Of a DNA stretch of 64,000 nucleotides, positions 1 through 64,000 are shown piece by piece. This DNA is from Cytophagales bacterium (lineage in GTDB: Bacteria; Bacteroidota; Bacteroidia; Cytophagales; 172606-1): NCBI GenBank assembly GCA_030446715.1, contig JAUJMU010000002.1, positions 132,499 to 196,498 of the forward strand. Reading direction: 5' to 3'. The notes below the pieces were generated by a model, which was not told the origin of the DNA, made no database searches, and saw only the letters and a program-made list of their open reading frames with translations. The translations under genes were made by a program, and so were the position numbers. Every line of letters begins with the position of its first letter. The first letter of the stretch is position 1.

Positions 1-2399
1 CCATTTTCCGCGGACCTGATCTGGTGGTGGAAGTAGCCAATGCGGCCATCCTGGAACTATGGGGCAAAACGAGAGAAGAGAGCCTTGGCAGGCCTTTGTT
101 TGAGGTGCTGCCCGAACTAAAGGGGCAGGGATACGAAGCCCTGTTTGCCGGGGTGCTGGAAACCGGTAACCCGGTAACGGGCCACGAACAACCGTCCACC
201 TTGCTTCGCCGCGGAAGGCTGGAAACCGCCTGGTTCAACTTTAATTACCAGGCACTCTGGGGTGAGCAGGGTACCATTACCGGGGTTATCAATATTGCCG
301 CCGAGGTTACGCCCCTGGTGCTTGCCCGCCAGCAGGCTGAGCAAAGCAAGTGGCAGGTACTGGATCTGAACGAGGAGCTGGCCACCACCAATGAAGAACT
401 TTTGGCTACCAACGAAGAAACCCTGGCGGCCAACGATGAATTGGTAATTATCAGGCAGCAGCTTGAGCAACTCAATGCCGGACTGGAAGCTCAGGTAACC
501 AGCCGTACGGCAGAGTTACTGGCGGCTCAGGGCGAAGCAGAGCGTCAGCGGCGGCAACTGCACACGTTGTTCGAGCAGGCGCCAGTTGCCGTTGTTGTTT
601 TCAGAGGCCCCCGGCTCATCATTGAACTGGCAAATCCGGCGGTTTGCCAGTTCTGGGGAAGGACGCACGCGGAAGTGATCAATAAGCCCCTCCTTGAAGC
701 GCTGCCCGAAGTAGCCGGCCAGGGGTTTGATCAGCTGCTCGGCCAGGTACTCATCACCGGAAATCCCCTCGAGGCAGAAGAGGTCTCTGCCATTCTCCGG
801 CGGGGCGGGAAACTGGAAACGGTATACTTCAATCATTTCTATCAACCCTTGTACGAGCCCGGCGGCACCATCAGCGGGGTAGTGGTTTTTGCCCATGAAA
901 TTACCGGGCAGGTAGAGAGCCGGCACAAGGTGGAAGAGAGCGAAGGCCAGGTCCGTGCCGTCATCGAAAGTGCCCCCTATCCCATTGGTGTATACCTGGG
1001 CCGGGAAATGCGGATCCAGTTTGTCAACCAGGCCATTCTGGATGCGTGGGGAAAAGGCAATGATGTGATCGGCAAGTTATTCTCAGAAGTATTGCCGGAG
1101 TTGGATAACCAGTCGATCTTCAGTCAGCTGGACGAAGTGTATACTTCGGGTATCCCTTTTCACGCCCGGGACCAGCGGGTTGATTTGTTTATAGACGGCC
1201 AGTTGCGGCCCTACTACTATAACTACAGTTTTACTCCGCTACTCGACGCCCGGGGCAAAGTATACGGGGTTGTCAATATGGGTACCGATGTAACCGACCT
1301 TGTCGTTGCCAATAAAAAAGCAGCAGAAAGCGAAGAGCGGTTCCGGATCATGGCCGATGCCACGCCGGGTATTGTATGGGCGCTGAACCCCGACACCTCG
1401 CTCCGGTACATGAACAAATATGCCCTTGACTTTCTCGGCGTTTCCCTTCAGGAGGTAATCGCCCGGAACTGGAGTCCCTTTATCCATCCGGAGGATCTTC
1501 AGATAACAGGACAAACCATCTCGGAAGCGATCCGGAACCGGACGCCTTATCGTCAGGAAGTACGGATGCTCAGACACGACGGTCAGTACTGCTGGTTTCT
1601 TTCCATCGGGGCGCCCAGCTATTATTCCGACGGCGAGCTGTACGGCTACGTAGGTTCGGCCATTGATATATCCGAACTCATAGCGGCAAATAACCAGTTG
1701 CTGAGAACCAACCGGGATCTGGACAACTTTATCTACACGGCTTCCCACGACCTGAAGGCCCCGATTTCAAACATTGAGGGCCTGCTGACGGCACTGCTGC
1801 GTACGCTGCCCGCCGAGTGCCGGACGCCTGTCCAGGTGAAGCGGATTACCAGCCTGATGCAGGAATCCGTGGAACGTTTCAAACGCACCATTGCCAGCCT
1901 GACGGAGGTAGTCAAGCTGCAGAAGGAAAACAGTCAGGAGGCCACGGAAGTGAACCTTGCGGAAATAGTGGAGGAAGTATTGCTGGATCTGGCACCAGTT
2001 ATCCAGTCGTCGTCAGCCCGGGTGGAAGTAGATATAGCGGGTTGCCCCACCGTGCATTTTTCGGCCAGGAACCTGCGCAGCGTGGTCTATAACCTGCTTT
2101 CCAACGGCCTCAAATACCGCTCTCCCGAACGGGTGCCGCACGTACTGCTCCAGTGTAAAAATACGGCGGAGTTTCACGTGCTGACCGTGGAAGACAACGG
2201 ACTTGGCATGGAACCCGGCCGGATGAACCAGCTTTTCACGATGTTCAAACGCTTCCACGACCACGTGGAAGGCTCGGGAATCGGGCTGTATATGGTCAAG
2301 AAAATGGTGGAGAATGCCGGGGGCAGCATAGAAGCCGAAAGCCAGCGGGGAATCGGTTCAACCTTCCGGGTGTTTATTCCCATCAAAGGCCAGATGTAG
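1..2399 (+). CDS. Multi-PAS sensor histidine kinase, 5' end outside window
   Basis: Signal-sensing histidine kinase. The frame is open to the left edge and the first visible residues (I-F-R-G-P-D-L) match the start of its own second PAS repeat, so the true start lies upstream. Counting from the GTG at 24, four PAS/PAC units cover about 1-125, 185-310, 315-440 and 445-565. A coiled coil rich in E and N separates the first two. The dimerisation and phosphorylation helix has YTASHDLKAP with His at about 575. The ATPase domain has the N box (NLLSNGLKYR), G1 (DNGLGM) and G2 (GSGIGLYMVKK). There is no receiver domain and no visible membrane segment in this part, so a cytoplasmic sensor is likely. 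No response regulator is adjacent. The ligand is unknown. Confidence 0.93.
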   Translation, partial: IFRGPDLVVEVANAAILELWGKTREESLGRPLFEVLPELKGQGYEALFAGVLETGNPVTGHEQPSTLLRRGRLETAWFNFNYQALWGEQGTITGVINIAAEVTPLVLARQQAEQSKWQVLDLNEELATTNEELLATNEETLAANDELVIIRQQLEQLNAGLEAQVTSRTAELLAAQGEAERQRRQLHTLFEQAPVAVVVFRGPRLIIELANPAVCQFWGRTHAEVINKPLLEALPEVAGQGFDQLLGQVLITGNPLEAEEVSAILRRGGKLETVYFNHFYQPLYEPGGTISGVVVFAHEITGQVESRHKVEESEGQVRAVIESAPYPIGVYLGREMRIQFVNQAILDAWGKGNDVIGKLFSEVLPELDNQSIFSQLDEVYTSGIPFHARDQRVDLFIDGQLRPYYYNYSFTPLLDARGKVYGVVNMGTDVTDLVVANKKAAESEERFRIMADATPGIVWALNPDTSLRYMNKYALDFLGVSLQEVIARNWSPFIHPEDLQITGQTISEAIRNRTPYRQEVRMLRHDGQYCWFLSIGAPSYYSDGELYGYVGSAIDISELIAANNQLLRTNRDLDNFIYTASHDLKAPISNIEGLLTALLRTLPAECRTPVQVKRITSLMQESVERFKRTIASLTEVVKLQKENSQEATEVNLAEIVEEVLLDLAPVIQSSSARVEVDIAGCPTVHFSARNLRSVVYNLLSNGLKYRSPERVPHVLLQCKNTAEFHVLTVEDNGLGMEPGRMNQLFTMFKRFHDHVEGSGIGLYMVKKMVENAGGSIEAESQRGIGSTFRVFIPIKGQM

Positions 2400-2473
2400 C
2401 GGCAATTCCTGCCGGTCCGTCCTTGTGCCTCGCCGACTGTACCTGCCCTTCCGGCAGCTGTTACCGGCAGTGT

Positions 2474-2704
2474 TTACTGCCTGCCAGTCTTCCAGGGTGG
2501 ATCCTTCCGGTTGGGTCCGGCATAACAGAGAATGATCTGGTTACCCGCCGGATCTCTCAGGCGGGCTTCCCGCCACAACCAGGTCTGACCGGCCGGCAAT
2601 GATTCAAACCGGAGGCCTCTTTTCTGCAGCGCCTCTACCCATTCATCCGGCTGGGGGTGTTCAAAGTATACGGTTACGGCAACCTTGCAGGATAAAAAGC
2701 GCAA
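2474..2704 (-). pseudogene. C-terminal remnant of a VOC/glyoxalase-fold protein
   Basis: The 76-codon frame ends with WLWREARLRDPAGNQIILCY and then an N-R-K-x-P-P-W tail. This is the typical last third of vicinal-oxygen-chelate (glyoxalase/bleomycin-resistance) proteins. The first beta-alpha-beta module and half of the second are missing, and two TGA codons stand just upstream in the same frame. No homologous N-terminal half is visible in the other frames up to the SusC gene. The only start is a TTG. I read it as a relic, although a short expressed peptide cannot be excluded. Confidence 0.6.
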
Positions 2705-2991
2705 TGATCATCAATAAAATTCTCATCTTTCCTGATGTGGTATCTAAAAATTCCACCGACTGAAACACAGGCGTTACCCGGAGCTTGTATAAATCAACAC
2801 TGGTTTTTCCGGTAATGCCCACAGTGTCCGGATCCGGTTTACCCGGCACCCATACCTGCCGAACCCCTGGAATAGGAACCCGGCAAAAATATCAATAATA
2901 CTCTATAGAATTAATAGATAAAATTTATCTTGCCATTTCTGCACGAACTGCCGTGCCGGCTACCTGATGAATCTTCTTTTCAACCTGAACC

Positions 2992-5900
2992 ATGAAAGCA
3001 CCATTACAACCGATCCCTGTGTTACTAGCCCTGCTTTTGTCCGGTAGCGTCTTTCCGGACCTTGCCGGTGCGGCGATTCCCCTTCCGGATGCCCGGGATG
3101 AATACAAGGTAACTCCGCCGCCCCTGCGGTCCGGTCCGGCCAAACCGTTTACCCTGGTAACCGGCATCGTCCGGGACGCCCTCAGCAGGGAGCCGCTCCC
3201 CGGCGTATCCGTGCAGATCAAAGGAACCACCAATGGCACTGCGACCAACCGGGAGGGTAAATACAGCCTGGAGGTCGCCGAAAATGCCACCCTGATTTTC
3301 TCCTACATCGGTTACAAAGCCCAGGAAATTCCGGTGGGCAACCGGCAGGTGCTGGACGTAGGGCTGGAGCAGGATTTACAGGGCCTCAATGAGGTGGTAG
3401 TGGTTGGTTACGGCACGCAGCAGAAGCGGGACATCACTGGTTCGGTGAGTTCGCTGCCGGCCAAAAACATCCGCGATATCCCCCTTACAAACTTTGAAAA
3501 CGCCATTCACGGCCAGATTCCCGGGGTGCAGGTGCAGGAGCCCAGCGGCGAACCCGGGGCGGCGCCCACCATCCGCATCCGGGGGCTGGGTTCGATCTCG
3601 GCCGGTACCGAACCGCTCTACGTCATTGATGGCTTTCCGGTATCCAAAAACGTGGACATCGGCGTACAGGGCGACGTTGCCCGGCGTACCCTTGCCTTCC
3701 GGCCACCTCCGGCTAACCCGCTGGGCACCCTCAATCCCGGTGATATTGAATCCATTGAGGTGCTGAAAGATGCCTCCGCGGCGGCCATTTACGGTTCGCG
3801 CGGCTCCAACGGCGTGATTCTGATTACCACCAAAAAAGGGCGGCGCGACAGCAAGCCGGTGATCAGCCTGGATGCCTACTACGGGGTGCAGACGCTGGCC
3901 CGGAAAGTAGACCTGATGAACGCCGCCGAGCTGGGAGACTACGTTAAGAATGCCAAAAACAATGCTTACCTGCAGGACGTGCCGGGTGCCGGCATCAACG
4001 ACGACAACGCCACGCGCTACACCAGAACAACGGCTACCATCTACTACCTGCCGGATGATTTCGTGAACCCCACCGGTACTGATACCGACTGGCAGGACCT
4101 GATCTTCGGGCCGGCCCCCATGCAGAACTACAACCTGTCCCTTGCCGGTGGCAGTGAGCGGATCAACTACTACGTGTCCGGCGAGTACTTCAGCCAGAAC
4201 GGTATTATTGACAAGACCGGCTTTGACCGGTATAGTTTCCGGGTAAATCTGGAAGCAGATGCCACACCGAAATTGCGCGTGGGACTGAACCTGAATCCTT
4301 CCTTCACCGGCACGGCCCGGGGTGCCACCAGTGCGCCCTACTTCGCTGACCCTCCCGGATCGGTGTATTCGGCCCTGGTGCATTCCCCTACGGTTTCTCC
4401 GTACAACGCCGACGGCACGATCAATCAGCGGGACAACCAGTCGCACCTTTACACCGAAAACGGCCGGGGCACGAGCATGACTGAGTCCAGCAATCCGCTG
4501 GCCATCATTGAAGGCGTGCAGGATGATCTGCGGCAGTTCAGGACGTTTGGCAACGTATATGCCGAGTACAAAATTCTGGACGGGCTCACCTACAAGTTGT
4601 TTGCGGGCACGGATATCAACACCTATAACCGGTCGTTTTACCGGGCCAAATCGCTGCTGTTCCGGCAGGCCACCACCGGCGACCCCTACGGCCAGTCCAA
4701 TACTTCACAACAGGTCAACTGGCTCCTTGAAAATACCCTTTCCTACCAGAAAACGTTCGGCACAGACCACGCCCTCTCGGCCGTGGCAGGCTATACCACC
4801 CAGCGGGACCGCCTTGACCTGAATCAGGTGCTGGCCCAGAACTATCCCGACGATCTGGTACCGACCGTCAGCGGCGGTCAGGTGACCGGGGGCACTTCCG
4901 TGCGGGAAGAATGGTCGCTGGTGTCGTATCTGGCCCGGGCCAATTACGCCTTCCGCGACAAATACCTGCTCACGGCTACCGTCCGGGCCGACCGGGCCTC
5001 GCGGTTCGGGGAAGGCAACAAGACGGGGACTTTTCCTTCAGTTTCGGCCGGCTGGCGGCTGTCCGAAGAAGGCTTCCTGCGTGACCTCCGCTTCCTCAGT
5101 GACCTGAAAATCAGGGCCAGTGCCGGACAAACGGGCAACTTCCTGATTCCCAACTACGCCGCCATTGGCTTGCTTAATCCGTTCAATTACGTGCTCGGCG
5201 ACGTAGTCGTCAACGGCATCGCCCCGTCCACAATCAGCAACCAGCGGCTCACCTGGGAAAAAACCAACCAGCTGGATGTGGGCCTCGACCTTGGCCTGTT
5301 TGAGAACCGGATATTCACCTCCGCAGACTGGTACCGGAGAATCACTTCGGACCTGCTGCTGAACGTGCAGCTGCCGTCTTCCAGCGGGTTTGTCAATTCT
5401 TTGCAAAACATCGGTGAAGTGGAAAACAAAGGCTGGGAAATCAGCCTGTCGAGCCGGAATCTGGTGGGCCGGCTGGGCTGGACCACCGACGTGAATTTTG
5501 CGGCCAACCGCAACCGGGTACGCAGACTCGGCCCCGGCGGCGACCCCATCCTGAGCACCGGCGGGGCTGGTATCCGGCACATTACCCGCATCGGCGACGC
5601 GGTTGGCAGCTACTACGGCTACGTGGTGGAGGGCATTTACCAGACGCAGGAAGACATCGATGCCGCCCCCCGTGACCAGCTGGCCCCCCGTCCCCGTCCG
5701 GGCGATTTCCGCTTCAAGGACGTAAATGCAGACGGCGTGATCAATGCCAGCGACCGGACCGTGACGGGCAACTACCAGCCGGATTTCATCTGGGGTCTCA
5801 CCAACCGGTTTACGTACCGGGGCTTTGAACTCAGTTTTCTGCTACAGGGCGTGCAGGGATCCGAAGTACTGAATCTCACCCGCCGCCACCTTGGCAACGG

Positions 5901-6288
5901 CGAGGCTGCCACCAATTCGTACGCCGGCTGGAACAACCGCTGGATTTCGCCGGAGCAGCCGGGCAACGGAAAAATTCCCCGGGCCGACCGGACCACCGAT
6001 ACGCACGGCAACAACAACCGTCCCTCTTCTTATCAGGTAGAAGATGGCTCCTACATCCGGCTGCGCACGGCCACGGTTTCCTACACGCTGCCGGGGGGCG
6101 TACTGGGCCGGTTTATTCAGTCGGCGCGGCTGTACGCTTCCGGCACCAACCTGTTTACCCTTACGGATTACATCGGGTATAACCCCGAAGTAAACAACCA
6201 GTCTGCCTTATCGTCGGTGCAGGGTGAAGACTACGGCGCTTACCCGTTGTCGCGCAACCTCATTTTCGGCATCAACCTGACCTTTTAA
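2992..6288 (+). CDS. SusC/RagA-family TonB-dependent outer-membrane receptor
   Basis: Outer-membrane transporter that imports oligomers, usually glycans or peptides, with a SusD lid and TonB energy. The 1098 residues begin with a hydrophobic signal peptide (about 1-27). A carboxypeptidase-regulatory-like domain follows (about 55-140, VTGIVRDALSREPLPGVSV). The plug then carries the SusC signature (NEVVVVGYGTQQKRDITGSV, later LYVIDGFPV and DASAAAIYGSRGSNGVILI), and a long beta-barrel ends in aromatic F (NLIFGINLTF). Length and order are normal for the family. The SusD gene begins 27 bp after the stop, so the two form an operon. No glycosidase, sulfatase or protease adjoins the pair, so the substrate cannot be named. 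Confidence 0.97.
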   Translation: MKAPLQPIPVLLALLLSGSVFPDLAGAAIPLPDARDEYKVTPPPLRSGPAKPFTLVTGIVRDALSREPLPGVSVQIKGTTNGTATNREGKYSLEVAENATLIFSYIGYKAQEIPVGNRQVLDVGLEQDLQGLNEVVVVGYGTQQKRDITGSVSSLPAKNIRDIPLTNFENAIHGQIPGVQVQEPSGEPGAAPTIRIRGLGSISAGTEPLYVIDGFPVSKNVDIGVQGDVARRTLAFRPPPANPLGTLNPGDIESIEVLKDASAAAIYGSRGSNGVILITTKKGRRDSKPVISLDAYYGVQTLARKVDLMNAAELGDYVKNAKNNAYLQDVPGAGINDDNATRYTRTTATIYYLPDDFVNPTGTDTDWQDLIFGPAPMQNYNLSLAGGSERINYYVSGEYFSQNGIIDKTGFDRYSFRVNLEADATPKLRVGLNLNPSFTGTARGATSAPYFADPPGSVYSALVHSPTVSPYNADGTINQRDNQSHLYTENGRGTSMTESSNPLAIIEGVQDDLRQFRTFGNVYAEYKILDGLTYKLFAGTDINTYNRSFYRAKSLLFRQATTGDPYGQSNTSQQVNWLLENTLSYQKTFGTDHALSAVAGYTTQRDRLDLNQVLAQNYPDDLVPTVSGGQVTGGTSVREEWSLVSYLARANYAFRDKYLLTATVRADRASRFGEGNKTGTFPSVSAGWRLSEEGFLRDLRFLSDLKIRASAGQTGNFLIPNYAAIGLLNPFNYVLGDVVVNGIAPSTISNQRLTWEKTNQLDVGLDLGLFENRIFTSADWYRRITSDLLLNVQLPSSSGFVNSLQNIGEVENKGWEISLSSRNLVGRLGWTTDVNFAANRNRVRRLGPGGDPILSTGGAGIRHITRIGDAVGSYYGYVVEGIYQTQEDIDAAPRDQLAPRPRPGDFRFKDVNADGVINASDRTVTGNYQPDFIWGLTNRFTYRGFELSFLLQGVQGSEVLNLTRRHLGNGEAATNSYAGWNNRWISPEQPGNGKIPRADRTTDTHGNNNRPSSYQVEDGSYIRLRTATVSYTLPGGVLGRFIQSARLYASGTNLFTLTDYIGYNPEVNNQSALSSVQGEDYGAYPLSRNLIFGINLTF

Positions 6289-6315
6289 TCCGGACGGCTC
6301 CTAAATTCCAATCAG

Positions 6316-7716
6316 ATGAAATTCACAACTGCTTATATTCTTCTGGCAACTGCTCTGCTGACGGCCTGCAGCGACAGGTTTACCGACCTGAGCCCCGTAT
6401 CGCAGCGCAACGTAAATGGCTTCTATAAAACAGCCGATGACATGACCGTTGCCCTCAATGCCGCCTACAAATCCCTGCAGGCCAACGGCACCTATAATGC
6501 CAGTTACTGGATACTGTTTGAGATGCGGTCCGACAATACCGACCAGGGTGCCGACCAGACCGGGCTGGGCGCGGAACTGACTGCCATTGAGAACTTCACC
6601 GAAATCGCCACCAGCGAACAGATCACCAACGCCTACATTGATTCCTACCAGGGCATTGCGCGGGCCAATACCGTGCTCAGCCGGATCGGCCCCATCCAGA
6701 TGGCTGAAGCCGATAAGGACCGGCTCAAAGGCGAAGCCCTGTTCATCCGCTCCCTGTTGTACTACCACCTTGCGGTGGCATTCGGCAACATTCCCTTGGT
6801 GCTCAGCGAAGTACGGTCAGTGGAAGAAAGTGCCAACCAGACGCAGGTGCCGGCCGCTCAGGTGTACCAGCAGCTGATTACGGATCTGCAGCAAGCCGAG
6901 GAATGGCTGCCCCTCCGGTATACCGGAGCAAACGTCGGCCGGGCAACCAGGGGAGCCGCCGCGACCCTGCTGGCCAGAATTTACCTGACCACCGGCGACA
7001 AAGCTTCCGCCCTCCCGGTACTCCGCCGGATCACCGGCAGTTACGGCTATTCGCTGCTGCCCGACTACGCGGGGCTGTGGGGCGTTGAAAACGAAAACAA
7101 TGCCGAATCCATTTTTGAAGTGCAGTTCAAGGGCGGCGGCACCAACACGGGCAATGCCTTTACCAACGTATTTTCGCCGACCCTGCGCAATAGCATCGGC
7201 GTGTACCGCAACCGGCCCACCAACGACCTGATCAGGGCCTTCGAGCCCAACGACCGGCGCTTCAAGGCCTCAATGGATACGGCTTTCATCAGCAGCCAGG
7301 GCGTTTTACAGACCAACTCCCGCAATGATGCCCGGTACATTGTCAAATACGGCCGGCTCAATCCGTTCAACGAAGGCGATGCCTCCAACAACTGGATCGT
7401 GCTCCGCTACGCGGACGTGCTGCTGATGCTGGCCGAAGCCCTCGGTGAGTCGGACGAAGCCTACGGGCTGATCAACCAGGTCCGGGCCCGGGCTGGTCTG
7501 GGGCCGGTCGGTGCCGCTACGCCTGGTACCTTCGCCGACAAACTCCTGAAGGAAAGAAGAGTGGAGCTGGCCTTCGAAAACCACCGCTGGCCCGATCTGC
7601 TCCGGTTTGGAAAGGTGGAAGAAGTAATGACCCGGCTGGGTAAAAATCCCCGACGGCTTTTCCTGATTCCGCAGCGCGAACTGGACATTAACCGCGCCTT
7701 TTCGCAGAATCAGTGA
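6316..7716 (+). CDS. SusD/RagB-family surface lipoprotein
   Basis: Substrate-binding lipoprotein that caps the SusC barrel at the cell surface. The N-terminus is a lipoprotein signal with lipobox LLTAC, Cys18 being the lipidation site. The 466-residue body has the family's tetratrico-like helices (for example RLKGEALFIRSLLYYHLAVAFG) and the C-terminal SusD block with LLKERRVELAFENHRWPDLLRFG. It follows SusC by 27 bp. A strong hairpin sits about 90 bp downstream and closes the operon. Specificity cannot be read from sequence alone. Confidence 0.97.
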   Translation: MKFTTAYILLATALLTACSDRFTDLSPVSQRNVNGFYKTADDMTVALNAAYKSLQANGTYNASYWILFEMRSDNTDQGADQTGLGAELTAIENFTEIATSEQITNAYIDSYQGIARANTVLSRIGPIQMAEADKDRLKGEALFIRSLLYYHLAVAFGNIPLVLSEVRSVEESANQTQVPAAQVYQQLITDLQQAEEWLPLRYTGANVGRATRGAAATLLARIYLTTGDKASALPVLRRITGSYGYSLLPDYAGLWGVENENNAESIFEVQFKGGGTNTGNAFTNVFSPTLRNSIGVYRNRPTNDLIRAFEPNDRRFKASMDTAFISSQGVLQTNSRNDARYIVKYGRLNPFNEGDASNNWIVLRYADVLLMLAEALGESDEAYGLINQVRARAGLGPVGAATPGTFADKLLKERRVELAFENHRWPDLLRFGKVEEVMTRLGKNPRRLFLIPQRELDINRAFSQNQ

Positions 7717-7803
7717 CCGGAAAGGGCCGACGGTTAAATAACTGATTTTTAGCAGGTTACCGGCACCCCCATTCCAACAGCACCATTGCCGGATATCCGG
7801 CAA

Positions 7804-7842
7804 ACGGATTCCATCCCTCCGAAGGGGTGGAATCCGTGTCTT
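7804..7842 (+). terminator. Terminator of the susCD operon
   Basis: Arms 7804-7817 and 7824-7837 (core acggattcca / tggaatccgt, perfect 10 bp plus four more pairs including one G-T) enclose a 6-base loop. A short T stretch (cttttaaa) follows. It is the first strong hairpin after the SusD stop. Confidence 0.75.
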
Positions 7843-7870
7843 TTAAAAACCAACCTGGCGATGCACCAGG

Positions 7871-8020
7871 CTACGACAACGTTTCTTTGAACAAACGCAT
7901 CGTTCTTTCCCCGGCCAGCTTAGCCGCTTCGGGACTGTAACGGGTCGGCGCGGTATCGTTGTTGAAGGCGTGCCGGGCTCCTTCGTACACGCAGAGTTCG
8001 AAACAAAGCCAGTTATCAAT
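7871..8020 (-). pseudogene. C-terminal relic of dienelactone hydrolase
   Basis: Read on the minus strand, about 45 codons before the TAG at 7871-7873 give YEGARHAFNNDTAPTRYSPE, then an A-A-K-L-A-x-x-R-T helix. This is the characteristic last segment of carboxymethylenebutenolidase/dienelactone hydrolase, including the catalytic His in ARHAF. In-frame stops lie just upstream, and the nucleophile and acid regions of the enzyme are absent. The fragment is wedged between the susCD terminator and a truncated LacI gene, so this looks like a deletion scar. Confidence 0.75.
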
Positions 8021-8057
8021 CCTTTACGGCACCATTCATTTAAAATTCAAGGTAGTA

Positions 8058-8966
8058 CTAGCCCCTTTTCAGCGAAGATTGCCGGATGACCAGCCGGGAC
8101 CGCAACATAATCGTATGGGTAACGTCGATATTTTTTGAGCCATTCAGGTGATGGATCAGACTTTTGGCCGCCATTTCGCCCATTTCCTGACCGGGATAGT
8201 GACTGGTGGTCAGGCCGGGCTCCACAACGCGCGAAACGGAGTCATTGTTGAAACCGGCCACCGCCACTTCTCCGGGAATGCGGATGCCGGCAGTTTTCAG
8301 GGCAGCCATGCAATTGACCGCGCAGAAATCATTGGCCACAAAAATCCCATCGGGCCGCGGCTGCATGGCCAGCAGTTGCCGGGCTGCTTCCGCGCCGGCT
8401 TCCTGACTCAGGTCCGTCACTTTCACCAGGTCTTCTTCATAGGGGATGCAGTTTTCCTGCAATGCCTGCCGGTAGCCTTTCAGGCGGTCGGCGTACACAT
8501 TCCTTTTGAGGTTGCCGGTCACGTCCATGACCCGGCCGCAGCCCTGCCCGATCAGGTGCGCCGTTGCTTCGTAGCCGGCCAGCACGTTGTCAATCACGAT
8601 ACCGGCGCACTGCTGGTGGGAAAACACGCGGTCAAAAAACAACAGTGGAATGCCTTTCCGGATGAAAGGCTCAAAGTGGTCCACCGTTTCGGTATTGTAG
8701 GCCAGCGAAACCAGCAGCCCGTCCACGCGGCTGTTGAACATGGTGATGGCGTTGGCTTCTTCCTTTTTCACTGATTCCAGCGACTGGCTGATAATGAGGT
8801 TGCAGGCCGGCCCGTTGGCTACCTTTTCCATGCCGGCCAGTACCGCAGACATAAAGTTGCTGTTCAGGCGGGGAACGACGACGCCGATGGTATTGGTGCG
8901 CCGCCGCCGCGGGTTGCTGGCAAAGGTGTTGGTCCGGTAACCCATTTGCGGAAAGCCTGCAACCAT
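8058..8966 (-). pseudogene. LacI-family regulator lacking its helix-turn-helix
   Basis: The 302 residues match a LacI/GalR sugar-binding core. It opens in the hinge region (MGYRTNTFASNPRRRRTNTI, then GVVVPRLNSNF) and continues through the periplasmic-binding-like fold (DGLLVSLAYN, VIDNVLAGYEATAHLI, RPDGIFVANDFCAVNCMAAL, VAVAGFNNDS). Family members are about 340 long. The first 40-45 residues, which form the DNA-binding headpiece, are absent. Neither they nor any frameshifted version appear in the 65 bp before the divergent barrel gene. The protein could still bind a ligand but should not bind an operator. It was plausibly once the regulator of the adjacent susCD genes. Decay is more likely than a special function. 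Confidence 0.85.
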
Positions 8967-9031
8967 TCGGGGATATGGCCGTACTATTTAAATATTGACT
9001 CATTTTAATAACACTTCAGGAGGAGAAAACT

Positions 9032-9703
9032 ATGAAAAAACCTATGATTGCAAAATTAGCCGGTGCCGGCCTGGCAGCCAGTCTGATGCTGTTTGCGGGG
9101 CAGGTACAGGCACAGGACAATCCGGGACCCAAATTCGGGGTAAAGGGTGGGGTAAATTTTGCCCAGCTGTTCGTTGACCAGCCGAACGCCGAAGACGAAA
9201 ACATGAAAATAGGCTACCATGCAGGACTCTTCGGAAAAATTCCGGTAACGAGTTTTCTGGCCATTCAGCCCGAACTGCTCTACACCAATACCGGCTCAAA
9301 GGTAACCTATGGTGGGTCTGATCTGGCCAACTCACTGGGAATACAGCAGGGCGAAGTACGCTTCAACCTGAACTACATTCAGCTGCCGGTATTGCTGACG
9401 GGAAACATCGGCGCGTTTAATATCCACGCCGGTCCGTATGCTTCCTACCTTGTTGGTGCCAACGTGAAGGACCTGAAACCGGCGGATCTGAACAGCAATG
9501 TTGTTGCCGACCTGAATACCAGTGATTTCAACAGAGTTGACTATGGTCTGGCTGGTGGCATTGGCGTAGACCTGAAAGGGTTTACCATTGGTGCCCGGTA
9601 CAACTACGGTCTCCGCGAGATTGGCAACAGTGGCCTGGCCGGCAGACTGACCAGCAATTCCAGAAATTCGGTAGCCCAGCTTTACATCGGTTTCGGCTTT
9701 TAA
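9032..9703 (+). CDS. PorT-like outer-membrane beta-barrel protein
   Basis: Outer-membrane beta-barrel of the OMP_b-brl_2/PorT type. It has a signal peptide ending about A-Q-A-Q (residues 1-28). Amphipathic strands follow (FGVKGGVNFAQLF, LAIQPELLYTNTGSKV, FNLNYIQLPVLL, FTIGARYNYGLREI), and the C-terminus ends in F (LYIGFGF). An unusually strong purine-rich ribosome site (aggagga) lies just before the ATG at 9032. The gene is divergent from the truncated LacI gene and appears monocistronic. The function of this small-barrel family is generally unknown. Confidence 0.9.
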   Translation: MKKPMIAKLAGAGLAASLMLFAGQVQAQDNPGPKFGVKGGVNFAQLFVDQPNAEDENMKIGYHAGLFGKIPVTSFLAIQPELLYTNTGSKVTYGGSDLANSLGIQQGEVRFNLNYIQLPVLLTGNIGAFNIHAGPYASYLVGANVKDLKPADLNSNVVADLNTSDFNRVDYGLAGGIGVDLKGFTIGARYNYGLREIGNSGLAGRLTSNSRNSVAQLYIGFGF

Positions 9704-9777
9704 GCAAGCGGGCAAAAGCATAGGGTGTTCCCCCATGCGTATAGTATCTAAGTATTTTTATGTAAATCACTATCCAT

Positions 9778-9981
9778 ATGAGCACGATCATTGCCGTATC
9801 AAAGCCGGAACTTGACAAGATGCCGGACCTGCTGGCGCAGCTTCAGGCAATTGTGGGACAAATGTCTACTATGGAAGATGAATATACATTTTTGCCGCTT
9901 CCTGAATACGAGCAGTCGTTTATCAGGATGCTGGAATCAAACCATATTCCGCATTACATCCCTAACCCGGATGTTCACTGA
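9778..9981 (+). CDS. Small protein of unknown function (67 aa)
   Basis: I do not recognise this protein. It begins with ATG, is acidic and mainly helical in its first half (SKPELDKMPDLLAQLQAIVG), and ends with an aromatic/proline tail (HIPHYIPNPDVH). No signal peptide or membrane segment is seen. It is followed after 14 bp by a perfect 20-bp inverted repeat that behaves as its terminator, which supports it being an expressed gene. Confidence 0.55.
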   Translation: MSTIIAVSKPELDKMPDLLAQLQAIVGQMSTMEDEYTFLPLPEYEQSFIRMLESNHIPHYIPNPDVH

Positions 9982-9995
9982 AAATAAGTTTATTG

Positions 9996-10047
9996 CCCTG
10001 AAACAAACAAAGGCGTGCCATCAGGTGCGCCTTTGTTTGTTTCAGGG
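9996..10047. terminator. Perfect 20-bp inverted repeat, likely terminator
   Basis: Arms ccctgaaacaaacaaaggcg (9996-10015) and its exact reverse complement (10028-10047) flank a 12-base loop. It lies just after the 67-aa gene. The T-rich right arm and the A-rich sequence beyond could stop transcription from either side. Confidence 0.7.
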
Positions 10048-10049
10048 TA

Positions 10050-10083
10050 CAAAAAAGAAAAACCCGCATTTTTGGTGCGGGTT
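10050..10083 (-). terminator. Rho-independent terminator of tRNA-Val
   Basis: On the minus strand an 8-bp perfect stem (aacccgca / tgcgggtt, 10061-10068 with 10076-10083) is followed by a U-rich tract from the A-run at 10050-10060. It starts about 25 bp after the 3' end of the tRNA. Confidence 0.85.
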
Positions 10084-10108
10084 TCAAGTTGCTGTATTTA
10101 AGTAAGGG

Positions 10109-10183
10109 TGGGCTGAGAGGGATTCGAACCCCCGACCCTCTGCTTGTAAGGCAGATGCTCTGAACCGGCTGAGCTATCAGCCC
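10109..10183 (-). tRNA. tRNA-Val (anticodon UAC)
   Basis: The 75-nt gene folds as a standard cloverleaf. The acceptor stem is GGGCTGA/TCAGCCC with discriminator A. The D arm contains AGCTCAGCCGGTTCAGAGC. The anticodon stem TCTGC/GCAGA encloses loop CTTACAA with anticodon TAC at positions 34-36. The T arm contains GGTTCGAATC. CCA is not encoded. It has its own promoter and terminator. Confidence 0.96.
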
Positions 10184-10200
10184 TTTTGCGTATTGCGTGG

Positions 10201-10231
10201 CAAAACTATGAGGAATTCCTGACATTGCAAA
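10201..10231 (-). promoter_or_regulatory. Promoter of tRNA-Val
   Basis: On the minus strand TTTG (10228-10231) and TAGTTTTG (10201-10208) are separated by exactly 19 bp, which is the Bacteroidota housekeeping promoter pattern (TTTG at -33, TAnnTTTG at -7). The tRNA starts 17 bp further on. Confidence 0.8.
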
Positions 10232-10421
10232 TTTGCTTCCGAAATTTTCCGGCTAAAAACAATCCATCCGGCCAACCGGGTGGGCTTCACGGTTTTGATT
10301 GCTTCCCGCTTCTGCATACTTTTACCCGTAGCCGCCGGGCACTTTCCCGGGCCGCAAATTTATTCGAAGGGTTTGCAGCTTTTCGGGCTTTTATTCGTTG
10401 TGATACCAAACGCCAAACCGT

Positions 10422-12959
10422 TTGAAGCCTTTTATCTTCCGTTTGCAGAAAGTTTTCGGATACACCCTGGTCACGGCGGTGCTGCTGTTTACGCTTCTGC
10501 TGCTGGGATTGCACCTTTTTCAGGACAAGATCATCGGCTTGCTGGTGGGTGAACTCAACAAGAGCCTGCAGGCCCGGGTGGAAGTAGCCCACATTAAACT
10601 TTCGGCGGTAGAAAAATTTCCCCAACTGGCTCTCAGTTTTGAGAAACTGAAAGTACACGGCTCACTGCCGGGACGCACTGAGCCCCTCGCCGTAGCCGGC
10701 CGCCTGTCGCTGACCTTCCACCTCTGGAACCTGTTCGGGGACCGCTACGTGGTGGACCGGGTATACCTGGAGAATGCCGACGTGCAGGTGTTTGTGGACA
10801 AGGAGGGCGAAGAGAATTACAACATATTCAAAAAAAGCAAAGGTCCGTCGTCCGGCCGGCAGGTGGCCTTTGACCTGAACCGGGTCTATCTGCGCAACGT
10901 GCAGGTACGCTACACCGACCAGTCCATTGATCAGGAATATGACCTGCTGGCCGATCAGGTGACCGCCCGGCTGCTGGTAAACGGCCCCCATGTACTGATC
11001 AGGGCAACCGGCGATTTGCAGAGCCGGTACATCCGCGTAAACGACGAGAGATATTTTGCCGGCAAGCCGCTAAGGGTAGACAGCGAAATGCAGTACGACC
11101 TGCAGCACCGCCGCCTGATGATCCAGCCTTCCCTTGTGAAGGTGCGGGGTTCTTCCTTCGAAGTGATGGGCTCGGTCAGCCAGCGGCCCCGTACCCTGGT
11201 GGATCTGCATGTAACCGGCAAGGACACTGACGTGCAAACCATTCTGTCGCTGTTGCCGGAAAGAATTTCCAATGCTTTTTCTGCCTATAAAAGCAAGGGG
11301 GATGTGTATTTCAGCAGCACCGTAACCGGCACGGTGGGCCGCGGTGACATTCCGCAGGTCGATGTCCGGTTTGGTTGCCGCAATGCTTCATTTTTCGAGG
11401 AAAACATCGGTAAGCGGATTACCGGGGCCAACCTGACGGGCACCTTCAGCAACGGAAAAGCCCGGAGTCGCCGCACCTCTTCTCTCCAGCTACGGAGCGT
11501 GACCGGTCAGTTGCAGGGAAAGCCGTTCTCCGGCAGTTTTTCGCTCCGGAACTTCGATCACCCCTACCTTGCCTTCAGCCTGAAGGGAGAAATAGACGCC
11601 GCTTCGCTGGTGGCCTTTGTGCCGCAGGACGTAGTCCGGAATGCCTCAGGCACCCTGCTGGCCGACGTAAAGTTTGAAGGCAATCTGAGTGACCTCCGCT
11701 CTACCAATGTGGCCCGCTTCGTGCGTACCTCCGGCCAACTCGGCATGCGGAACATTTCGTTCGGGCTGGCTTCCCGGCCCCTCTCCTTCCACGCGCTGAA
11801 TGGTGACTTCTCTTTCAGCAAAAGTGATCTGCTGGTCAATGATTTTCACGGCCGGGCCGGCAACTCCGATTTCCGGCTTACGGGCTGGTTCAAGAATGTG
11901 CTGCCTTACGTGCTGCTGAACGGCCAGGACCTGAAAGTGGAAGCCGAGTTTTCTTCGCGCTTTCTCAATTTTGATGAACTGCTGGCCGCCTGGCCAGCCG
12001 CCGGGGGCAAGAGCGGCAGCAACAGCAGCTACCGGTTTGTGGTTTCGCCGCGGCTCACGCTTGATCTGTCGTGCCAGGTAGACCAGGTAAAGTTCCGCCG
12101 CTTCCGGGCCCGCGAAGTGCAGGGCGATCTGAAATTGCAGAACAGCATGGCCCAGAGCAAGGATATCCGGCTGAAATCCGCCAATGGCAGCATGGAACTC
12201 AGCGCCGGAGTGGACGCCCGGCGACCTGACGCTATGCTGGTCAGCTGCGATGCGTGGTTCAGTAACATTGCCATCGACAGCGTATTTTACATGTTCGAGA
12301 ACTTCGACCAGACATTTATTCAGGACCGGCACCTGCGCGGCAACGTACAGGCCCGGATCAAAACCAGTATGGTCTTCAACAGCCAGCTTGCCATGAATAT
12401 GCCCCGGCTGCAGGCGGACGTGCAGGCGAAGGTAACCGACGGAGAATTGAACGGTTTTGAACCCATGCAGAAACTCTCCCGGTTCATCAACCACCAGGAG
12501 CTGGCCAATCTGCGGTTTGCGGAACTGGAAAACACCGTACGCATCCAGAACCAGACTGTATTCCTGCCCAAAATGGAGATCAGCTCTAATGTGGCCAATA
12601 TTTCAGTAGCCGGATCACATACGTTTGATCAGGTCATGGACTACCACCTCCGGATACCAGTCAACACGCTGTTTGGCAAAAACCGGATGCGCCCGGCGGC
12701 CTATGCCGAAGGCTCCGCGGGCCAGGGGGGCAGGTCTAATCTGCTCCTGACCGTACGCGGCACTGCCGAAGACTACAAAATCGGGTACGACACCCGGGCA
12801 GTAGCCGAAAAAATCGTGGACGACCTGGTAAAAGACAAAAGAGAGCCCCGTGAAGCCGGTCAGCCGCAGGGCAGGGCCGGCCGGATGACTCCCGCCGAAA
12901 GAGCCGCACCGCAGGCCAAAACAAGGCCGGCTGAGGAGGAGTTTTTCGACTTTGAGTAA
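10422..12959 (+). CDS. AsmA-family inner-membrane-anchored envelope protein
   Basis: The 845 residues start with a positively charged segment and one membrane helix (about 12-32, TLVTAVLLFTLLLLGL). A very long periplasmic region with AsmA-type repeated beta structure follows. The typical openings are present (ARVEVAHIKLSAVEKFPQLA near residue 50; later RVYLENADVQVFVDKEGEEN). The C-terminal part resembles the AsmA C-terminal domain (NTLFGKNRMRP, VAEKIVDDLVKDK). AsmA relatives act in envelope lipid transport and outer-membrane assembly. The only start that keeps the membrane anchor is TTG at 10422, because a stop lies six codons upstream and no ATG intervenes. The gene stands alone. Confidence 0.88.
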   Translation: MKPFIFRLQKVFGYTLVTAVLLFTLLLLGLHLFQDKIIGLLVGELNKSLQARVEVAHIKLSAVEKFPQLALSFEKLKVHGSLPGRTEPLAVAGRLSLTFHLWNLFGDRYVVDRVYLENADVQVFVDKEGEENYNIFKKSKGPSSGRQVAFDLNRVYLRNVQVRYTDQSIDQEYDLLADQVTARLLVNGPHVLIRATGDLQSRYIRVNDERYFAGKPLRVDSEMQYDLQHRRLMIQPSLVKVRGSSFEVMGSVSQRPRTLVDLHVTGKDTDVQTILSLLPERISNAFSAYKSKGDVYFSSTVTGTVGRGDIPQVDVRFGCRNASFFEENIGKRITGANLTGTFSNGKARSRRTSSLQLRSVTGQLQGKPFSGSFSLRNFDHPYLAFSLKGEIDAASLVAFVPQDVVRNASGTLLADVKFEGNLSDLRSTNVARFVRTSGQLGMRNISFGLASRPLSFHALNGDFSFSKSDLLVNDFHGRAGNSDFRLTGWFKNVLPYVLLNGQDLKVEAEFSSRFLNFDELLAAWPAAGGKSGSNSSYRFVVSPRLTLDLSCQVDQVKFRRFRAREVQGDLKLQNSMAQSKDIRLKSANGSMELSAGVDARRPDAMLVSCDAWFSNIAIDSVFYMFENFDQTFIQDRHLRGNVQARIKTSMVFNSQLAMNMPRLQADVQAKVTDGELNGFEPMQKLSRFINHQELANLRFAELENTVRIQNQTVFLPKMEISSNVANISVAGSHTFDQVMDYHLRIPVNTLFGKNRMRPAAYAEGSAGQGGRSNLLLTVRGTAEDYKIGYDTRAVAEKIVDDLVKDKREPREAGQPQGRAGRMTPAERAAPQAKTRPAEEEFFDFE

Positions 12960-13172
12960 TCACCGGCTTTTTGAACTTTTACCCGTTGCAAATCATTACT
13001 TTCAGGTTACCAGTGGCCATACTTGCACATCAAGCCTGTCACCTTTAGCTTTGAGATCCGGATTTGTAACCTTCATCCCCTATTTCAGGTAGACTCACTG
13101 ATTCCAGGCAGCTGTAGGTGAATCAGACCGGCCCGCAAGCTGACCAAACTGTTTCAAAAGGACACAACCATT

Positions 13173-13979
13173 ATGTTTGATATTTCACCTTTATTAACTG
13201 CTGAGGGCCTTATCAGCCTTCTCACGTTATCGCTGCTGGAGATTGTACTTGGCATTGACAATATCATTTTTATTTCCATTCTGGCAGACCGCCTGCCCAG
13301 GGATCAGCAGAAAAGTGCCCGCACCACCGGGATTGCCCTTGCCCTGCTGGTCCGGATTGCCCTCCTGTTCGGGATTGCCTGGATAGTAAGTCTGAAAGAG
13401 CCTCTCTTTTATGTTCTGGAAAGGGGTTTCAGCGGCCGGGACATTATCCTTTTTGCGGGTGGCTTGTTTCTGCTTTACAAAGCTACCACTGAAATCCACA
13501 ACAAGCTGGAAGGTGAAGTAGAAACTGAACATCAGGCTGGTAAAGGCCTGTCTTTCAGAGGAGCCGTGATTCAGATTATCCTGATTGACATTGTCTTTTC
13601 CTTCGACTCTATCCTGACGGCCGTGGGTCTGGTGGATGAAATTCTTATCATGGTAATAGCGGTAATCATCGCCCTCACGGTCATGCTGATTTTCGCCGGC
13701 AAGATTGCAGGCTTCATCAATAACCACCCGACGATCAAGATGCTGGCACTTTCCTTCCTTGTGATGATCGGGGTGCTGCTGGTGGCGGAGGCGTTCCACT
13801 TCAGTGTACCAAAAGGCTACATCTACTTCTCAATGGCTTTTTCGCTGGGCGTTGAAATGCTGAATCTCCGGATGGCAAGAGGCAAGCCGGTCAAATTGAA
13901 AACCCCTTACCGGGAAGCAGAAGAGATTGAAAAGAACGGACACGGCACTGAGAAGAAGGTGACAAGGGTGAACGGGTAG
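13173..13979 (+). CDS. TerC/Alx-family membrane protein, probable metal exporter
   Basis: The 268-residue polytopic protein has about seven membrane helices. It carries the two acidic TerC signatures, LEIVLGIDNIIFISIL (residues 21-36) and DIVFSFDSILTAVGLVDEI (about 142-160), whose Asp residues bind metal in this family. TerC/Alx homologues export Mn(II) or protect against tellurite and alkaline stress. The 212 bp upstream form a long leader. I looked for a yybP-ykoY manganese riboswitch there and could not recognise one. Confidence 0.93.
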   Translation: MFDISPLLTAEGLISLLTLSLLEIVLGIDNIIFISILADRLPRDQQKSARTTGIALALLVRIALLFGIAWIVSLKEPLFYVLERGFSGRDIILFAGGLFLLYKATTEIHNKLEGEVETEHQAGKGLSFRGAVIQIILIDIVFSFDSILTAVGLVDEILIMVIAVIIALTVMLIFAGKIAGFINNHPTIKMLALSFLVMIGVLLVAEAFHFSVPKGYIYFSMAFSLGVEMLNLRMARGKPVKLKTPYREAEEIEKNGHGTEKKVTRVNG

Positions 13980-14060
13980 GAATCAGGGGTGAGACGCGGG
14001 GAGTAAGAAGTCAGGAGTCAGCTTCTCCCTTTTGCTTATCTTTGGCCGAAAACCTCCTTC

Positions 14061-15779
14061 ATGCCCCTTCAGGAGCATCAGCGTGAACAATTCTGGAAAA
14101 CCCTGCACCAGCTGGCAATCACCGGCCGGGAAATTTCCCTGTACTTCCGGGCCACGGTGGGTACCTACCACGGTCTGCCGCTGGCTTTTCTGGAAGATAA
14201 TTTCCGGCAGCCGCGTCTGCGGGTTACCGATCAGGCGGCTTCCAAGGCCCAAAGTCTCCCCGAGCCGCACAAAACGGCTTTTTTGAAGGAATACCTGAAA
14301 AACCGGCTTTTTACCCTTAGTGCCGCCTGCCACAAATATTTCGGACCCCTGTACCGTTCATCCCGGGGCACCCACGCCTACAATCCTTTCGCGGATTTGC
14401 TGCTCAGGCGGTCCGAGGTAGAACCGGCCCTGCCCGGCCTGACGGAATCCGTTCTTTATGGCGAATACATCAAGGTTGACTCTCTGATGGCCCTGACGGG
14501 CGGCTTCTCCCGGTCCGAGGCAGCCAGTGAAGACTTGCCAGCCTACGCTGCACCGACCATTTATCCGCTTAACCAGATCCTGTACGGCCCTCCGGGTACG
14601 GGCAAAACCTACCACACCATTACCTGCGCCGTGGCCATTGTGGAAAACCGGCCCCTTGAACAGGTGGCTCGGGAGCCAAGGAATGTCATTATGAGGCAGT
14701 ACGAAAAATACAAGGAAGCCGGCCAGATCAACTTTATCACCTTTCATCAAAGCTACGCCTACGAAGATTTTGTGCAGGGCCTGCGACCCGACGCCCATTC
14801 CGGTGCCGATACGCTGAGGTTCAGGCTGGTGGACGGCGTATTCAAAAAACTGGCCGATGTTGCCAGGGCCAACTACGAAGCCTACCAGCAGGTAATCCGC
14901 CAGCCCCGGCTCCCCTTTGAATCTTTGCTGGACCAGATGCTATCCCAACGCATGAACCGCGAAACGGAGGAAGTAGAATTGCCGGTTGCGCTAACCGGCG
15001 TGGGTCAGTACAAGTCCATGATCATCTATGAGGTCGGTGACACGTACCTGAAATACAAACGCCGCAGTCTCCGCAATGCGGTCAGGGAAGAAGAAAGGCT
15101 GCTTTCGCTGCACAAGCTGAAAGATAAGTTTGAAGGCCGCGAGATACGGGAAGCCATCAGCAAGCCGTACTATGAGGCCGTCACCGAAGCCATGGGGGAG
15201 GTGCAGCGCAATACGGTATTTACCCGCGATGGCAGCCAGCTCCGCAGCTATGTCCTGATCATTGACGAGATCAACCGGGCCAATATTTCTCGGGTGTTCG
15301 GGGAGCTGATTACCCTGCTCGAAGAGGATAAGCGGCTGGGCGGGGAAAACGAACTGACCGCCACTCTGCCATCGGGTGAGGTTTTTGCGGTGCCGCCCAA
15401 TCTGTTTGTGGTGGGCACGATGAATACAGCCGATAAATCAGTGGCCCTGCTGGATGTGGCCCTCCGCCGGCGTTTCACTTTCGTGCCCCTTTACCCGGAC
15501 TATGCGCTGATTCCGGCCTTTGAACCGGTACTGAAACCTCTGAACGAAAAAATCCGCGAACGGAAGGGCACTGACTTCCTGATCGGCCACTCCTACTTTA
15601 TCGGCAAAAGCATTGCCGACCTGCCGCAGATTTTTAACCAGAAAATTATCCCGCTGCTGTACGAATATTTCCAGAACCGCCCCGAACCGGTGCGCGAACT
15701 CCTCTCCGCTGCCGGCCTGCCGGTAACCGAACAAAACTTCCAGTGGCGCGTGACTGCCGTGCCGAAGGAAGAATCCTGA
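14061..15779 (+). CDS. McrB-like AAA+ GTPase, orphan (no McrC)
   Basis: Resembles the nucleotide-driven subunit of McrBC modification-dependent restriction enzymes. Residues 1-165 form an unrecognised N-terminal domain, possibly DNA-binding. The AAA+ part has Walker A GPPGTGKT (about 175-182), the McrB-specific FITFHQSYAYEDFVQGLRP, Walker B VLIIDEINRANISRVFGEL (about 398-416), the signature MNTADKS (about 453) and DVALRRRF with the arginine finger. McrC, the PD-(D/E)xK nuclease that normally follows, is absent: the next gene is DinB-like, 93 bp away. It may be a lone McrB, or it may work with a distant nuclease. An EVE-domain gene lies two genes downstream. Confidence 0.9.
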   Translation: MPLQEHQREQFWKTLHQLAITGREISLYFRATVGTYHGLPLAFLEDNFRQPRLRVTDQAASKAQSLPEPHKTAFLKEYLKNRLFTLSAACHKYFGPLYRSSRGTHAYNPFADLLLRRSEVEPALPGLTESVLYGEYIKVDSLMALTGGFSRSEAASEDLPAYAAPTIYPLNQILYGPPGTGKTYHTITCAVAIVENRPLEQVAREPRNVIMRQYEKYKEAGQINFITFHQSYAYEDFVQGLRPDAHSGADTLRFRLVDGVFKKLADVARANYEAYQQVIRQPRLPFESLLDQMLSQRMNRETEEVELPVALTGVGQYKSMIIYEVGDTYLKYKRRSLRNAVREEERLLSLHKLKDKFEGREIREAISKPYYEAVTEAMGEVQRNTVFTRDGSQLRSYVLIIDEINRANISRVFGELITLLEEDKRLGGENELTATLPSGEVFAVPPNLFVVGTMNTADKSVALLDVALRRRFTFVPLYPDYALIPAFEPVLKPLNEKIRERKGTDFLIGHSYFIGKSIADLPQIFNQKIIPLLYEYFQNRPEPVRELLSAAGLPVTEQNFQWRVTAVPKEES

Positions 15780-15827
15780 TTTTTAATTTGACTACCTCCC
15801 TTTTATTTCTGACTGAACTGTTATAAA

Positions 15828-15862
15828 TTAGTTGTCGTAACTATTATATACAAAACAACTAA
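15828..15862. promoter_or_regulatory. Candidate MarR operator before the DinB-EVE-MarR operon
   Basis: Two overlapping symmetries lie 11-45 bp before the DinB start. TAGTT-gtcgt-AACTA covers 829-843 of the 15 kb block (15829-15843). TTAGTTGT (15828-15835) is mirrored by ACAACTAA (15855-15862). MarR dimers bind such short AT-rich palindromes, and the operon's last gene encodes a MarR protein, so autoregulation is a reasonable inference. Confidence 0.5.
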
Positions 15863-15872
15863 ATCACATCTT

Positions 15873-16403
15873 ATGGACTCACAGGAGATGCTCAGAAAAT
15901 TCAACAAAAATCTAAGTGTCTGGGAAATGGACCTGCAGAATTATTCCGAAGAACAGTTGCGGCAACAGCCAGCCGCTGAAAGCTGGTCCATCGGGCAGGT
16001 ATATGCGCACCTGACGGAAGGAACGCTGCGCTTTCACCTGAAGCAGGTAAATAATTGCCTTTCAAGCCTTGCCGGGCAGGGTAAATCAAAAACCTTCCCC
16101 GGCCGGATGGCTTACTGGCTGGGCCAGTTTCCGCCCATCCGGATAAAAGTGCCGGCTTCACCCGAGTACACGCCGGTCCAGCCAGCCGGTATAACCCAGA
16201 TCCGCGAACGGCTGGATGTGCTGAAAGAGGAAATGACGAAGACTGCCACACGGCTCCAATCTGTCCGGGAAAGCGGTAAGACGAAGCACCCGGCGTTTGG
16301 CTACCTCGATGCCCGGGAGTGGTACCAACTGATTGACATGCACTTCCGCCATCACCTGCGGCAGAAAAAAAGACTGGATCAATTCTTAAAGCAAAACGCA
16401 TGA
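15873..16403 (+). CDS. DinB-family (DinB_2) protein
   Basis: A 176-residue four-helix-bundle protein of the DinB/YfiT superfamily, whose members bind a metal through three His and often act as thiol transferases. Visible elements are the WSIGQVYAHLTE segment with the first His (about residue 47) and the C-terminal HFRHHLRQKKRL with the H-x3-H pair. Its stop overlaps the next gene's start by 4 bp (ATGA-type coupling), so it is translated together with the EVE gene. The substrate is unknown; a detoxification role fits the MarR partner. Confidence 0.85.
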   Translation: MDSQEMLRKFNKNLSVWEMDLQNYSEEQLRQQPAAESWSIGQVYAHLTEGTLRFHLKQVNNCLSSLAGQGKSKTFPGRMAYWLGQFPPIRIKVPASPEYTPVQPAGITQIRERLDVLKEEMTKTATRLQSVRESGKTKHPAFGYLDAREWYQLIDMHFRHHLRQKKRLDQFLKQNA

Positions 16404-16822
16404 ACTACTGGATCATAGTAGCCTCCCGCGACCACCTGATGCGGGGCGTGGAGGGGGGCTTTTGTCAGGCAAATCATGGAAAAAGGGCTCCTCTGGCCCG
16501 TATGTCGGCTGGTGACCGCGTGCTTTTCTATTCGCCCAAAGAGCGGTACGGCTTTGCGCAGCCGCTTCAGCAGTTTACGGCCATTGGTCAGGTAAAAGAC
16601 GACGATATTTACCAGGCGGAGGTAAGTCCGGACTTCAAAGCCTACCGCCGGGATGTTGTATTCTTCCCCTGTAAACCCGTTGCCATCCGGCCGCTGATTG
16701 AGCGGCTTGCCTTTATTGGCAATAAATCCGCGTGGGGGTTTGTTTTCCGGCGGGGCTTCTTCGGGGTACCGGAAGCTGACTTTACTCTTCTCTCAAAACT
16801 GATGCTGACCAATGAAAAATGA
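16400..16822 (+). CDS. EVE-domain protein
   Basis: A 140-residue stand-alone EVE domain (PUA-like fold). It opens with the family's NYWIIVASRDHLMRGVEGGF and continues through QANHGKRAPLARMSAGDRVL, with WGFVFRRGFF near the end. EVE domains contain an aromatic cage for modified bases in DNA or RNA and are found in modification-dependent restriction and in RNA biology. The gene overlaps the preceding one by 4 bp and the following one by 11 bp, so it is the middle gene of a tight three-gene operon. Its ligand cannot be predicted. Confidence 0.9.
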   Translation: MNYWIIVASRDHLMRGVEGGFCQANHGKRAPLARMSAGDRVLFYSPKERYGFAQPLQQFTAIGQVKDDDIYQAEVSPDFKAYRRDVVFFPCKPVAIRPLIERLAFIGNKSAWGFVFRRGFFGVPEADFTLLSKLMLTNEK

Positions 16823-17264
16823 AACTGTTTTTTCTTTCCGGCAACCGGAGGAAAGTTCGGGTTACCTGCTGTGGCAACTGACCATGCTCTGGCAGCGGAA
16901 AATGAAAGCCGGGCTGGATAAACTTGACCTGACCCACACTCAGTTTGTGCTGCTTGCCGCCCTGCAATGGCTGTCCCAGCATCAGGAAGTTGTCACGCAG
17001 AAGGACATAGCGGCTCACGCCAACGTGGATAAAATGATGACTTCCAAAGTGATCCGCACCCTGCAGGCGAAGGAACTGATCAGGCGGCAGGAACACGAGA
17101 CCGATACACGGGCCAAAACAGTGGCCCTGACGCCGGCCGGTGCCGCTTTGCTGAAGGACGCCCTGCGGGTAGTGGAAAACATTGACAAGCACTTTTTTAG
17201 TCTGCTGGAAGACGGAGGGCAGACTTTCAACCAGATTGCGCTGAAGCTGCTGAAGCAGAAATAG
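16812..17264 (+). CDS. MarR-family transcriptional regulator
   Basis: A 150-residue winged-helix regulator. The recognition region runs [40 protein letters not shown] and [20 protein letters not shown]. The R-x-x-x-x-D-x-R-A wing and L-T-x-x-G are the classic MarR signature. It is the last gene of the DinB-EVE-MarR operon (11-bp overlap) and lies 106 bp before an MFS efflux pump, a common MarR target. A palindrome in the operon promoter is the likely binding site. Confidence 0.93.
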
Positions 17265-17308
17265 GCAGAAACCTCCGGGCGAATGGGTAAATTGCGAAGC
17301 TTTACAAA

Positions 17309-17352
17309 GGCTGAATGGCTGGTGGCCGGAAGGTTACTTAAGCCATTCAGCC
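17309..17352. repeat. Hairpin between MarR and MFS genes
   Basis: ggctgaatggct (17309-17320) is perfectly mirrored by agccattcagcc (17341-17352), with a 20-base loop. The flanking aaccatat (17357-17364) is shared with the larger hairpin after the MFS gene, so both belong to one intergenic repeat family. Confidence 0.7.
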
Positions 17353-17370
17353 ATACAACCATATCCATCC

Positions 17371-18594
17371 ATGTCCGCTCAACCAAAAGCTGCCTTAGGA
17401 TTCATTTTCATTACGCTGCTCATTGACGTTACCGGCATTGGCATTATCATTCCGGTGCTGCCCAGACTGATCAGCGAACTGACCGGGGGAAACCTCAGCG
17501 AAGCCTCCCGGTACGGCGGCTGGCTGATGTTTGCCTACGCCATCATGCAGTTCCTTTTTTCGCCGGTGCTGGGTGGCCTCAGCGACCAGTTCGGTCGCCG
17601 CCCGGTGCTGCTGCTTTCCCTGTTTGGCTTCGGACTCGATTACCTGCTGCTTGCCTTTGCCCCCAACATCGGCTGGCTGTTTCTGGGCCGCCTGCTGGCC
17701 GGGGTGATGGGTGCCAGTTTTACGACTGCCACGGCGTACATTGCCGACATCAGTACGCCCGGGAAAAGAGCCAGGAATTTCGGAATGGTCGGCGTGGCTT
17801 TTGGGCTTGGCTTCATCATCGGACCGGTGCTGGGCGGCGTACTCGGGCAATTTGGCTCCCGGGTTCCCTTTCTGGCAGCAGCCGGCCTCACTTTCCTCAA
17901 CTGGCTGTATGGTTACCTTGTGCTGCCCGAATCGCTGGCCCCGGAGAACCGGCGGCCGTTCAACTGGCGGCGGGCCAATCCGGCCGGCTCTCTGGCACAG
18001 CTGAAAAAATACCCCGTTATCACCGGGCTGATCGGGTCGCTGATATTCATTTACATCGCCGGTTACGCGACGCAAAGCACCTGGACGTATTTTACCATGG
18101 AGCGGTTCGGCTGGGACGAAAAGTGGGTGGGTTATTCACTTGGCTTTGTGGGCCTGATGGTTGCCATTGTACAGGGCGGTCTGATCGGAGTGGTGGTGCC
18201 CAAACTAGGGGCCGAACGGGCAGTTTATACGGGTCTGCTGCTTTATTCGGTGGGCTTTATACTCTTTGCCTTTGCCAGCCAGAGCTGGATGATGTTTGCC
18301 TTTATTATTCCCTACGCCCTGGGTGGCATTGCCGGTCCTTCCCTGCAGGGGATCATTTCGGGTCAGGTACCTCCCAACGGGCAGGGCGAACTGCAGGGGG
18401 CCCTTACCAGCCTGATCAGCCTCACCAGCATCGTCGGTCCGCCGCTGATGACCAACCTTTTCGCTTTTTTCACCGGCCGGAGTGCACCGCTCTATTTCCC
18501 GGGAGCCCCCTTTCTGATGGGTGCCGTCCTGACGCTGGTCAGTGTCTTTCTGGCAAAAAGATCCTTCACCCGGACGAGGAGCAGAACTTCGTAA
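17371..18594 (+). CDS. TetA-like MFS drug/H+ antiporter
   Basis: A 407-residue major facilitator with 12 predicted helices. Motif [18 protein letters not shown] lies after helix 2. The drug-antiporter motif [13 protein letters not shown] lies in helix 5. The opening [21 protein letters not shown] is typical of the TCR/Tet-type 12-helix exporters. It exports small hydrophobic compounds against protons. Position after a MarR operon suggests shared control, but a hairpin separates the two and no separate operator was found. Actual drug specificity cannot be told. Confidence 0.93.
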
Positions 18595-18708
18595 AGCAGT
18601 CCTGAATATGTATCAATTGGAGACAGTTCCTTACCGGAACCAGCTGACAGCAAACGGGTTATAAAGGCTTAATTGTTCTGACAAATGAGGTTGTACTTGA
18701 ATAGCTGA

Positions 18709-18817
18709 ATGGTTATATGGTTGAATTGTTTAACTGTTGAATTGTCGGAGGATCGGAAAATGACCGTTCAGCCGGACAACAATTTAACAATGCAGCCATT
18801 TGACCATATAACCATAT
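18709..18817. repeat. Large imperfect hairpin with 8-base internal period
   Basis: ATGGTTATATGGT (18709-18721) is perfectly mirrored by 18803-18815. Inside, both arms consist of degenerate 8-base units such as tatatggt, tgaattgt and ttaactgt. This is an intergenic repeat without coding potential. It fills most of the 316-bp gap between the MFS gene and the cyanophycin synthetase relic, and I saw nothing else in that gap. Confidence 0.75.
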
Positions 18818-18910
18818 CTTTCCCTGTCAGTACACTTATTTACCATCCGGGAGAGGGGAATAACTGGTTACTGCCGTCAGAAACTTTGTCATTTGTACTC
18901 TCTTGCCCTG

Positions 18911-19290
18911 GGACGATTGAATATGTTCCGCTTCAGCAATTTTAACTTTCTGGTCGATTATGCCCACAATCCGGCCGGCTGGCGGCGCAGGTTTTTGACG
19001 AAATCATCATCCGGCTTGACGAAGACCTGCGCGGCAAAACCGCCGGTTTCATTATCGGTCTTTTGCAGAAAGGAATCGGCGACAGCCAAAAACCGGTGAA
19101 GATAATTCCATGCGAAAAAGCGGCTATCCGGTACGCCGTTGCCAACGCCCGTCCCGGTGACCTGATTGTGGATTGCGGCGAGGCCGTTGCCGACGCCATC
19201 CGGACGGTTGAGAAATACCTGTCCCGGGAACGCATGGCCACAAGTCAACCGGATTCCGTTCAGGCCTTTGAAGCCAAAATGATGAATTAG
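18911..19290 (+). pseudogene. C-terminal relic of cyanophycin synthetase
   Basis: The frame at 18911 gives GRLNMFRFSNFNFLVDYAHN-P-A-G, the conserved start of the cyanophycin synthetase (CphA) C-terminal ligase domain. It then jumps at about 18989 into another frame reading FDEIIIRLDEDLRGKT...GIG and ending with RTVEKYLSRERM, the known end of CphA. Roughly 50-60 residues between the two blocks are deleted and the frame is lost. The whole N-terminal ATP-grasp half is missing. The ancestor made or handled the Asp-Arg storage polymer; this copy cannot. Confidence 0.8.
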
Positions 19291-19385
19291 CCGTTCCTTT
19301 TCACTAAGGGGCACTACACCCTGAAAAGGTTTAGTTACCGGCCAAACCTTTTTTATTTTTACCGTTACAGCACGTATAGCAGAAA

Positions 19386-19466
19386 TAAGTTCCCGCAGGT
19401 GTTTCTCGCAGATAAAACAGAATCTGCGCCAATCTGCGTCCTTATCCGCGAATATCTGCGGGAAAT
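19386..19466. repeat. Intergenic hairpin with repeated ATCTGCG motif
   Basis: The left part (ttcccgcaggtgtttctcgcagat) is an imperfect inverse of the right part (atccgcgaatatctgcgggaa). Between them ATCTGCG recurs at a spacing of about 10 bases. It precedes the HAD hydrolase and may form the end of its leader. Similar sequences occur widely between genes in Bacteroidota, as far as I recall. Confidence 0.6.
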
Positions 19467-19503
19467 ATTTCTTTGAAAAATCTATTCCCAACCAAAACCC
19501 AAA

Positions 19504-20175
19504 ATGATGATCAAGGCCTTTATCTTCGATATGGACGGAACCGTAATCGACAGTACGCAAATGGATTACGATGCGTGGCAGAAAGTAATGCGTGAATACG
19601 ATGCCGAACTTCCGTACGAAGATTACATTGCCAGACTAGGCGCCAAAGGCGCCGAAATTGCCAAAGATTACCTCCATGTAGACGACGGCGAAATCGAAAA
19701 ACTGATTTCCCGCCGGGAGGGTTACTTCAAGGAGATGGTGGAGCAAAAGGGAATTGAATTCATCCCTCAGGTAGAGCAGATCCTGCAGGAAATCCGGAAT
19801 GCCCACCTGAAAACGGCCCTGGCTACGGGTGCCAACAAGGAGAAACTGAAGTTTATGTTCGGTAAGCTGCCCATCGAGCAGTACTTTGATGTTTTTGTAA
19901 CCGCCGACGACGTGAGCACCGGCAAGCCCGACCCGGAAATTTTCCTGCAAGCGGCCCAAAAACTGGGCGTCGATCCGGACCAGTGCGTGGTCATGGAAGA
20001 TGCCAGCAACGGAGTAGAAGCGGCCAGAAGCGGCGGCATGCGCTGCATTGCCCTCACCACCACGCGGAGCGCCGATAAGTTGCAGGGTGCCGACCTGATC
20101 CTCGAAGGATATCACCAGCTTGACCTGCTGCACTGGCTGGCAGAACAGCAGACTCAGGCGGGTGGTTTGACTTAG
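19504..20175 (+). CDS. HAD-superfamily hydrolase, beta-phosphoglucomutase-like
   Basis: A soluble 223-residue HAD subfamily IA enzyme. Motif I is FIFDMDGTVID (nucleophile Asp9 and acid Asp11). Motif II is LATGAN (Thr in place of the more usual Ser). Motif III is the Lys in STGKPDPEIF. Motif IV is VVMEDASNGVEAARSGG. The helical cap of about 65 residues and its cap loop resemble beta-phosphoglucomutase or small sugar-phosphate phosphatases. Two adjacent ATGs (19504, 19507) are equally possible starts. The substrate is not predictable. Confidence 0.92.
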   Translation: MMIKAFIFDMDGTVIDSTQMDYDAWQKVMREYDAELPYEDYIARLGAKGAEIAKDYLHVDDGEIEKLISRREGYFKEMVEQKGIEFIPQVEQILQEIRNAHLKTALATGANKEKLKFMFGKLPIEQYFDVFVTADDVSTGKPDPEIFLQAAQKLGVDPDQCVVMEDASNGVEAARSGGMRCIALTTTRSADKLQGADLILEGYHQLDLLHWLAEQQTQAGGLT

Positions 20176-20245
20176 GCCAATGCGTAATTTTGAATGGTGA
20201 ATTTTAAATGAGGGCTTCACGCTGGCCTGATAGTGGGATAAATTT

Positions 20246-20381
20246 GTCAGAATCAGGATTTACGGGATTGTCAGGATGAAGGGATTTTGAGATCAGATCC
20301 TGTTTATCTTTTAATCCCGCAAATCCTGATTCTGACTTCTGTCCCGGAGCCAGCCGGAGCGGTACTTTGAGAAAGTCCCGG
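20246..20381. repeat. Interspersed repeat, copy A (9-base-period hairpin plus CCGGAGC block)
   Basis: GTCAGAATCAGGATTT (20246-20261) pairs perfectly with AAATCCTGATTCTGAC (20321-20336). The left arm consists of 9-base units (atcaggatt, tacgggatt, gtcaggatg). A second block, cccggagccagccggagcgg followed by tactttgagaaagtcccgg, spans 20342-20381. Both blocks recur at 47840-47983 in the opposite order. This and the next terminator account for most of the 312-bp gap. Confidence 0.8.
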
Positions 20382-20387
20382 AAACAA

Positions 20388-20420
20388 TAAAAGGGTTACC
20401 TTGTCCGGGTAGCCCTTTTA
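20388..20420. terminator. Bidirectional terminator between convergent genes
   Basis: taaaagggttacc (20388-20400) and ggtagccctttta (20408-20420) form a 13-bp stem with one mismatch and a 7-base loop, with A- and T-rich sides for either direction. It serves the HAD gene (plus) and the small secreted protein (minus). Confidence 0.7.
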
Positions 20421-20488
20421 TGCAGAGAGTCAAAAAGTTATGGAACCTTTTGAAATCAAGCATCCACAATTTATAATTGCGCACTTCA

Positions 20489-20845
20489 TTACCACCGGTG
20501 ACCGCGGCGGCTGGCAGTGCGGGGAGAAATTTTACCCTTCCGGAGCAGCCGGCTCTTTTTGGTCAGTTGCTGGCCTTCCTTTTGCAGGTGGCGTCCCTCT
20601 CTTCTCAACTGACGTACCTGTTTGCGGTTGCCCTTGTTTTCTTTCAGGGCTTTTGCCTCCTTCACCTTCATTTTCCCTTCGCGTTCCATTTTCCTGCCTT
20701 TCAGCTTCATGCTGCGGGCTTCACGCCTGATTTCCTTTTTCGTAGGAGCAGGATGGGTATGGTCGGCGGAAACGGGGACGCTGATGATCAGGGCAAGGCC
20801 CAGAAGCAGGCCGGTAAATAAGCGGTTCAAAAATCTGTTCTGCAT
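20489..20845 (-). CDS. Small secreted highly basic protein
   Basis: A 118-residue protein with a clear signal peptide (TGLLLGLALIISVPVSA, cleavage about residue 27). The mature part is almost entirely charged and helical, with many Lys, Arg and Glu (for example KGRKMEREGKMKVKEAKALK). I do not recognise a domain. Low complexity makes homology unreliable. A nucleic-acid- or envelope-polymer-binding role would be a guess. It lies divergent to the secreted propeller gene and shares its general design with the 78-aa protein at 34112-34348. Confidence 0.7.
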   Translation of the reverse strand: MQNRFLNRLFTGLLLGLALIISVPVSADHTHPAPTKKEIRREARSMKLKGRKMEREGKMKVKEAKALKENKGNRKQVRQLRREGRHLQKEGQQLTKKSRLLRKGKISPRTASRRGHRW

Positions 20846-21073
20846 GATTTTACGTATTAAAAAGTGAAGTAATTTCCCACTGGAGGGTTACCCCTGACGG
20901 GGACTTTACCTTAAATTCAAAAAACGTGCTAAAAATGTTTCTTTTGTCTTCTTCTGATACATAATTCAATTTTCTTTGATCCTTTCACGTTTGAATACAA
21001 GTACCTGCTGCCAATGGCCGCTCTGTGTTGGCCGAATGTGATCCATCTACCAAAAATAAGAGATTCCGTTTAT

Positions 21074-23422
21074 ATGAGAATATTGTCATTTATTTTACTC
21101 AGCCTCAACCTTTTACCACTTTCCGGCCAGAACATAACGTACACGCTTTCCCGGCCAGGGCCGGTAAGTCTGGCTATTTACAATCCTCAGGGCGTACTGG
21201 TACGGACGGTTTATTCCGGACAGCAACAGGCTGCCGGCACCAGAAAATTCTTCTGGAACGGCACTGATGACGACGGTAAACCGGTACCCAATGCCAAAGA
21301 CTGTACCTGGAAACTCCTGCAGCTGCCGGCACCGCTCCGGGCAGAATACCTGATGACGCTGCTGGTGACGTTGCCACCGGGTGAAGAGTGGTGGGAAACT
21401 GGTGTGGGCAACCATACCGGCGTGCGGGCAGTTGCGGTTGATGCTTCGGGCATTTACCTGGGTGCCGGCGTTGCCGAAAACGTAGCCAACGCCATGAAGA
21501 TGTCCCAGAATGGCACAAAGCGGATCTGGTCGGCCTGGCAGCCGGACCCCTTCAAAGGCCGCTGGGCCTACGGATTATCAGCAGGCAAGCTGTATCACCT
21601 GCAACAAGACGGTTATATCGGCTATCATCCGGTAAATGCTCCGAACGGACTCTACCAGTCGGTGGGTGTGGGCAACAACCAGACCGGCAGCCGCTGGGAT
21701 GCCCTCTTTCCCGGCACAGACCGTGGACAGCTCGGTGACTGGACAAAAGTAACTGACCAGACAATGGACATGGCGGCCCATAATGGGGCAATGGTGATCA
21801 GCTACAGGCAGCAGAACGCCATCCAGTTCCGGCACCCCGACAAGGGTACCCTGCTCAGACAGGTGAAAATCACTGCCCCGCTGGGTGTCGTTTTGGACAA
21901 TGGCGGCAATGCGCTGGTGATTTCCGGCAGTTCGGTACTGAAGGTCACACCGGCGGGTACCGTCACCACGCTGATTACCGGCCTTACCTCTCCCTGGCGG
22001 CTGGACGTGGACCGGAAAAACGGCGACATCTACCTTGCCGAATCAGCTCCCTCCCACCAGGTGAAGCGGTTCGACGCGGCGGGTAAACTTATCCTTAAAA
22101 TGGGCCGTGCCAGTGGCCGCCCCTACGGTCCTTATCAGCCAGCAGACTTTATGGACATCACCGACATTACGACCACCGGCGATGGATTCCTGGTGGCCGA
22201 AGAGGCGGCTCCGCGGCGGGTAGCAAGGTTCAGCGCGGCCGGCAAACTTGTGCAGGAATGGCACACCGGCACGCAGTGGGTGCCCTCCGCTGCGCCTGAC
22301 CCGGATGATCCGTCGGTAGTCTATGCCCGGTCCGATTCCTACGACCTGCTGAAACTAAAGCTGGACTATAAAAAAGGCAGCTACCGGATTGAAAGAGTGT
22401 ACAAGGCTGCCGGTCTGGCCAGTGATATGGTAGGGCCGCGATTCTGCTGCAAGGATGAGGGATTAGGCGGCGGATTCGGTGACTGGGTGGTGCGGAAAAG
22501 GAACGGCAATACCTACCTTGCCCGCCGCGACATGATGGAGGTACTTCAAGTAGATGACAAAGCAAATGCACTTAAACCTCTGGCAGTCGCCAAGATAGAT
22601 AAACCTGACGGTGATAGCTATCTCTGGACCGACCGCAATGGGGACGGTGAGCCGCAACCCGCAGAAATCCAGAAGTACAAGTGGGGAGAGTACGGGAACT
22701 ATGGCACGGCTACGGCAGGCGGCAAGGATGATCTTCAGTATTACCGGTACAACCAATACACAAATCAGGTGCTGCGAACCGAAGTCAAGGAGTTTAACGA
22801 TGCAGGTGCCCCGGTCTATAAGTCGCTGACCAGTCCGGCGGTGGCAGTGCCAAAGTTTACCGGTTTTGATAAGGAGAAGGTGTACCTGGCAAAATCCACC
22901 GGGGCCATTGCCAAATCGGAAGACCGTTTCTTCGTCACCATCAATACCCAGCCTAAAAATGCCGACTGGAATGTAAACGACTACAGCCAGATGCACATTT
23001 TCGACGAGAAAGGCAACTACGTGGCCCGGGTGGGTCGCCACCTGAAACGGCCTAACGGCCCCTCCCAGCACGCCCCGGTTCCGGATCCCGGCAATGTATA
23101 TTGTTTTAAAAATCTGGCGGGTGTCGTGTACAATGTAGCGGTGGCAACGGATTTTGATGGTGGCTTCAGCGGCAAGATTCCCGCCATTACCTACGCCTGG
23201 GACAAATACGGCCTGTACGTGGGCGGCCTCTTTGACAACCCGGATACGAAGGTGGCACCAGTGCATCAGTATTACCACTCCGGCGACAACGGTTCCGGCA
23301 CAATTCTGCCCGAATCCTCCACCGGTGAGGCGCTTTACTTTGCCGGACGGGAAAACGAAGTGGGCGTATACCGGGTCAACGGCTGGAAGGGCTGGGTCCG
23401 GATGGAAGGGAAGTTGAAGTAG
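21074..23422 (+). CDS. Secreted FlgD-Ig-like / beta-propeller protein
   Basis: About 782 residues. I prefer ATG 21074 over the upstream ATG 21014 because it gives a clean signal peptide (MRILSFILLSLNLLPLSGQ). Residues about 20-100 form a FlgD-type Ig-like domain (GPVSLAIYNPQGVLVRTVYS, then FFWNGTDDDGKPVP). The rest contains NHL/YncE-like propeller blades (LTSPWRLDVDRKNGDIYLAE, FDAAGKLILKMG, FSAAGKLVQEW). It is probably periplasmic or surface-exposed. No catalytic motif is recognised, and the gene has no operon partner. Such proteins are often annotated as hypothetical. Confidence 0.8.
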   Translation: MRILSFILLSLNLLPLSGQNITYTLSRPGPVSLAIYNPQGVLVRTVYSGQQQAAGTRKFFWNGTDDDGKPVPNAKDCTWKLLQLPAPLRAEYLMTLLVTLPPGEEWWETGVGNHTGVRAVAVDASGIYLGAGVAENVANAMKMSQNGTKRIWSAWQPDPFKGRWAYGLSAGKLYHLQQDGYIGYHPVNAPNGLYQSVGVGNNQTGSRWDALFPGTDRGQLGDWTKVTDQTMDMAAHNGAMVISYRQQNAIQFRHPDKGTLLRQVKITAPLGVVLDNGGNALVISGSSVLKVTPAGTVTTLITGLTSPWRLDVDRKNGDIYLAESAPSHQVKRFDAAGKLILKMGRASGRPYGPYQPADFMDITDITTTGDGFLVAEEAAPRRVARFSAAGKLVQEWHTGTQWVPSAAPDPDDPSVVYARSDSYDLLKLKLDYKKGSYRIERVYKAAGLASDMVGPRFCCKDEGLGGGFGDWVVRKRNGNTYLARRDMMEVLQVDDKANALKPLAVAKIDKPDGDSYLWTDRNGDGEPQPAEIQKYKWGEYGNYGTATAGGKDDLQYYRYNQYTNQVLRTEVKEFNDAGAPVYKSLTSPAVAVPKFTGFDKEKVYLAKSTGAIAKSEDRFFVTINTQPKNADWNVNDYSQMHIFDEKGNYVARVGRHLKRPNGPSQHAPVPDPGNVYCFKNLAGVVYNVAVATDFDGGFSGKIPAITYAWDKYGLYVGGLFDNPDTKVAPVHQYYHSGDNGSGTILPESSTGEALYFAGRENEVGVYRVNGWKGWVRMEGKLK

Positions 23423-23434
23423 TCGTAAGTGGAG

Positions 23435-23560
23435 AGACGCCATGCATGGCGTCTGCACCGGCGATCCGTAGGGGCAGGCCCACGTGCCTGCCCAACACAC
23501 CCATGTGCCTGCCCGGAGAGACGCCATGCATGGCGTCTGTACATTTTATTTGCTATTTAC
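23435..23560. repeat. Composite palindrome repeat, copy 1
   Basis: Two identical 20-bp palindromes agacgccatgcatggcgtct (23435-23454 and 23519-23538) bracket a second hairpin region (gggcaggc ... gcctgccc, 23472-23493, plus a third arm at about 23505-23514). The sequence then runs into gtacattttatttgctattt. The same order recurs at 25311-25466, on the other side of the M3 peptidase gene. Confidence 0.85.
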
Positions 23561-25280
23561 TTCGTCTTTTCCAGCTCTTCCCGCACGAAGTTCATCAGTT
23601 CGGTAATGTACCCGCGGGAGAAATCAAACGGGATGCCAGCTGCTTCGTAAATCTGCCGGATCGGTCTGGTATAGCCCAGTTTCAAAGCATTCATGTAGCC
23701 TTCCAGTCCCTCCTTCGGGTTCTGGCGGTAACGCTTCCACACGGCAACGGCCCCAAGCTGGGCAATGCCGTATTCGATGTAGTAGAAGGGCACTTCGTAC
23801 AGGTGCAACTGCTTCTGCCAGATGTACTCCTTAAAATGCTCCAGTCCGCTCCAGTCGGTGACGTGGTCGGTAAACCCTCCGTAAATCTCCAGCCAGTTCC
23901 GCTTGCGGTCTTCCACCGAATGGTTCGGGTTTTCGTAGATCCAGTGCTGGAATTTATCAATGGTGGCTACCCCATGGCAGCGTTTCGATGATTCCTTCCA
24001 GTTGCCGTTTGGCCCGCTTCAAATCACCCGGGTCCGGGAAAAGATGTCCCATTCGTCCATGCTGATCAGTTCCATGGACATGGAGGCAAGTTCGGCTACT
24101 TCGGAAGGCGGATGCCTGAAGGCATTGACCGGCAGACTCCGGGTTACAAAAGAATGGACTGCGTGACCGCCCTCGTGCAGAATCGTCACCAGGTCGCGCA
24201 GGGTCGAGGTGGCGTTCATGAAAATAAACGGTACGCCGGTTTCATCCAGAGGATAGTTGTAGCCGCCGGGAGCCTTGCCCTTGCGGGAAACCAGATCCAG
24301 ATGGCCCATTTCGCGCATGATCATCAGACATCCGGCAAGGTACGGGTCTAACCTCCGGAAGCATTGAATGGTTTTTCGAGCAGGTCTTCCCCGCCCTCAA
24401 ACGGCTTCAGTGGCGGCTGGTTGGTAGCATCCACCCGCAGGTCCCAGGGACGGAGGGTATCCAGTTGCAGCAGTTCTTTCCGCTCCTGCGCCAGCCCGTC
24501 CAGCAGCGGCACCACCGCTTCGCGCACCGACTGGTGGAAAGCAAAACAATCTTCGGGGGTGTAGTCAAAGCGGCCCAGCGCCGTAAACATATAATCGCGG
24601 AAGTTGGAAAAACCCGCATTGGTGGCCACGCGGTGGCGCAGGCTGATCAATTTATGGTAGAGTTCGTCGAGCTGGTCTTTGTCCAGAAGGCGGCGTTGCT
24701 GCACCTTACGGTAAACCTCCTCCCGCCGGGCCCGGTCCGTGGATTGCAGAAAATCGGACGCCTGCGGCAAAGTAAGTTCCTGTCCGTCCACCTCGACGGT
24801 CATTGCCCCCGCTACGGCACCGTACTTTCGCTCTTCCGTCTGGATTTCCGTCAGCAGGGGCACGTTTTCCTCCCGGAAGATTTCCACTTCCTTTTTCAGG
24901 CTGCGCGTCAGGATGTCATAGCCGGGATCAGTCACCTCCGGCAGAAAAGGGCTGCTCAGGGCTTTTTTGTTCAGCTCGTCGTTTTCCGGGGCAATTTTCG
25001 GCTGAATTTCCTCAATGAAGAAGTTAAGGTCTTCCACCAGTTTCTGGTCGGCCGTGTCGCAGGTCATCCGGATATACCGCCATGCGAAATCCTCGGAAAG
25101 AGCTGATTCAAGTTCGCTGCGGTCAGAGAACCACTCCTTCAGATCAAGGGCATCTTCAATTTCCCGATTTTTGAGGTTCTCAAAATAAGGCTTTGCACTG
25201 TTCCAGTCGGTCAGCCGGAAATCCTCCGGCAGAAAGGCTCTTTTGTTCCGCTTTGGGATGACTAAGGCAGTTGAGGACAT
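23557..25280 (-). pseudogene. M3-family oligoendopeptidase with three frameshifts
   Basis: Zinc oligopeptidase (M3B/PepF-like), normally about 575 residues. I take ATG 25280 (MSSTALVIPKRNKR) as the start. The frame breaks three times. At about 24360-24373 one A is missing from a run (restoring it gives EKTIQCFRRLDPYL). At about 24042 one T is missing (restoring it gives DIFFPDPGDLKRAKRQ). At about 23974 one G is extra (removing it gives LPWVATIDKFQHW). Everything between is intact, including the zinc motif HEGGHAVH and the usual C-terminal YYIEYGIAQLGA. It is either a recent pseudogene or affected by sequence errors. Composite repeats flank it on both sides. Confidence 0.85.
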
Positions 25281-25310
25281 GGGGATAAGTTGTAAGTGGT
25301 TAGTGATAAG

Positions 25311-25400
25311 TCGTAAGCAGAGACGCAATGCATTGCGTCTGTACCAGGTGATCCGTAGGAGCCGGCCCGTGTGCCTGCCCGAAAAGCCGCAAAGGACAGT
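25311..25400. repeat. Composite palindrome repeat, copy 2
   Basis: Palindrome agacgcaatgcattgcgtct (25321-25340) differs from copy 1 by one base in each arm, and the two changes compensate each other. It is followed by gatccgtagg and a gccggcc/gcctgccc segment as in copy 1, then by gtacatttt and the heptad array. It lies just upstream of the M3 peptidase start. Confidence 0.85.
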
Positions 25401-25410
25401 CAGTACATTT

Positions 25411-25466
25411 TATTTGCTATTTGCTATTTGCTATTTGCTATTTGCTATTTGCTATTTGCTATTTGC
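25411..25466. repeat. Heptad tandem array TATTTGC x 8
   Basis: Eight perfect copies of TATTTGC, exactly 56 bp. The array codes for the last six residues and the TAG stop of the GNAT gene on the minus strand. Copy-number change would only alter the GNAT tail and the spacing toward the peptidase gene. Confidence 0.95.
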
Positions 25467-25969
25467 GGAAAAAGGCGGCACTGCATGAGGCTGACGAAGC
25501 CTTCCCTTTCGATTTCAAAAAAACCGATTCGCTCATACAACCGGAGGGCCGCATTGCGGACGTCTACGCTCAGGGAAACGGAGCTGTATCCGTCTGCGGC
25601 CGCGAGGCGGAGCAACCGGAGCAACAACTGGCTTCCCAATCCCCGGTTGCGGAAATCCGGAAGGAAGGCAATCGAAATTTCCGGCGTATGGGCATTGATG
25701 AAGCCGTAGCCCGGATTATCCCGGCTGAAAAGCCGGTACCAGGCGGCTCCCACAAGTTTTTTCCCGGATACGGCCACCAGGGCTGTATCGCCGGGCTGGC
25801 CCCAGCCCCTGAAGTACTTGCTGATGGCCGGATGATCCACCACATCTATGTCGGGCCGGTCATGGTCCTCCGGAATGTACATGGCGTAGTAAATCATTTC
25901 CCGCAAAAAATGTTGTTCTCCGGGCAGCAAGGTCCGGATCATGACTGCTGATTGTCTGGTGACCTGCAT
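25445..25969 (-). CDS. GNAT-family N-acetyltransferase
   Basis: A 174-residue acetyl-CoA-dependent transferase. The acetyl-CoA loop is present as ISIAFLPDFRNRGLGSQLLL (R-x-x-G-x-G type, about residues 97-116). The C-terminal strand-helix is also typical (VSLSVDVRNAALRLYERIGF). A second start, MIRTLLPGEQ at 25942, is as likely as 25969. The last residues (QIANSK) are encoded by the heptad array. The target (antibiotic, protein or small molecule) is unknown. Confidence 0.88.
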   Translation of the reverse strand: MQVTRQSAVMIRTLLPGEQHFLREMIYYAMYIPEDHDRPDIDVVDHPAISKYFRGWGQPGDTALVAVSGKKLVGAAWYRLFSRDNPGYGFINAHTPEISIAFLPDFRNRGLGSQLLLRLLRLAAADGYSSVSLSVDVRNAALRLYERIGFFEIEREGFVSLMQCRLFPQIANSK

Positions 25970-26208
25970 CTTGTCGGCAGCGAAATAAGAATGGTTACCT
26001 TTTGTGGTACCGGCAAACTTTAAGAGATATAAACTGAGAGTTAATCTTCACCGGCGCCAGGAACTCTAACGGCACAGGCAATACCGGGTTTTGGTCTCTT
26101 ATGCGTAATTTATACATGTTTTCTGAAAAAGATTGGTTATTTTATGCTTTCGCAGATGGCAAAATTCTCCTTTACGTCTCCTGTAAATAAATGCCCGAAG
26201 GGCTCATT

Positions 26209-27486
26209 ATGAGGAAAATTTATCAGAATTTAACTTTCCAGGTCCTGGTGGCCATTTCGCTGGGCATCGCAGTGGGGGCTTTTTTCCCGGCAACCGGCGT
26301 GTCGCTCAAACCACTCGGCGATACATTTATCAATCTGATCAAGATGGTGATTGCGCCCATCATTTTTCTCACCATCGTGCTGGGTATCGGCAGCATGGGC
26401 AGTCTCAAAAAAGTGGGCCGCGTCGGCGGCAAGGCCCTGCTCTACTTCGAAATCGTAACCACTTTTGCCCTCATCATCGGCCTTGTGGTGTGCAACGTGG
26501 TGCGGCCCGGCGACGGCGTGGATACCAGCCGGATTCAGGGAGGTGATATCTCCCGGTACCAGCAGGGAGCCAAAGAAATGAACTGGGTGGAGTTTTTCAC
26601 GCACATCGTGCCCTCCAACGTAGTCGGTGCCTTTGCCGAAGGTGACATCCTGCAGGTGCTGCTCTTTTCCATTCTTTTCGGCGTGGCCGTCACCAAAATG
26701 GGGGTTGCCGGAGAGTCGCTGCTCAGTTTCTTTGAAAAGCTTTCCAAAGCATTTTTCAACATTCTGGGCATCGTGATGAAACTGGCTCCGCTGGGTGCTT
26801 TCGGCGGCATGGCCTACAGCATCGGCAAATTCGGGCTGGCAACCTTGGTGCCGCTGGCCAGGCTGATGGGAACGGTCTACCTGACCATGTTTCTGTTCGT
26901 GTTCGTGGTGCTCAACGGCATTGCCCGGTACTACGGCTTCAGCCTCTGGAAGTTCCTCAAGTTTATCAAGGAAGAAATTCTGATCGTGGTCGGCACCTCC
27001 TCCTCCGAAGCAGCACTGCCGGCTCTCATGCAGAAGCTGGAACGGTTTGGCTGCTCCCGTTCGGTGGTAGGTCTGGTGGTGCCGGCGGGCTACTCGTTCA
27101 ACCTCGACGGTACCACCATTTACCTGGTGATGGCCACGATTTTTCTGGCCCAGGTGTTCGGGGTAGAACTGAGCCTGTCGCAGGAACTGACCATTATCGG
27201 CATTCTGATGGTGACCTCCAAAGGTGCCGCCGGCGTGACGGGCAGCGGCTTCATCGTGCTGGCCTCTACCCTTTCGGCCCTCCGGATCGTGCCCGTTGAA
27301 GGGCTGGCCCTGCTGCTGGGCGTGGACCGGTTCATGTCCGAAGCCCGCTCCGTCACCAACCTGATCGGCAACGGCGTAGCGACCATCGTAATCTCCAAAA
27401 CCGAGAAGGAATTTGACTCCATCCGCAACGAGGTAGCCCTGCACGGTACGCCGGAATACATGGAGGAGGTGGCGACGGAGGGGTAG
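26209..27486 (+). CDS. Dicarboxylate/glutamate:cation symporter (DAACS family)
   Basis: Inner-membrane secondary transporter of 425 residues, taking ATG 26209 (MRKIYQNL). Motifs typical of GltP/DctA are present: a serine-rich loop [17 protein letters not shown] (about residues 263-279), [16 protein letters not shown] (about 294-309), [20 protein letters not shown] (about 341-360) and [17 protein letters not shown] (about 377-393). It imports C4-dicarboxylates or acidic amino acids with H+ or Na+. The gene is monocistronic; its stop is followed directly by an unrelated gene relic. Confidence 0.95.
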
Positions 27487-27645
27487 GTTCTGGGAAGAGA
27501 AAGGAAAGAAGCCGGCAACTACGTGCCTACCGTTTTGCCGGAACGGTACGATGCCCTGCTGTTTATTGATCAGACCAGTGCCCTGAAGCCGATTCCCGTG
27601 AGGGCTTCCGGACGGAAAAGTTCACTGGCTGCGGCCGCAGAATAA
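27487..27645 (+). pseudogene. C-terminal relic of erythromycin-esterase-family protein
   Basis: Directly after the symporter's TAG, in the same frame, the codons read LGRERKEAGNYVPTVLPERY and then DALLFIDQTSALKPI, ending at TAA 27643-27645. This is the recognisable end of erythromycin esterase-like hydrolases. No start codon context, no catalytic core and no other part of the gene is present. It looks like the remaining edge of a deleted gene. The family call rests on motif memory, so confidence is moderate. Confidence 0.6.
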
Positions 27646-27915
27646 TTCTGATCAGGAAAACAGGAGCCCCTATGGAGCAGGTACCAGCACCGGCCCTGGT
27701 ACCCGTTCAGTGGCAGCATTTGCCATCTGCAACCATATTTCGTGCAATACCGTAGAATTTGCACGTTACCACTTGACTTTTTGAATCTCATAGAGCACTT
27801 TGTGGAATTAAGCTAACCTTTGCATGGAATGCATAAGGCGCTGTTCTTAAGTAAGAAAAATGCTTGCTGCCATGCCTTCTGTCAGCGTTACCACTACCCT
27901 AAAACCGAACTCTTC

Positions 27916-28881
27916 ATGGAAGCCGAACCAAAAGAAGAAAACCTGCTCAGGCAAGACCCACCTGCTCAGGAGATGATCCATTCCTCCGGAACGGCACCTG
28001 CTCAGAATGGGAGTGGTGCGGGAGGCCCGGACGGTGCAGGAAGCCCTGCCTACAGCAACATGGGTCCTGACCTCCAGTCGCTCAGGGAGGTAAAAACCCG
28101 CACCGATCTCCGGGTGCAGGACCTGATGAGCCAACTCCACCGGGAAAAGCAAATGCACGAAGAGGACTACGGCCGCCGCATTGGCAAACTGCGCAGCGAC
28201 GGCAACCTGAAAGGAGATGCCTTGCGGGCCCAGATCGGCCGGCTAACGGGAGAGAAAGCCGCCGAAGACCGCCTGTTCGCCGAACGCATCCAGCAGGCAC
28301 ATGCCGAACAAACCGAACAGGAACACGCTTTCAACGAAAGGCTGGCCCACATCGAACAACTGGAACGGCAGCGGTTTGAAGACCTGAAACACAAGATCGA
28401 ATGGCTGGACCAGGAGTGGAACCAACGCGAGGGAGAGTACCTGTACCGGATCGAACAACTGCGTCAGGAGATGCTGGAAGGCCGCCGGGCCCACCAGGAA
28501 CGAATTACCCGGATGCTGGAAGACGGGCAGTACCGCCAGGAGCCCGACCGGCTGCGGCTGGATCTTCAGACGGAGTGGAAGTCGGTGGAGCACCGCATTG
28601 GCGACCAACTCAACCTGATCGGGGGCGAAAAGGCGCAGCAGGACCACCTCTACCAACTTTCCGTGAGCCGGTTGCAGCAGGAACTAGGCCGGCTGGAGGG
28701 AGAAATATCAGAAGCAATCAGTCATTTGGAGAAAGAGAAAGCGGTTCACCTGAAGATGATCGGATTCCGGATGGAAAGGCTTCTGGAAGAGAAAAATCAG
28801 CAGGACCGTCTTTACGAAATGGCGCAGGAAAAGGAACGCCTGAAAAGTGAACAAGGGCAGAACGGGAAGGGTCAGGCGTAG
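27916..28881 (+). CDS. Coiled-coil protein of unknown function
   Basis: About 321 residues from ATG 27916 (MEAEPKEEN). An upstream frame extension to 27820 looks non-coding. The first 80 residues are low-complexity and rich in Gly, Pro, Ala and Ser. From about residue 55 to the end it is nearly continuous charged coiled coil (for example RVQDLMSQLHREKQMHEEDY, RIEQLRQEMLEGRRAHQERI). No signal peptide or membrane segment is seen, so a cytoplasmic filament or scaffold role is possible. I do not recognise the family. Confidence 0.75.
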   Translation: MEAEPKEENLLRQDPPAQEMIHSSGTAPAQNGSGAGGPDGAGSPAYSNMGPDLQSLREVKTRTDLRVQDLMSQLHREKQMHEEDYGRRIGKLRSDGNLKGDALRAQIGRLTGEKAAEDRLFAERIQQAHAEQTEQEHAFNERLAHIEQLERQRFEDLKHKIEWLDQEWNQREGEYLYRIEQLRQEMLEGRRAHQERITRMLEDGQYRQEPDRLRLDLQTEWKSVEHRIGDQLNLIGGEKAQQDHLYQLSVSRLQQELGRLEGEISEAISHLEKEKAVHLKMIGFRMERLLEEKNQQDRLYEMAQEKERLKSEQGQNGKGQA

Positions 28882-28916
28882 ATACCCGATGCAGCGCGTC
28901 TCTACGCCTGACTGTT
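28871..28916. terminator. Hairpin between convergent genes
   Basis: gtcaggcgtaga (28871-28882) is the exact inverse of tctacgcctgac (28901-28912). An inner partly paired agacgc/gatgca-like segment recalls the composite palindromes at 23.4 and 25.3 kb. The left arm contains the stop codon of the coiled-coil gene, and a T-run follows on the right. Confidence 0.7.
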
Positions 28917-28917
28917 T

Positions 28918-30660
28918 TTAAGACAATCCCATGTCGCGCACGATTCCCTGCACTTTTTCCTGCAGCTTTTTCATGACCGCGTCAAAATCCTCCTTCCGCG
29001 GCAAGGGTTCATTCACGCTGACGTAAAATTTGATCTTAGGCTCCGTACCCGATGGCCGCGCCGAAATCTTACTGCCATCCCGGGTGATGAATTGCAGCAC
29101 ATCCGATTTTTCCAGGGTAATCGGGGTCTGCTTACCCGTGAGAATGTCAGTCTGGATGCGGTTTTCGTAATCTATCAGCTGAACCAGCGGAGAACCAGCC
29201 ACCGTTTGGGGCGGATTATTCCGCAGGGTAGTCATCATCTGCCTGATCTCTTCAGCACCTGACTTGCCTTTTTTGGTCAGTGAGATCAGCGTTTCGTAGT
29301 AGAAACCGTACTGGCCGTACACCTCCATCATCATGTCAAACAGACCCTTGCCCTTGTCTTTGGCGTAGGCCACCAGTTCGGCAATCATGGCGCACGATGA
29401 AACGGCATCTTTGTCCCGCACGAAGTCACCTACCAGGTAGCCGTAGCTCTCCTCTCCCCCGGCGATAAACTGCTGCTTCCCTTCTCTTTCGCGGATCACG
29501 GCGGCAATGTACTTGAAGCCGGTCAGCGTGTTGGGGCAATCGACCCCGAAGGATGCGGCCATTTTGTCAATCAGGTCGGTCGTCACAATGGTTTTGGCAA
29601 CAAATTCCCTGCCCGTGATTTTACCGGCTTCCTTCCATGCCTGCAGCATGTAATAGATCAGCAGGCTACCCGTCTGGTTGCCATTGAGCAACTGAAACTC
29701 ACCGTGGTGATTCTTGACGGCGATGCCCACCCGGTCGGCGTCGGGGTCGGTAGCCAGCACCAGATCGGCATCCAGTTCTTTGGCTTTGGCAAGGGCAATA
29801 CTCATAGCCTCCTGCTCCTCGGGGTTCGGGTATTTTACCGTAGGGAAGTTGCCATCCGGCGTAGCCTGCTCCTGCACTACGGTCACGTTGCGGAAGCCCA
29901 TTGCCTCCAGAATGCGTGGTACCAGCGTAATACCCGTACCGTGCAGGGAGGAATAAACGATCTTCAGGTCTTTCTGCCGGGCAAGCGCCTCCCTGGAAAT
30001 GGAAAGCGCAAGCACCTGCTTCACGTAAGCCTCTTCCACTTCGGGGCCGATGATCTGCACGTTGGCGTCTATGCGGCCGAACTTCACCTCGTTTACTGAG
30101 GTAATCCGGCTCACTTCGGCAATGATGTTTTTATCGTGAGGAGCAATGATCTGGCCACCATCGTTCCAGTAGGCCTTGTAGCCGTTGTATTCCTTCGGGT
30201 TGTGGGATGCGGTAATGACTACGCCGCTCTGGCAACCCAGGTAGCGGATGGCAAACGACAGCAGCGGCGTCGGCCTGAGTTCGCTGAACATATATACTTT
30301 AATGCCGTTGGCAGAAAAAACATCGGCGGTAATCCGGGCAAAGTAGTCGCTTTTATTGCGGCTGTCGTGGGCAATGGCCACACTGATCTGGCCGGTGGCG
30401 AAGTTTCTTTTCAGATAATTGGCCAGCCCCTGCGTAGCCATTCCAATGGTGTATTTATTCATCCGGTTGGAACCCACCCCCATGGTGCCCCGCAGGCCAC
30501 CCGTGCCAAACTCCAGTTCTTTGTAAAAGGCGTCAGTGAGTTCATTTTCGTTGCCGGCAGCTACCAGTTGCTGAATATCATTTTTCGTTTCCTGGTCGTA
30601 ATTGCCTTTCAGCCATGTGTCTAACTTAGACTGAATGGTGGGTTCAAGCATAATGGACAT
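28918..30660 (-). CDS. Phosphoglucomutase/phosphomannomutase (alpha-D-phosphohexomutase)
   Basis: A cytosolic 580-residue enzyme interconverting hexose 1- and 6-phosphates, supplying sugar nucleotides and glycogen metabolism. All family motifs are present: the phosphoserine loop GVVITASHNPKEYNGYKAYW, the metal loop ATDPDADRVGIAV, the sugar-binding loop GGEESYGYLVGDFVRDKDAV and the phosphate-binding RPSGTEPKIKFYV. Length fits the long PgcA/PGM2-like subgroup. ATG 30660 or 30651 could start it. It ends six bases after the shared hairpin with the coiled-coil gene. Confidence 0.96.
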   Translation of the reverse strand: MSIMLEPTIQSKLDTWLKGNYDQETKNDIQQLVAAGNENELTDAFYKELEFGTGGLRGTMGVGSNRMNKYTIGMATQGLANYLKRNFATGQISVAIAHDSRNKSDYFARITADVFSANGIKVYMFSELRPTPLLSFAIRYLGCQSGVVITASHNPKEYNGYKAYWNDGGQIIAPHDKNIIAEVSRITSVNEVKFGRIDANVQIIGPEVEEAYVKQVLALSISREALARQKDLKIVYSSLHGTGITLVPRILEAMGFRNVTVVQEQATPDGNFPTVKYPNPEEQEAMSIALAKAKELDADLVLATDPDADRVGIAVKNHHGEFQLLNGNQTGSLLIYYMLQAWKEAGKITGREFVAKTIVTTDLIDKMAASFGVDCPNTLTGFKYIAAVIREREGKQQFIAGGEESYGYLVGDFVRDKDAVSSCAMIAELVAYAKDKGKGLFDMMMEVYGQYGFYYETLISLTKKGKSGAEEIRQMMTTLRNNPPQTVAGSPLVQLIDYENRIQTDILTGKQTPITLEKSDVLQFITRDGSKISARPSGTEPKIKFYVSVNEPLPRKEDFDAVMKKLQEKVQGIVRDMGLS

Positions 30661-30856
30661 AGGTGTTGTCGGGTTTTGGAATGTATAGGTTCTGAGAAAG
30701 GAAACACTGTAATCAAAATGGCAGTTATAGCCAAAAAGCCGTTTCTTGCGTGTAAACGTGGCTTTCCGGAGAGGATTGACACTGTTTTTACGGGGATTGC
30801 TTGCAAGTTAAATTAAATCGCATGTATTTTGTATCAATCCTTAATAATTACACGCC

Positions 30857-31279
30857 ATGGATACCAAGGCCCTGAACAATGACCTGATAGCATTGGTGGA
30901 AAAAAAGATATTGCTAAGCCGCCTCAGCTATGCCGATGCTCATTACGATGACGTAGAAGAAGAGTTGCACGTGATGGAAGACGCCTTTGTGGATAAATAT
31001 GGCGAGTACCTCGAACAAGCCCTTGAAAAGGTTCATAACACCCACAGCATTGATTCTGACGTTTTGTTACCGATTGCCTATCTGGCTCAGAAATACGTAA
31101 AGACGGGCACCAGGAGTGATGGCACGCCGGTGTATGAAGTGAGCCACCGGGAAGGAGTCTGGGTAGAAACTGACAAGTTTCCCGGCCGCGAGGTACGTCT
31201 GGTGCTGATTCCCAGTCCGACCCGTTTTATCCTTTCCACCGGCCCGAAACACCAGAAAGAGGTTTGGGTTGCCGGGTAG
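30857..31279 (+). CDS. Conserved small protein of unknown function (140 aa)
   Basis: An acidic soluble protein without signal peptide. Its first half is helical (NDLIALVEKKILLSRLSYAD, EEELHVMEDAFVDKYGEYLE). The second half looks like a beta-rich nucleotide- or ligand-binding domain (GVWVETDKFPGREVRLVLIP). I do not recognise a named domain, although it resembles proteins repeatedly seen in Cytophagales. It has its own terminator about 95 bp downstream, so it is probably monocistronic and real. Confidence 0.75.
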   Translation: MDTKALNNDLIALVEKKILLSRLSYADAHYDDVEEELHVMEDAFVDKYGEYLEQALEKVHNTHSIDSDVLLPIAYLAQKYVKTGTRSDGTPVYEVSHREGVWVETDKFPGREVRLVLIPSPTRFILSTGPKHQKEVWVAG

Positions 31280-31372
31280 CCGGATTTTTACTTTTTCTTC
31301 TCTGACCGTACGGGAAATGTGACTTTTTCTATGCGGTTTTTCATAAGCATGCATCTTTTGTGACTTCAAAAT

Positions 31373-31405
31373 AAAAAGCCCCGGTCCAGAAAACCGGGGC
31401 TTTTT
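31373..31405 (+). terminator. Rho-independent terminator
   Basis: aaaaagccccggt (31373-31385) pairs perfectly with accggggcttttt (31393-31405), leaving a 7-base loop and a U-run. It is the only clear signal in the 465-bp gap before the TonB receptor. The rest is AT-rich leader with no ORF or promoter I can defend. Confidence 0.9.
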
Positions 31406-31744
31406 GTGGTGTAGCACCTACACTGAATTTTAACCTTAAACCTGATACCATTATATCAAGCTCTGTGCCAGAAATGGCAGGCACACTCCAATTTTTAATT
31501 TATCTTATATTCAATTTTGTTTTTCCGGTATCGCCTGTGCTTTTTCACATTTTTTAACACTTATAAAGCTAACTCTTTCCGTAAAACCATTCAGCAATCC
31601 AGCACCCTTTGCTGCTGATTTTTGTTTAAAGTAAACAGCATACACCTTAGAATCCGGCTTTTCCGGATTTCCGGCCAGTCATGCGGAATAAACGTTTACA
31701 TATCGGTCCGAATATCCAAATTCAGTATAAAACACCCTGTGTGC

Positions 31745-34066
31745 ATGAGCCTTACCAGACTTCTTTTAATTGTTGCACTATTTGCTTTGGGTGAACCCGT
31801 TTTTTCTCAGATTACCCTCACTGGCCGGGTCGTAGACGCCCAGACCCGGAAGGCGGTTGCCGGTGCCTATACTGTAGTTATCAACCGCGGGTCCGTGCCC
31901 GGTGGAAAGGAAGCAACGGGTCAGCCGACGGATGCGCAGGGAAAATTCAGTCTGCAGATTCAGCCAGAAGATCACGAAGTGATGATCCGGCACCTCGGCT
32001 TTATTCCCTATGTTTTTGACCCGAAAAAGTTTGTGAACGGGTCCACGGTGTACCTTGAGCCCTCCCTCACCCAACTCAATGAAGTAACCGTCAGCGGCTT
32101 TGAGTCCAACCGGCGTCTGCTGGAAACATCCGCGTCGGTCGGGCTGATTACGACCCGGGACCTGCAACGGTTCAGCAATGCTTCCCTTGTACCGGCGGTA
32201 AATACCTTGCCCGGCGTCCGGATGGAAGAACGTTCACCGGGCAGCTACCGGCTCTCCATCCGGGGCAGTCAGATCCGTTCTCCGTTCGGTGTCCGTAACG
32301 TAAAGGTGTACTGGAACGACATTCCTTTTACCGACCCGGGCGGCAACACGCCCCTCAACCTGATTGATTTCAACCACATTGGCCGCCTTGAGGTAATCAA
32401 AGGTCCGGCCGGCAGCATTTACGGGGCCGGTACGGGAGGCGCCCTGTTGTTGTACAGCCCGGTCGCTCCGGTTGGGGAAAGCAGTATGCAGGTCAATGGG
32501 CTGGCCGGTTCCTACGGCCTGGCCGGGCTCAACGGGGCCTGGCAGTCTGGCAGCGAAAAATCAAATCTTTACCTCTCCTACGCCCATCAGGCAGCAGCCG
32601 GCTACCGGGAGCACAGCGCCATGCGCCGCGATGCGGTTCACCTGCGGGCTCAGTATTTCGTGGACGAAAAGCGGACCATTTCGCTTAACGGCCTCTACTC
32701 CCATCTGCAATACCAGACGCCGGGCGGGCTGACCCTCCAGCAATACACCGAAAATCCGCGGGCAGCCCGTCTGCCGACCCGGGTTGTACCGGGGTCTGTG
32801 CAACAGCAGGCAGGCATTTACCACCGGCACTTTTCGCTGGGTGTAGCGCAGCATTACCCGGTTTTCGGACCGGCTGGAAAACACCACCTCTTTCTACGGA
32901 GTTGCCAATGAATTTTCCAATCCGTTCATTACCAACTACGAAACCCGCAACGACCAGGGTTTTGGCGGCCGTACCCGCCTGGCTGGGAAACCACTGTGGT
33001 TGGCCAGCCGTTGCGTCTGGTGGGCGGCGGCGAATACCAGCGCAGCTTTACGGCCACCATCAATTACGGAAACAAGGGCGGCCGGCGCGATACGCTGCAG
33101 ACCAATGACGAAATTACCACGGGTCAGTATTTCCTTTTCGGACAGGCCGAGCTGGAACTTCCCTATGGCTTTACGGCCACGGCCGGCCTGAGTTACAACC
33201 AGCTCCTGTACCGGTTCATCCGGCTTTCTGACGTTCCCTCCGGTCTGCAGTCGCGGCGCTTCCAACCGGTGCTTTCTCCCCGCTTTGCGTTGCTGAAGAA
33301 ACTGAACGAAGATCTGGCAGCCCGGGGCAGCGTCAGCTTTGGTTTTTCGCCACCTTCCCTTGGTGAACTTCGTCCGTCGGCGGGCTTCTTCAGCACCGGC
33401 CTGGACCCCGAAAGGGGCATCAATTACGAGGCCGGGCTGCGCGGCGACGCACTCAACGACCGTTTCACCTTCGACGTTGCCGTTTTTTCGCTCCGGCTGA
33501 GCCAGACCATCGTGCGCCGCACCCTCGACAACGGCGCGGAATACTTCATCAATGCCGGCAGCACCAGTCAGAACGGACTTGAGGTATCGGCCTCCTGCGA
33601 ACTGGTCCAACCGGTCAGCAGGGATGATGATCCCCTGTTTCTGCAAAACCTGCGTCTTTGGGGCAGCTTTGCCTACAGCGATTTCCGGTTCCGGAATTAC
33701 CGGCAGGGAGAAGAGGACTACTCCGGCAACCGCGTCACCGGGGTAGCGCCGGTGGTCGGCGTAATCGGGGTTGATGCCGGCACCCACCCCGGCTTATACG
33801 CCAATGTCACTTTCACCTTTAATGACTTTACGCCGCTCAACGATGCCAACACCGTATATGCCACTGACATGGCCCTGCGTGCCGGACGGCTTGGAGACCG
33901 GCATACTGTCGGGAAGGGGGGCGTGGAAATCTTCGCGGGAGTAGACACGGCCCACACCGAAAGGTACCGTCTGGGCAAGGACCTGAATGCGTTCGGGGGA
34001 CGGTTTTTCACCGCGCCAACTCCGCGCAGTTATTTCGGGGGGGTCAGGCTGAAACCGGGGTGGTAA
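31745..34066 (+). pseudogene. TonB-dependent receptor with two compensating frameshifts
   Basis: Outer-membrane receptor of the FecA/siderophore type, about 773 residues if repaired. ATG 31745 gives a signal peptide (MSLTRLLLIVALFALGEPVF). A carboxypeptidase-like domain (TLTGRVVDAQTRKAVAGAYT), a plug (YRLSIRGSQIRSPFGVRNVK, RLEVIKGPAGSIYGAGTGGA) and a barrel follow. Near 32858 CCC stands where CC is expected. Near 32980 one C is missing. The 120-bp stretch between reads cleanly in the shifted frame (RFSDRLENTTSFYGVANEFS). Both repairs restore one continuous protein ending F-G-G-V-R-L-K-P-G-W. This is either a recent pseudogene or two sequence errors; if translated as given it stops at 32911. 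Confidence 0.88.
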
Positions 34067-34070
34067 CCGG

Positions 34071-34111
34071 CAAAGAAAAAGCCCGCAACCCGGTTGCGGG
34101 CTTTTTCTTTG
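34071..34111. terminator. Bidirectional terminator
   Basis: A long stem (caaagaaaaagcccgcaacc mirrored at 34092-34111) with a nearly closed loop and U-runs on both strands. It lies between the TonB receptor (plus) and the 78-aa secreted protein (minus), with its right edge touching the latter's stop. Confidence 0.9.
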
Positions 34112-34348
34112 TCAGTTTGTATTGTTTTTGCGTCTTTCCCTGGCCACCTTCCGGCGGTTTTTCTTATTGCCCGGGCAATCGCAATCCTTTTTCTTTTTTT
34201 TCTTATTCTTAAAAATGCCATTATCTGCCTTCCCCTGCACGTGACCAGCGGCCGGAGAGTAATTGGCGGCAAACGACTTACCGGCATCCGTAACGATCAG
34301 CATCAGGCCGGCAATCAGCAGCAGCAGGATCTGTTTTATACTTTTCAT
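34112..34348 (-). CDS. Small secreted Lys-rich protein
   Basis: A 78-residue protein with a strong signal peptide (MKSIKQILLLLIAGLMLIVT...SFA, cleavage about 27). It continues with a short linker, a run of Lys (FKNKKKKKKDCDCPGNKKNR) and a basic tail. Two Cys in D-C-D-C could bind metal or form a disulfide. There is no recognisable domain. It resembles the secreted basic protein at 20489-20845 in design but not clearly in sequence. It is separated from the permease gene only by the divergent promoter region. Confidence 0.65.
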   Translation of the reverse strand: MKSIKQILLLLIAGLMLIVTDAGKSFAANYSPAAGHVQGKADNGIFKNKKKKKKDCDCPGNKKNRRKVARERRKNNTN

Positions 34349-34491
34349 AGTTTCACCCGATGGTACGGCAATATAAACGGATATTTACGTATGGCCAATC
34401 CGGACTCTTAGTAAGAACTGTATCCCCGTGTAATTTATTTGATTTATCGTCAGAAAATGTCAATTTTATCGGTCCTATTGCCCTATGTTCC

Positions 34492-36255
34492 ATGAAGCAA
34501 ACCGCACCCCAGAGAAACTTATCCCTTTTCCGAAAGAAGACCGTTCAAAATATCCTCCTTGATTTAGAAGCCCGGGAAGCCAGTCACGGCGGAAACCTGG
34601 TAAAGAACCTTACCCTCAGAGATCTGGTTGCGCTTGGCATTGCCGCCATTATCGGGGCGGGTATCTTCAGCACCATCGGCAATGCCAGTGCGGCCGGTGG
34701 TCCGGCGGTATCAATGCTTTTTATTTTCACGGCCATTGCGTGCATATTTTCGGCTCTGTGCTACGCCGAGTTTGCCTCCACCATTCCCATCAGCGGCAGC
34801 GCCTATACGTATGCCTACGCTTCCTTCGGGGAACTGATCGCGTGGATCATCGGGTGGGACCTGATCATGGAATACGCGGTGGGCAACATTGCCGTGGCCA
34901 TCTCCTGGTCTGATTACTTTACCGGTTTGCTGTCCGGGCTCGGCCTTCAACTTCCGCTTTACATCACCATGGACTATCTCTCGGCTTATAAGGGATTTGT
35001 GGCGGTACAGGAGTTGCTGAGCACCGGCCAGTCCCTTGCGGATGCCACTTCCGCCCGGCAGGAAGCGTACCTTGCCTGGACCACCGCTCCTACGCTTGGC
35101 AGTCTGCGGCTGATTGGCGACATTCCGGCGGTTGGCATCACAATTTTCATTACCTGGCTGGTATACATAGGCATCAGGGAATCCAAAAATGCCAGCAACC
35201 TGATGGTACTGCTCAAAGTGATCGTGGTGCTGCTGGTAATTGCCGTGGGAGCCTTTTACGTGAACACTGATAACTGGAGTCCGTTTGCCCCAAATGGCGT
35301 TTCGGGTGTACTGCGTGGGGTCTCGGCGGTGTTTTTTGCCTACATCGGTTTTGACGCCGTATCCACCACCGCCGAAGAATGCAAAAATCCCCGGCGCGAC
35401 CTGCCGCGGGCCATGATTTACACGCTGATTATCTGTACGATCCTGTACGTACTGATTACGCTGGTGCTGACCGGAATGGTCAATTACACGGAACTGGCCG
35501 TGGGTGATCCGCTGGCCTACGTGTTTGAGAAACTGGACCTGCGGTTTATGGCCGGCATTATTTCGGTGAGTGCCGTGATCGCCATGGCCAGCGTACTGCT
35601 GGTATTTCAGCTGGGCCAGCCCCGCATCTGGATGAGCATGAGCCGCGACGGTCTGCTGCCCCGGGCCTTTGCCGCCATTCACCCCCGATACAAAACGCCC
35701 TATATTTCCACCATCATTACCGGCTTTGTGGTGGGCATACCGGCTCTTTTCATGAACCTGACTACCGTTACCGACCTGACCAGTATAGGAACCCTGTTTG
35801 CCTTTGTGCTGGTAAGCGGCGGCGTGCTGATGCTGGACCGGCAGAATATTCCGCGGGGACGTTTCCGGGTGCCTTATTTCAACGGCAAGTGGGTGCTGCC
35901 GGGTTTGATTGCCGTTACGCTGACTGCCATTCTGGTCAGTGACCCGGGGGCCCTTGCCAGATTTTTCAGCCTCGACACCACCGGGGGCATCCGGACGGCA
36001 GTAGAGCACAAGATTCTGCTGGTTGGTTTCATAATCGTATGCGCCGTGATGACTTACCTGACTTTTACCCGGAACCTGTCGCTGATTCCTGTACTCGGGT
36101 TGCTGGTAAACCTTTACCTGATGACCGAAGTGGGCCTCAATAACTGGAAGTGGTTTCTGGTCTGGCTCTTAATCGGCCTTGTCGTTTATTTCGCCTACAG
36201 TTACCGGAACAGCAAACTGCACCGGTTTCAGCAGCCGCCCGGTTTAAAATTTTGA
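34492..36255 (+). CDS. APC-family amino-acid permease (cationic amino acid transporter type)
   Basis: A 587-residue inner-membrane transporter with about 14 helices. I chose ATG 34492 (MKQTAPQRNL) because the 44 codons upstream show no coding character. Helix 1 carries ALGIAAIIGAGIFSTIGNAS, the APC substrate-binding G-A-G-I-F loop. Helix 6 carries AVFFAYIGFDAVSTTAEECK, which is diagnostic of the eukaryote-like CAT subgroup. It exchanges or imports amino acids. It appears monocistronic, with a small palindrome (gtccacgtgtggac, 36263-36276) just downstream. Confidence 0.94.
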   Translation: MKQTAPQRNLSLFRKKTVQNILLDLEAREASHGGNLVKNLTLRDLVALGIAAIIGAGIFSTIGNASAAGGPAVSMLFIFTAIACIFSALCYAEFASTIPISGSAYTYAYASFGELIAWIIGWDLIMEYAVGNIAVAISWSDYFTGLLSGLGLQLPLYITMDYLSAYKGFVAVQELLSTGQSLADATSARQEAYLAWTTAPTLGSLRLIGDIPAVGITIFITWLVYIGIRESKNASNLMVLLKVIVVLLVIAVGAFYVNTDNWSPFAPNGVSGVLRGVSAVFFAYIGFDAVSTTAEECKNPRRDLPRAMIYTLIICTILYVLITLVLTGMVNYTELAVGDPLAYVFEKLDLRFMAGIISVSAVIAMASVLLVFQLGQPRIWMSMSRDGLLPRAFAAIHPRYKTPYISTIITGFVVGIPALFMNLTTVTDLTSIGTLFAFVLVSGGVLMLDRQNIPRGRFRVPYFNGKWVLPGLIAVTLTAILVSDPGALARFFSLDTTGGIRTAVEHKILLVGFIIVCAVMTYLTFTRNLSLIPVLGLLVNLYLMTEVGLNNWKWFLVWLLIGLVVYFAYSYRNSKLHRFQQPPGLKF

Positions 36256-36390
36256 ATGACTGGTCCACGTGTGGACGCCCGGACCAGTGCCGGGCGCAGC
36301 ATCTTTTCGGAAAAAACACTGCCGGAATGTTGATAAACCGCAGTCAGCGTCTTACTTTTGTCGCCTTATCAATCAGATAATTCTGTTATT

Positions 36391-36528
36391 ATGGGTAAAG
36401 GCGATAAAAAATCCAAAAAAGGCAAATTGTTCAAAGGGTCATATGGCAACAGTCGTCCCCGAAAAGCCAACAAAGCGCATACCGGCGCTTCGGCTGCCCT
36501 CAGCCAGCCGCGCAAAAGCAAAAAATAA
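36391..36528 (+). CDS. 30S ribosomal protein bTHX
   Basis: A 45-residue, extremely basic protein from ATG 36391 to TAA 36526-36528. It reads MGKGDKKSKKGKLFKGSYGN, then SRPRKANKAH, ending P-R-K-S-K-K. This matches the ribosomal THX family (start M-G-K-G-D-x-K-S-K-x-G-K), a small 30S head protein of Thermus and Bacteroidota. It is too short for most gene finders. A strong terminator follows 12 bp later, which supports an independent transcript. Confidence 0.88.
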   Translation: MGKGDKKSKKGKLFKGSYGNSRPRKANKAHTGASAALSQPRKSKK

Positions 36529-36540
36529 CTGGTTTCAAAG

Positions 36541-36586
36541 AGAAAGGCTTGCCTGACGATGTATCAGGCAAGCCCTTTCTCTTGTG
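36541..36586 (+). terminator. Terminator of the bTHX gene
   Basis: agaaaggcttgcctga (36541-36556) pairs with tcaggcaagccctttct (36564-36580), leaving one bulged base and a 7-base loop. Confidence 0.85.
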
Positions 36587-36936
36587 TGCTGAGCAGAAAT
36601 CCAGCGTGGCTGAAAACTGAACTTAGCTAGCATCACCTGTCCTTTTCCTCATTTACGGATGGCAAAATGCTTTCCTTCAGGTACTGCATCAGACCAAAAG
36701 AAATAATAATTCCTGAAAATGTTCCTTCAATGAACAAGGCCAGCCCGGAAGTATACGGGTTCAGATTCCGCCAGCTCCGCAATGAGCATCTGCATAAAAG
36801 CCGGGTCCGGAAACTTCAGGTACACAAACATGAACAGGGCAAAACAAATGACTGCAATTACCGTCGTGAACGTGCCGCAACTCAGTCCCTGCAGATAACC
36901 CAAACGGCCCGGCCAGTTTTTCCTCAGGTATTTATA

Positions 36937-36944
36937 GGCAAGAA
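36937..36944. repeat. IS target-site duplication, left copy
   Basis: GGCAAGAA directly abuts the IS end; the identical octamer is at 37747-37754. Confidence 0.85.
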
Positions 36945-36953
36945 GATAGTGGT

Positions 36954-37326
36954 TAAGTAGAGACTGATTTACTGAGGTTGTAACGGACAATGAAAAGGCG
37001 AATGACGAGTTCATTGTAAAAGTCAGATTTAGAAAAGAAAGCGTCTTTCGGGTAAGTCTTCCCATCCACTGACGGATGGTATTGTTCCAGCGTTCCATGT
37101 GGTTGGTCTGTCCTGAATCTTTACCTGCTTTCTGATGCTGGCCTGTCTGCTGGCAGATAAAATTGCAGGCTTCCCAAAAGTCAGAAAAGCTGGTCTGGTA
37201 GCGGAATCTTTCGGGGATGCGTGCCCAGAGCATTTTGCAACTTTCCATGCTGTGATCACCGATGTAGAAGGCAATGATCTTACGGGTCTTGCGACTAATC
37301 ACCGTCCAGAGCCACCGCTTTTGGCT
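36954..37326 (-). pseudogene. IS1-family InsB-like transposase part, frameshifted at its end
   Basis: In the frame reached after the nine-A run, the codons read SQKRWLWTVISRKTRKIIAF, then YIGDHSMESCKMLWARIPER and TNHMERWNNTIRQWMGRLTR. These contain the second Asp and the Glu of the DDE catalytic triad; the first Asp is in Y-D-E-L of InsA. Near 37037 a T-run has four T where five are needed for the family ending SKSDFYNELVIRLFIVRYNL. As given, the frame instead runs out of the IS into the interrupted host gene, making a chimeric ORF to 36727. Confidence 0.82.
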
Positions 37327-37681
37327 TTTTTTTTACAAAATGCTGCAACTCGTCATACTCCGGCACATCCTGCTCAGCAGGCACATCATTCAAGGCAGCC
37401 TCCAGATCCGGATGCTTTTCGGCTTGCTGGCTGAGCCAGTTAGACACCGTTTGCCGGGCTACGCCAAAGACGCGCTCAATGCCCCGCATACTGGGGCGTT
37501 CAAAATAAGCCTTCAATATCTCTTCTTTACGCTCTTCACTATAGCGGGGAGCGGCATCTAAAGTGCCGTATTTATCACAGCCGTTACAGCGATACTTTTG
37601 CTTACCGTTTTTCTTATTATGGCCGTTGCTCACTAAATTAATACTACCGCAATGAGGACACGTCTTGGTAATCTGAATCAT
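37295..37681 (-). CDS. IS1-family InsA-like protein
   Basis: A 128-residue N-terminal part of the IS1 transposase. It has a zinc finger (CPHCGSINLVSNGHNKKNGK ... YRCNGC), then a helix-turn-helix (RGIERVFGVARQTVSNWLSQ). It runs through Y-D-E-L-Q-H-F-V into a run of nine A (326-334 of the 37 kb block, read on the minus strand) and terminates 12 codons later. In the family, frameshifting at such a run fuses InsA to InsB. Confidence 0.9.
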   Translation of the reverse strand: MIQITKTCPHCGSINLVSNGHNKKNGKQKYRCNGCDKYGTLDAAPRYSEERKEEILKAYFERPSMRGIERVFGVARQTVSNWLSQQAEKHPDLEAALNDVPAEQDVPEYDELQHFVKKKPKAVALDGD

Positions 37682-37746
37682 ATGCTTTTTAAACCTTTCT
37701 GACTAAGTTACCAATTTCTAGAATCAGTCTCTACTTAATCATTACC

Positions 37747-37754
37747 GGCAAGAA
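37747..37754. repeat. IS target-site duplication, right copy
   Basis: GGCAAGAA, identical to 36937-36944. Confidence 0.85.
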
Positions 37755-38083
37755 CAATTCCGGTCATCATAATTAACAGGTTCATAAACCGTAATTCCAC
37801 GTTTTCTGCCAACCCGACTACCCGCATCAGCAGGAAGAAAGCCACCAGGGTACCCGCAGTCAGCAATCCGAAGCGGATGCAGGTACGCTCAATCAATTCA
37901 ACTTTGTTCAGTTTCTTCATGGCCGTAACGTTTGGTTATAGCCAGTTAACAGGCTCGGGATCAAATTGTCTTTTACATGAAAAATCTGATCCTGTCTGCC
38001 ATATCACCCCGGAAGGAAATCCAGTGAGGGCTCAAGGGGCTGATTGCTGCCGGCAAATCTCCGGAATCCGCCTCTGCACGCCT

Positions 38084-39613
38084 TTACTCCCATTCTATGG
38101 TTGCCGGGGGTTTTGAGGAAATATCGTACACGACACGGTTGATTCCCTTCACCCGGTTAATGATTTCGTTGGAAACATCGGCCAGAAACTCGTAAGGCAG
38201 GTGCGCCCAGTCGGCGGTCATGCCGTCTACGGAAGTCACGGCCCGCAGGGCCACTGCATTTTCGTAGGTACGTTCGTCACCCATGACGCCGACCGACTGC
38301 ACGGGCAGCAAAATGGCTCCGGCCTGCCAGACCTCGCGGTAAAGGTCGCTTTTTTTGAGGCCGGATATAAAAATGTGGTCTACTTCCTGCAGGATGTCAA
38401 CCTTTTCCGGGGTAATGTCCCCCAGAATCCGGATGCCCAGGCCCGGGCCCGGGAAGGGATGACGGCCCAGAATCGTTTCCGGCAGGCCCAGCTTGCGGCC
38501 TACTTCCCGCACTTCGTCCTTAAACAAGGTATTCAGCGGCTCAACTACCTTCAAATTCATCCGGGCCGGCAGGCCGCCTACGTTGTGGTGGGATTTGATG
38601 GTGGCCGAAGGCCCTTTTACAGAAACGGATTCGATCACATCGGGATAGATGGTGCCCTGTCCCAGCCAGCGGACATCCCGGATGCGGTGGGCTTCTACGT
38701 CAAACACATCAATAAATGTCTTGCCGATGGCCTTGCGTTTCGCCTCCGGATCAGTAAGGCCCACCAGTGCCGCGTAGAAACGGCTTTTGGCATCTACGCC
38801 CACCACATTCAGTCCCAGGGTTTCGTAGGAATGCAATACTTCTTCGTACTCGTTCTTGCGCAGCAGGCCATTGTCCACGAAGATGCAGTACAGGTTGTCT
38901 TCAACTGCTTCGTGGATCAGGGTAGCGGCCACACTGGAGTCTACTCCGCCCGAAAGCGCCATCACAACCTTATCGGAGCCAAGTTTGTTTTTCAGCGTTT
39001 GCACGGTGCTTTCCACAAAAGCCTCCGGCGTCCAGTTCTGGGCGCAGCCGCAAATATTTACCACAAAGTTTCTGAGCAGCGTTTTTCCTTCCGACGAGTG
39101 GGTTACTTCCGGATGAAACTGGATTCCGTACGTCTCCTGTCCGGCGACGCGGAAGGCAGCAATCGGAACCGTATCAGTGCTGGCAATGGGCTCAAACCCC
39201 GGAGGAAGTTGCGTGATGGTATCGCCGTGCGACATCCATACCTGCGTGCTGGTGGAAATGCTCCGCAGCAAGGGATTGTTGCCGGCAATTCCGCTCAGGC
39301 GGGCCCGGCCGTATTCCCGTGAACTGGACGGTTTTACTTCGCCACCCTGCTGGTGGGCAAGCAGTTGGGCGCCGTAGCAGATGCCAAGCAGGGGCATGCG
39401 GGCGAGAAAGGGAGTCAGGTCAGGATTGGGAGCAGTGTGGTCACGAACCGAACACGGGCTGCCCGACAGGATCACACCTTTTACCGGGGAGGTAAGTTTG
39501 GGAAGGTGGTTAAAGGGATGGATTTCACAGTAAACATTCAGTTCGCGCACCCGCCGGGCGATCAGTTGGGTGAACTGAGAACCGAAGTCAATGATGAGTA
39601 TCTGTTCGTTCAT
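38084..39613 (-). CDS. guaA: GMP synthase (glutamine-hydrolysing)
   Basis: Converts XMP, ATP and glutamine to GMP, the last step of guanine nucleotide synthesis. About 509 residues from ATG 39613 ([20 protein letters not shown]). The class I amidotransferase domain has the nucleophile Cys in [12 protein letters not shown] and the His/Glu pair in [13 protein letters not shown]. The ATP pyrophosphatase domain has the PP-loop [16 protein letters not shown]. The dimerisation domain includes [13 protein letters not shown] and ends with [18 protein letters not shown] -7 element lies only 4 bp before the ATG, which suggests a very short or absent 5' leader. It stands alone. Confidence 0.98.
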
Positions 39614-39616
39614 GTG

Positions 39617-39624
39617 CAAAGGTA
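39617..39624 (-). promoter_or_regulatory. -7 element of guaA promoter
   Basis: TACCTTTG on the minus strand fits TAnnTTTG exactly. The -33 region is weak (no TTTG at 19 bp). With a normal 5-7 bp to the start site, transcription would begin at or next to the guaA ATG (39613). Confidence 0.5.
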
Positions 39625-39773
39625 CATCATTTTTGCACTTGATAAATGCCCTCGCATTGCAGCAGCCGGCTAAGCTTTTGTTACCCTTCAGGCTCTGTTT
39701 CCCTAAAACCGGCAGGCAATTTGTTACGTGAAGGGATCAAGCAAACCTTTATACCCTTATCCGCCGAATCCTT

Positions 39774-40412
39774 ATGAAAACACTACTTTCTTTTTTAACC
39801 GGAATCTTACTTCTGCTGCCCCTCTGTGAAAGCAGGGCGCAGGTTCGCCGGGAGCCTTCCGTACGCCGCGACACCCGACCTACCTACTCATCTGACCAGG
39901 ACGCGGAATACAGGAATGTGATTAAGATCAGCCCGCTCAGCCTGGTGGCGGCTACGGGCTCTTTTGCTTACGAACGGGTCATTAATGAACGCATGAGCGG
40001 ACAGCTCGGGCTGCAGTTTACCCGTTATTCGGGCTGGGTAACCGGGGGACGTTCCCTGAGAGGCTTTGCCGTAACGCCGGAATTCCGGTATTTCCTCACC
40101 GGACCGGCGCCCCAGGGTTTTTTTGTGGCTCCGTTTCTGAGATACCGGCAAAGCTCCCTCACCGGAGAAATTACGGCCGCGGGACGAAATTTTAACGGCA
40201 CGGTAGATATAAACAACTTCGGGGGTGGTGTACTGATTGGCGGGCAGTATATTCTGGGCCAGAGAGTGTCTGTTGAAGGCTTCATCGGCCCGACGGTCAA
40301 TGGCCGGTCGTACAAGTTCACCGAGGGTACCACTGAAAGTGATTATAATATCCCCAACTTCTTTTCACCGGTGTGGTTCCGGACAGGTTTTACGGTTGGT
40401 TTTCTTTTTTAG
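39774..40412 (+). CDS. DUF3575-like outer-membrane barrel protein
   Basis: A 212-residue predicted outer-membrane protein. It has a signal peptide (LLSFLTGILLLLPLCESRAQ, cleavage about 23), a short disordered linker, then the KISPLSLVAATGSFAYERVI block typical of DUF3575. Beta-strands alternating polar and hydrophobic residues follow (QLGLQFTRYSGWV, FAVTPEFRYFLTG, GVLIGGQYILGQRVSVEGFI), with a C-terminal F (FTVGFLF). The gene is monocistronic with its own terminator. Function unknown. Confidence 0.85.
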   Translation: MKTLLSFLTGILLLLPLCESRAQVRREPSVRRDTRPTYSSDQDAEYRNVIKISPLSLVAATGSFAYERVINERMSGQLGLQFTRYSGWVTGGRSLRGFAVTPEFRYFLTGPAPQGFFVAPFLRYRQSSLTGEITAAGRNFNGTVDINNFGGGVLIGGQYILGQRVSVEGFIGPTVNGRSYKFTEGTTESDYNIPNFFSPVWFRTGFTVGFLF

Positions 40413-40449
40413 TAGCAGAAATACCCCATTTGTAGTAACGTTTACCCTG

Positions 40450-40482
40450 AAACCCGCAAGGTTTTGGAAACCTTGCGGGTTT
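40450..40482 (+). terminator. Rho-independent terminator
   Basis: aaacccgcaaggttt (40450-40464) pairs perfectly with aaaccttgcgggttt (40468-40482) around a 3-base loop, 38 bp after the DUF3575-like gene. Confidence 0.85.
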
Positions 40483-40700
40483 GGTAACACAGCCGATATT
40501 TGCCCGTCCCGCCCGGTTACCTTTTGTCCGGCAATTTTTTCCTCCTGCCCTGGCTGTAGGTCACTGATGTAATTGTACCCTCCCCCGCCTGAGGTGCTTG
40601 GCCAAAAAACACTATTTTTGGATGAACTGACTATCCGGTTTCCTTCTTCAGGCACAGTCAGTATCCGAAGTTCCAACTCCTTAACCATTCCTTATTCGTA

Positions 40701-42146
40701 ATGAAACGAATATCCATTCTCCTTTTTCTATCCGTGATGGTAAGTTTTTCGGCCATTGCCCAGGGCAACCGGATCAAGTTTACTGAATACGAACTGCCCA
40801 ATGGCCTGAAAGTCCTGCTCCACCAGGATAATACTACCCCGATTGTGGCCGTGACCGTAATGTACCACGTGGGTAGTAAAAACGAACAGGCAAACCGCAC
40901 TGGTTTTGCGCATTTCTTCGAGCACCTGCTTTTTGAGGGTTCCGAACACATGAAGCGGGGTGATTTTGACAAGCTGAACAAAAATGCCGGCGGCACCAAT
41001 AACGCCAACACCTCCCAGGACCGTACCTTCTATTACCAGATTTTCCCTTCCAATCAACTGGAACTGGGGCTTTGGATGGAATCTGAAAGAATGCTGCATG
41101 CCAAAATAGACCAGGCCGGCATAGATACGCAACGGGAAGTGGTCAAGGAAGAAAAACGCCAGCGGATTGACAACCAGCCGTACGGTTCCATACTCGAAGA
41201 AACCCTGAAGCGTGCCTACAAGGTCCACCCCTACCGCTGGGCACCCATCGGCTCAATGGAAGACCTGAATGCCGCCAAAATTGAGGAGTTTATCGCCTTC
41301 TACAAGGAATTTTACGTGCCAAACAATGCCATTCTCTCCATCGCCGGCGATTTTGACGTTGAAAAGACCAAAAGCCTGATTGCCAAATACTTCGGAGATA
41401 TTCCGCGAGGCACAAAGCCCATTTACCGGCCTGAAGTAACTGAACCTGCCCAGGCTGCCGAGGTGCGGGATGTGGTGTACGACAACGTTACGCTGCCGGC
41501 TGTCATTCAGGCGTACCACATTCCGGCGCAGGGCACTGAAGATTACTACCCGCTCCAAATGCTGACGACCCTGCTTTCCGGCGGTGAAAGCTCCCGGTTC
41601 AGCCGCGAAATCAAGGACCGGCAGCAGAAAGTTGTATTCGTGGGGGCGTTTCCGTTTGCGCTCGAAGATCCGGGCCTGTTCCTGACGTTCGGCATTGCCA
41701 ATATGGGCGTCAAACCCGAAGACGTCGAAAATGCAATGGATGCCGAAGTGGAAAAAGTGCAGAAAACCCCCATCAGCGACCAGGAATTTCAGAAACTGCG
41801 CAACCAGATTGAAAATGACTTCGTGAGTGGCAACGCCACGGTGGCCGGCATTGCGGAAAATCTGGCCAACTACGAGATGTATTTCGGAGATGCCAGCCTG
41901 ATCAATACGGAACTGGAGCGGTACATGAAGGTGACCCGGGAAGACATTCAGCGGGTAGCCCAGAAATACCTTTCAAAGCAAAACCGGATAGTGCTGCACT
42001 ACCTGCCAAAAGCCGCGAAGCCAACCGAGCCGGCCAGGGATGAGGCACAGGTACAGGCCGCCCAGCCCGGTCAGCCGGAGAGTACTGCCCCCGCCCCGGA
42101 ACCGGCAAAGCCAGAAAAAGGAAAAAAGAAAAAGAGAAAGCAATAA
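40701..42146 (+). CDS. M16-family zinc protease, catalytic member
   Basis: A 481-residue secreted metallopeptidase. Signal peptide about 1-20 (ISILLFLSVMVSFSAIAQG). The inverted zinc motif HxxEH is intact as HFFEHLLFEGSEH (about residues 71-83), with the distal Glu in LWMESERM. The second M16 domain holds YPLQMLTTLLSGGESSRFSR, with the arginine of the R-Y-like pair nearby. The tail is low-complexity and Lys-rich (KKKKRKQ). The next gene, 131 bp downstream, encodes an M16 protein lacking the zinc site, so the two probably form a heteromeric periplasmic protease. A TATTTTTG at 40613-40620 may be the -7 element. Confidence 0.94.
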   Translation: MKRISILLFLSVMVSFSAIAQGNRIKFTEYELPNGLKVLLHQDNTTPIVAVTVMYHVGSKNEQANRTGFAHFFEHLLFEGSEHMKRGDFDKLNKNAGGTNNANTSQDRTFYYQIFPSNQLELGLWMESERMLHAKIDQAGIDTQREVVKEEKRQRIDNQPYGSILEETLKRAYKVHPYRWAPIGSMEDLNAAKIEEFIAFYKEFYVPNNAILSIAGDFDVEKTKSLIAKYFGDIPRGTKPIYRPEVTEPAQAAEVRDVVYDNVTLPAVIQAYHIPAQGTEDYYPLQMLTTLLSGGESSRFSREIKDRQQKVVFVGAFPFALEDPGLFLTFGIANMGVKPEDVENAMDAEVEKVQKTPISDQEFQKLRNQIENDFVSGNATVAGIAENLANYEMYFGDASLINTELERYMKVTREDIQRVAQKYLSKQNRIVLHYLPKAAKPTEPARDEAQVQAAQPGQPESTAPAPEPAKPEKGKKKKRKQ

Positions 42147-42277
42147 TCTTCATTCGTCTTAAGTGCTCATTGTTAAATGCCTGATGACTCATCTGTCGTT
42201 TTCACCCGTGAAAATGGCATGATTTGTATTGAGCGTCTGAGATTGGGCACCGGACACTACCCCAATTTTCCAAACCA

Positions 42278-44356
42278 ATGAAAAAATCAGTTTTATATAT
42301 TCTCCTGCCGGCCCTGCTGACCCTTGCGGCCGGCAGCTTTGCCCAGCAACTGGACCGTTCCCGGATTCCGGCAGCCGGCCCCGCTCCCACCATACAGGTG
42401 GGAAAATATGAAACTTTTACCCTTGCCAATGGCCTGAAGGTATTCGTAGTGACCAACCGCAAACTGCCCCGGGTGGCCTTTAACCTGGTTCTGGACAACG
42501 ATCCGGTTCAGGAGAAGGAGTTTGCCGGCTACGTAGATATTGCCGGGCAAATGCTCCGGACCGGCACCAAAACCCGCAGCAAAGAGCAGCTGGATGAAGA
42601 AATTGACTTTATCGGTGCTTCGCTGACCACCACTGAATCTGGCATTTACGGAGCTTCCCTTAAAAAACACCAGGACAAGCTGCTCCAGCTGATGTCGGAT
42701 GTAGTGCTCAATCCGGCTTTTCCGGAAAACGAACTGAACCGGATCAAGCGGGAAACCATTTCCGGCCTTGCCTCCCGGAAGGATGACCCCAACGCCGTTG
42801 CCGGACTGGTGGGCAATGTAGTGTTGTACGGCCGCGAACACCCATACGGAGAGCCTACCACTGAGGAAACCGTGGAACGGATTACCCTCGACAAGGTAAA
42901 AAGTTTCTACACCACCTATTACAAGCCTAATGTGGCTTATATGGCCGTGGTAGGCGACATTTCGCTGCCCGAAGCCCGGACAGCAGTGGAGAAATACTTT
43001 GGCAGCTGGCAAAAAGGAACCGTGCCCAAACATACCTATCCCGCTGATTCCGGCCCGGCTAAAACCAGAATTGCCCTCGTTGACCGGCCTGCCTCCGTGC
43101 AGTCAGTCATCAACATCACGCATACCGTTCCGCTGAAGCCGGGCATGCCTGATGTGGTCAAAGCCCGGATCGCCAATGATATTCTGGGCGGCGCGGGAGG
43201 CCGGCTTTACAACAACCTGCGCGAAAAACGCGGCTTGACCTATGGCGCTTATTCTTCACTCTCTCCTGACAAGCTGATCGGGGAGTTTTCTGCCAATGCC
43301 AGCGTACGCAATGCCGTGACTGACAGCGCCGTGGTCGAATTCATGAGCGAACTCAGGCGCATCCGCGAGGCAAAAGTAAGTCCCGAAGAACTCAGGCAGT
43401 CCAGGGCCGGAGTTACCGGTTCATTCGTCCGTTCGCTGGAAAGCCCGCAGACCATTGCCAGCTTTGCCATCAATACGGCCAGGTACAAACTGCCCGCGGA
43501 TTACTACCAGAATTACCTGAAAAATGTAGCCGCCGTTACGGCCGAAGATGTGCAGGGAATTGCAAAGAAATACATCAGGCCCGAAAACGCTCATATTGTG
43601 GTGGTAGGCAATGCCTCAGAAGTCGCCGGTAAACTGAAACCTTTCGGTGAGATCGAATACTATGATGTAAAGGGCAATAAAATTGAGGCTGGCACCAAAA
43701 AAGCAGTACCCGCCGGTCTCACCGCTGATCAGGTGATTGACAACTACGTGAAAGCCATCGGAGGGCGGGAAAAGGTAAGTCAGATCAAAGACGTGACCAC
43801 CAACATGACTGCCACTGTACAGGGCATGCAACTGGCAGTGGTACAGCAGCGGAAGGCACCCGATAAATCGAAAATGGTGATGCAGGCGCAGGGAATGGAA
43901 CTGATGAACATTACTTCCGACGGTACCCGGGCTACAATGGCCCAGATGGGCAACCAGCAGGAAGTGACCGGCGACGAACTGGCAGCCCTGAAAATTCAGA
44001 ATACCCTGTTCGGGGAATTGTCGTACGACCAGCTGGGGGTAAAGCGTACGCTCTCCGGCACTGAATCAATAGAAGGCAAGGACGCCTGGAAAGTAGAGCT
44101 GGAGCTGCCGGGCGGCAACCGGGCCACTGAATTTTACGATGTGGCTTCCGGTCTGAAAACCAGAATCATCAGCGTCCAGAAATCACCCGAAGGACCGGTG
44201 TCACAGAGTACCGACCTTGGCAATTACAAGGAGGTAAACGGCGTGAAATTTCCCCACACGATTACTACTTCCATCGGGCCGCAGCAAATCAAGCTGGAGG
44301 TTACTGAGGTGGCGGTAAACCAGAACCTGGCAGACAGCATCTTTGAGGTAAAGTAG
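42278..44356 (+). CDS. M16-family non-catalytic subunit fused to a LolA-like domain
   Basis: A 692-residue secreted protein with signal peptide (LYILLPALLTLAAGSFAQ). Two M16 domains cover about 30-470, but the place of HxxEH reads GYVDIAGQMLRTGT, so zinc cannot bind. The second domain keeps the substrate-side R/Y signature (AGGRLYNNLREKRGLTYGAY). Residues about 475-692 form a separate beta-rich domain resembling outer-membrane lipoprotein-sorting (LolA/DUF4292-like) proteins: QVIDNYVKAIGGREKVSQIK, then YKEVNGVKFPHTITT. It pairs with the upstream catalytic M16 gene, like alpha/beta subunits of processing peptidases. The fused sorting domain is the unusual part. Confidence 0.9.
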   Translation: MKKSVLYILLPALLTLAAGSFAQQLDRSRIPAAGPAPTIQVGKYETFTLANGLKVFVVTNRKLPRVAFNLVLDNDPVQEKEFAGYVDIAGQMLRTGTKTRSKEQLDEEIDFIGASLTTTESGIYGASLKKHQDKLLQLMSDVVLNPAFPENELNRIKRETISGLASRKDDPNAVAGLVGNVVLYGREHPYGEPTTEETVERITLDKVKSFYTTYYKPNVAYMAVVGDISLPEARTAVEKYFGSWQKGTVPKHTYPADSGPAKTRIALVDRPASVQSVINITHTVPLKPGMPDVVKARIANDILGGAGGRLYNNLREKRGLTYGAYSSLSPDKLIGEFSANASVRNAVTDSAVVEFMSELRRIREAKVSPEELRQSRAGVTGSFVRSLESPQTIASFAINTARYKLPADYYQNYLKNVAAVTAEDVQGIAKKYIRPENAHIVVVGNASEVAGKLKPFGEIEYYDVKGNKIEAGTKKAVPAGLTADQVIDNYVKAIGGREKVSQIKDVTTNMTATVQGMQLAVVQQRKAPDKSKMVMQAQGMELMNITSDGTRATMAQMGNQQEVTGDELAALKIQNTLFGELSYDQLGVKRTLSGTESIEGKDAWKVELELPGGNRATEFYDVASGLKTRIISVQKSPEGPVSQSTDLGNYKEVNGVKFPHTITTSIGPQQIKLEVTEVAVNQNLADSIFEVK

Positions 44357-44395
44357 CATTCAGGCCAGTTGCTGGTTACTTTAAATGATCCGAAG

Positions 44396-44429
44396 CCCGG
44401 CTGATTCCAGTATTCAGCCGGGTTTTTTT
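44396..44429 (+). terminator. Terminator of the M16 operon
   Basis: cccggctga (44396-44404) pairs perfectly with tcagccggg (44414-44422) and is followed by seven T. Confidence 0.9.
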
Positions 44430-44438
44430 ATTGCATGC

Positions 44439-44469
44439 TTTGCCTGAGTGACGAAAAAATGTAACTTTG
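44439..44469 (+). promoter_or_regulatory. Promoter of SRP RNA
   Basis: TTTG (44439-44442), a 19-bp spacer and TAACTTTG (44462-44469) match the Bacteroidota consensus exactly. The RNA begins about 5 bp downstream. Confidence 0.88.
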
Positions 44470-44473
44470 CCCC

Positions 44474-44570
44474 GGCAAACTGGTACGGCCAGCTCCTGTC
44501 AAATCCCCCAGGTGCGGAAGCAAGCAAGGGTAGATGGTCGAAGCGGCGCGATATTCAGTTTGCCTTTTTT
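44474..44570 (+). ncRNA. ffs: Signal recognition particle RNA, small bacterial type
   Basis: About 97 nt. The ends pair (ggcaaactg at 44474-44482 with cagtttgcc at 44556-44564) and are followed by a U-run. The apical part contains the conserved SRP tetraloop and asymmetric-loop region, cccaggtgcggaagcaagca at 44507-44526, close to the 4.5S consensus GGUCCGGAAGGAAGCA. Size and structure are those of 4.5S-like RNA, which binds Ffh to target proteins to the membrane. Exact ends are inferred from promoter and stem. Confidence 0.9.
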
Positions 44571-44734
44571 ATTTTCCCCGCCTCCGGGAACTGTTTATTT
44601 TAAATGCCCCTTGCTCAGTGAAAACAAAGGAAAGTATTTACGTACTTTCATTGCGCATTTAAAATTTACCTTCTCCTCAGATTCTTTCTCCCGATTTATC
44701 GCCAATTTGCGTTTTCAAAACAAACATCACCATC

Positions 44735-45400
44735 ATGAAATTTTTCATTGATACTGCCAACCTGAACGAAATCCGCGAGGCCCACGAACTGGGCGTCCTT
44801 GATGGAGTGACCACCAATCCTACCCTGATGGCCAAAGAAGGGATTACCGGTAAGAACAACATTCTCTCCCACTACAAGTCTGTCTGTGACATTGTGACCG
44901 GCGACGTAAGTGCCGAAGTAATTGCCACTGACTTCAAGGAAATGGTACGTGAAGGTGAAGAACTGGCCGAAATTGACGGAAAGATCGTGGTGAAAGTGCC
45001 CATGACCCGCGACGGCATCAAAGCCATCAAATACTTCTCCGACCGGGAAATCAAGACCAACTGCACGCTGGTGTTTTCTGCCGGACAAGCCCTGCTGGCC
45101 GCCAAAGCCGGTGCCAGCTACGTTTCGCCCTTTATCGGTCGCCTGGACGATGTATCAACTGACGGCCTCGCCCTGATTGAACAGATGGTACTGATCTATA
45201 ACAACTACGGCTTCGAAACCGAAATACTGGCCGCCTCCGTCCGCCACGTAATGCATCTTGTGCAGTGCGCCGAACTGGGTGCCGACGTAGTAACCTGTCC
45301 GCTGAAAGTAATTACCGGCCTGCTCAAGCACCCGCTCACCGACAGTGGTCTGGAGCAGTTCCTTGCCGACTACCGCAAGGGCAACGCACACGGAGGTTGA
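44735..45400 (+). CDS. fsa: Fructose-6-phosphate aldolase / small transaldolase
   Basis: A 221-residue TIM-barrel enzyme of the transaldolase family, short FSA/TalC type. Landmarks are [34 protein letters not shown], the Schiff-base Lys87 in [12 protein letters not shown], and [17 protein letters not shown]. It moves dihydroxyacetone units between sugar phosphates. Whether it acts as transaldolase or as an F6P aldolase cannot be settled from these motifs alone. An 8-base-period hairpin follows directly after its stop. Confidence 0.95.
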
Positions 45401-45406
45401 ATTTTA

Positions 45407-45513
45407 TGATTGCATGACTGAATGACTGCCTGGCTACAGAACCCGGAGGCTGCTCAGCTGAATCCTGAAGGCTACCTTATACACAGTCATCTGATCGTTC
45501 AGTCATGCAATCA
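45407..45513. repeat. Hairpin with 8-base internal period
   Basis: GATTGCATGACTGAA (45408-45422) is the exact inverse of TTCAGTCATGCAATC (45498-45512). Both arms are made of 8-base units (tgattgca, tgactgaa, tgactgcc). It fills the gap between the aldolase and the 67/75-aa gene. Confidence 0.85.
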
Positions 45514-45528
45514 TTTAATCAGGCAGGT

Positions 45529-45732
45529 ATGTACATCATAAAGGTAAAGGGCAAGGCCAAAATTCCGGATTATATCCAGTTGCGCGACGAGAACTTTGTG
45601 CTGATCGCCTACTTCCGGGCTGATCGTCCGCTCAAGAATCTGGAAAGATACGGACTGGAAGGCAAGGAAACCCAGCTTGAAAGCCTGATCCGGGAATTAC
45701 CCTTTGGTAAATTGCAAGAATTGAAGCTCTGA
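45529..45732 (+). CDS. Small conserved protein upstream of FtsE
   Basis: I prefer ATG 45529 (MYIIKVKGKAKIPDYIQLRD, 67 residues) because the longer form from 45505 starts inside the intergenic hairpin. It is basic at the start, then contains NFVLIAYFRADRPLKNLERY and ends KLQELKL. No known domain is recognised. It ends 2 bp before the FtsE gene, so the two are cotranslated. The same small gene in front of ftsE is, as far as I recall, common in Cytophagales, which hints at a divisome-related role. Confidence 0.78.
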   Translation: MYIIKVKGKAKIPDYIQLRDENFVLIAYFRADRPLKNLERYGLEGKETQLESLIRELPFGKLQELKL

Positions 45733-45734
45733 TT

Positions 45735-46445
45735 ATGAATGTTTTTTCTGACGAACCGATTCTCCTTGCCCATGAGGCCTATATTTTACAGGAACAGAGT
45801 ATTGTCCTCAGCAAGGTTAATTTTTCGGTTAGAAAAGGCGAATTTATTTACCTGATCGGGCGGACGGGCAGCGGAAAAAGCTCTCTGCTCAAGACTCTCT
45901 ACGCTGACCTCCCACTCCGGTCCGGCGAAGTTACTGTGGCTGGCTTTCCCCTTCACCAGCTCAAACAGCGGGAAGTACCCTTTCTCAGGCGCAAACTGGG
46001 CATTATTTTTCAGGACTTCCAGCTTTTTTACGACCGTTCGGTGGCTGATAACCTGATGTTTGTCCTCCGTGCTACCGGCTGGAAAGAGTCGGCCCAGATG
46101 AAAAAGCGGATTGCCGAAGTGCTGCTGCAGGTGGGGCTTGGTTCTTCAGGCCCCAAAATGCCCTGGCAACTTTCCGGTGGCGAGCAGCAAAGGGTCGTTG
46201 TGGCCCGTGCCCTGCTCAACGAACCCATGATTTTGCTGGCGGATGAGCCAACCGGTAACCTTGACCCCGAAGTAGCCGGGGGCATTTTGCAGCTGTTTCG
46301 CGACATCAACCGCAGCGGGACCGCCATTTTGATGGCAACCCATCATCACTCTTTTCTGAGCCAATTTCCGGCCCGTATTCTGAAGTGCCAGCAGGGGCAA
46401 CTACTGGATTCCGTCCGCGAAAACTTTTCCTTTAGCGGAAGTTAA
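45735..46445 (+). CDS. ftsE: Cell-division ABC ATPase FtsE
   Basis: A 236-residue ATPase. Walker A is LIGRTGSGKSSLLKTL, the Q-loop is IIFQDFQLFYDRSVADN, the ABC signature LSGGEQQRVVVARALLNEP, and Walker B ILLADEPTGNLDP; the switch His is in MATHHHSF. DRSVADNLMFVLRATG with its neighbouring residues is typical of FtsE rather than of lipoprotein exporters. It works with FtsX to control septal peptidoglycan hydrolases. FtsX is not adjacent, as is usual in Bacteroidota. It is preceded by a 2-bp spacer from a small conserved gene. Confidence 0.92.
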   Translation: MNVFSDEPILLAHEAYILQEQSIVLSKVNFSVRKGEFIYLIGRTGSGKSSLLKTLYADLPLRSGEVTVAGFPLHQLKQREVPFLRRKLGIIFQDFQLFYDRSVADNLMFVLRATGWKESAQMKKRIAEVLLQVGLGSSGPKMPWQLSGGEQQRVVVARALLNEPMILLADEPTGNLDPEVAGGILQLFRDINRSGTAILMATHHHSFLSQFPARILKCQQGQLLDSVRENFSFSGS

Positions 46446-46528
46446 TTTTACCATTATTTTTTATAATTTTATTTATCCGGTCCTGCATCCGCGGGGACTG
46501 CCTCTTTTTTAATCAATTAAAATAGTTC

Positions 46529-46536
46529 TAGTTTTG
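46529..46536 (+). promoter_or_regulatory. Candidate -7 element for the response-regulator operon
   Basis: TAGTTTTG fits TAnnTTTG; the -33 position 19 bp upstream is TTTT rather than TTTG. The 226-bp gap otherwise shows AT-rich leader and a purine-rich tract (aaaaggagg, about 46614-46622) that is too far from the ATG to be its ribosome site. Confidence 0.45.
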
Positions 46537-46671
46537 CTTGTGCTATCAGCTGAACGGGTATGCCGGAAAAAATTTTAACTCTTTGCGCTTCCGGCAAAAA
46601 CAAATCCCATCGAAAAGGAGGTTACTATAGTTGAAAATCTTCCTGTCCCTTCGTGATCTTGTTGAATTTAT

Positions 46672-47109
46672 ATGAGAACCATCCGTATTCTTTTAGTCGA
46701 AGATAATCCAGCTGATGTGCGCCTTACCCAGGAAGCCCTGAAAAGCGGCAAGATCCTGTATAACCTCCAGGTGGTCCGGGATGGCCATGAAGCACTGGAA
46801 TTTCTGGGGAAAAATGGAACTTACAACAATGCCTTCACGCCGGACCTGATTCTGCTTGATCTCAATATTCCGGTGGTCAACGGCCGGGAAGTGCTTACCC
46901 TCGTAAAAAGTGATCCGAACCTGAAGCAGATTCCCGTGATCATCCTGACAACGTCATCCGATGAAAGAGACGTACTGGAAACCTACGCACACGACGCAAA
47001 CTGCTACATTACCAAACCATTTGACTTTGATCAGTTTATCAATGTCATTAAACTGATTGACAACTTCTGGCTTTCTATCGTGAGATTGCCCGAAAATGAA
47101 CGCCACTAA
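46672..47109 (+). CDS. Single-domain response regulator (Rcp1-like)
   Basis: A 145-residue stand-alone receiver. Acidic pocket E10-D11 (LLVEDNPADVRLTQEAL), phospho-acceptor Asp63 in DLILLDLNIPVVNG, Thr in ILTTSSDERDV and Lys in YITKPFDFDQF. The E-D-N-P-A-D-V-R-L-x-x-E-A pattern and length are those of the Rcp1/phytochrome-partner group found widely in Cytophagales. There is no output domain, so it probably relays phosphate or acts by protein contacts. The next gene's start overlaps its end by 14 bp. Confidence 0.93.
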   Translation: MRTIRILLVEDNPADVRLTQEALKSGKILYNLQVVRDGHEALEFLGKNGTYNNAFTPDLILLDLNIPVVNGREVLTLVKSDPNLKQIPVIILTTSSDERDVLETYAHDANCYITKPFDFDQFINVIKLIDNFWLSIVRLPENERH

Positions 47110-47746
47110 ACATTTTCCAATGATCCGTACCATCCTTCGCATCCCTTCATTTTTTACACTTGGAATTATTCTTTCGCTTTCGGCCTGTCAGAGCGGCCAA
47201 AGCGGCCACGAAGAAAACACCTCTGCCACCACCGAAACGGACCTGCCTTCATCCACTCCGGTGAAAGTGGCCTACGTAACCGACGATAAATTCAGCACCA
47301 GTGTCAACCGGGTAGTGGATAATTACCTGGCTGTCAAAGATGCCCTTGTAGCTTCGGATGTGCAGCAGGCAAATATGAAAACCGGCGACCTGATCGCAGC
47401 TCTGAACGGAGCCGATATGATGTCACTCACACCGGAAGCCGCGCAGAAATGGACCGAGCACCGCAAAATTATGGAACGGGCCGCTACCTCCATGCAGGCC
47501 GCCACCGATATCAACACCAAGCGGGCCAGCTTCGAAGATTTGTCCAAAGCGGCTTATGCACTGGTGAATGATTTTGGTGCCAGCCAGACGCTCTACAAGG
47601 AATACTGTCCGATGGCGTTCAACGACAAAGGGGCCTGGTGGCTCAGCGCCAAAAGCGAAATCCGCAATCCTTATTTCGGCGACAAAATGCTGGAATGCGG
47701 CGAAGTACAGGAGGTGCTGAGCTTCGGAGAGGAGGCAAAAAAGTGA
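47096..47746 (+). CDS. DUF3347-type lipoprotein
   Basis: A 216-residue lipoprotein. The start may be 47096 or 47120 (MIRTILRIPS). The signal peptide has lipobox LSLSAC. The DUF3347 body contains NRVVDNYLAVKDALVASD and the family's conserved ending with CPMAFNDKGAWWLS and NPYFGDKMLECGEV. This domain is often fused to or encoded beside copper/silver efflux proteins (CusB), and its Cys and Met suggest metal binding. Here it is only coupled to a receiver-domain gene, so a metal link is a hypothesis. Confidence 0.85.
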   Translation: MNATKHFPMIRTILRIPSFFTLGIILSLSACQSGQSGHEENTSATTETDLPSSTPVKVAYVTDDKFSTSVNRVVDNYLAVKDALVASDVQQANMKTGDLIAALNGADMMSLTPEAAQKWTEHRKIMERAATSMQAATDINTKRASFEDLSKAAYALVNDFGASQTLYKEYCPMAFNDKGAWWLSAKSEIRNPYFGDKMLECGEVQEVLSFGEEAKK

Positions 47747-47769
47747 AAATCTGCTGGTCATTGCACTCT

Positions 47770-47830
47770 GCTGATTCAAGCGTCCACGCTTGAATCAGCA
47801 GGGTTGTCCTGGTTCAGGCGTCCACGCCTG
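47770..47830. repeat. Two short hairpins with TCCA loops
   Basis: gctgattcaagcg-tcca-cgcttgaatcagc (13-bp perfect stem, 47770-47799) and caggcg-tcca-cgcctg (47815-47830). Both share the gcgtccacgc core; a related gtccacgtgtggac lies at 36263-36276. The first may act as a terminator for the DUF3347 gene, although it has no U-run. Confidence 0.75.
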
Positions 47831-47839
47831 GGCTACCGG

Positions 47840-47983
47840 CCCGGAGCCAGCCGGAGCGGTATTTTGAGAAAGTTCCGGGGATATTTGTCCCGGATCAGGA
47901 TTTATAGAATTCACAGGATGAAAAGATTTTGAGAGCAAATCCTGTTTATCTTTCAATCCCGCAAATCCTGATTCTGACTTCTG
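47840..47983. repeat. Interspersed repeat, copy B
   Basis: The CCGGAGC block (47840-47878) is followed by the 9-base-period hairpin block (47887-47983, ending aaatcctgattctgacttctg). Both match copy A at 20246-20381 closely, but the two blocks are in the reverse order. Confidence 0.8.
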
Positions 47984-48069
47984 CACTGGCACAAAAGTCC
48001 ACACCTGACCATCTGCTTCCGGAGTCAGCCCCGCCGGCAGGAATTTATAACTCAAAATTGCGCAGCTAC

Positions 48070-49596
48070 TTAAAACACTTTCCGGTTTACGTCAAACGCC
48101 TCCAGGTAATCCGCGACGCGGCGCACAAACATACCGCCCAGGGCACCGTCCACTACGCGGTGGTCGTAGGAATGCGACAGGAACATCATGTGCCGGATGC
48201 CAAGGGTATCACCAAAAGGCGTTTCAATGACGGCGGGCTTTTTCTGAATGGCACCAAAAGCCATTATACCTACCTGCGGCTGCACGATAATGGGTGTGCC
48301 CATTACGTTGCCGAAAGACCCGACGTTGGACATCGTGAAAGTACCTTCTGACAGATCATCGGGAGACAATTTATTTTCGCGGGCCCGGCGGGCGAGTTCA
48401 TTAACCTTCCGGGTCAGCCCGACCATATTCAGCTGGTCAGCCCCCTTGATAACCGGGACAATGAGGTTGCCACCGGGCAGTGCCACTGCCATACCGATGT
48501 TGATATCCTTCTTCACGATGATCCTGTTGCCTTCTACCGAAACATTGATCATCGGGTAATCCTTGATGGCCCTGGTGATGGCCTCAATGAATACCGGCGT
48601 GTAGGTGATGGTGTCACCTTCCCGCGCTTTGAATTCATTCTTGATGCGGTTCCGCCAGAATACCAGGTTCGTCACATCGGCTTCCACAAAGGAAGTGACG
48701 TGCGGCGAAATCCGCTTGGAATCCACCATCCGCTGGGCAATGATTTTGCGCATCCGGTCCATTTCCACAATCTCAGCCCGGCCATTGTAGGAAACAGCCG
48801 GCGAGGAAACGGGCTGCGTCGGCGCGGAAGGCATATAAGCGGGCTGGGATGATTCTTCCGGCCGGACGGGTATGTTGCCGTTATTTTCCTGCACCTGAAT
48901 CCGTGGCGTTTCGGCCTGCGGCTCCGCCACCGGTGGCTGGGACTGGTTGCCGCCGTTGGAGGATGGCTGCACCGGCTTTTGCGCCACGGGCTGCACGATG
49001 GCTTCGGCCACCGGAGTTTTTGGGGAAAAGTTTTCGGCTGCCGGGGCAGTCGCCTGACGACCACCGTTGCTACCGTTGCGGCTGGCCACGTAATTGAGAA
49101 TATCTTTCTTGGTTACCCGGTTGTCGCCGCCGGTGCCGGGAATATACTCCAGTTCCTGCATGGAAATTTTTTCTTCGCGGGCAATGGTCAGTACCAGCGG
49201 GGAGTAAAACCGTCCCTGCGCCGGATGAGACAGCCGCTGTACCCCGTGATCCTGCTCCAGATTGCTGATCTGACTTTCCAGCACTGTAGCATGCTCTTCT
49301 TCCGTGGCTTCCGGTGCGGCTGGCATATCGGCTGGCGGTGCAGATTGGGCATCGGCACCAGTGGCTATCATTGCGATTGGTTTACCTACCTCAACCACGT
49401 CACCGGCTTCGGCCAGGATTTTCTGCAATATCCCTGCGTGGGTTGCGGGTACTTCAGTATCTACTTTATCCGTTGCCACTTCCAGTACTGACTCATCCTG
49501 CTCGATCTTGTCGCCTTCCTTCTTCAGCCAGTTCAGAATGGTACCTTCCATGATACTTTCACCCATTTTGGGCATCACCATTTCAATAAGGGCCAT
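48070..49596 (-). CDS. 2-oxo acid dehydrogenase E2 (dihydrolipoamide acyltransferase)
   Basis: Core acyltransferase of a 2-oxo acid dehydrogenase complex. Residues 1-77 are the lipoyl domain, with lipoylated Lys44 in EVATDKVDTEVP. A linker follows, then the peripheral-subunit-binding domain (about 125-170, YSPLVLTIAREEKISMQELE, GTGGDNRVTKKDILNYV). A long Pro/Gln/Ala-rich linker leads to the catalytic domain (about 280-508) with HSYDHRVVDGALGG near the C-terminus. One lipoyl domain and the sequence suggest a branched-chain or 2-oxoglutarate type, not settled here. It lies 52 bp after cinA in the same direction. Confidence 0.94.
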   Translation of the reverse strand: MALIEMVMPKMGESIMEGTILNWLKKEGDKIEQDESVLEVATDKVDTEVPATHAGILQKILAEAGDVVEVGKPIAMIATGADAQSAPPADMPAAPEATEEEHATVLESQISNLEQDHGVQRLSHPAQGRFYSPLVLTIAREEKISMQELEYIPGTGGDNRVTKKDILNYVASRNGSNGGRQATAPAAENFSPKTPVAEAIVQPVAQKPVQPSSNGGNQSQPPVAEPQAETPRIQVQENNGNIPVRPEESSQPAYMPSAPTQPVSSPAVSYNGRAEIVEMDRMRKIIAQRMVDSKRISPHVTSFVEADVTNLVFWRNRIKNEFKAREGDTITYTPVFIEAITRAIKDYPMINVSVEGNRIIVKKDINIGMAVALPGGNLIVPVIKGADQLNMVGLTRKVNELARRARENKLSPDDLSEGTFTMSNVGSFGNVMGTPIIVQPQVGIMAFGAIQKKPAVIETPFGDTLGIRHMMFLSHSYDHRVVDGALGGMFVRRVADYLEAFDVNRKVF

Positions 49597-49648
49597 TTAT
49601 GTATTGGTTTGTTAAGTATTGGATTTTAACGGACAAAAATACCATTTT

Positions 49649-50896
49649 TTACGACACCCCCACCGGAGGCAGGTTCTGCCGGATGGCATTCAGAACCCAC
49701 AATGAAGCAAATTTAATATTGATTTCGCGGTCTTTGAACAACTGTAGTTTTTTGGCAAATGTGTTCGTGCCGTCGGCGCAGGCAATCCAGACGGTACCTA
49801 CCGGCTTCTCCTCCGTACCGCCGTCCGGGCCGGCTACGCCGCTGGTTGCCACTCCAATTGAGGTATTTAGTTTTTTGCGGACGTTCTCGGCCATTTCCCG
49901 TACGGTTTGTTCGCTTACGGCACCGAATTTTTCCAGCGTCTCCGGACTAACGTTCAGTTGTTCCACTTTCACGCGGTTGTCGTAGGCAATAATGCCACCG
50001 GTAAAGTAACGCGAACTGCCCGGAATCCGGGTGATGGCGTGCCCAAGATAGCCACCCGTGCAGCTTTCAGCCACGGCCAGCGTCATGCCCCGCTGCAGCA
50101 GCATCCGGCCCACTACCGTTTCGAGTTCATCCTTGTCGTAGCCGTACACGTATTCAGGCACGATCTGCAGCAGCCGGTCAATCTGCGCCTGCACTTCGCC
50201 TTCCAGTACGGCCAGCCTGTCCCCGGTAGCCGTCAGCCTCAGCTTTACCTGACCCATGCCCGGCAGGTAGGCCAGCCGGATATGGGGCGGCAGGCTGTCT
50301 TCCCACTCCTCTATCTTATCAGCCAGAAAAGATTCGCCGATGCCGACCGTCTTGATCATCTTGTGGTAAATGACGGGGGTGCTGAAATGCCGCTGCAGCT
50401 TTTGCAGGATGGCGTTTTCCATCAGCCACTTCATTTCGTGGGGCACTCCGGGCATAGACACAAATACTTTTCTGTTTTTTTCAAACCACATGCCGGGGGC
50501 GGTGCCCACTTTGTTGGATATAAAAGTGGCATTATCGGGCAAGGCTGCCTGTTGACGGTTCAGTTCGGTCAGTTCAAACCCCCGGCGGGAGAAAATCTCG
50601 GCCACGTCCCTCAGTGCCTCTTCGTTGATCACTAATTGGCTGCCGAAGTATTTTGCCAGCGTCTTTTTGGTAATGTCGTCTTTGGTCGGGCCGAGGCCGC
50701 CAGTCATCAGAATGACGTCGGCACGGCTTTCGGCTTCGCGCAGGATTTCGAGAATCCGGTCTTCGCGGTCACCTACCGAAGATTTGCGGACCGTCCGGAT
50801 GCCCACCTTGTCCAGTTCGGCACTGATCCACTGCGTATTCGTGTCGGTAATCTGTCCGTAGAGAATTTCATCCCCGATGGTGATTACCTCTGCCAT
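49649..50896 (-). CDS. cinA: CinA-family nicotinamide-nucleotide amidase
   Basis: About 415 residues from ATG 50896 (MAEVITIGDEILYGQITDTN); an upstream ATG at 50911 is possible. The N-terminal COG1058 domain has VILMTGGLGPTKDDITKKTL and MPGVPHEMKWLM. The C-terminal CinA/PncC domain has LAVAESCTGGYLGHAITRIP, with the catalytic Ser region and GVAGPDGGTEEKPVGTVWIA. The enzyme deamidates NMN to NaMN, recycling NAD breakdown products, which fits the NAD salvage operon 1.6 kb away. It precedes the E2 gene by 52 bp. Confidence 0.95.
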   Translation of the reverse strand: MAEVITIGDEILYGQITDTNTQWISAELDKVGIRTVRKSSVGDREDRILEILREAESRADVILMTGGLGPTKDDITKKTLAKYFGSQLVINEEALRDVAEIFSRRGFELTELNRQQAALPDNATFISNKVGTAPGMWFEKNRKVFVSMPGVPHEMKWLMENAILQKLQRHFSTPVIYHKMIKTVGIGESFLADKIEEWEDSLPPHIRLAYLPGMGQVKLRLTATGDRLAVLEGEVQAQIDRLLQIVPEYVYGYDKDELETVVGRMLLQRGMTLAVAESCTGGYLGHAITRIPGSSRYFTGGIIAYDNRVKVEQLNVSPETLEKFGAVSEQTVREMAENVRKKLNTSIGVATSGVAGPDGGTEEKPVGTVWIACADGTNTFAKKLQLFKDREINIKFASLWVLNAIRQNLPPVGVS

Positions 50897-50911
50897 CACT
50901 TCTTTAGCCAT

Positions 50912-51526
50912 GCATGTATCGTTTCAGAGCAATGATACATAAAGCAGAAAACATAGGTAATGGGGCCGCAAAAAATAACCGCTTCCGGCCTTCAGTAAGA
51001 TAACCGCTTCCTGTCTGCTTCTGCGAAAAAAGTATGTAATATTTTACCGGCTTATCTAAATTTTTGTATTTAATAAAGCCTCATGGAATCATATACAGAG
51101 CCCCGCACATCCATCCTGAATATCCCATTATTTCAGTTAAAGGCTCGGCTAATAAACGGGATAATGAAAAAAAGCCATAATTCGTAAAATAAAGAGGATT
51201 TCTATTGCTGATTTGCCTTTTAATCTTTCAGCCGCAACTGCATATCTGTGCGGGTGCAGGGGCGGATAATTTTGAGCTGCATGATTTGCCGGGTTGTAAT
51301 ATTTGGTTATTTTTGATTGGAATTCCAGCCACCAAGCCCGGATTTTCGCCGGGGGTTTGGCTGCAGCGGTCAATCTCTTTTCCGCTTGCAAAAATCCCCC
51401 TCTTAATCCCTTTATTCTTTTACCCGGCGGACAGCAGAACACAGCCTTTTGCGGCCATATTGTTCTGCCGGTTTTGGCTTGCCCTTTGGTTTATAGTGCG
51501 TTCCGGTTCTTCATCTTCCTTTGCTT
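50912..51526. other. 615-bp intergenic region without recognisable gene
   Basis: Several short frames occur on both strands, but none has a plausible start, codon use or family motif. No strong hairpin or consensus promoter was found. It separates cinA (minus) from the DUF4468-like gene (plus), so it should hold both promoters. Confidence 0.5.
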
Positions 51527-52126
51527 ATGAAAAGAAGCTTTACTCTTCTGTTTTTTCTGTTGCTGATTTACCCGCTGCAGGCACAGACGGCCCGGAATAG
51601 TCAGGCGGCTGGTGCAGCCTACCAGAAGTTTGCCCTCCGCGATACAATTGGGATGGATGGAGTTCCCCGGGATGAACTGTATAGCCGCGCGTGGCGGTGG
51701 TTCTCGGAAGTTTCCCAAAAAGTACCTTCTCTGCTCGAAGAGGCCAATAAACGGGATGGACGGTTTACCGGCACCTCCAGCATTTCGTTTGCAAGCGGGC
51801 AAACGGGGGGAAGCGAACACGTGAAAGGGCGAATTTATTACAATTTCACGGTCTACGTGGATGACAATTTTTACGTGTACGAACTGACGGATTTTACGCA
51901 CGTTGCCCGCCTGCCCTTTAATACCCTTACCAATCACCAACGATACCCCTACCGGGTGGTGGTCAATGAAGAATGGCATACGCTGGTGTGGCAGGAAATG
52001 AAGGATAAAATCACCAAAGAATTGCAACCAATGGTGGAAAGCCTGAAGGCAGACATGCAGGTAGAAACCGAAAAGTTTGACGAATACAAAGCCATCAGCG
52101 AAAGATCTCCGGCTAACGGGGAGTAA
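51527..52126 (+). CDS. DUF4468-like secreted protein
   Basis: About 199 residues from ATG 51527, which gives a clean signal peptide (MKRSFTLLFFLLLIYPLQAQ). The mature part matches the DUF4468 pattern: a Y-x-R-A-W-x-W-F segment (ELYSRAWRWFSEVSQKVPSL), strands GRIYYNFTVYVDDNFYVYEL and TDFTHVARLPF. This family folds like TATA-binding protein and is secreted in Bacteroidota, with unknown role. A terminator-like hairpin lies about 30 bp downstream. Confidence 0.8.
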   Translation: MKRSFTLLFFLLLIYPLQAQTARNSQAAGAAYQKFALRDTIGMDGVPRDELYSRAWRWFSEVSQKVPSLLEEANKRDGRFTGTSSISFASGQTGGSEHVKGRIYYNFTVYVDDNFYVYELTDFTHVARLPFNTLTNHQRYPYRVVVNEEWHTLVWQEMKDKITKELQPMVESLKADMQVETEKFDEYKAISERSPANGE

Positions 52127-52155
52127 AATACGGGGAAGACTTGTTTTAATACCAT

Positions 52156-52180
52156 AGCAGAGTTCAGCCCTGCTTTTTTT
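52156..52180 (+). terminator. Terminator of the DUF4468-like gene
   Basis: agcag (52156-52160) and ctgct (52170-52174) form a short stem followed by seven T. The stem is weak, but position and U-run fit. Confidence 0.55.
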
Positions 52181-52349
52181 ATTTCTCTATCACTGCCCCC
52201 TCCTGTAACACAACTTGCCGGAATACCAATTCCCAAAAGTTTGCAAACCTATAGAGGTTTTCCATTTGTCGCTCCGGTCTTTCCGCGAGGAGATTTTACC
52301 AGAGCCGGGAATCCCTTGTGATCACAAATCCTCAGTCTTCATCAATCTT

Positions 52350-52377
52350 AGAATTTTAACTGTAGAATTTTAACTGT
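52350..52377. repeat. Tandem 14-mer in pncB upstream region
   Basis: agaattttaactgt occurs twice head-to-tail, directly upstream of the pncB promoter. It could be a regulator site or a recent slippage duplication. The rest of the 358-bp gap holds the preceding terminator and the pncB promoter. Confidence 0.6.
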
Positions 52378-52431
52378 CAAAACTGTTTCTGATCCGTTAT
52401 GGGGCAATCGGTAAAAAACCTGCAACTTCCC

Positions 52432-52462
52432 TTTGCGGAAACAATCCACTGGCATACCTTAG
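52432..52462 (+). promoter_or_regulatory. Promoter of the NAD salvage operon
   Basis: TTTG (52432-52435), 19-bp spacer, TACCTTAG (52455-52462; one mismatch to TAnnTTTG). The pncB ATG follows 22 bp later. Confidence 0.6.
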
Positions 52463-52484
52463 TGTAAATTTTACAATTACTCCG

Positions 52485-53960
52485 ATGATCATTTCTCCCA
52501 CTCCCCGGAGCGGATCCCTTGCCCTGCTGACGGACCTGTACCAGCTCACGATGGCATACGGCTACTGGAAATCCGGAACCGCCGAAAAAGAGGCAGTCTT
52601 CAATTTATTCTTCCGCAAGCATCCCTTCCAGGGTGGGTTTACGATAGCCGCCGGGCTGGAGCATGTGATTCATTTTCTGGATCATTTCCGCTTTTCGGAG
52701 GAAGATACAGCCTACCTTGCTACGCTGACGGGCAACGACAGCAAGCCTCTTTTTGAAGAAGGGTTCCTGAATTATCTGCTGGATCTGCGCTTCACCTGCG
52801 ACGTTGATGCCATGCCGGAAGGTACGGTGGTGTTTCCGCAACAGCCTCTGGTGCGGGTGCGCGGCCCGATCCTGCAGTGCCAGCTGATCGAGACGCCGCT
52901 GCTGAATATGATGAACTTTCAGTCGCTGATTGCGACCAAAGCCTCCCGTCTGAAACTGGTGACCAGAAACGAACCCGTACTGGAGTTTGGCCTGCGCCGC
53001 GCACAGGGCGTTGACGGCGGACTGACTGCCAGCCGGGCCGCCTACATCGGGGGCTGCGATGCTACTTCCAATGTGCTGGCCGGCCGGCTTTACGGCATTC
53101 CGGTGCGGGGCACCCACGCCCACAGCTGGGTCATGTCGTTTGATTCAGAAGAAGAAGCTTTCGGGACCTACGCGGAGGTGCTGCCCAATAATACTGTCTT
53201 TCTGGTGGATACCTTCAATACACTGGAAGGCGTACGAAAAGCCATCCAAACCGGCTATCAGTTGCGGGAAAAGGGACATAAACTGGGCGGCATCCGGCTG
53301 GACTCGGGCGACCTTGCCTGGTTCAGCATTGAAGCCCGCAAAATGCTGGACGAAGCCGGTTTTCCGGAAGCCAGTATCCTTGCCAGCAATGACTTAGACG
53401 AACACATCATCGCCAGCCTCAAGGAGCAGGGGGCCCGGATCAATGTGTGGGGCGTGGGTACCAGGCTGATCACCGCCTACGACCAACCCGCCCTCGGAGG
53501 CGTATACAAACTGACCGCCATCCGGAACGACGCCGGCACCTGGGATTATAAAATCAAGCTGTCGGAGCAGACCATCAAGATTTCAACGCCCGGCGTGCAG
53601 CAGGTGCGCCGCTACTCCGACGAAAGCGGGTTCGTGGCGGACATGATTTACGATACCGAAAACCGGACAGTGGGTAAAAATCCGGTAATGGTAGATCCGG
53701 CCGACTACACGAAAAGAAAAAAGCTTTCGCATCTCCTTCCCCACGAAGATCTGCTGGTGCCCGTATTCCGGGAAGGGAAGCTGCGGTATACGCTGCCCAC
53801 CATTCACCAGATCCGCGAAAGGGTGAAAACGCAGCTGGATGGCCTCCACGAAGGCATCAAACGTTTCGTAAACCCGCACATCTACCCGGTGGGCCTCGAA
53901 AAAAGCCTTTACGACTTCAAAACCGACCTCATTCTCAGGCTGCGCAACGCAGTGAGCTAG
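52485..53960 (+). CDS. pncB: Nicotinate phosphoribosyltransferase
   Basis: Joins nicotinate and PRPP, with ATP, to nicotinate mononucleotide, the first step of the Preiss-Handler NAD pathway. 491 residues. Landmarks are TDLYQLTMAYGYWKSG, EFGLRRAQGVDGGLTASRAA, the regulatory His region RGTHAHSWVMSFDSEEEAF and GGIRLDSGDLAWFSIEARKM. It heads an operon with a PRPP synthetase and NAD synthetase, so substrate supply and the final step are encoded together. The 5' region has a near-consensus promoter. Confidence 0.97.
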   Translation: MIISPTPRSGSLALLTDLYQLTMAYGYWKSGTAEKEAVFNLFFRKHPFQGGFTIAAGLEHVIHFLDHFRFSEEDTAYLATLTGNDSKPLFEEGFLNYLLDLRFTCDVDAMPEGTVVFPQQPLVRVRGPILQCQLIETPLLNMMNFQSLIATKASRLKLVTRNEPVLEFGLRRAQGVDGGLTASRAAYIGGCDATSNVLAGRLYGIPVRGTHAHSWVMSFDSEEEAFGTYAEVLPNNTVFLVDTFNTLEGVRKAIQTGYQLREKGHKLGGIRLDSGDLAWFSIEARKMLDEAGFPEASILASNDLDEHIIASLKEQGARINVWGVGTRLITAYDQPALGGVYKLTAIRNDAGTWDYKIKLSEQTIKISTPGVQQVRRYSDESGFVADMIYDTENRTVGKNPVMVDPADYTKRKKLSHLLPHEDLLVPVFREGKLRYTLPTIHQIRERVKTQLDGLHEGIKRFVNPHIYPVGLEKSLYDFKTDLILRLRNAVS

Positions 53961-53964
53961 ATAG

Positions 53965-54020
53965 GTATTTGGTATTTGGTATTTGGTATTTGGTATTTGG
54001 TATTTGGTATTTGGTATTTG
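53965..54020. repeat. Heptad tandem array GTATTTG x 8
   Basis: Eight perfect copies, 56 bp, filling the gap between the pncB stop (53960) and the PRPP synthetase ATG (54026). One frame is open through it and joins the downstream gene, coding V-F-G-I-W-Y-L repeats. Copy-number changes would alter the spacing and leader of the downstream gene. Confidence 0.95.
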
Positions 54021-54025
54021 TTTAT

Positions 54026-54949
54026 ATGAAATCAGGGAAAAAGATCATATTCAGCACCAGTTCCTACCAGTACCTGCAGGACAAACTATGCCTGTCGGGG
54101 CAGTTCGATTGCGGGGAGGTGGAAGTGAAACATTTTCCGGACGGAGAACGCTACCAGCGGGTACTCACCGACGTAGATGGCCGCGAAGTGGTTCTGGTTG
54201 GTGGCACCATCTCCGACGCCGATACGCTGGAGCTGTACGACCTTGCCTGCACGCTGGTCCGGCTCGGTGCCTGTTCGCTGATGCTGACAATCCCCTATTT
54301 CGGTTATGCCACCATGGAAAGGGCCGTGAAACCCGGAGAAGTCGTGACGGCCAAAACCCGGGCCTACCTGCTTTCCACCATTCCCGAAACCTCCATGGAA
54401 AACCGGGTAATTCTGCTGGACCTGCACACGGAGGGCCTCCCTTACTACTTTGAAGGCAATACCAAAGCCGTACACCTGTACGCCAAACCCGTGATTCTGG
54501 AAGCCTGCCAGGAAATTGCCGGTAATGACTTTGTGCTGGCTTCTACCGATGCCGGCCGGGCCAAATGGGTAGAGTCGCTGGCCAACGACATGGGCGTAAA
54601 CGGAGCCTTTGTATTCAAACGCCGTACCAGCGGGAACGAAACACAGATCACCTCCATCAGCGCCGACGTAAAAGGCAGGTCCGTTATTATTTACGATGAC
54701 ATGATCCGCACCGGTGGTTCGCTGATCAATGCGGCGGAAGCTTACCACGAAGCTGGAGCCACGGATATTTCGGCCGTGACCACGCACGGTCTTTTCAGCA
54801 ACGGCGGCCTCGGACAAATCAGAAAAAGCGGACTTTTTCGTTGCGTATACAGCACCGACAGCCATCCCAATGCGATTGCCCTGCAGGATGATTTCCTGAA
54901 AGTAAAAAGCGTAGCTGATCTGCTCCGGACCGAAATCGTGAGCCATTAA
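54026..54949 (+). CDS. prs: Divergent ribose-phosphate pyrophosphokinase (PRPP synthetase)
   Basis: 307 residues from ATG 54026. Makes PRPP from ribose 5-phosphate and ATP. Class I features are visible: FPDGERYQRV near the N-terminus, VILLDLHTEGLPYYF where housekeeping enzymes have DLHAGQIQGFF, SADVKGRSVIIYDDMIRTGG (PRPP-binding loop), and a catalytic flexible-loop region near KRRTSGNETQIT. The divergence from the standard enzyme and the position between pncB and nadE suggest a copy dedicated to NAD salvage. A separate housekeeping prs is expected elsewhere. The start is directly preceded by a heptad array. Confidence 0.9.
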   Translation: MKSGKKIIFSTSSYQYLQDKLCLSGQFDCGEVEVKHFPDGERYQRVLTDVDGREVVLVGGTISDADTLELYDLACTLVRLGACSLMLTIPYFGYATMERAVKPGEVVTAKTRAYLLSTIPETSMENRVILLDLHTEGLPYYFEGNTKAVHLYAKPVILEACQEIAGNDFVLASTDAGRAKWVESLANDMGVNGAFVFKRRTSGNETQITSISADVKGRSVIIYDDMIRTGGSLINAAEAYHEAGATDISAVTTHGLFSNGGLGQIRKSGLFRCVYSTDSHPNAIALQDDFLKVKSVADLLRTEIVSH

Positions 54950-55016
54950 TGCCCTGCATATAGAACAAGGTCTTAAGTACAAAGTACCAGGTACACAGCA
55001 CCTCCAGCCCTGTCTG

Positions 55017-55072
55017 ATACCCAACCCACTACCCAATACCGAATTCCCAATTCCCACTCCCTAATTCCCAAT
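55017..55072. repeat. Degenerate heptad array (consensus TCCCAAT) x 8
   Basis: Eight 7-base units with one or two changes each (acccact, acccaat, accgaat, tcccaat, tcccact, ccctaat, tcccaat), again 56 bp, ending three bases before the nadE ATG. A further heptad-like run (aagtaca, aagtacc, aggtaca) lies at 54975-54995. Confidence 0.85.
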
Positions 55073-55075
55073 GCC

Positions 55076-57073
55076 ATGAAATTGCTCAAAGTTGCCGCCG
55101 GCGTGCTGAACCAGACGCCCCTGGACTGGAACAATAACCTGAAACATATACTTGCCTGCATCGCCGAAGCCAAAGAATCGGGGGTAAGCCTCCTGTGTCT
55201 GCCTGAGCTCTGCCTGACGGGGTATGGCTGCGAAGATGCCTTCTATTCGCACGGCACCTTTGCCCGTGCCAATGCAATGCTGACCAGAATTCTTCCGCAC
55301 ACCAAAGGAATCATCGTATCAGTTGGTTTACCGGTGAAGTTTCTGAACCGGATTTACAACGCCGCCTGCCTGATTGCGGACGGCAGGATTCTGGGCTTTT
55401 CGGCCAAGAAGTACCTCGCCGGTGACGGCATCCACTACGAACCCCGCTGGTTCAATCCCTGGCCGCAGGGCGAAGTGGGCGAGGTATCCATTGATGATCA
55501 GGTATATCCCATCGGGGACCTTTATTACGAAATTTCCGGTATCCGGATCGGTTTCGAGATCTGCGAAGACGCATGGGTAGCCAACCGCCCCGGTTCCGGC
55601 CTCTTCCGGCGGGGAGTAGACATTATCCTCAACCCCAGTGCCAGCCATTTTGCGTTTGGTAAGATGGAAATCCGCAAACGTTTCGTGCTGGAAGGCTCCC
55701 GGGCCTACGGGGTAAGTTACATCTATGCCAACCTGCTGGGCAACGAAGCCGGCCGGGCCATTTACGACGGCAGTGCCCTGATTGCCTCCGCCGGTAAAAT
55801 GCAGGCCATCGGACCACGCTTTTCCTACGCCGATTTCCACCTGATCGCCACCGTGATTGACGTGGACGGCGACCGGCTGGCGCAGGCGCAGACCAAAATG
55901 GAAATGGTACCGGCCAGTGGCAATCTGGCCCCAAGGGATTGGGGACGGGTGAAAGCCCAATTCGATTTTCCGGCCATTCGCCCCGCAAGGAGCAAACCCC
56001 AAGCGGAAGATTGGGAAAACAGCCCGTTCATCAAGGAAGAAGAGTTTGCCCGGGCCGTTTCGCTGGCCCTGTTTGACTACCTGCGCAAGAGCCGTTCCCG
56101 CGGATTTGTCGTTTCCCTCAGCGGCGGCGCCGACTCCTCGGCCGTATCGGCCCTCTGCTACCTGATGATTCATTTCGCGGCGGAGAGCATCGGCATGGAT
56201 GGCCTGAAGGAAAAGCTGGGTTACATTCCGGGGGTGGCGGAGTGTGGTTCAGTGTCCGGACTTTCTCACCAGTTGCTTTCCTGCGTGTACCAGTCAACCC
56301 GCAACAGCTCCGGCGACACCCGCGAATCGGCGGAAAGCCTCGCCAAAAACCTGAATGCTGATTATTTTGAAATCTCTATTGACGAACTGGTCGGGCAGTA
56401 TACAGCAGCCATTGAAGGCGGCATTGGCCGGAGGCTCACCTGGCAGACCGACGACATTGCCCTGCAGAACATTCAGGCCCGGGTACGCGCCCCCAGCGTC
56501 TGGATGCTGGCAAACATTAAAAATGCCCTGTTACTCTCCACCTCCAACCGTTCCGAAGCTGCGGTAGGCTACGCGACCATGGACGGAGACACGGCCGGCA
56601 GCATTTCGCCCATCGCGGGCATTGACAAGGCTTTTCTCCGCAAGTGGCTGGTCTGGCTGGAAAAAGAAGGCGTTGGCGGCAGCTTCACCCTTGCCGGTTT
56701 GCAGAAGGTAAACGCCCTGCAACCCTCCGCTGAGCTGCGTCCGCCGGAAATGACCCAGACCGACGAAGCCGACCTGATGCCTTACGAAGTGCTGGACGAA
56801 ATTGAGAAATGCGCCATCCGCGACAAGCAGACGCCACGCGAAGTGCTGGAGATGATGCACATGCAGTTCGGGAAAATCTATACGCCGGACCAGTTGCTGC
56901 TGTACGTGGAACGCTTTTTCCGGCTCTGGAGCCGCAACCAGTGGAAACGTGAGCGGTATGCCCCCTCCTTCCACCTCGACGACAAAAACCTTGATCCCAA
57001 AACCTGGTGCCGCTGGCCCATTCTTTCGGGTGGCTTTGAGCATGAGCTGCTGGAGTTGAAAGACAGGAAATAG
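55076..57073 (+). CDS. nadE: NAD synthetase, glutamine-dependent
   Basis: A 665-residue fusion typical of glutamine-hydrolysing NAD synthetases. The N-terminal nitrilase domain has Glu in LPELCLTGYGCEDAF, Lys in SAKKYLAGDGIHYEPRWF, and the nucleophile Cys in GFEICEDAWVANRPG. From about residue 330 the NAD-synthase domain has the PP-loop VVSLSGGADSSAVSAL and TSNRSEAAVGYATMDGD. It amidates nicotinate adenine dinucleotide to NAD using glutamine ammonia. It is the last gene of the operon with pncB and prs; the adenylyltransferase NadD is not here. A weak hairpin (57114-57139) follows. Confidence 0.97.
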   Translation: MKLLKVAAGVLNQTPLDWNNNLKHILACIAEAKESGVSLLCLPELCLTGYGCEDAFYSHGTFARANAMLTRILPHTKGIIVSVGLPVKFLNRIYNAACLIADGRILGFSAKKYLAGDGIHYEPRWFNPWPQGEVGEVSIDDQVYPIGDLYYEISGIRIGFEICEDAWVANRPGSGLFRRGVDIILNPSASHFAFGKMEIRKRFVLEGSRAYGVSYIYANLLGNEAGRAIYDGSALIASAGKMQAIGPRFSYADFHLIATVIDVDGDRLAQAQTKMEMVPASGNLAPRDWGRVKAQFDFPAIRPARSKPQAEDWENSPFIKEEEFARAVSLALFDYLRKSRSRGFVVSLSGGADSSAVSALCYLMIHFAAESIGMDGLKEKLGYIPGVAECGSVSGLSHQLLSCVYQSTRNSSGDTRESAESLAKNLNADYFEISIDELVGQYTAAIEGGIGRRLTWQTDDIALQNIQARVRAPSVWMLANIKNALLLSTSNRSEAAVGYATMDGDTAGSISPIAGIDKAFLRKWLVWLEKEGVGGSFTLAGLQKVNALQPSAELRPPEMTQTDEADLMPYEVLDEIEKCAIRDKQTPREVLEMMHMQFGKIYTPDQLLLYVERFFRLWSRNQWKRERYAPSFHLDDKNLDPKTWCRWPILSGGFEHELLELKDRK

Positions 57074-57113
57074 CAGACCTGGTACTCATTCCTTCGATCA
57101 GCATTTTCAAAAC

Positions 57114-57139
57114 GGGCCATCCAAAGAAAAGGGTGGCCC
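57114..57139 (+). terminator. Hairpin after nadE
   Basis: gggccatcc (57114-57122) pairs with gggtggccc (57131-57139), one G-T pair; only a weak U-run follows. The rest of the 272-bp gap is AT-rich with no defensible promoter. Confidence 0.5.
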
Positions 57140-57345
57140 TTGTGAGAGAAATTTTATCCGGTTAAACACTGATTTAATCACTGGTGAGTAAATAATAATA
57201 AGCTGAATTAGCGCCTTCCTTTATTTTTAGTTAACTTTAATCCACTTTTTACTGTTATTATTACAATTTGTTTAAAAGGGAATTTCCGGGCAACTGTAGT
57301 ATTTTCTGAAAAAACCAATCAGCTGTACCTTAAACTCAAGAAGCC

Positions 57346-57738
57346 TTGACTGCACAGGGATTAGACCGGGTGCCGGCTGCCCAAAAGGCCGGTCAGACGG
57401 ACAAACAAATCAGAAATCTGCGGATTACCCTTGCCGTAATCATCGCGAAGCTGAAGCTCAACAATGCCGGACCGGAAGACGGGAAGCCCTGGTTTGTGAG
57501 CCCCGACGGACTGGTGAAGTACATTCAGGCGCTGATCAGCCACGCCATGCAGGGCACCGACCGCATCGAGATTCCCGAGTTTTACTACGACCGGAAAACT
57601 TTGGCTGATTACAGCCGGTTGAAACACCTGCTCAGCACTGCCCTTACGGAATTGCAGCGTCAGTCCGGAAACATGAATGCCGCCGAAGTGACGACCATTT
57701 ATAAGTTTCTGGTGAACGGGCTGCGGAATCTGGACTGA
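57346..57738 (+). CDS. Small protein of unknown function (130 aa)
   Basis: Starts with TTG (57346), as no ATG occurs before residue 69. The first 20 residues may be disordered. It continues with a helix (IRNLRITLAVIIAKLKLN), a conserved-looking NNAGPEDGKPWFVSPDGLVK, and two more helices (DYSRLKHLLSTALTELQRQS, TTIYKFLVNGLRNLD). No signal or membrane segment is seen. I do not recognise a family. It is convergent with the lipoprotein gene, with 7 bp between stops. Confidence 0.65.
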   Translation: MTAQGLDRVPAAQKAGQTDKQIRNLRITLAVIIAKLKLNNAGPEDGKPWFVSPDGLVKYIQALISHAMQGTDRIEIPEFYYDRKTLADYSRLKHLLSTALTELQRQSGNMNAAEVTTIYKFLVNGLRNLD

Positions 57739-57745
57739 CCAGACC

Positions 57746-58633
57746 TCAATAGTCTACCACAACCACCAGGTATTTGGAAATACTCCAGAACTTCTGGTAA
57801 TCCACGATCTTCAGGAACGTGCGGCCATCCGTTTTCACGAAGTAGTACGACTCTACCGGATGCTGGGTGAGGGCTTTCTGCCTTTTGGTGATGCCCATGT
57901 CGATCTCAACCACGTCTTTGATGTTGATGGCCTGAAAATCATCATTTTCAAATTTGTTGGACAATACCAGTTTGCCTACGCCCAGGGTACCATCCAACTG
58001 GACTACTCCCTTGTCGGTGAGGTCCTTGCGGTCGCCGTAAGCGAAAAAACCAGTATTGAGGGTATTGTCCTTTTCTTCAATTCTCTTCTGACGGTCCCGG
58101 ATTTCCACATTCTTCAGGGAAATTTCGGCTTCCTTGGTTTCAATCACCGCATCTTTGGCGCTGATGGTGCTGCGAAGTTCCCGCTTCAGTTCATCCACCT
58201 GCTTCACCAGTACCGTTATCTGCTTTTCCTTTGCCTGCACTTCCCGCTTTTGCTGGTCAATCAAGCGTTTCAGGCCGGCATTCAGGCTGGTAGATTCCTG
58301 TACTTTCAGCTCAAGGTCAGCTACCAGTTCGTTGTTTTCCTGAATAAAATCGCCGATTTCACTGATCATCAGGTCGATTTCGCCGCGGTTCTTCACCAGT
58401 TGGCTCAGTTTGATCCCATCCATAACCTCCACGTACCCCGAAATCGCCCTCAGGTTGCTGTCAACCTGGTTCATAGAGGCAGTGACTTCATCAATCTCGC
58501 GGTCACGTGCCCTGATCTGCTCTTCCAGCGATACTTTTTCAGCAGCCAGCCGGCGGTAGTCATCTGACTCCTTTACGGTGGAGCAGGCAAAGAGCAGGAA
58601 GAAAGCAGGAAGAAGTAAAAACCTTTTGTTCAT
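57746..58633 (-). CDS. Coiled-coil lipoprotein of unknown function
   Basis: 295 residues from ATG 58633, chosen because it begins a lipoprotein signal (MNKRFLLLPAFFLLFACS; Cys17). Residues about 30-210 are coiled coil with many heptads (EKVSLEEQIRARDREIDEVT, KLQ-like KQITVLVKQVDELKREL). The last 80 residues form a compact beta-rich domain (QLDGTLGVGKLVLSNKFEND, VESYYFVKTDGRTFLKIVDY). It is probably anchored to an envelope membrane by lipid. The domain is not recognised. The first 180 residues could dimerise or span the periplasm. Confidence 0.85.
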   Translation of the reverse strand: MNKRFLLLPAFFLLFACSTVKESDDYRRLAAEKVSLEEQIRARDREIDEVTASMNQVDSNLRAISGYVEVMDGIKLSQLVKNRGEIDLMISEIGDFIQENNELVADLELKVQESTSLNAGLKRLIDQQKREVQAKEKQITVLVKQVDELKRELRSTISAKDAVIETKEAEISLKNVEIRDRQKRIEEKDNTLNTGFFAYGDRKDLTDKGVVQLDGTLGVGKLVLSNKFENDDFQAINIKDVVEIDMGITKRQKALTQHPVESYYFVKTDGRTFLKIVDYQKFWSISKYLVVVVDY

Positions 58634-58934
58634 CGGATCAAGCAGGCCAGGTTGAGGTGTGGCAATACAAAAACTGTTACCAGCTAAATGCATTATGATT
58701 AAACGAAAAATCACAGCCAGTGGTATCCAGTCCCCTATTGTTCCCGAAAATTCAGGAAGAAGCTGGCTTCAGAGGTTAGCTCATGGCTTTTAGCTGGTAA
58801 AATTTCAGCTTTTTCCCGTCCTTCTAACGGCACTGGCATAGTACCTTGATCAGACTGAAAAAGCAACCTTCCGGCAAGGTACTGGCAAAGGATTGCCTGA
58901 CTGCTCACCAACGATATAGTTTATCTTGTACTCC

Positions 58935-60707
58935 CTAACGGCTGTCAAGCGGCCAGAAGTAGGGAACCAGAAAGACAATCAGCACCAGCAGGATCAGCGT
59001 CAGCACCGACCCCGTGCGGAAGAAGTCAGCGAATTTGTACCGGCCCGGTCCGTACACCAGAATACAGGAAGGCTCGAAGGGCGTAATCAGCGAAACGGAT
59101 GCCGCCAGCATGACCCCAATGGCAAAAGTGCGGGGATTAACCTGCAACGCCTCTGCCGTTTTGAGGGCAATGGGTAACACCACCAAAGCAGCGGCAGCGT
59201 TGGACATCGGTTGCGTAAGCAGTATCGTGAGCAGAATGAAGCCGGTCAGGATGGCCATTGTGCCGTAGGGTTGGAGCAGATCAACTATATTTTCGGCCAG
59301 AAACCGGGAGGCTCCCGTTTTTTCCATTGCTCCTCCGAAAGCACTCATGCCGCCGATCAGGATCAGTAGCCGCCAGTCGATGGAAGTATAGGCTTTTTCA
59401 ACCGTCAGCGCCTTGATCAGCACGGTACCGACTGCCGCGGTCAGGAAGCAGACCGACAACGGTGCCAGCCCTACAGTACCGGCCAGTACGGCCAACATAA
59501 AAAGAAGGATGGTAAAAATGCCGCGCTTGTACCGGAACATGACCGGGGTAAATTCACCCAGAATGGCAAGGTCGTGCATTTCGCGGATGTACTGGATCCG
59601 CTCCGGGGTACCCTGCACCAGCAACAGGTCGCCGAGGCGCAGTTCAATGTGGCTGATCTTGTCGCGGAGCGTTTGCCCGGCCCGGTTCACGGCCAGCACC
59701 ACCAGTCCGAACCGCTTCCGGAAATCGGAACTCTTGATGGTCTTGCCGATCAGGTCCGATTCGCCGTTGGTGATCAGTACCTCAGCCAGCTGAGAGTTTT
59801 TAGTCAGCAGTGCCGCCTCATCCAGCGTATCCGCCCGGATCTGGATACCGTTGGTTTCGCGGATTTTGAGCAGGTCTTCTACCTTGCCCTCCACCAGCAG
59901 CATATCACCGGCCTGAATGATCAGATAGGGATGCGGAAAAAAGTACTGATCGTCCCGGATCAGCTGGAGAATGCGGATATCGAGGCGGCTGAGATTAGTC
60001 TCAAAAATATGCTGCCCGATCAGCGGTGATTTGTTGGCCACCACCACTTCGCTCAGGTACTCCCGGATAGCGTATCCTTCGGTAAGGCTGGCTTCGGGGT
60101 AATCGGGCAGAAAACGCCTGCCGATCAGGAACATATAGGTAATACCCACCACACACATGATCAGCCCTACGGGCGTGATCTCAAACATGCTCACCGGCGG
60201 CATACCCTGAGCAGTGATAAAGCCGCTGACGGCCACGTTGGTGGAAGTACCGATCAGCGTGCAGGTACCGCCCAATATGGAAGCAAAGGCCAGCGGCATC
60301 AGCAGCCGCGACGGACTGATGTTCATTTTGCGGGCCATGCCACTCACCGGCCCCACAAAAAGGGCTGTCACCGTGGTGTTGTTCATAAAGGCCGAGACTA
60401 TGGCCACAATCAGCATGATAAACGCCATCAGCCACCCCTGCTGCATCCGCGCAGCGAGCCGGACCAGGACAGAACCGATCCGGTCAAGTACGCCGGTTTC
60501 CTGCATGGCACCGCTGACCACAAAAATGGAGGCCAGGATAATGATGAAGTCACTGCTGAAGCCGGAAAAGGCTTCGGATGGGGTAAGAACACCGCTCAGG
60601 ATGAGCACGATAAGCAACATGAGCGTAACCACGTCTACGGATAGCTTTTCCCACGTAAACAAGGCAATGGCTACGACCAGCAACCCCAGCACCAGTACAA
60701 TTTGCAT
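58935..60707 (-). CDS. SLC13/DASS-family permease with TrkA-C regulatory domains
   Basis: About 590 residues from ATG 60707 ([20 protein letters not shown]). Two blocks of membrane helices surround a cytoplasmic insert (about 205-385) with two TrkA-C/RCK-C domains ([20 protein letters not shown] and [20 protein letters not shown]). The transporter motifs [21 protein letters not shown] and, near the C-terminus, [17 protein letters not shown] and [19 protein letters not shown] are typical of Na+/sulfate or dicarboxylate carriers. Sulfate is the commonest substrate for the TrkA-C type, but it is not proven here. Confidence 0.92.
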
Positions 60708-60796
60708 AAGCTTCGGGCAAAGAACGTCTTTTCTACGAAAGCCCAAAAAATAAGATATTATTACCGGAAAAAAAACTGCAGGAAACCCCGATGCGG

Positions 60797-63763
60797 TCAC
60801 CGCCCGCAGATGCGCTTATAGGAACAGTATACACAGGATTCAAGCCGGTCGGTGGGCCGGAAGGGTTCTGCCGGGTCAAGCACCTGAGTCAGCAGCGTCT
60901 GCAGGTAGCTTTCCGTATGCGACACGTACGACTCCAGCGTAACACCGTCGCCGAGGTGCAGGGCATCGTCGAGCAGCCCGGCCTCAATGTTGCGGAGGGA
61001 ATAAAAGCCCGCCACCAGTTTGTGGTGGTCCGCCTTTACGAGCCGGTCTTCCAGCTGAATGCCGCCGTCCTGTAGCATTTTTTTGGCCAGAATGTATTTA
61101 TAAAGCCAGAGCTGGCGCACCTTGTCGGCTTCAGGGTCAGTGAGCAGCATTTCGCGGGTGTCGATGCCGCCGCGCAGGTGTTTGCGTTCGATCTTGCCGG
61201 TTTTGTAATCCACCACCCGGATGGTATCGCCAACTTTGTCAATCCGGTCAATCCGGCCCGACACCTTTACCTGGATGGTCTTGCCATTCACCGGCAGGTC
61301 CATGGTGGTGCTGAGGGTGCGTTCGAGGCCCAGAATTTCCAGCGGAAAGATATCGTCTTTGATCAGTTGCTCCAGAAAGTTGCGGATCACCCGCACGGCA
61401 ATCTTGTACATGAGGAAATTGAGCCCGCTTTCCAGATCGTAGCCGGGGTAGAACTCAAGAAATTCTTTCCGCACCCGTTCCGGCAAATCCGGCAGGACCC
61501 GGATGATGTCTTCGGCGGTGATCGGCACGCCGCGTTGCGAAAGTTCCTTGTCGAGGTTTTCCAGCGTTTTGTGGACCAGATCACCGAAAGCCGCCGCCCC
61601 CATGTTTTCCTCCACTTCCTCCTCCCCCCGGATACCCGCCACCGCACTGAAGTAAAACTGCAGGGAGCAGTTGACGAACATATTCAGCTGCGAGGGATAA
61701 ATTCCTTTTTCCAGCACCGCCCGGATGGCTTCCCCTACTCCGGCCGATTTTTCCACGGCGGGCAGATACTTCCGGTCCACTACCATCCTTTCGCGGACCT
61801 GCACCGTCTGGTGGTGGAGCCGGATGAGGGGGTTGTACCGCGTCAGTTCGTGTTCGATCTGGTGGATAAAGCGGCTCTTTTCACCCGCCCCGTATGTATC
61901 GGCGGACGAAACATAGAGCAGGTACACTTTCCGGGCCCGCTGCAGCAACCGGTAGAAGTGATAGCTCATCGTCGCCTCCTGCGAACGATAGGTGGGCAGG
62001 CCAAATTGCTGGCAGGCGTCCAGCGGAATGAGAGAGTTTTGTTTTTTGGGCTGCGGCAGCGTCTTTTCGTTGGCCGACAGAATGATCACCGTGTCGTAAT
62101 CCAGCGTACGGGTTTCCAGCATGCCCATGATCTGGAGGCTGCTGACGGGTTCGCCGCTGAAAGGAATACGGGTCTGCTTGAAGAGTTCGTACAGAAACAG
62201 CCGGAACGACCGCAGCGAAAGTTTCTCAGCGCCGGGTTTGGCGTAACGATCCTTCAGAATGGTGTCGAGCCGCCGGATAATGGTCGAAAAAAGGTACAGG
62301 TACTCAATTTCGATGGCTTCTTTGCGGGCCTTGTACACTTCCCGCAACTGGTCAATCAGCCCGCGGAAGCACGTCAGGGCCCGGGCTGGCTCCCCCTCCC
62401 ACGGCGTAAACAGCACTTTCAGCAATCCGTCGCCGTTTCCCGTCCTGAGCAGTTCTTCGGGTGTGATGTAAATTACGTTGTGGCCGCCGATGTGCTTCAT
62501 CACTTCCCGTACCGGGTTGCGGAACGGTTCGTCATCCGGCTGCCGGTCTTTGGCGCGGGCAAAAAGCAATTGTTCGTACTGACTGACAAAGGGATGCGTC
62601 AGCACCTTTACCGCGTGCCGGTGGTTGAACCGCACGGTCCTGTGGCCCGGACGGTTTTCGCGCAGGGCGAGGTACTGGAGGTTGAACAGTGCATCCACCA
62701 GCGTAAACAGCCCCGACTGCCGCAGCGAAAGGCCCATCGTGATATTGAAATCCTTTACACTTTCGTCCAGAGACTCGAGCACCGGCAGCAGCAGGTTTTC
62801 GTCAGGCAACACGATGGCCGTGGTCTTGTCGGTTTCCTGATCCGCGGTGCCGTTGGTTTCGCGGTACTCCATCCGCCCCTGATGAAAAAGTTGCACGGCT
62901 ACTTTGCCCTGCAGGGTGGCGTTGGGAATGCCCATGATGTGAATGTCTTTTGGAGCGGTGAGCAGGTCGTCGAACTGCCAGTTCCATTCGCCGAAAGCCC
63001 GGCTCCGCTTGTATTTTCGCAGCACGTCACCCGCCTTTACGCCAGTGTTGCTGTCCATGTAGTAGGCGTCGGTGTCCCAGAGCACTTCGGCCTTGCCGGC
63101 TTTGAGCAGCGTCTTCAGAATAGTTTCTTCGGAGGCGCTGAGGGCATTGAGGCCCACAAAAATGTATTGGTCAAAATCTTCATTTTCCAGCAGCACTGCC
63201 GGATTTTCGGCGATGTGGCGGTACACCATCCCCCGGTAGGCCTTGCCTTCGTCGCGGAGGCGGGCCTTAAAATTCTGGTACATCCGGTGGAGGTTCTGCC
63301 AGAGCAGAAAATACCCCTCCATAATGCCCGAGCCCGACCGGACGGACCGGCCCGGCACGCCTTCCGGGGTCCATCGTTCGAGGGTTTTGGCTTCGGAGAG
63401 GTAATCGAAAAGCTGGGCGGCGTCTACCAGGTACTGGTCAATCTTATCAAAATCCTGCAGCAGCGTGTGGGCCCAGCCGGTAAAGCGGTCAAACTGTACT
63501 TTGGGATCAATCTCGCGGCACACGTCGTAAAGCTGCCAGACCAGAGCAATCGGATCGGCCAGCCCGGCACCGGCCGATTCGGTTATGAAGTCGTCAACGG
63601 CCACGATCCGGGGGGCCCACAGCGGGTCTTCGGTCTGCATGGCAAGGGTCCGCCGGAAAAAATAAGCGGCCCGGTGCGTCGGCAGGATCACGGTCACCCG
63701 GTCGAGGGAATCGCGGTAACGGGAATGGACGTGCTGCGCGGCGTATTCTAAAAAAGTGGGCAT
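60797..63763 (-). CDS. AddB-like PD-(D/E)xK nuclease with iron-sulfur ligands
   Basis: A 988-residue protein of the RecB-like AddB/RexB group. N-terminal part resembles an inactivated helicase (RVTVILPTHRAAYFFRRTLA, without a true Walker A). The C-terminal nuclease domain contains KVSGRIDRIDKVGDTIRVVD, continuing YKTGK, with the D...D-x-K active site. Four Cys (one in MFVNCSLQFYF, three in ESCVYCSYKRICGR) fit the 4Fe-4S cluster staple of AddB. It should act with an AddA helicase-nuclease in double-strand-break repair. AddA is not in the window. The start is ATG 63763. Confidence 0.9.
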   Translation of the reverse strand: MPTFLEYAAQHVHSRYRDSLDRVTVILPTHRAAYFFRRTLAMQTEDPLWAPRIVAVDDFITESAGAGLADPIALVWQLYDVCREIDPKVQFDRFTGWAHTLLQDFDKIDQYLVDAAQLFDYLSEAKTLERWTPEGVPGRSVRSGSGIMEGYFLLWQNLHRMYQNFKARLRDEGKAYRGMVYRHIAENPAVLLENEDFDQYIFVGLNALSASEETILKTLLKAGKAEVLWDTDAYYMDSNTGVKAGDVLRKYKRSRAFGEWNWQFDDLLTAPKDIHIMGIPNATLQGKVAVQLFHQGRMEYRETNGTADQETDKTTAIVLPDENLLLPVLESLDESVKDFNITMGLSLRQSGLFTLVDALFNLQYLALRENRPGHRTVRFNHRHAVKVLTHPFVSQYEQLLFARAKDRQPDDEPFRNPVREVMKHIGGHNVIYITPEELLRTGNGDGLLKVLFTPWEGEPARALTCFRGLIDQLREVYKARKEAIEIEYLYLFSTIIRRLDTILKDRYAKPGAEKLSLRSFRLFLYELFKQTRIPFSGEPVSSLQIMGMLETRTLDYDTVIILSANEKTLPQPKKQNSLIPLDACQQFGLPTYRSQEATMSYHFYRLLQRARKVYLLYVSSADTYGAGEKSRFIHQIEHELTRYNPLIRLHHQTVQVRERMVVDRKYLPAVEKSAGVGEAIRAVLEKGIYPSQLNMFVNCSLQFYFSAVAGIRGEEEVEENMGAAAFGDLVHKTLENLDKELSQRGVPITAEDIIRVLPDLPERVRKEFLEFYPGYDLESGLNFLMYKIAVRVIRNFLEQLIKDDIFPLEILGLERTLSTTMDLPVNGKTIQVKVSGRIDRIDKVGDTIRVVDYKTGKIERKHLRGGIDTREMLLTDPEADKVRQLWLYKYILAKKMLQDGGIQLEDRLVKADHHKLVAGFYSLRNIEAGLLDDALHLGDGVTLESYVSHTESYLQTLLTQVLDPAEPFRPTDRLESCVYCSYKRICGR

Positions 63764-63812
63764 GCAGTGGAGACAGGTTGCTTACCCAAAATTAAGGGAA
63801 AAGGATGAAGGC

Positions 63813-63854
63813 GGTTATTGGTTATTCGTTGTTGGTTACTTGTTGTTAGTTGTT
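63813..63854. repeat. Degenerate heptad array (consensus GGTTATT) x 6
   Basis: ggttatt twice, then cgttgtt, ggttact, tgttgtt, agttgtt: six 7-base units. It lies between the AddB-like gene and the gene starting at 63961. Confidence 0.75.
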
Positions 63855-63908
63855 CGTACCCGAGACCGGGCTAAACCATCTGATCGGACAGGCGTTTAAT
63901 AAACTTCA

Positions 63909-63930
63909 GGGTGTTGCCCGGGCAACACCC
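63909..63930. terminator. Perfect 22-bp palindrome
   Basis: GGGTGTTGCCC joined directly to its complement, followed by a short T stretch (ttgtcaattt). It may be a terminator or a dimer-binding site; orientation is unclear. Confidence 0.55.
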
Positions 63931-63960
63931 TTGTCAATTTTCAATTGTCAATCTATCACC

Positions 63961-64000
63961 GTGGAAAAAGATTATAAACTGGCAGACAGCGGGTTTCGGC
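63961..64000 (+). CDS. Start of an unidentified gene, cut by the window edge
   Basis: GTG at 63961 opens a frame reading V-E-K-D-Y-K-L-A-D-S-G-F-R up to the edge. Only 13 codons are visible, so no family can be given; it is listed because the frame is open and follows a leader region with a clear palindrome. Confidence 0.3.
   Translation, partial: MEKDYKLADSGFR

Follow-up and report, generated by a model that had tools for sequence, protein, structure and literature searches.

Three-component systems in which an EVE-domain protein is encoded together with a MarR or a YafY regulator were predicted in 2020 by Bell, Wolf and Koonin (PMC7641849, section 8). In the MarR–EVE systems, the two genes form a putative operon with one small gene, most often for an SRPBCC protein, EhpR or another VOC protein, and the predicted role is ligand-activated antibiotic resistance. 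As far as that section describes them, the EVE–MarR systems of the literature are known from gene neighbourhoods alone, and it reports neither an operator nor MarR operons lacking EVE, both of which are described below. A literature search found no paper combining an EVE domain, DinB and MarR, or UPF0310 with MarR, and nothing nearer than PMC7641849 was among the matches listed.

The DinB superfamily also includes proteins of described function. BstA–H of Bacillus subtilis are metal-dependent bacillithiol transferases of the STL (DinB/YfiT) type with three conserved histidines; across these eight Bacillus bacillithiol transferases no other residue is fully conserved (PMC5815605). A parallel is known from Mycobacterium smegmatis, in which DinB_2 and DUF664 genes are governed by the WYL regulator SiwR. 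SiwR binds to the promoter region of these genes, and a 19-bp imperfect palindrome is located there; the controlled genes rise under genotoxic stress, and in some Actinobacteria a glyoxalase-like gene lies upstream of siwR (PMC10693628).

The locus considered here lies in a window of 64,000 nucleotides, the whole stretch of DNA that was analysed, from a Cytophagales genome. Like the published MarR–EVE systems, it includes EVE, MarR and one small gene in a putative operon. Unlike them, it has a DinB_2 gene as the third component; the word DinB is absent from the main text of PMC7641849 (supplements aside). Since EVE–MarR with a third small gene had already been predicted in section 8 of that paper, the locus represents an already described kind of system. 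The preliminary description had suggested a defined stress response that could not be named; the idea of a defined response is supported, and a name for it exists in the published predictions. The locus also differs from the SiwR case, in which the regulator is a WYL activator of divergent genes that binds single-stranded DNA, with no EVE in the passages of that paper on the system.

Organization of the operon

The first gene (15873–16403, forward strand) encodes a 176-aa protein of the DinB_2/STL superfamily (Pfam DinB_2, 46.7 bits). It is followed on the same strand by a gene for a 140-aa EVE-domain protein (16400–16822; Pfam EVE, 58.3 bits) and by a gene for a 150-aa MarR-family regulator (16812–17264; Pfam MarR, 47.2 bits), all three scores being above the Pfam cut-offs. 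The DinB and EVE reading frames share 4 bp, and the EVE and MarR frames share 11 bp. Together with an EVE–MarR overlap in 44 of 52 loci (with mechanically called starts), this bears out the earlier proposal of one translationally coupled operon, and the three genes and both palindromes of that proposal were found where it had placed them. The EVE protein reached 170.9 bits with NCBIfam model NF002616 (PRK02268.1-2; cut-off 139), which assigns it to the small free-standing type whose solved relatives are named UPF0310, and it matched PH1033 with an E-value of 3.6e-6. The 93 bp preceding the first ATG contain 26% GC, against 54% for the window. Scans for sigma-70 promoters and terminators gave matches at chance level, and no Rfam match was found at gathering thresholds in positions 15000–18700.

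In the DinB protein, the histidines H46, H157 and H161 are kept in 20, 20 and 21 of 22 aligned sequences, respectively, the window included. It thus shares with BstA–H the superfamily and a histidine triad, a comparison made without direct alignment to the Bst proteins; unlike the window DinB, those enzymes are not mentioned as being under MarR–EVE control in the relevant passages of PMC5815605. The score with the NCBIfam YfiT transferase model was 12.9 of 160 bits, below the cut-off. Thiol transferases of this superfamily fold as four-helix bundles; the predicted structure of the window protein is helical and of low confidence (pLDDT 55.5), and a profile search against solved structures gave weak hits only, to a restriction-enzyme subunit (E 0.026) and to TTHA0303 (E 0.033). 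The same genome encodes BshC (420.2 bits, cut-off 265.8), so bacillithiol may be made in the host. Based on these sequence features, a metal-dependent thiol transferase is a possible function of the DinB protein.

The structural model of the MarR protein is of high quality (pLDDT 93.4). Its best Foldseek matches were MepR, BpsR and MexR, with E. coli MarR and HosA lower; these solved regulators share its fold at 20–26% identity. Their operators and targets differ from those of the window MarR. At a threshold of 1e-20, the MarR subfamily occurs in 34 of 390 genomes of the order, some of which hold MarR proteins identical or nearly identical to those of Thermoflexibacter ruber, Emticicia and Spirosoma utsteinense.

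Operator and recognition helix

When the upstream regions of the related loci were aligned side by side, one common block emerged, the 33-bp sequence TTGTTGTCGnnTATAnTATATTTGCGACAACAA, referred to below as the class-A operator. With at most two mismatches over its 14 arm letters, it precedes 32 of the 95 loci analysed (the window and 94 others), 18 of them with an exact copy, compared with 0.65 per shuffled set. One further exact operator, that of L018, lies farther upstream. The site in the window is a diverged copy: a probable MarR operator with the arms TTAGTTGT (15828–15835) and ACAACTAA (15855–15862) separated by 19 bp, the 33-bp core extending over 15829–15861. By itself, the wide palindrome is weak, given that arms of at least 8 bp appeared in 27 of 500 letter shuffles of the 93-bp intergenic stretch. 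It becomes significant because it is conserved in relatives at the identical 19-bp spacing. The window arms differ from the operator of the relatives by two mismatches over the 14 arm letters, a level reached by 48 of 20,000 dinucleotide shuffles of the 93 bp. Moreover, the mismatches mirror each other, position 2 having A instead of T and position 32 having T instead of A, a pair that the window alone shows among 45 sites.

The 45 class-A sites comprise 40 loci with a DRMMVSK helix, the window, L109–L111 and L073. The last of these, a DPMTTS locus with a two-mismatch match over the whole upstream stretch and no promoter box, was dropped as a chance match, which leaves 44 unique loci of the MarR subfamily with the window and 43 without it. 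Within 37 of the 45 sites there is a TAnnTTTG box, which we take to be the Bacteroidota −7 promoter element, and the dyad axis falls on its first T. Even the shorter TAnnTTT is absent from two of the sites, the window's own and that of L073, and from no others. At the corresponding place (15845–15852, forward strand), in register with the consensus of the relatives, the window has the degenerate −7-like box TATATACA, where most relatives have TATATTTG.

With one mismatch allowed, the operator pattern was found in five of 395 genomes of the phylum, including the host genome, and always before an operon of the same MarR subfamily (in L111 the MarR gene is cut by the end of the locus, and the MarR of G395 was seen in L018). 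The host genome of 6.4 Mb has a single exact operator site. Allowing as many as two mismatches gave no sign of a wider regulon in this genome, with 47 hits against 68 in the reversed control.

The preliminary description had also pointed to a narrower palindrome, TAGTT-N5-AACTA (15829–15843), within the left side of the operator. It is exact in one of 51 upstream regions, that of the window, and was rejected as the operator for lack of conservation. Up to two mismatches were seen in 22 of the 51 regions (shuffle mean 12.8, maximum 20), an excess that we attribute to the right-hand arm of the wide operator, visible in many such hits. Thus, of the two palindromes put forward as operator candidates, the wide pair is retained, with its spacing conserved in relatives, and the N5 palindrome is not.

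The recognition helix of the window MarR is presumably a 12-residue stretch of the DKMMTSK class. Helix and operator classes were tabulated for 77 unique MarR proteins within 1.7 kb, leaving out five duplicate rows (L065, L114, L115, L131 and L136), and no crossed cell was found, although the rows are related and not independent. The class-A operator accompanies D(R/T)MMVSK helices in 39 of 43 cases, and L018 becomes the fortieth by its farther-upstream site. Class B, with TAAGTATACTTA-like sites, goes with 14 of 22 DPMTTS helices. Among six MarR proteins with a D(K/R)MMTSK helix, three have class C (TAGTAGTC-N2-GACTACTA) and one, that of the window, has class A, while none of six proteins with other helices has a recognised operator. 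In total, 20 of the 77 loci lack a recognised operator (four DRMMVSK including L018, eight DPMTTS, two DKMMTSK and six others); the reversed-sequence control gave two class-A, no class-B and no class-C sites in 77. L123 and L125 are exceptions in which DTMM replaces DRMM and the arms look altered on visual inspection. The agreement should be taken more as descriptive than as a blind test, since the patterns for classes B and C were derived from the very loci that were counted.

In sequence, the half-site of the window, TAGTTGTCG, falls between TTGTTGTCG and TAGTAGTCG. Phylogenetically, the window MarR forms a single row that groups with the clades of classes A and C (support 80/94); we are unsure of its exact place, as it forms a long branch. 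The conserved operator, the single site in the host genome and the helix match suggest that MarR acts at this operator, and it probably binds positions 15828–15862 and represses its own operon. The conserved operator offers a direct handle for designing footprinting, reporter assays and screens for inducers. Natural pairs for a specificity experiment are DRMM with TTGTTGTCG, DKMM with TAGTTGTCG or TAGTAGTCG, and DPMTT with TAAGTATACTTA. The operator can also be used to find more effector genes, including those in operons without EVE.

It may be added that the compact second operator class, TAGTAGTC-N2-GACTACTA, was observed upstream of VOC genes in L135, L137 and L078, where the helix is DKMMTSK or DRMMTSK followed by VxQTL. 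Genome G014 has both a VOC–MarR pair with the class-A operator and an SRPBCC–EVE–MarR operon of the DPMTTS type (L119 and L003).

Exchange of the first gene

EVE homologues are sparse, being present in six of 118 genomes of the order and in 10 of 395 genomes of the phylum (the host genome is in both counts). In the scan of named genomes with the EVE alignment, the best 80 of 113 candidates were analysed (L022–L101). At least 52 of the 95 loci, the window included, have EVE followed on the same strand by a MarR of the same subfamily, a minimum set by the analysis of the best 80 of 113 candidates. The 51 other loci include two duplicates, L004 and L065. Crude gene calling lost EVE in L005, L043, L052 and L078, and another ORF displaced MarR in L053; L053 and L078 do have MarR behind EVE but stand outside the 52. 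Most record titles name Bacteroidota, with a few metagenome-assembled genomes labelled Chloroflexota, Dependentiae or Saccharibacteria. Given the 52 loci, the EVE–MarR gene order is conserved. In L053 and L071, both from Chloroflexota metagenome-assembled genomes, the EVE reading frame is longer at the N-terminus, with the EVE domain starting at residues 79 and 115, and in L071 the DNA before EVE reads by eye like the start of an SRPBCC gene.

The gene before EVE varies. Based on Pfam annotation of representatives, spread to the others by similarity, it encodes a VOC protein in 25 of the 52 loci, an SRPBCC protein in 11, DoxX in five and a flavodoxin-fold protein in three. L018 has NmrA behind VOC, L048 has a Lumazine_bd_2 gene with the operator between it and EVE, five loci have none by gene calls, and one, the window, has DinB. 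This survey agrees with section 8 of PMC7641849. Relatives with the class-A operator mostly have VOC as the first gene, and a Mucilaginibacter locus combines a WYL regulator, EVE and AHSA1. Judging by gene content, then, the first gene is exchangeable. EVE also appears dispensable to this type of operon and can be missing: L109, L110 and L111 have the operator and no EVE at the locus (two VOC–MarR and one VOC–NmrA–MarR), and the EVE search of 395 phylum genomes gave no match in these three genomes.

No locus examined other than the window had DinB in the first slot, and a DinB profile search of 1945 ORFs from the collected loci revealed no other DinB behind an operator. A DinB search of six named genomes at 1e-5 also gave no match, a result without evidential weight. 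Among the 118 relatives of the order, 31 have a DinB homologue, and the genome of the window is the only one to have both DinB and EVE homologues. Therefore, as to gene order in relatives, the expectation of conservation held for EVE–MarR (52 loci) and failed for DinB, which is not a constant part of the unit. Both the conserved operator and a DinB gene in the first-gene slot look new.

Several loci have DinB-like genes in other positions. L075 has a separate one 925 bp upstream of VOC. Among the plasmid records with an EVE match, 13 of 44 were inspected; five Priestia plasmids (L161, L163, L165, L166 and L167; positions about 1651–2926) have a MarR–rhodanese–EVE arrangement, in two of the five with a divergent DinB gene beside it. 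In L061, a DUF1706 gene is located behind MarR; DUF1706 has been placed within the DinB structural superfamily (PMC4773401), and hhalign found no likeness between this protein and the window DinB. None of the inspected plasmid records, L075 or L061 has DinB behind the operator.

Proposed working of the operon and competing explanations

The anatomy of the operon, the conserved operator, the helix–operator match, the single exact site and the exchange of cargo could be read from the sequences themselves; for binding, repression, ligand release, the DinB chemistry and the role of EVE, we infer the following. The locus would be a self-contained, auto-repressed detoxification operon controlled by MarR at the 33-bp operator, with an exchangeable first-gene effector, a reading to which we give a probability of about 0.7. 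A MarR dimer (or two dimers) on the operator straddling the core promoter would shut off dinB–eve–marR. A small-molecule ligand of MarR would free the operator, allowing expression of the three genes as a single, translationally coupled unit. The DinB/STL-family metalloprotein would most likely conjugate, with bacillithiol, or hydrolyse the inducing electrophile or antibiotic, thereby neutralising the ligand of MarR or compounds related to that ligand. EVE would probably recognise a modified base produced or left behind by the insult.

The nature of the signal bears on whether MarR is a ligand-released repressor at all. It could instead be an activator or a thiol-redox sensor of the OhrR/YodB type: the OhrR model matches the window MarR weakly (40.8 bits, cut-off 200), and one or more core cysteines occur in 27 of 82 family members. 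However, redox regulators of the OhrR type have a reactive cysteine near the N-terminus, whereas the window MarR contains no cysteine in the whole protein, and 55 of the 82 members have none in the core. The operator of the relatives spans the −7-like box, which is the position of a repressor and argues against an activator. We consider an activator or redox sensor very unlikely. The stress sensor of the preliminary description should accordingly be qualified: since the window MarR has no cysteine, a bound ligand is more likely than a thiol switch.

A still more improbable explanation is a modification-dependent defence unit in which EVE reads modified DNA and is linked with the McrB-like AAA gene upstream. 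This ATPase gene adjoins the operon at 14061–15779 (PRK11331, 115 bits, far below the cut-off of 637), and, under one of its headings, PMC7641849 treats EVE as a domain that gives modification-dependent restriction systems their specificity. The operator, however, separates the McrB-like gene from DinB; protein BLAST (1e-5) found no McrB homologue in the 1.5–3 kb flanks of the other loci, and PADLOC was negative for both DinB and EVE. It is also conceivable, though we think it unlikely, that the locus is a MarR–EVE ligand-response system as published and that DinB is a chance passenger between operator and EVE with no role. Its restriction to the window among the loci examined, and the lack of any other of the 118 order relatives with both homologues, are what such a passenger would predict; as first-slot DinB comes from a single genome, the gene may have taken this position recently and neutrally. 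Against this, DinB occupies the place of the other effectors, 10 bp behind the operator and with a 4-bp overlap into EVE; its reading frame is intact, and all three histidines of the metal triad are present.

A broader and tentative picture, which we consider rather unlikely, may also be drawn. The constant unit would be MarR and its 33-bp operator, a chassis spreading through Bacteroidota and taking up exchangeable antitoxic effectors while helix and operator co-evolve. In the window it would have taken up DinB, which with EVE might answer a nucleobase-damaging electrophile or antibiotic: MarR would sense it, DinB destroy it and EVE find the modified bases.

Downstream of MarR by 106 bp begins a gene for an MFS efflux pump of a Tet(A)-like branch (17371–18594, forward strand; NF012174, 339.9 bits, below the cut-off of 475). 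Between the two genes lies a 12-bp perfect inverted repeat, ggctgaatggct/agccattcagcc (17309–17320/17341–17352), without a T run. It is uncertain whether the pump belongs to the operon. In Chryseolinea serpens (L055), a 64% identical MFS pump is encoded divergently near EVE–MarR.
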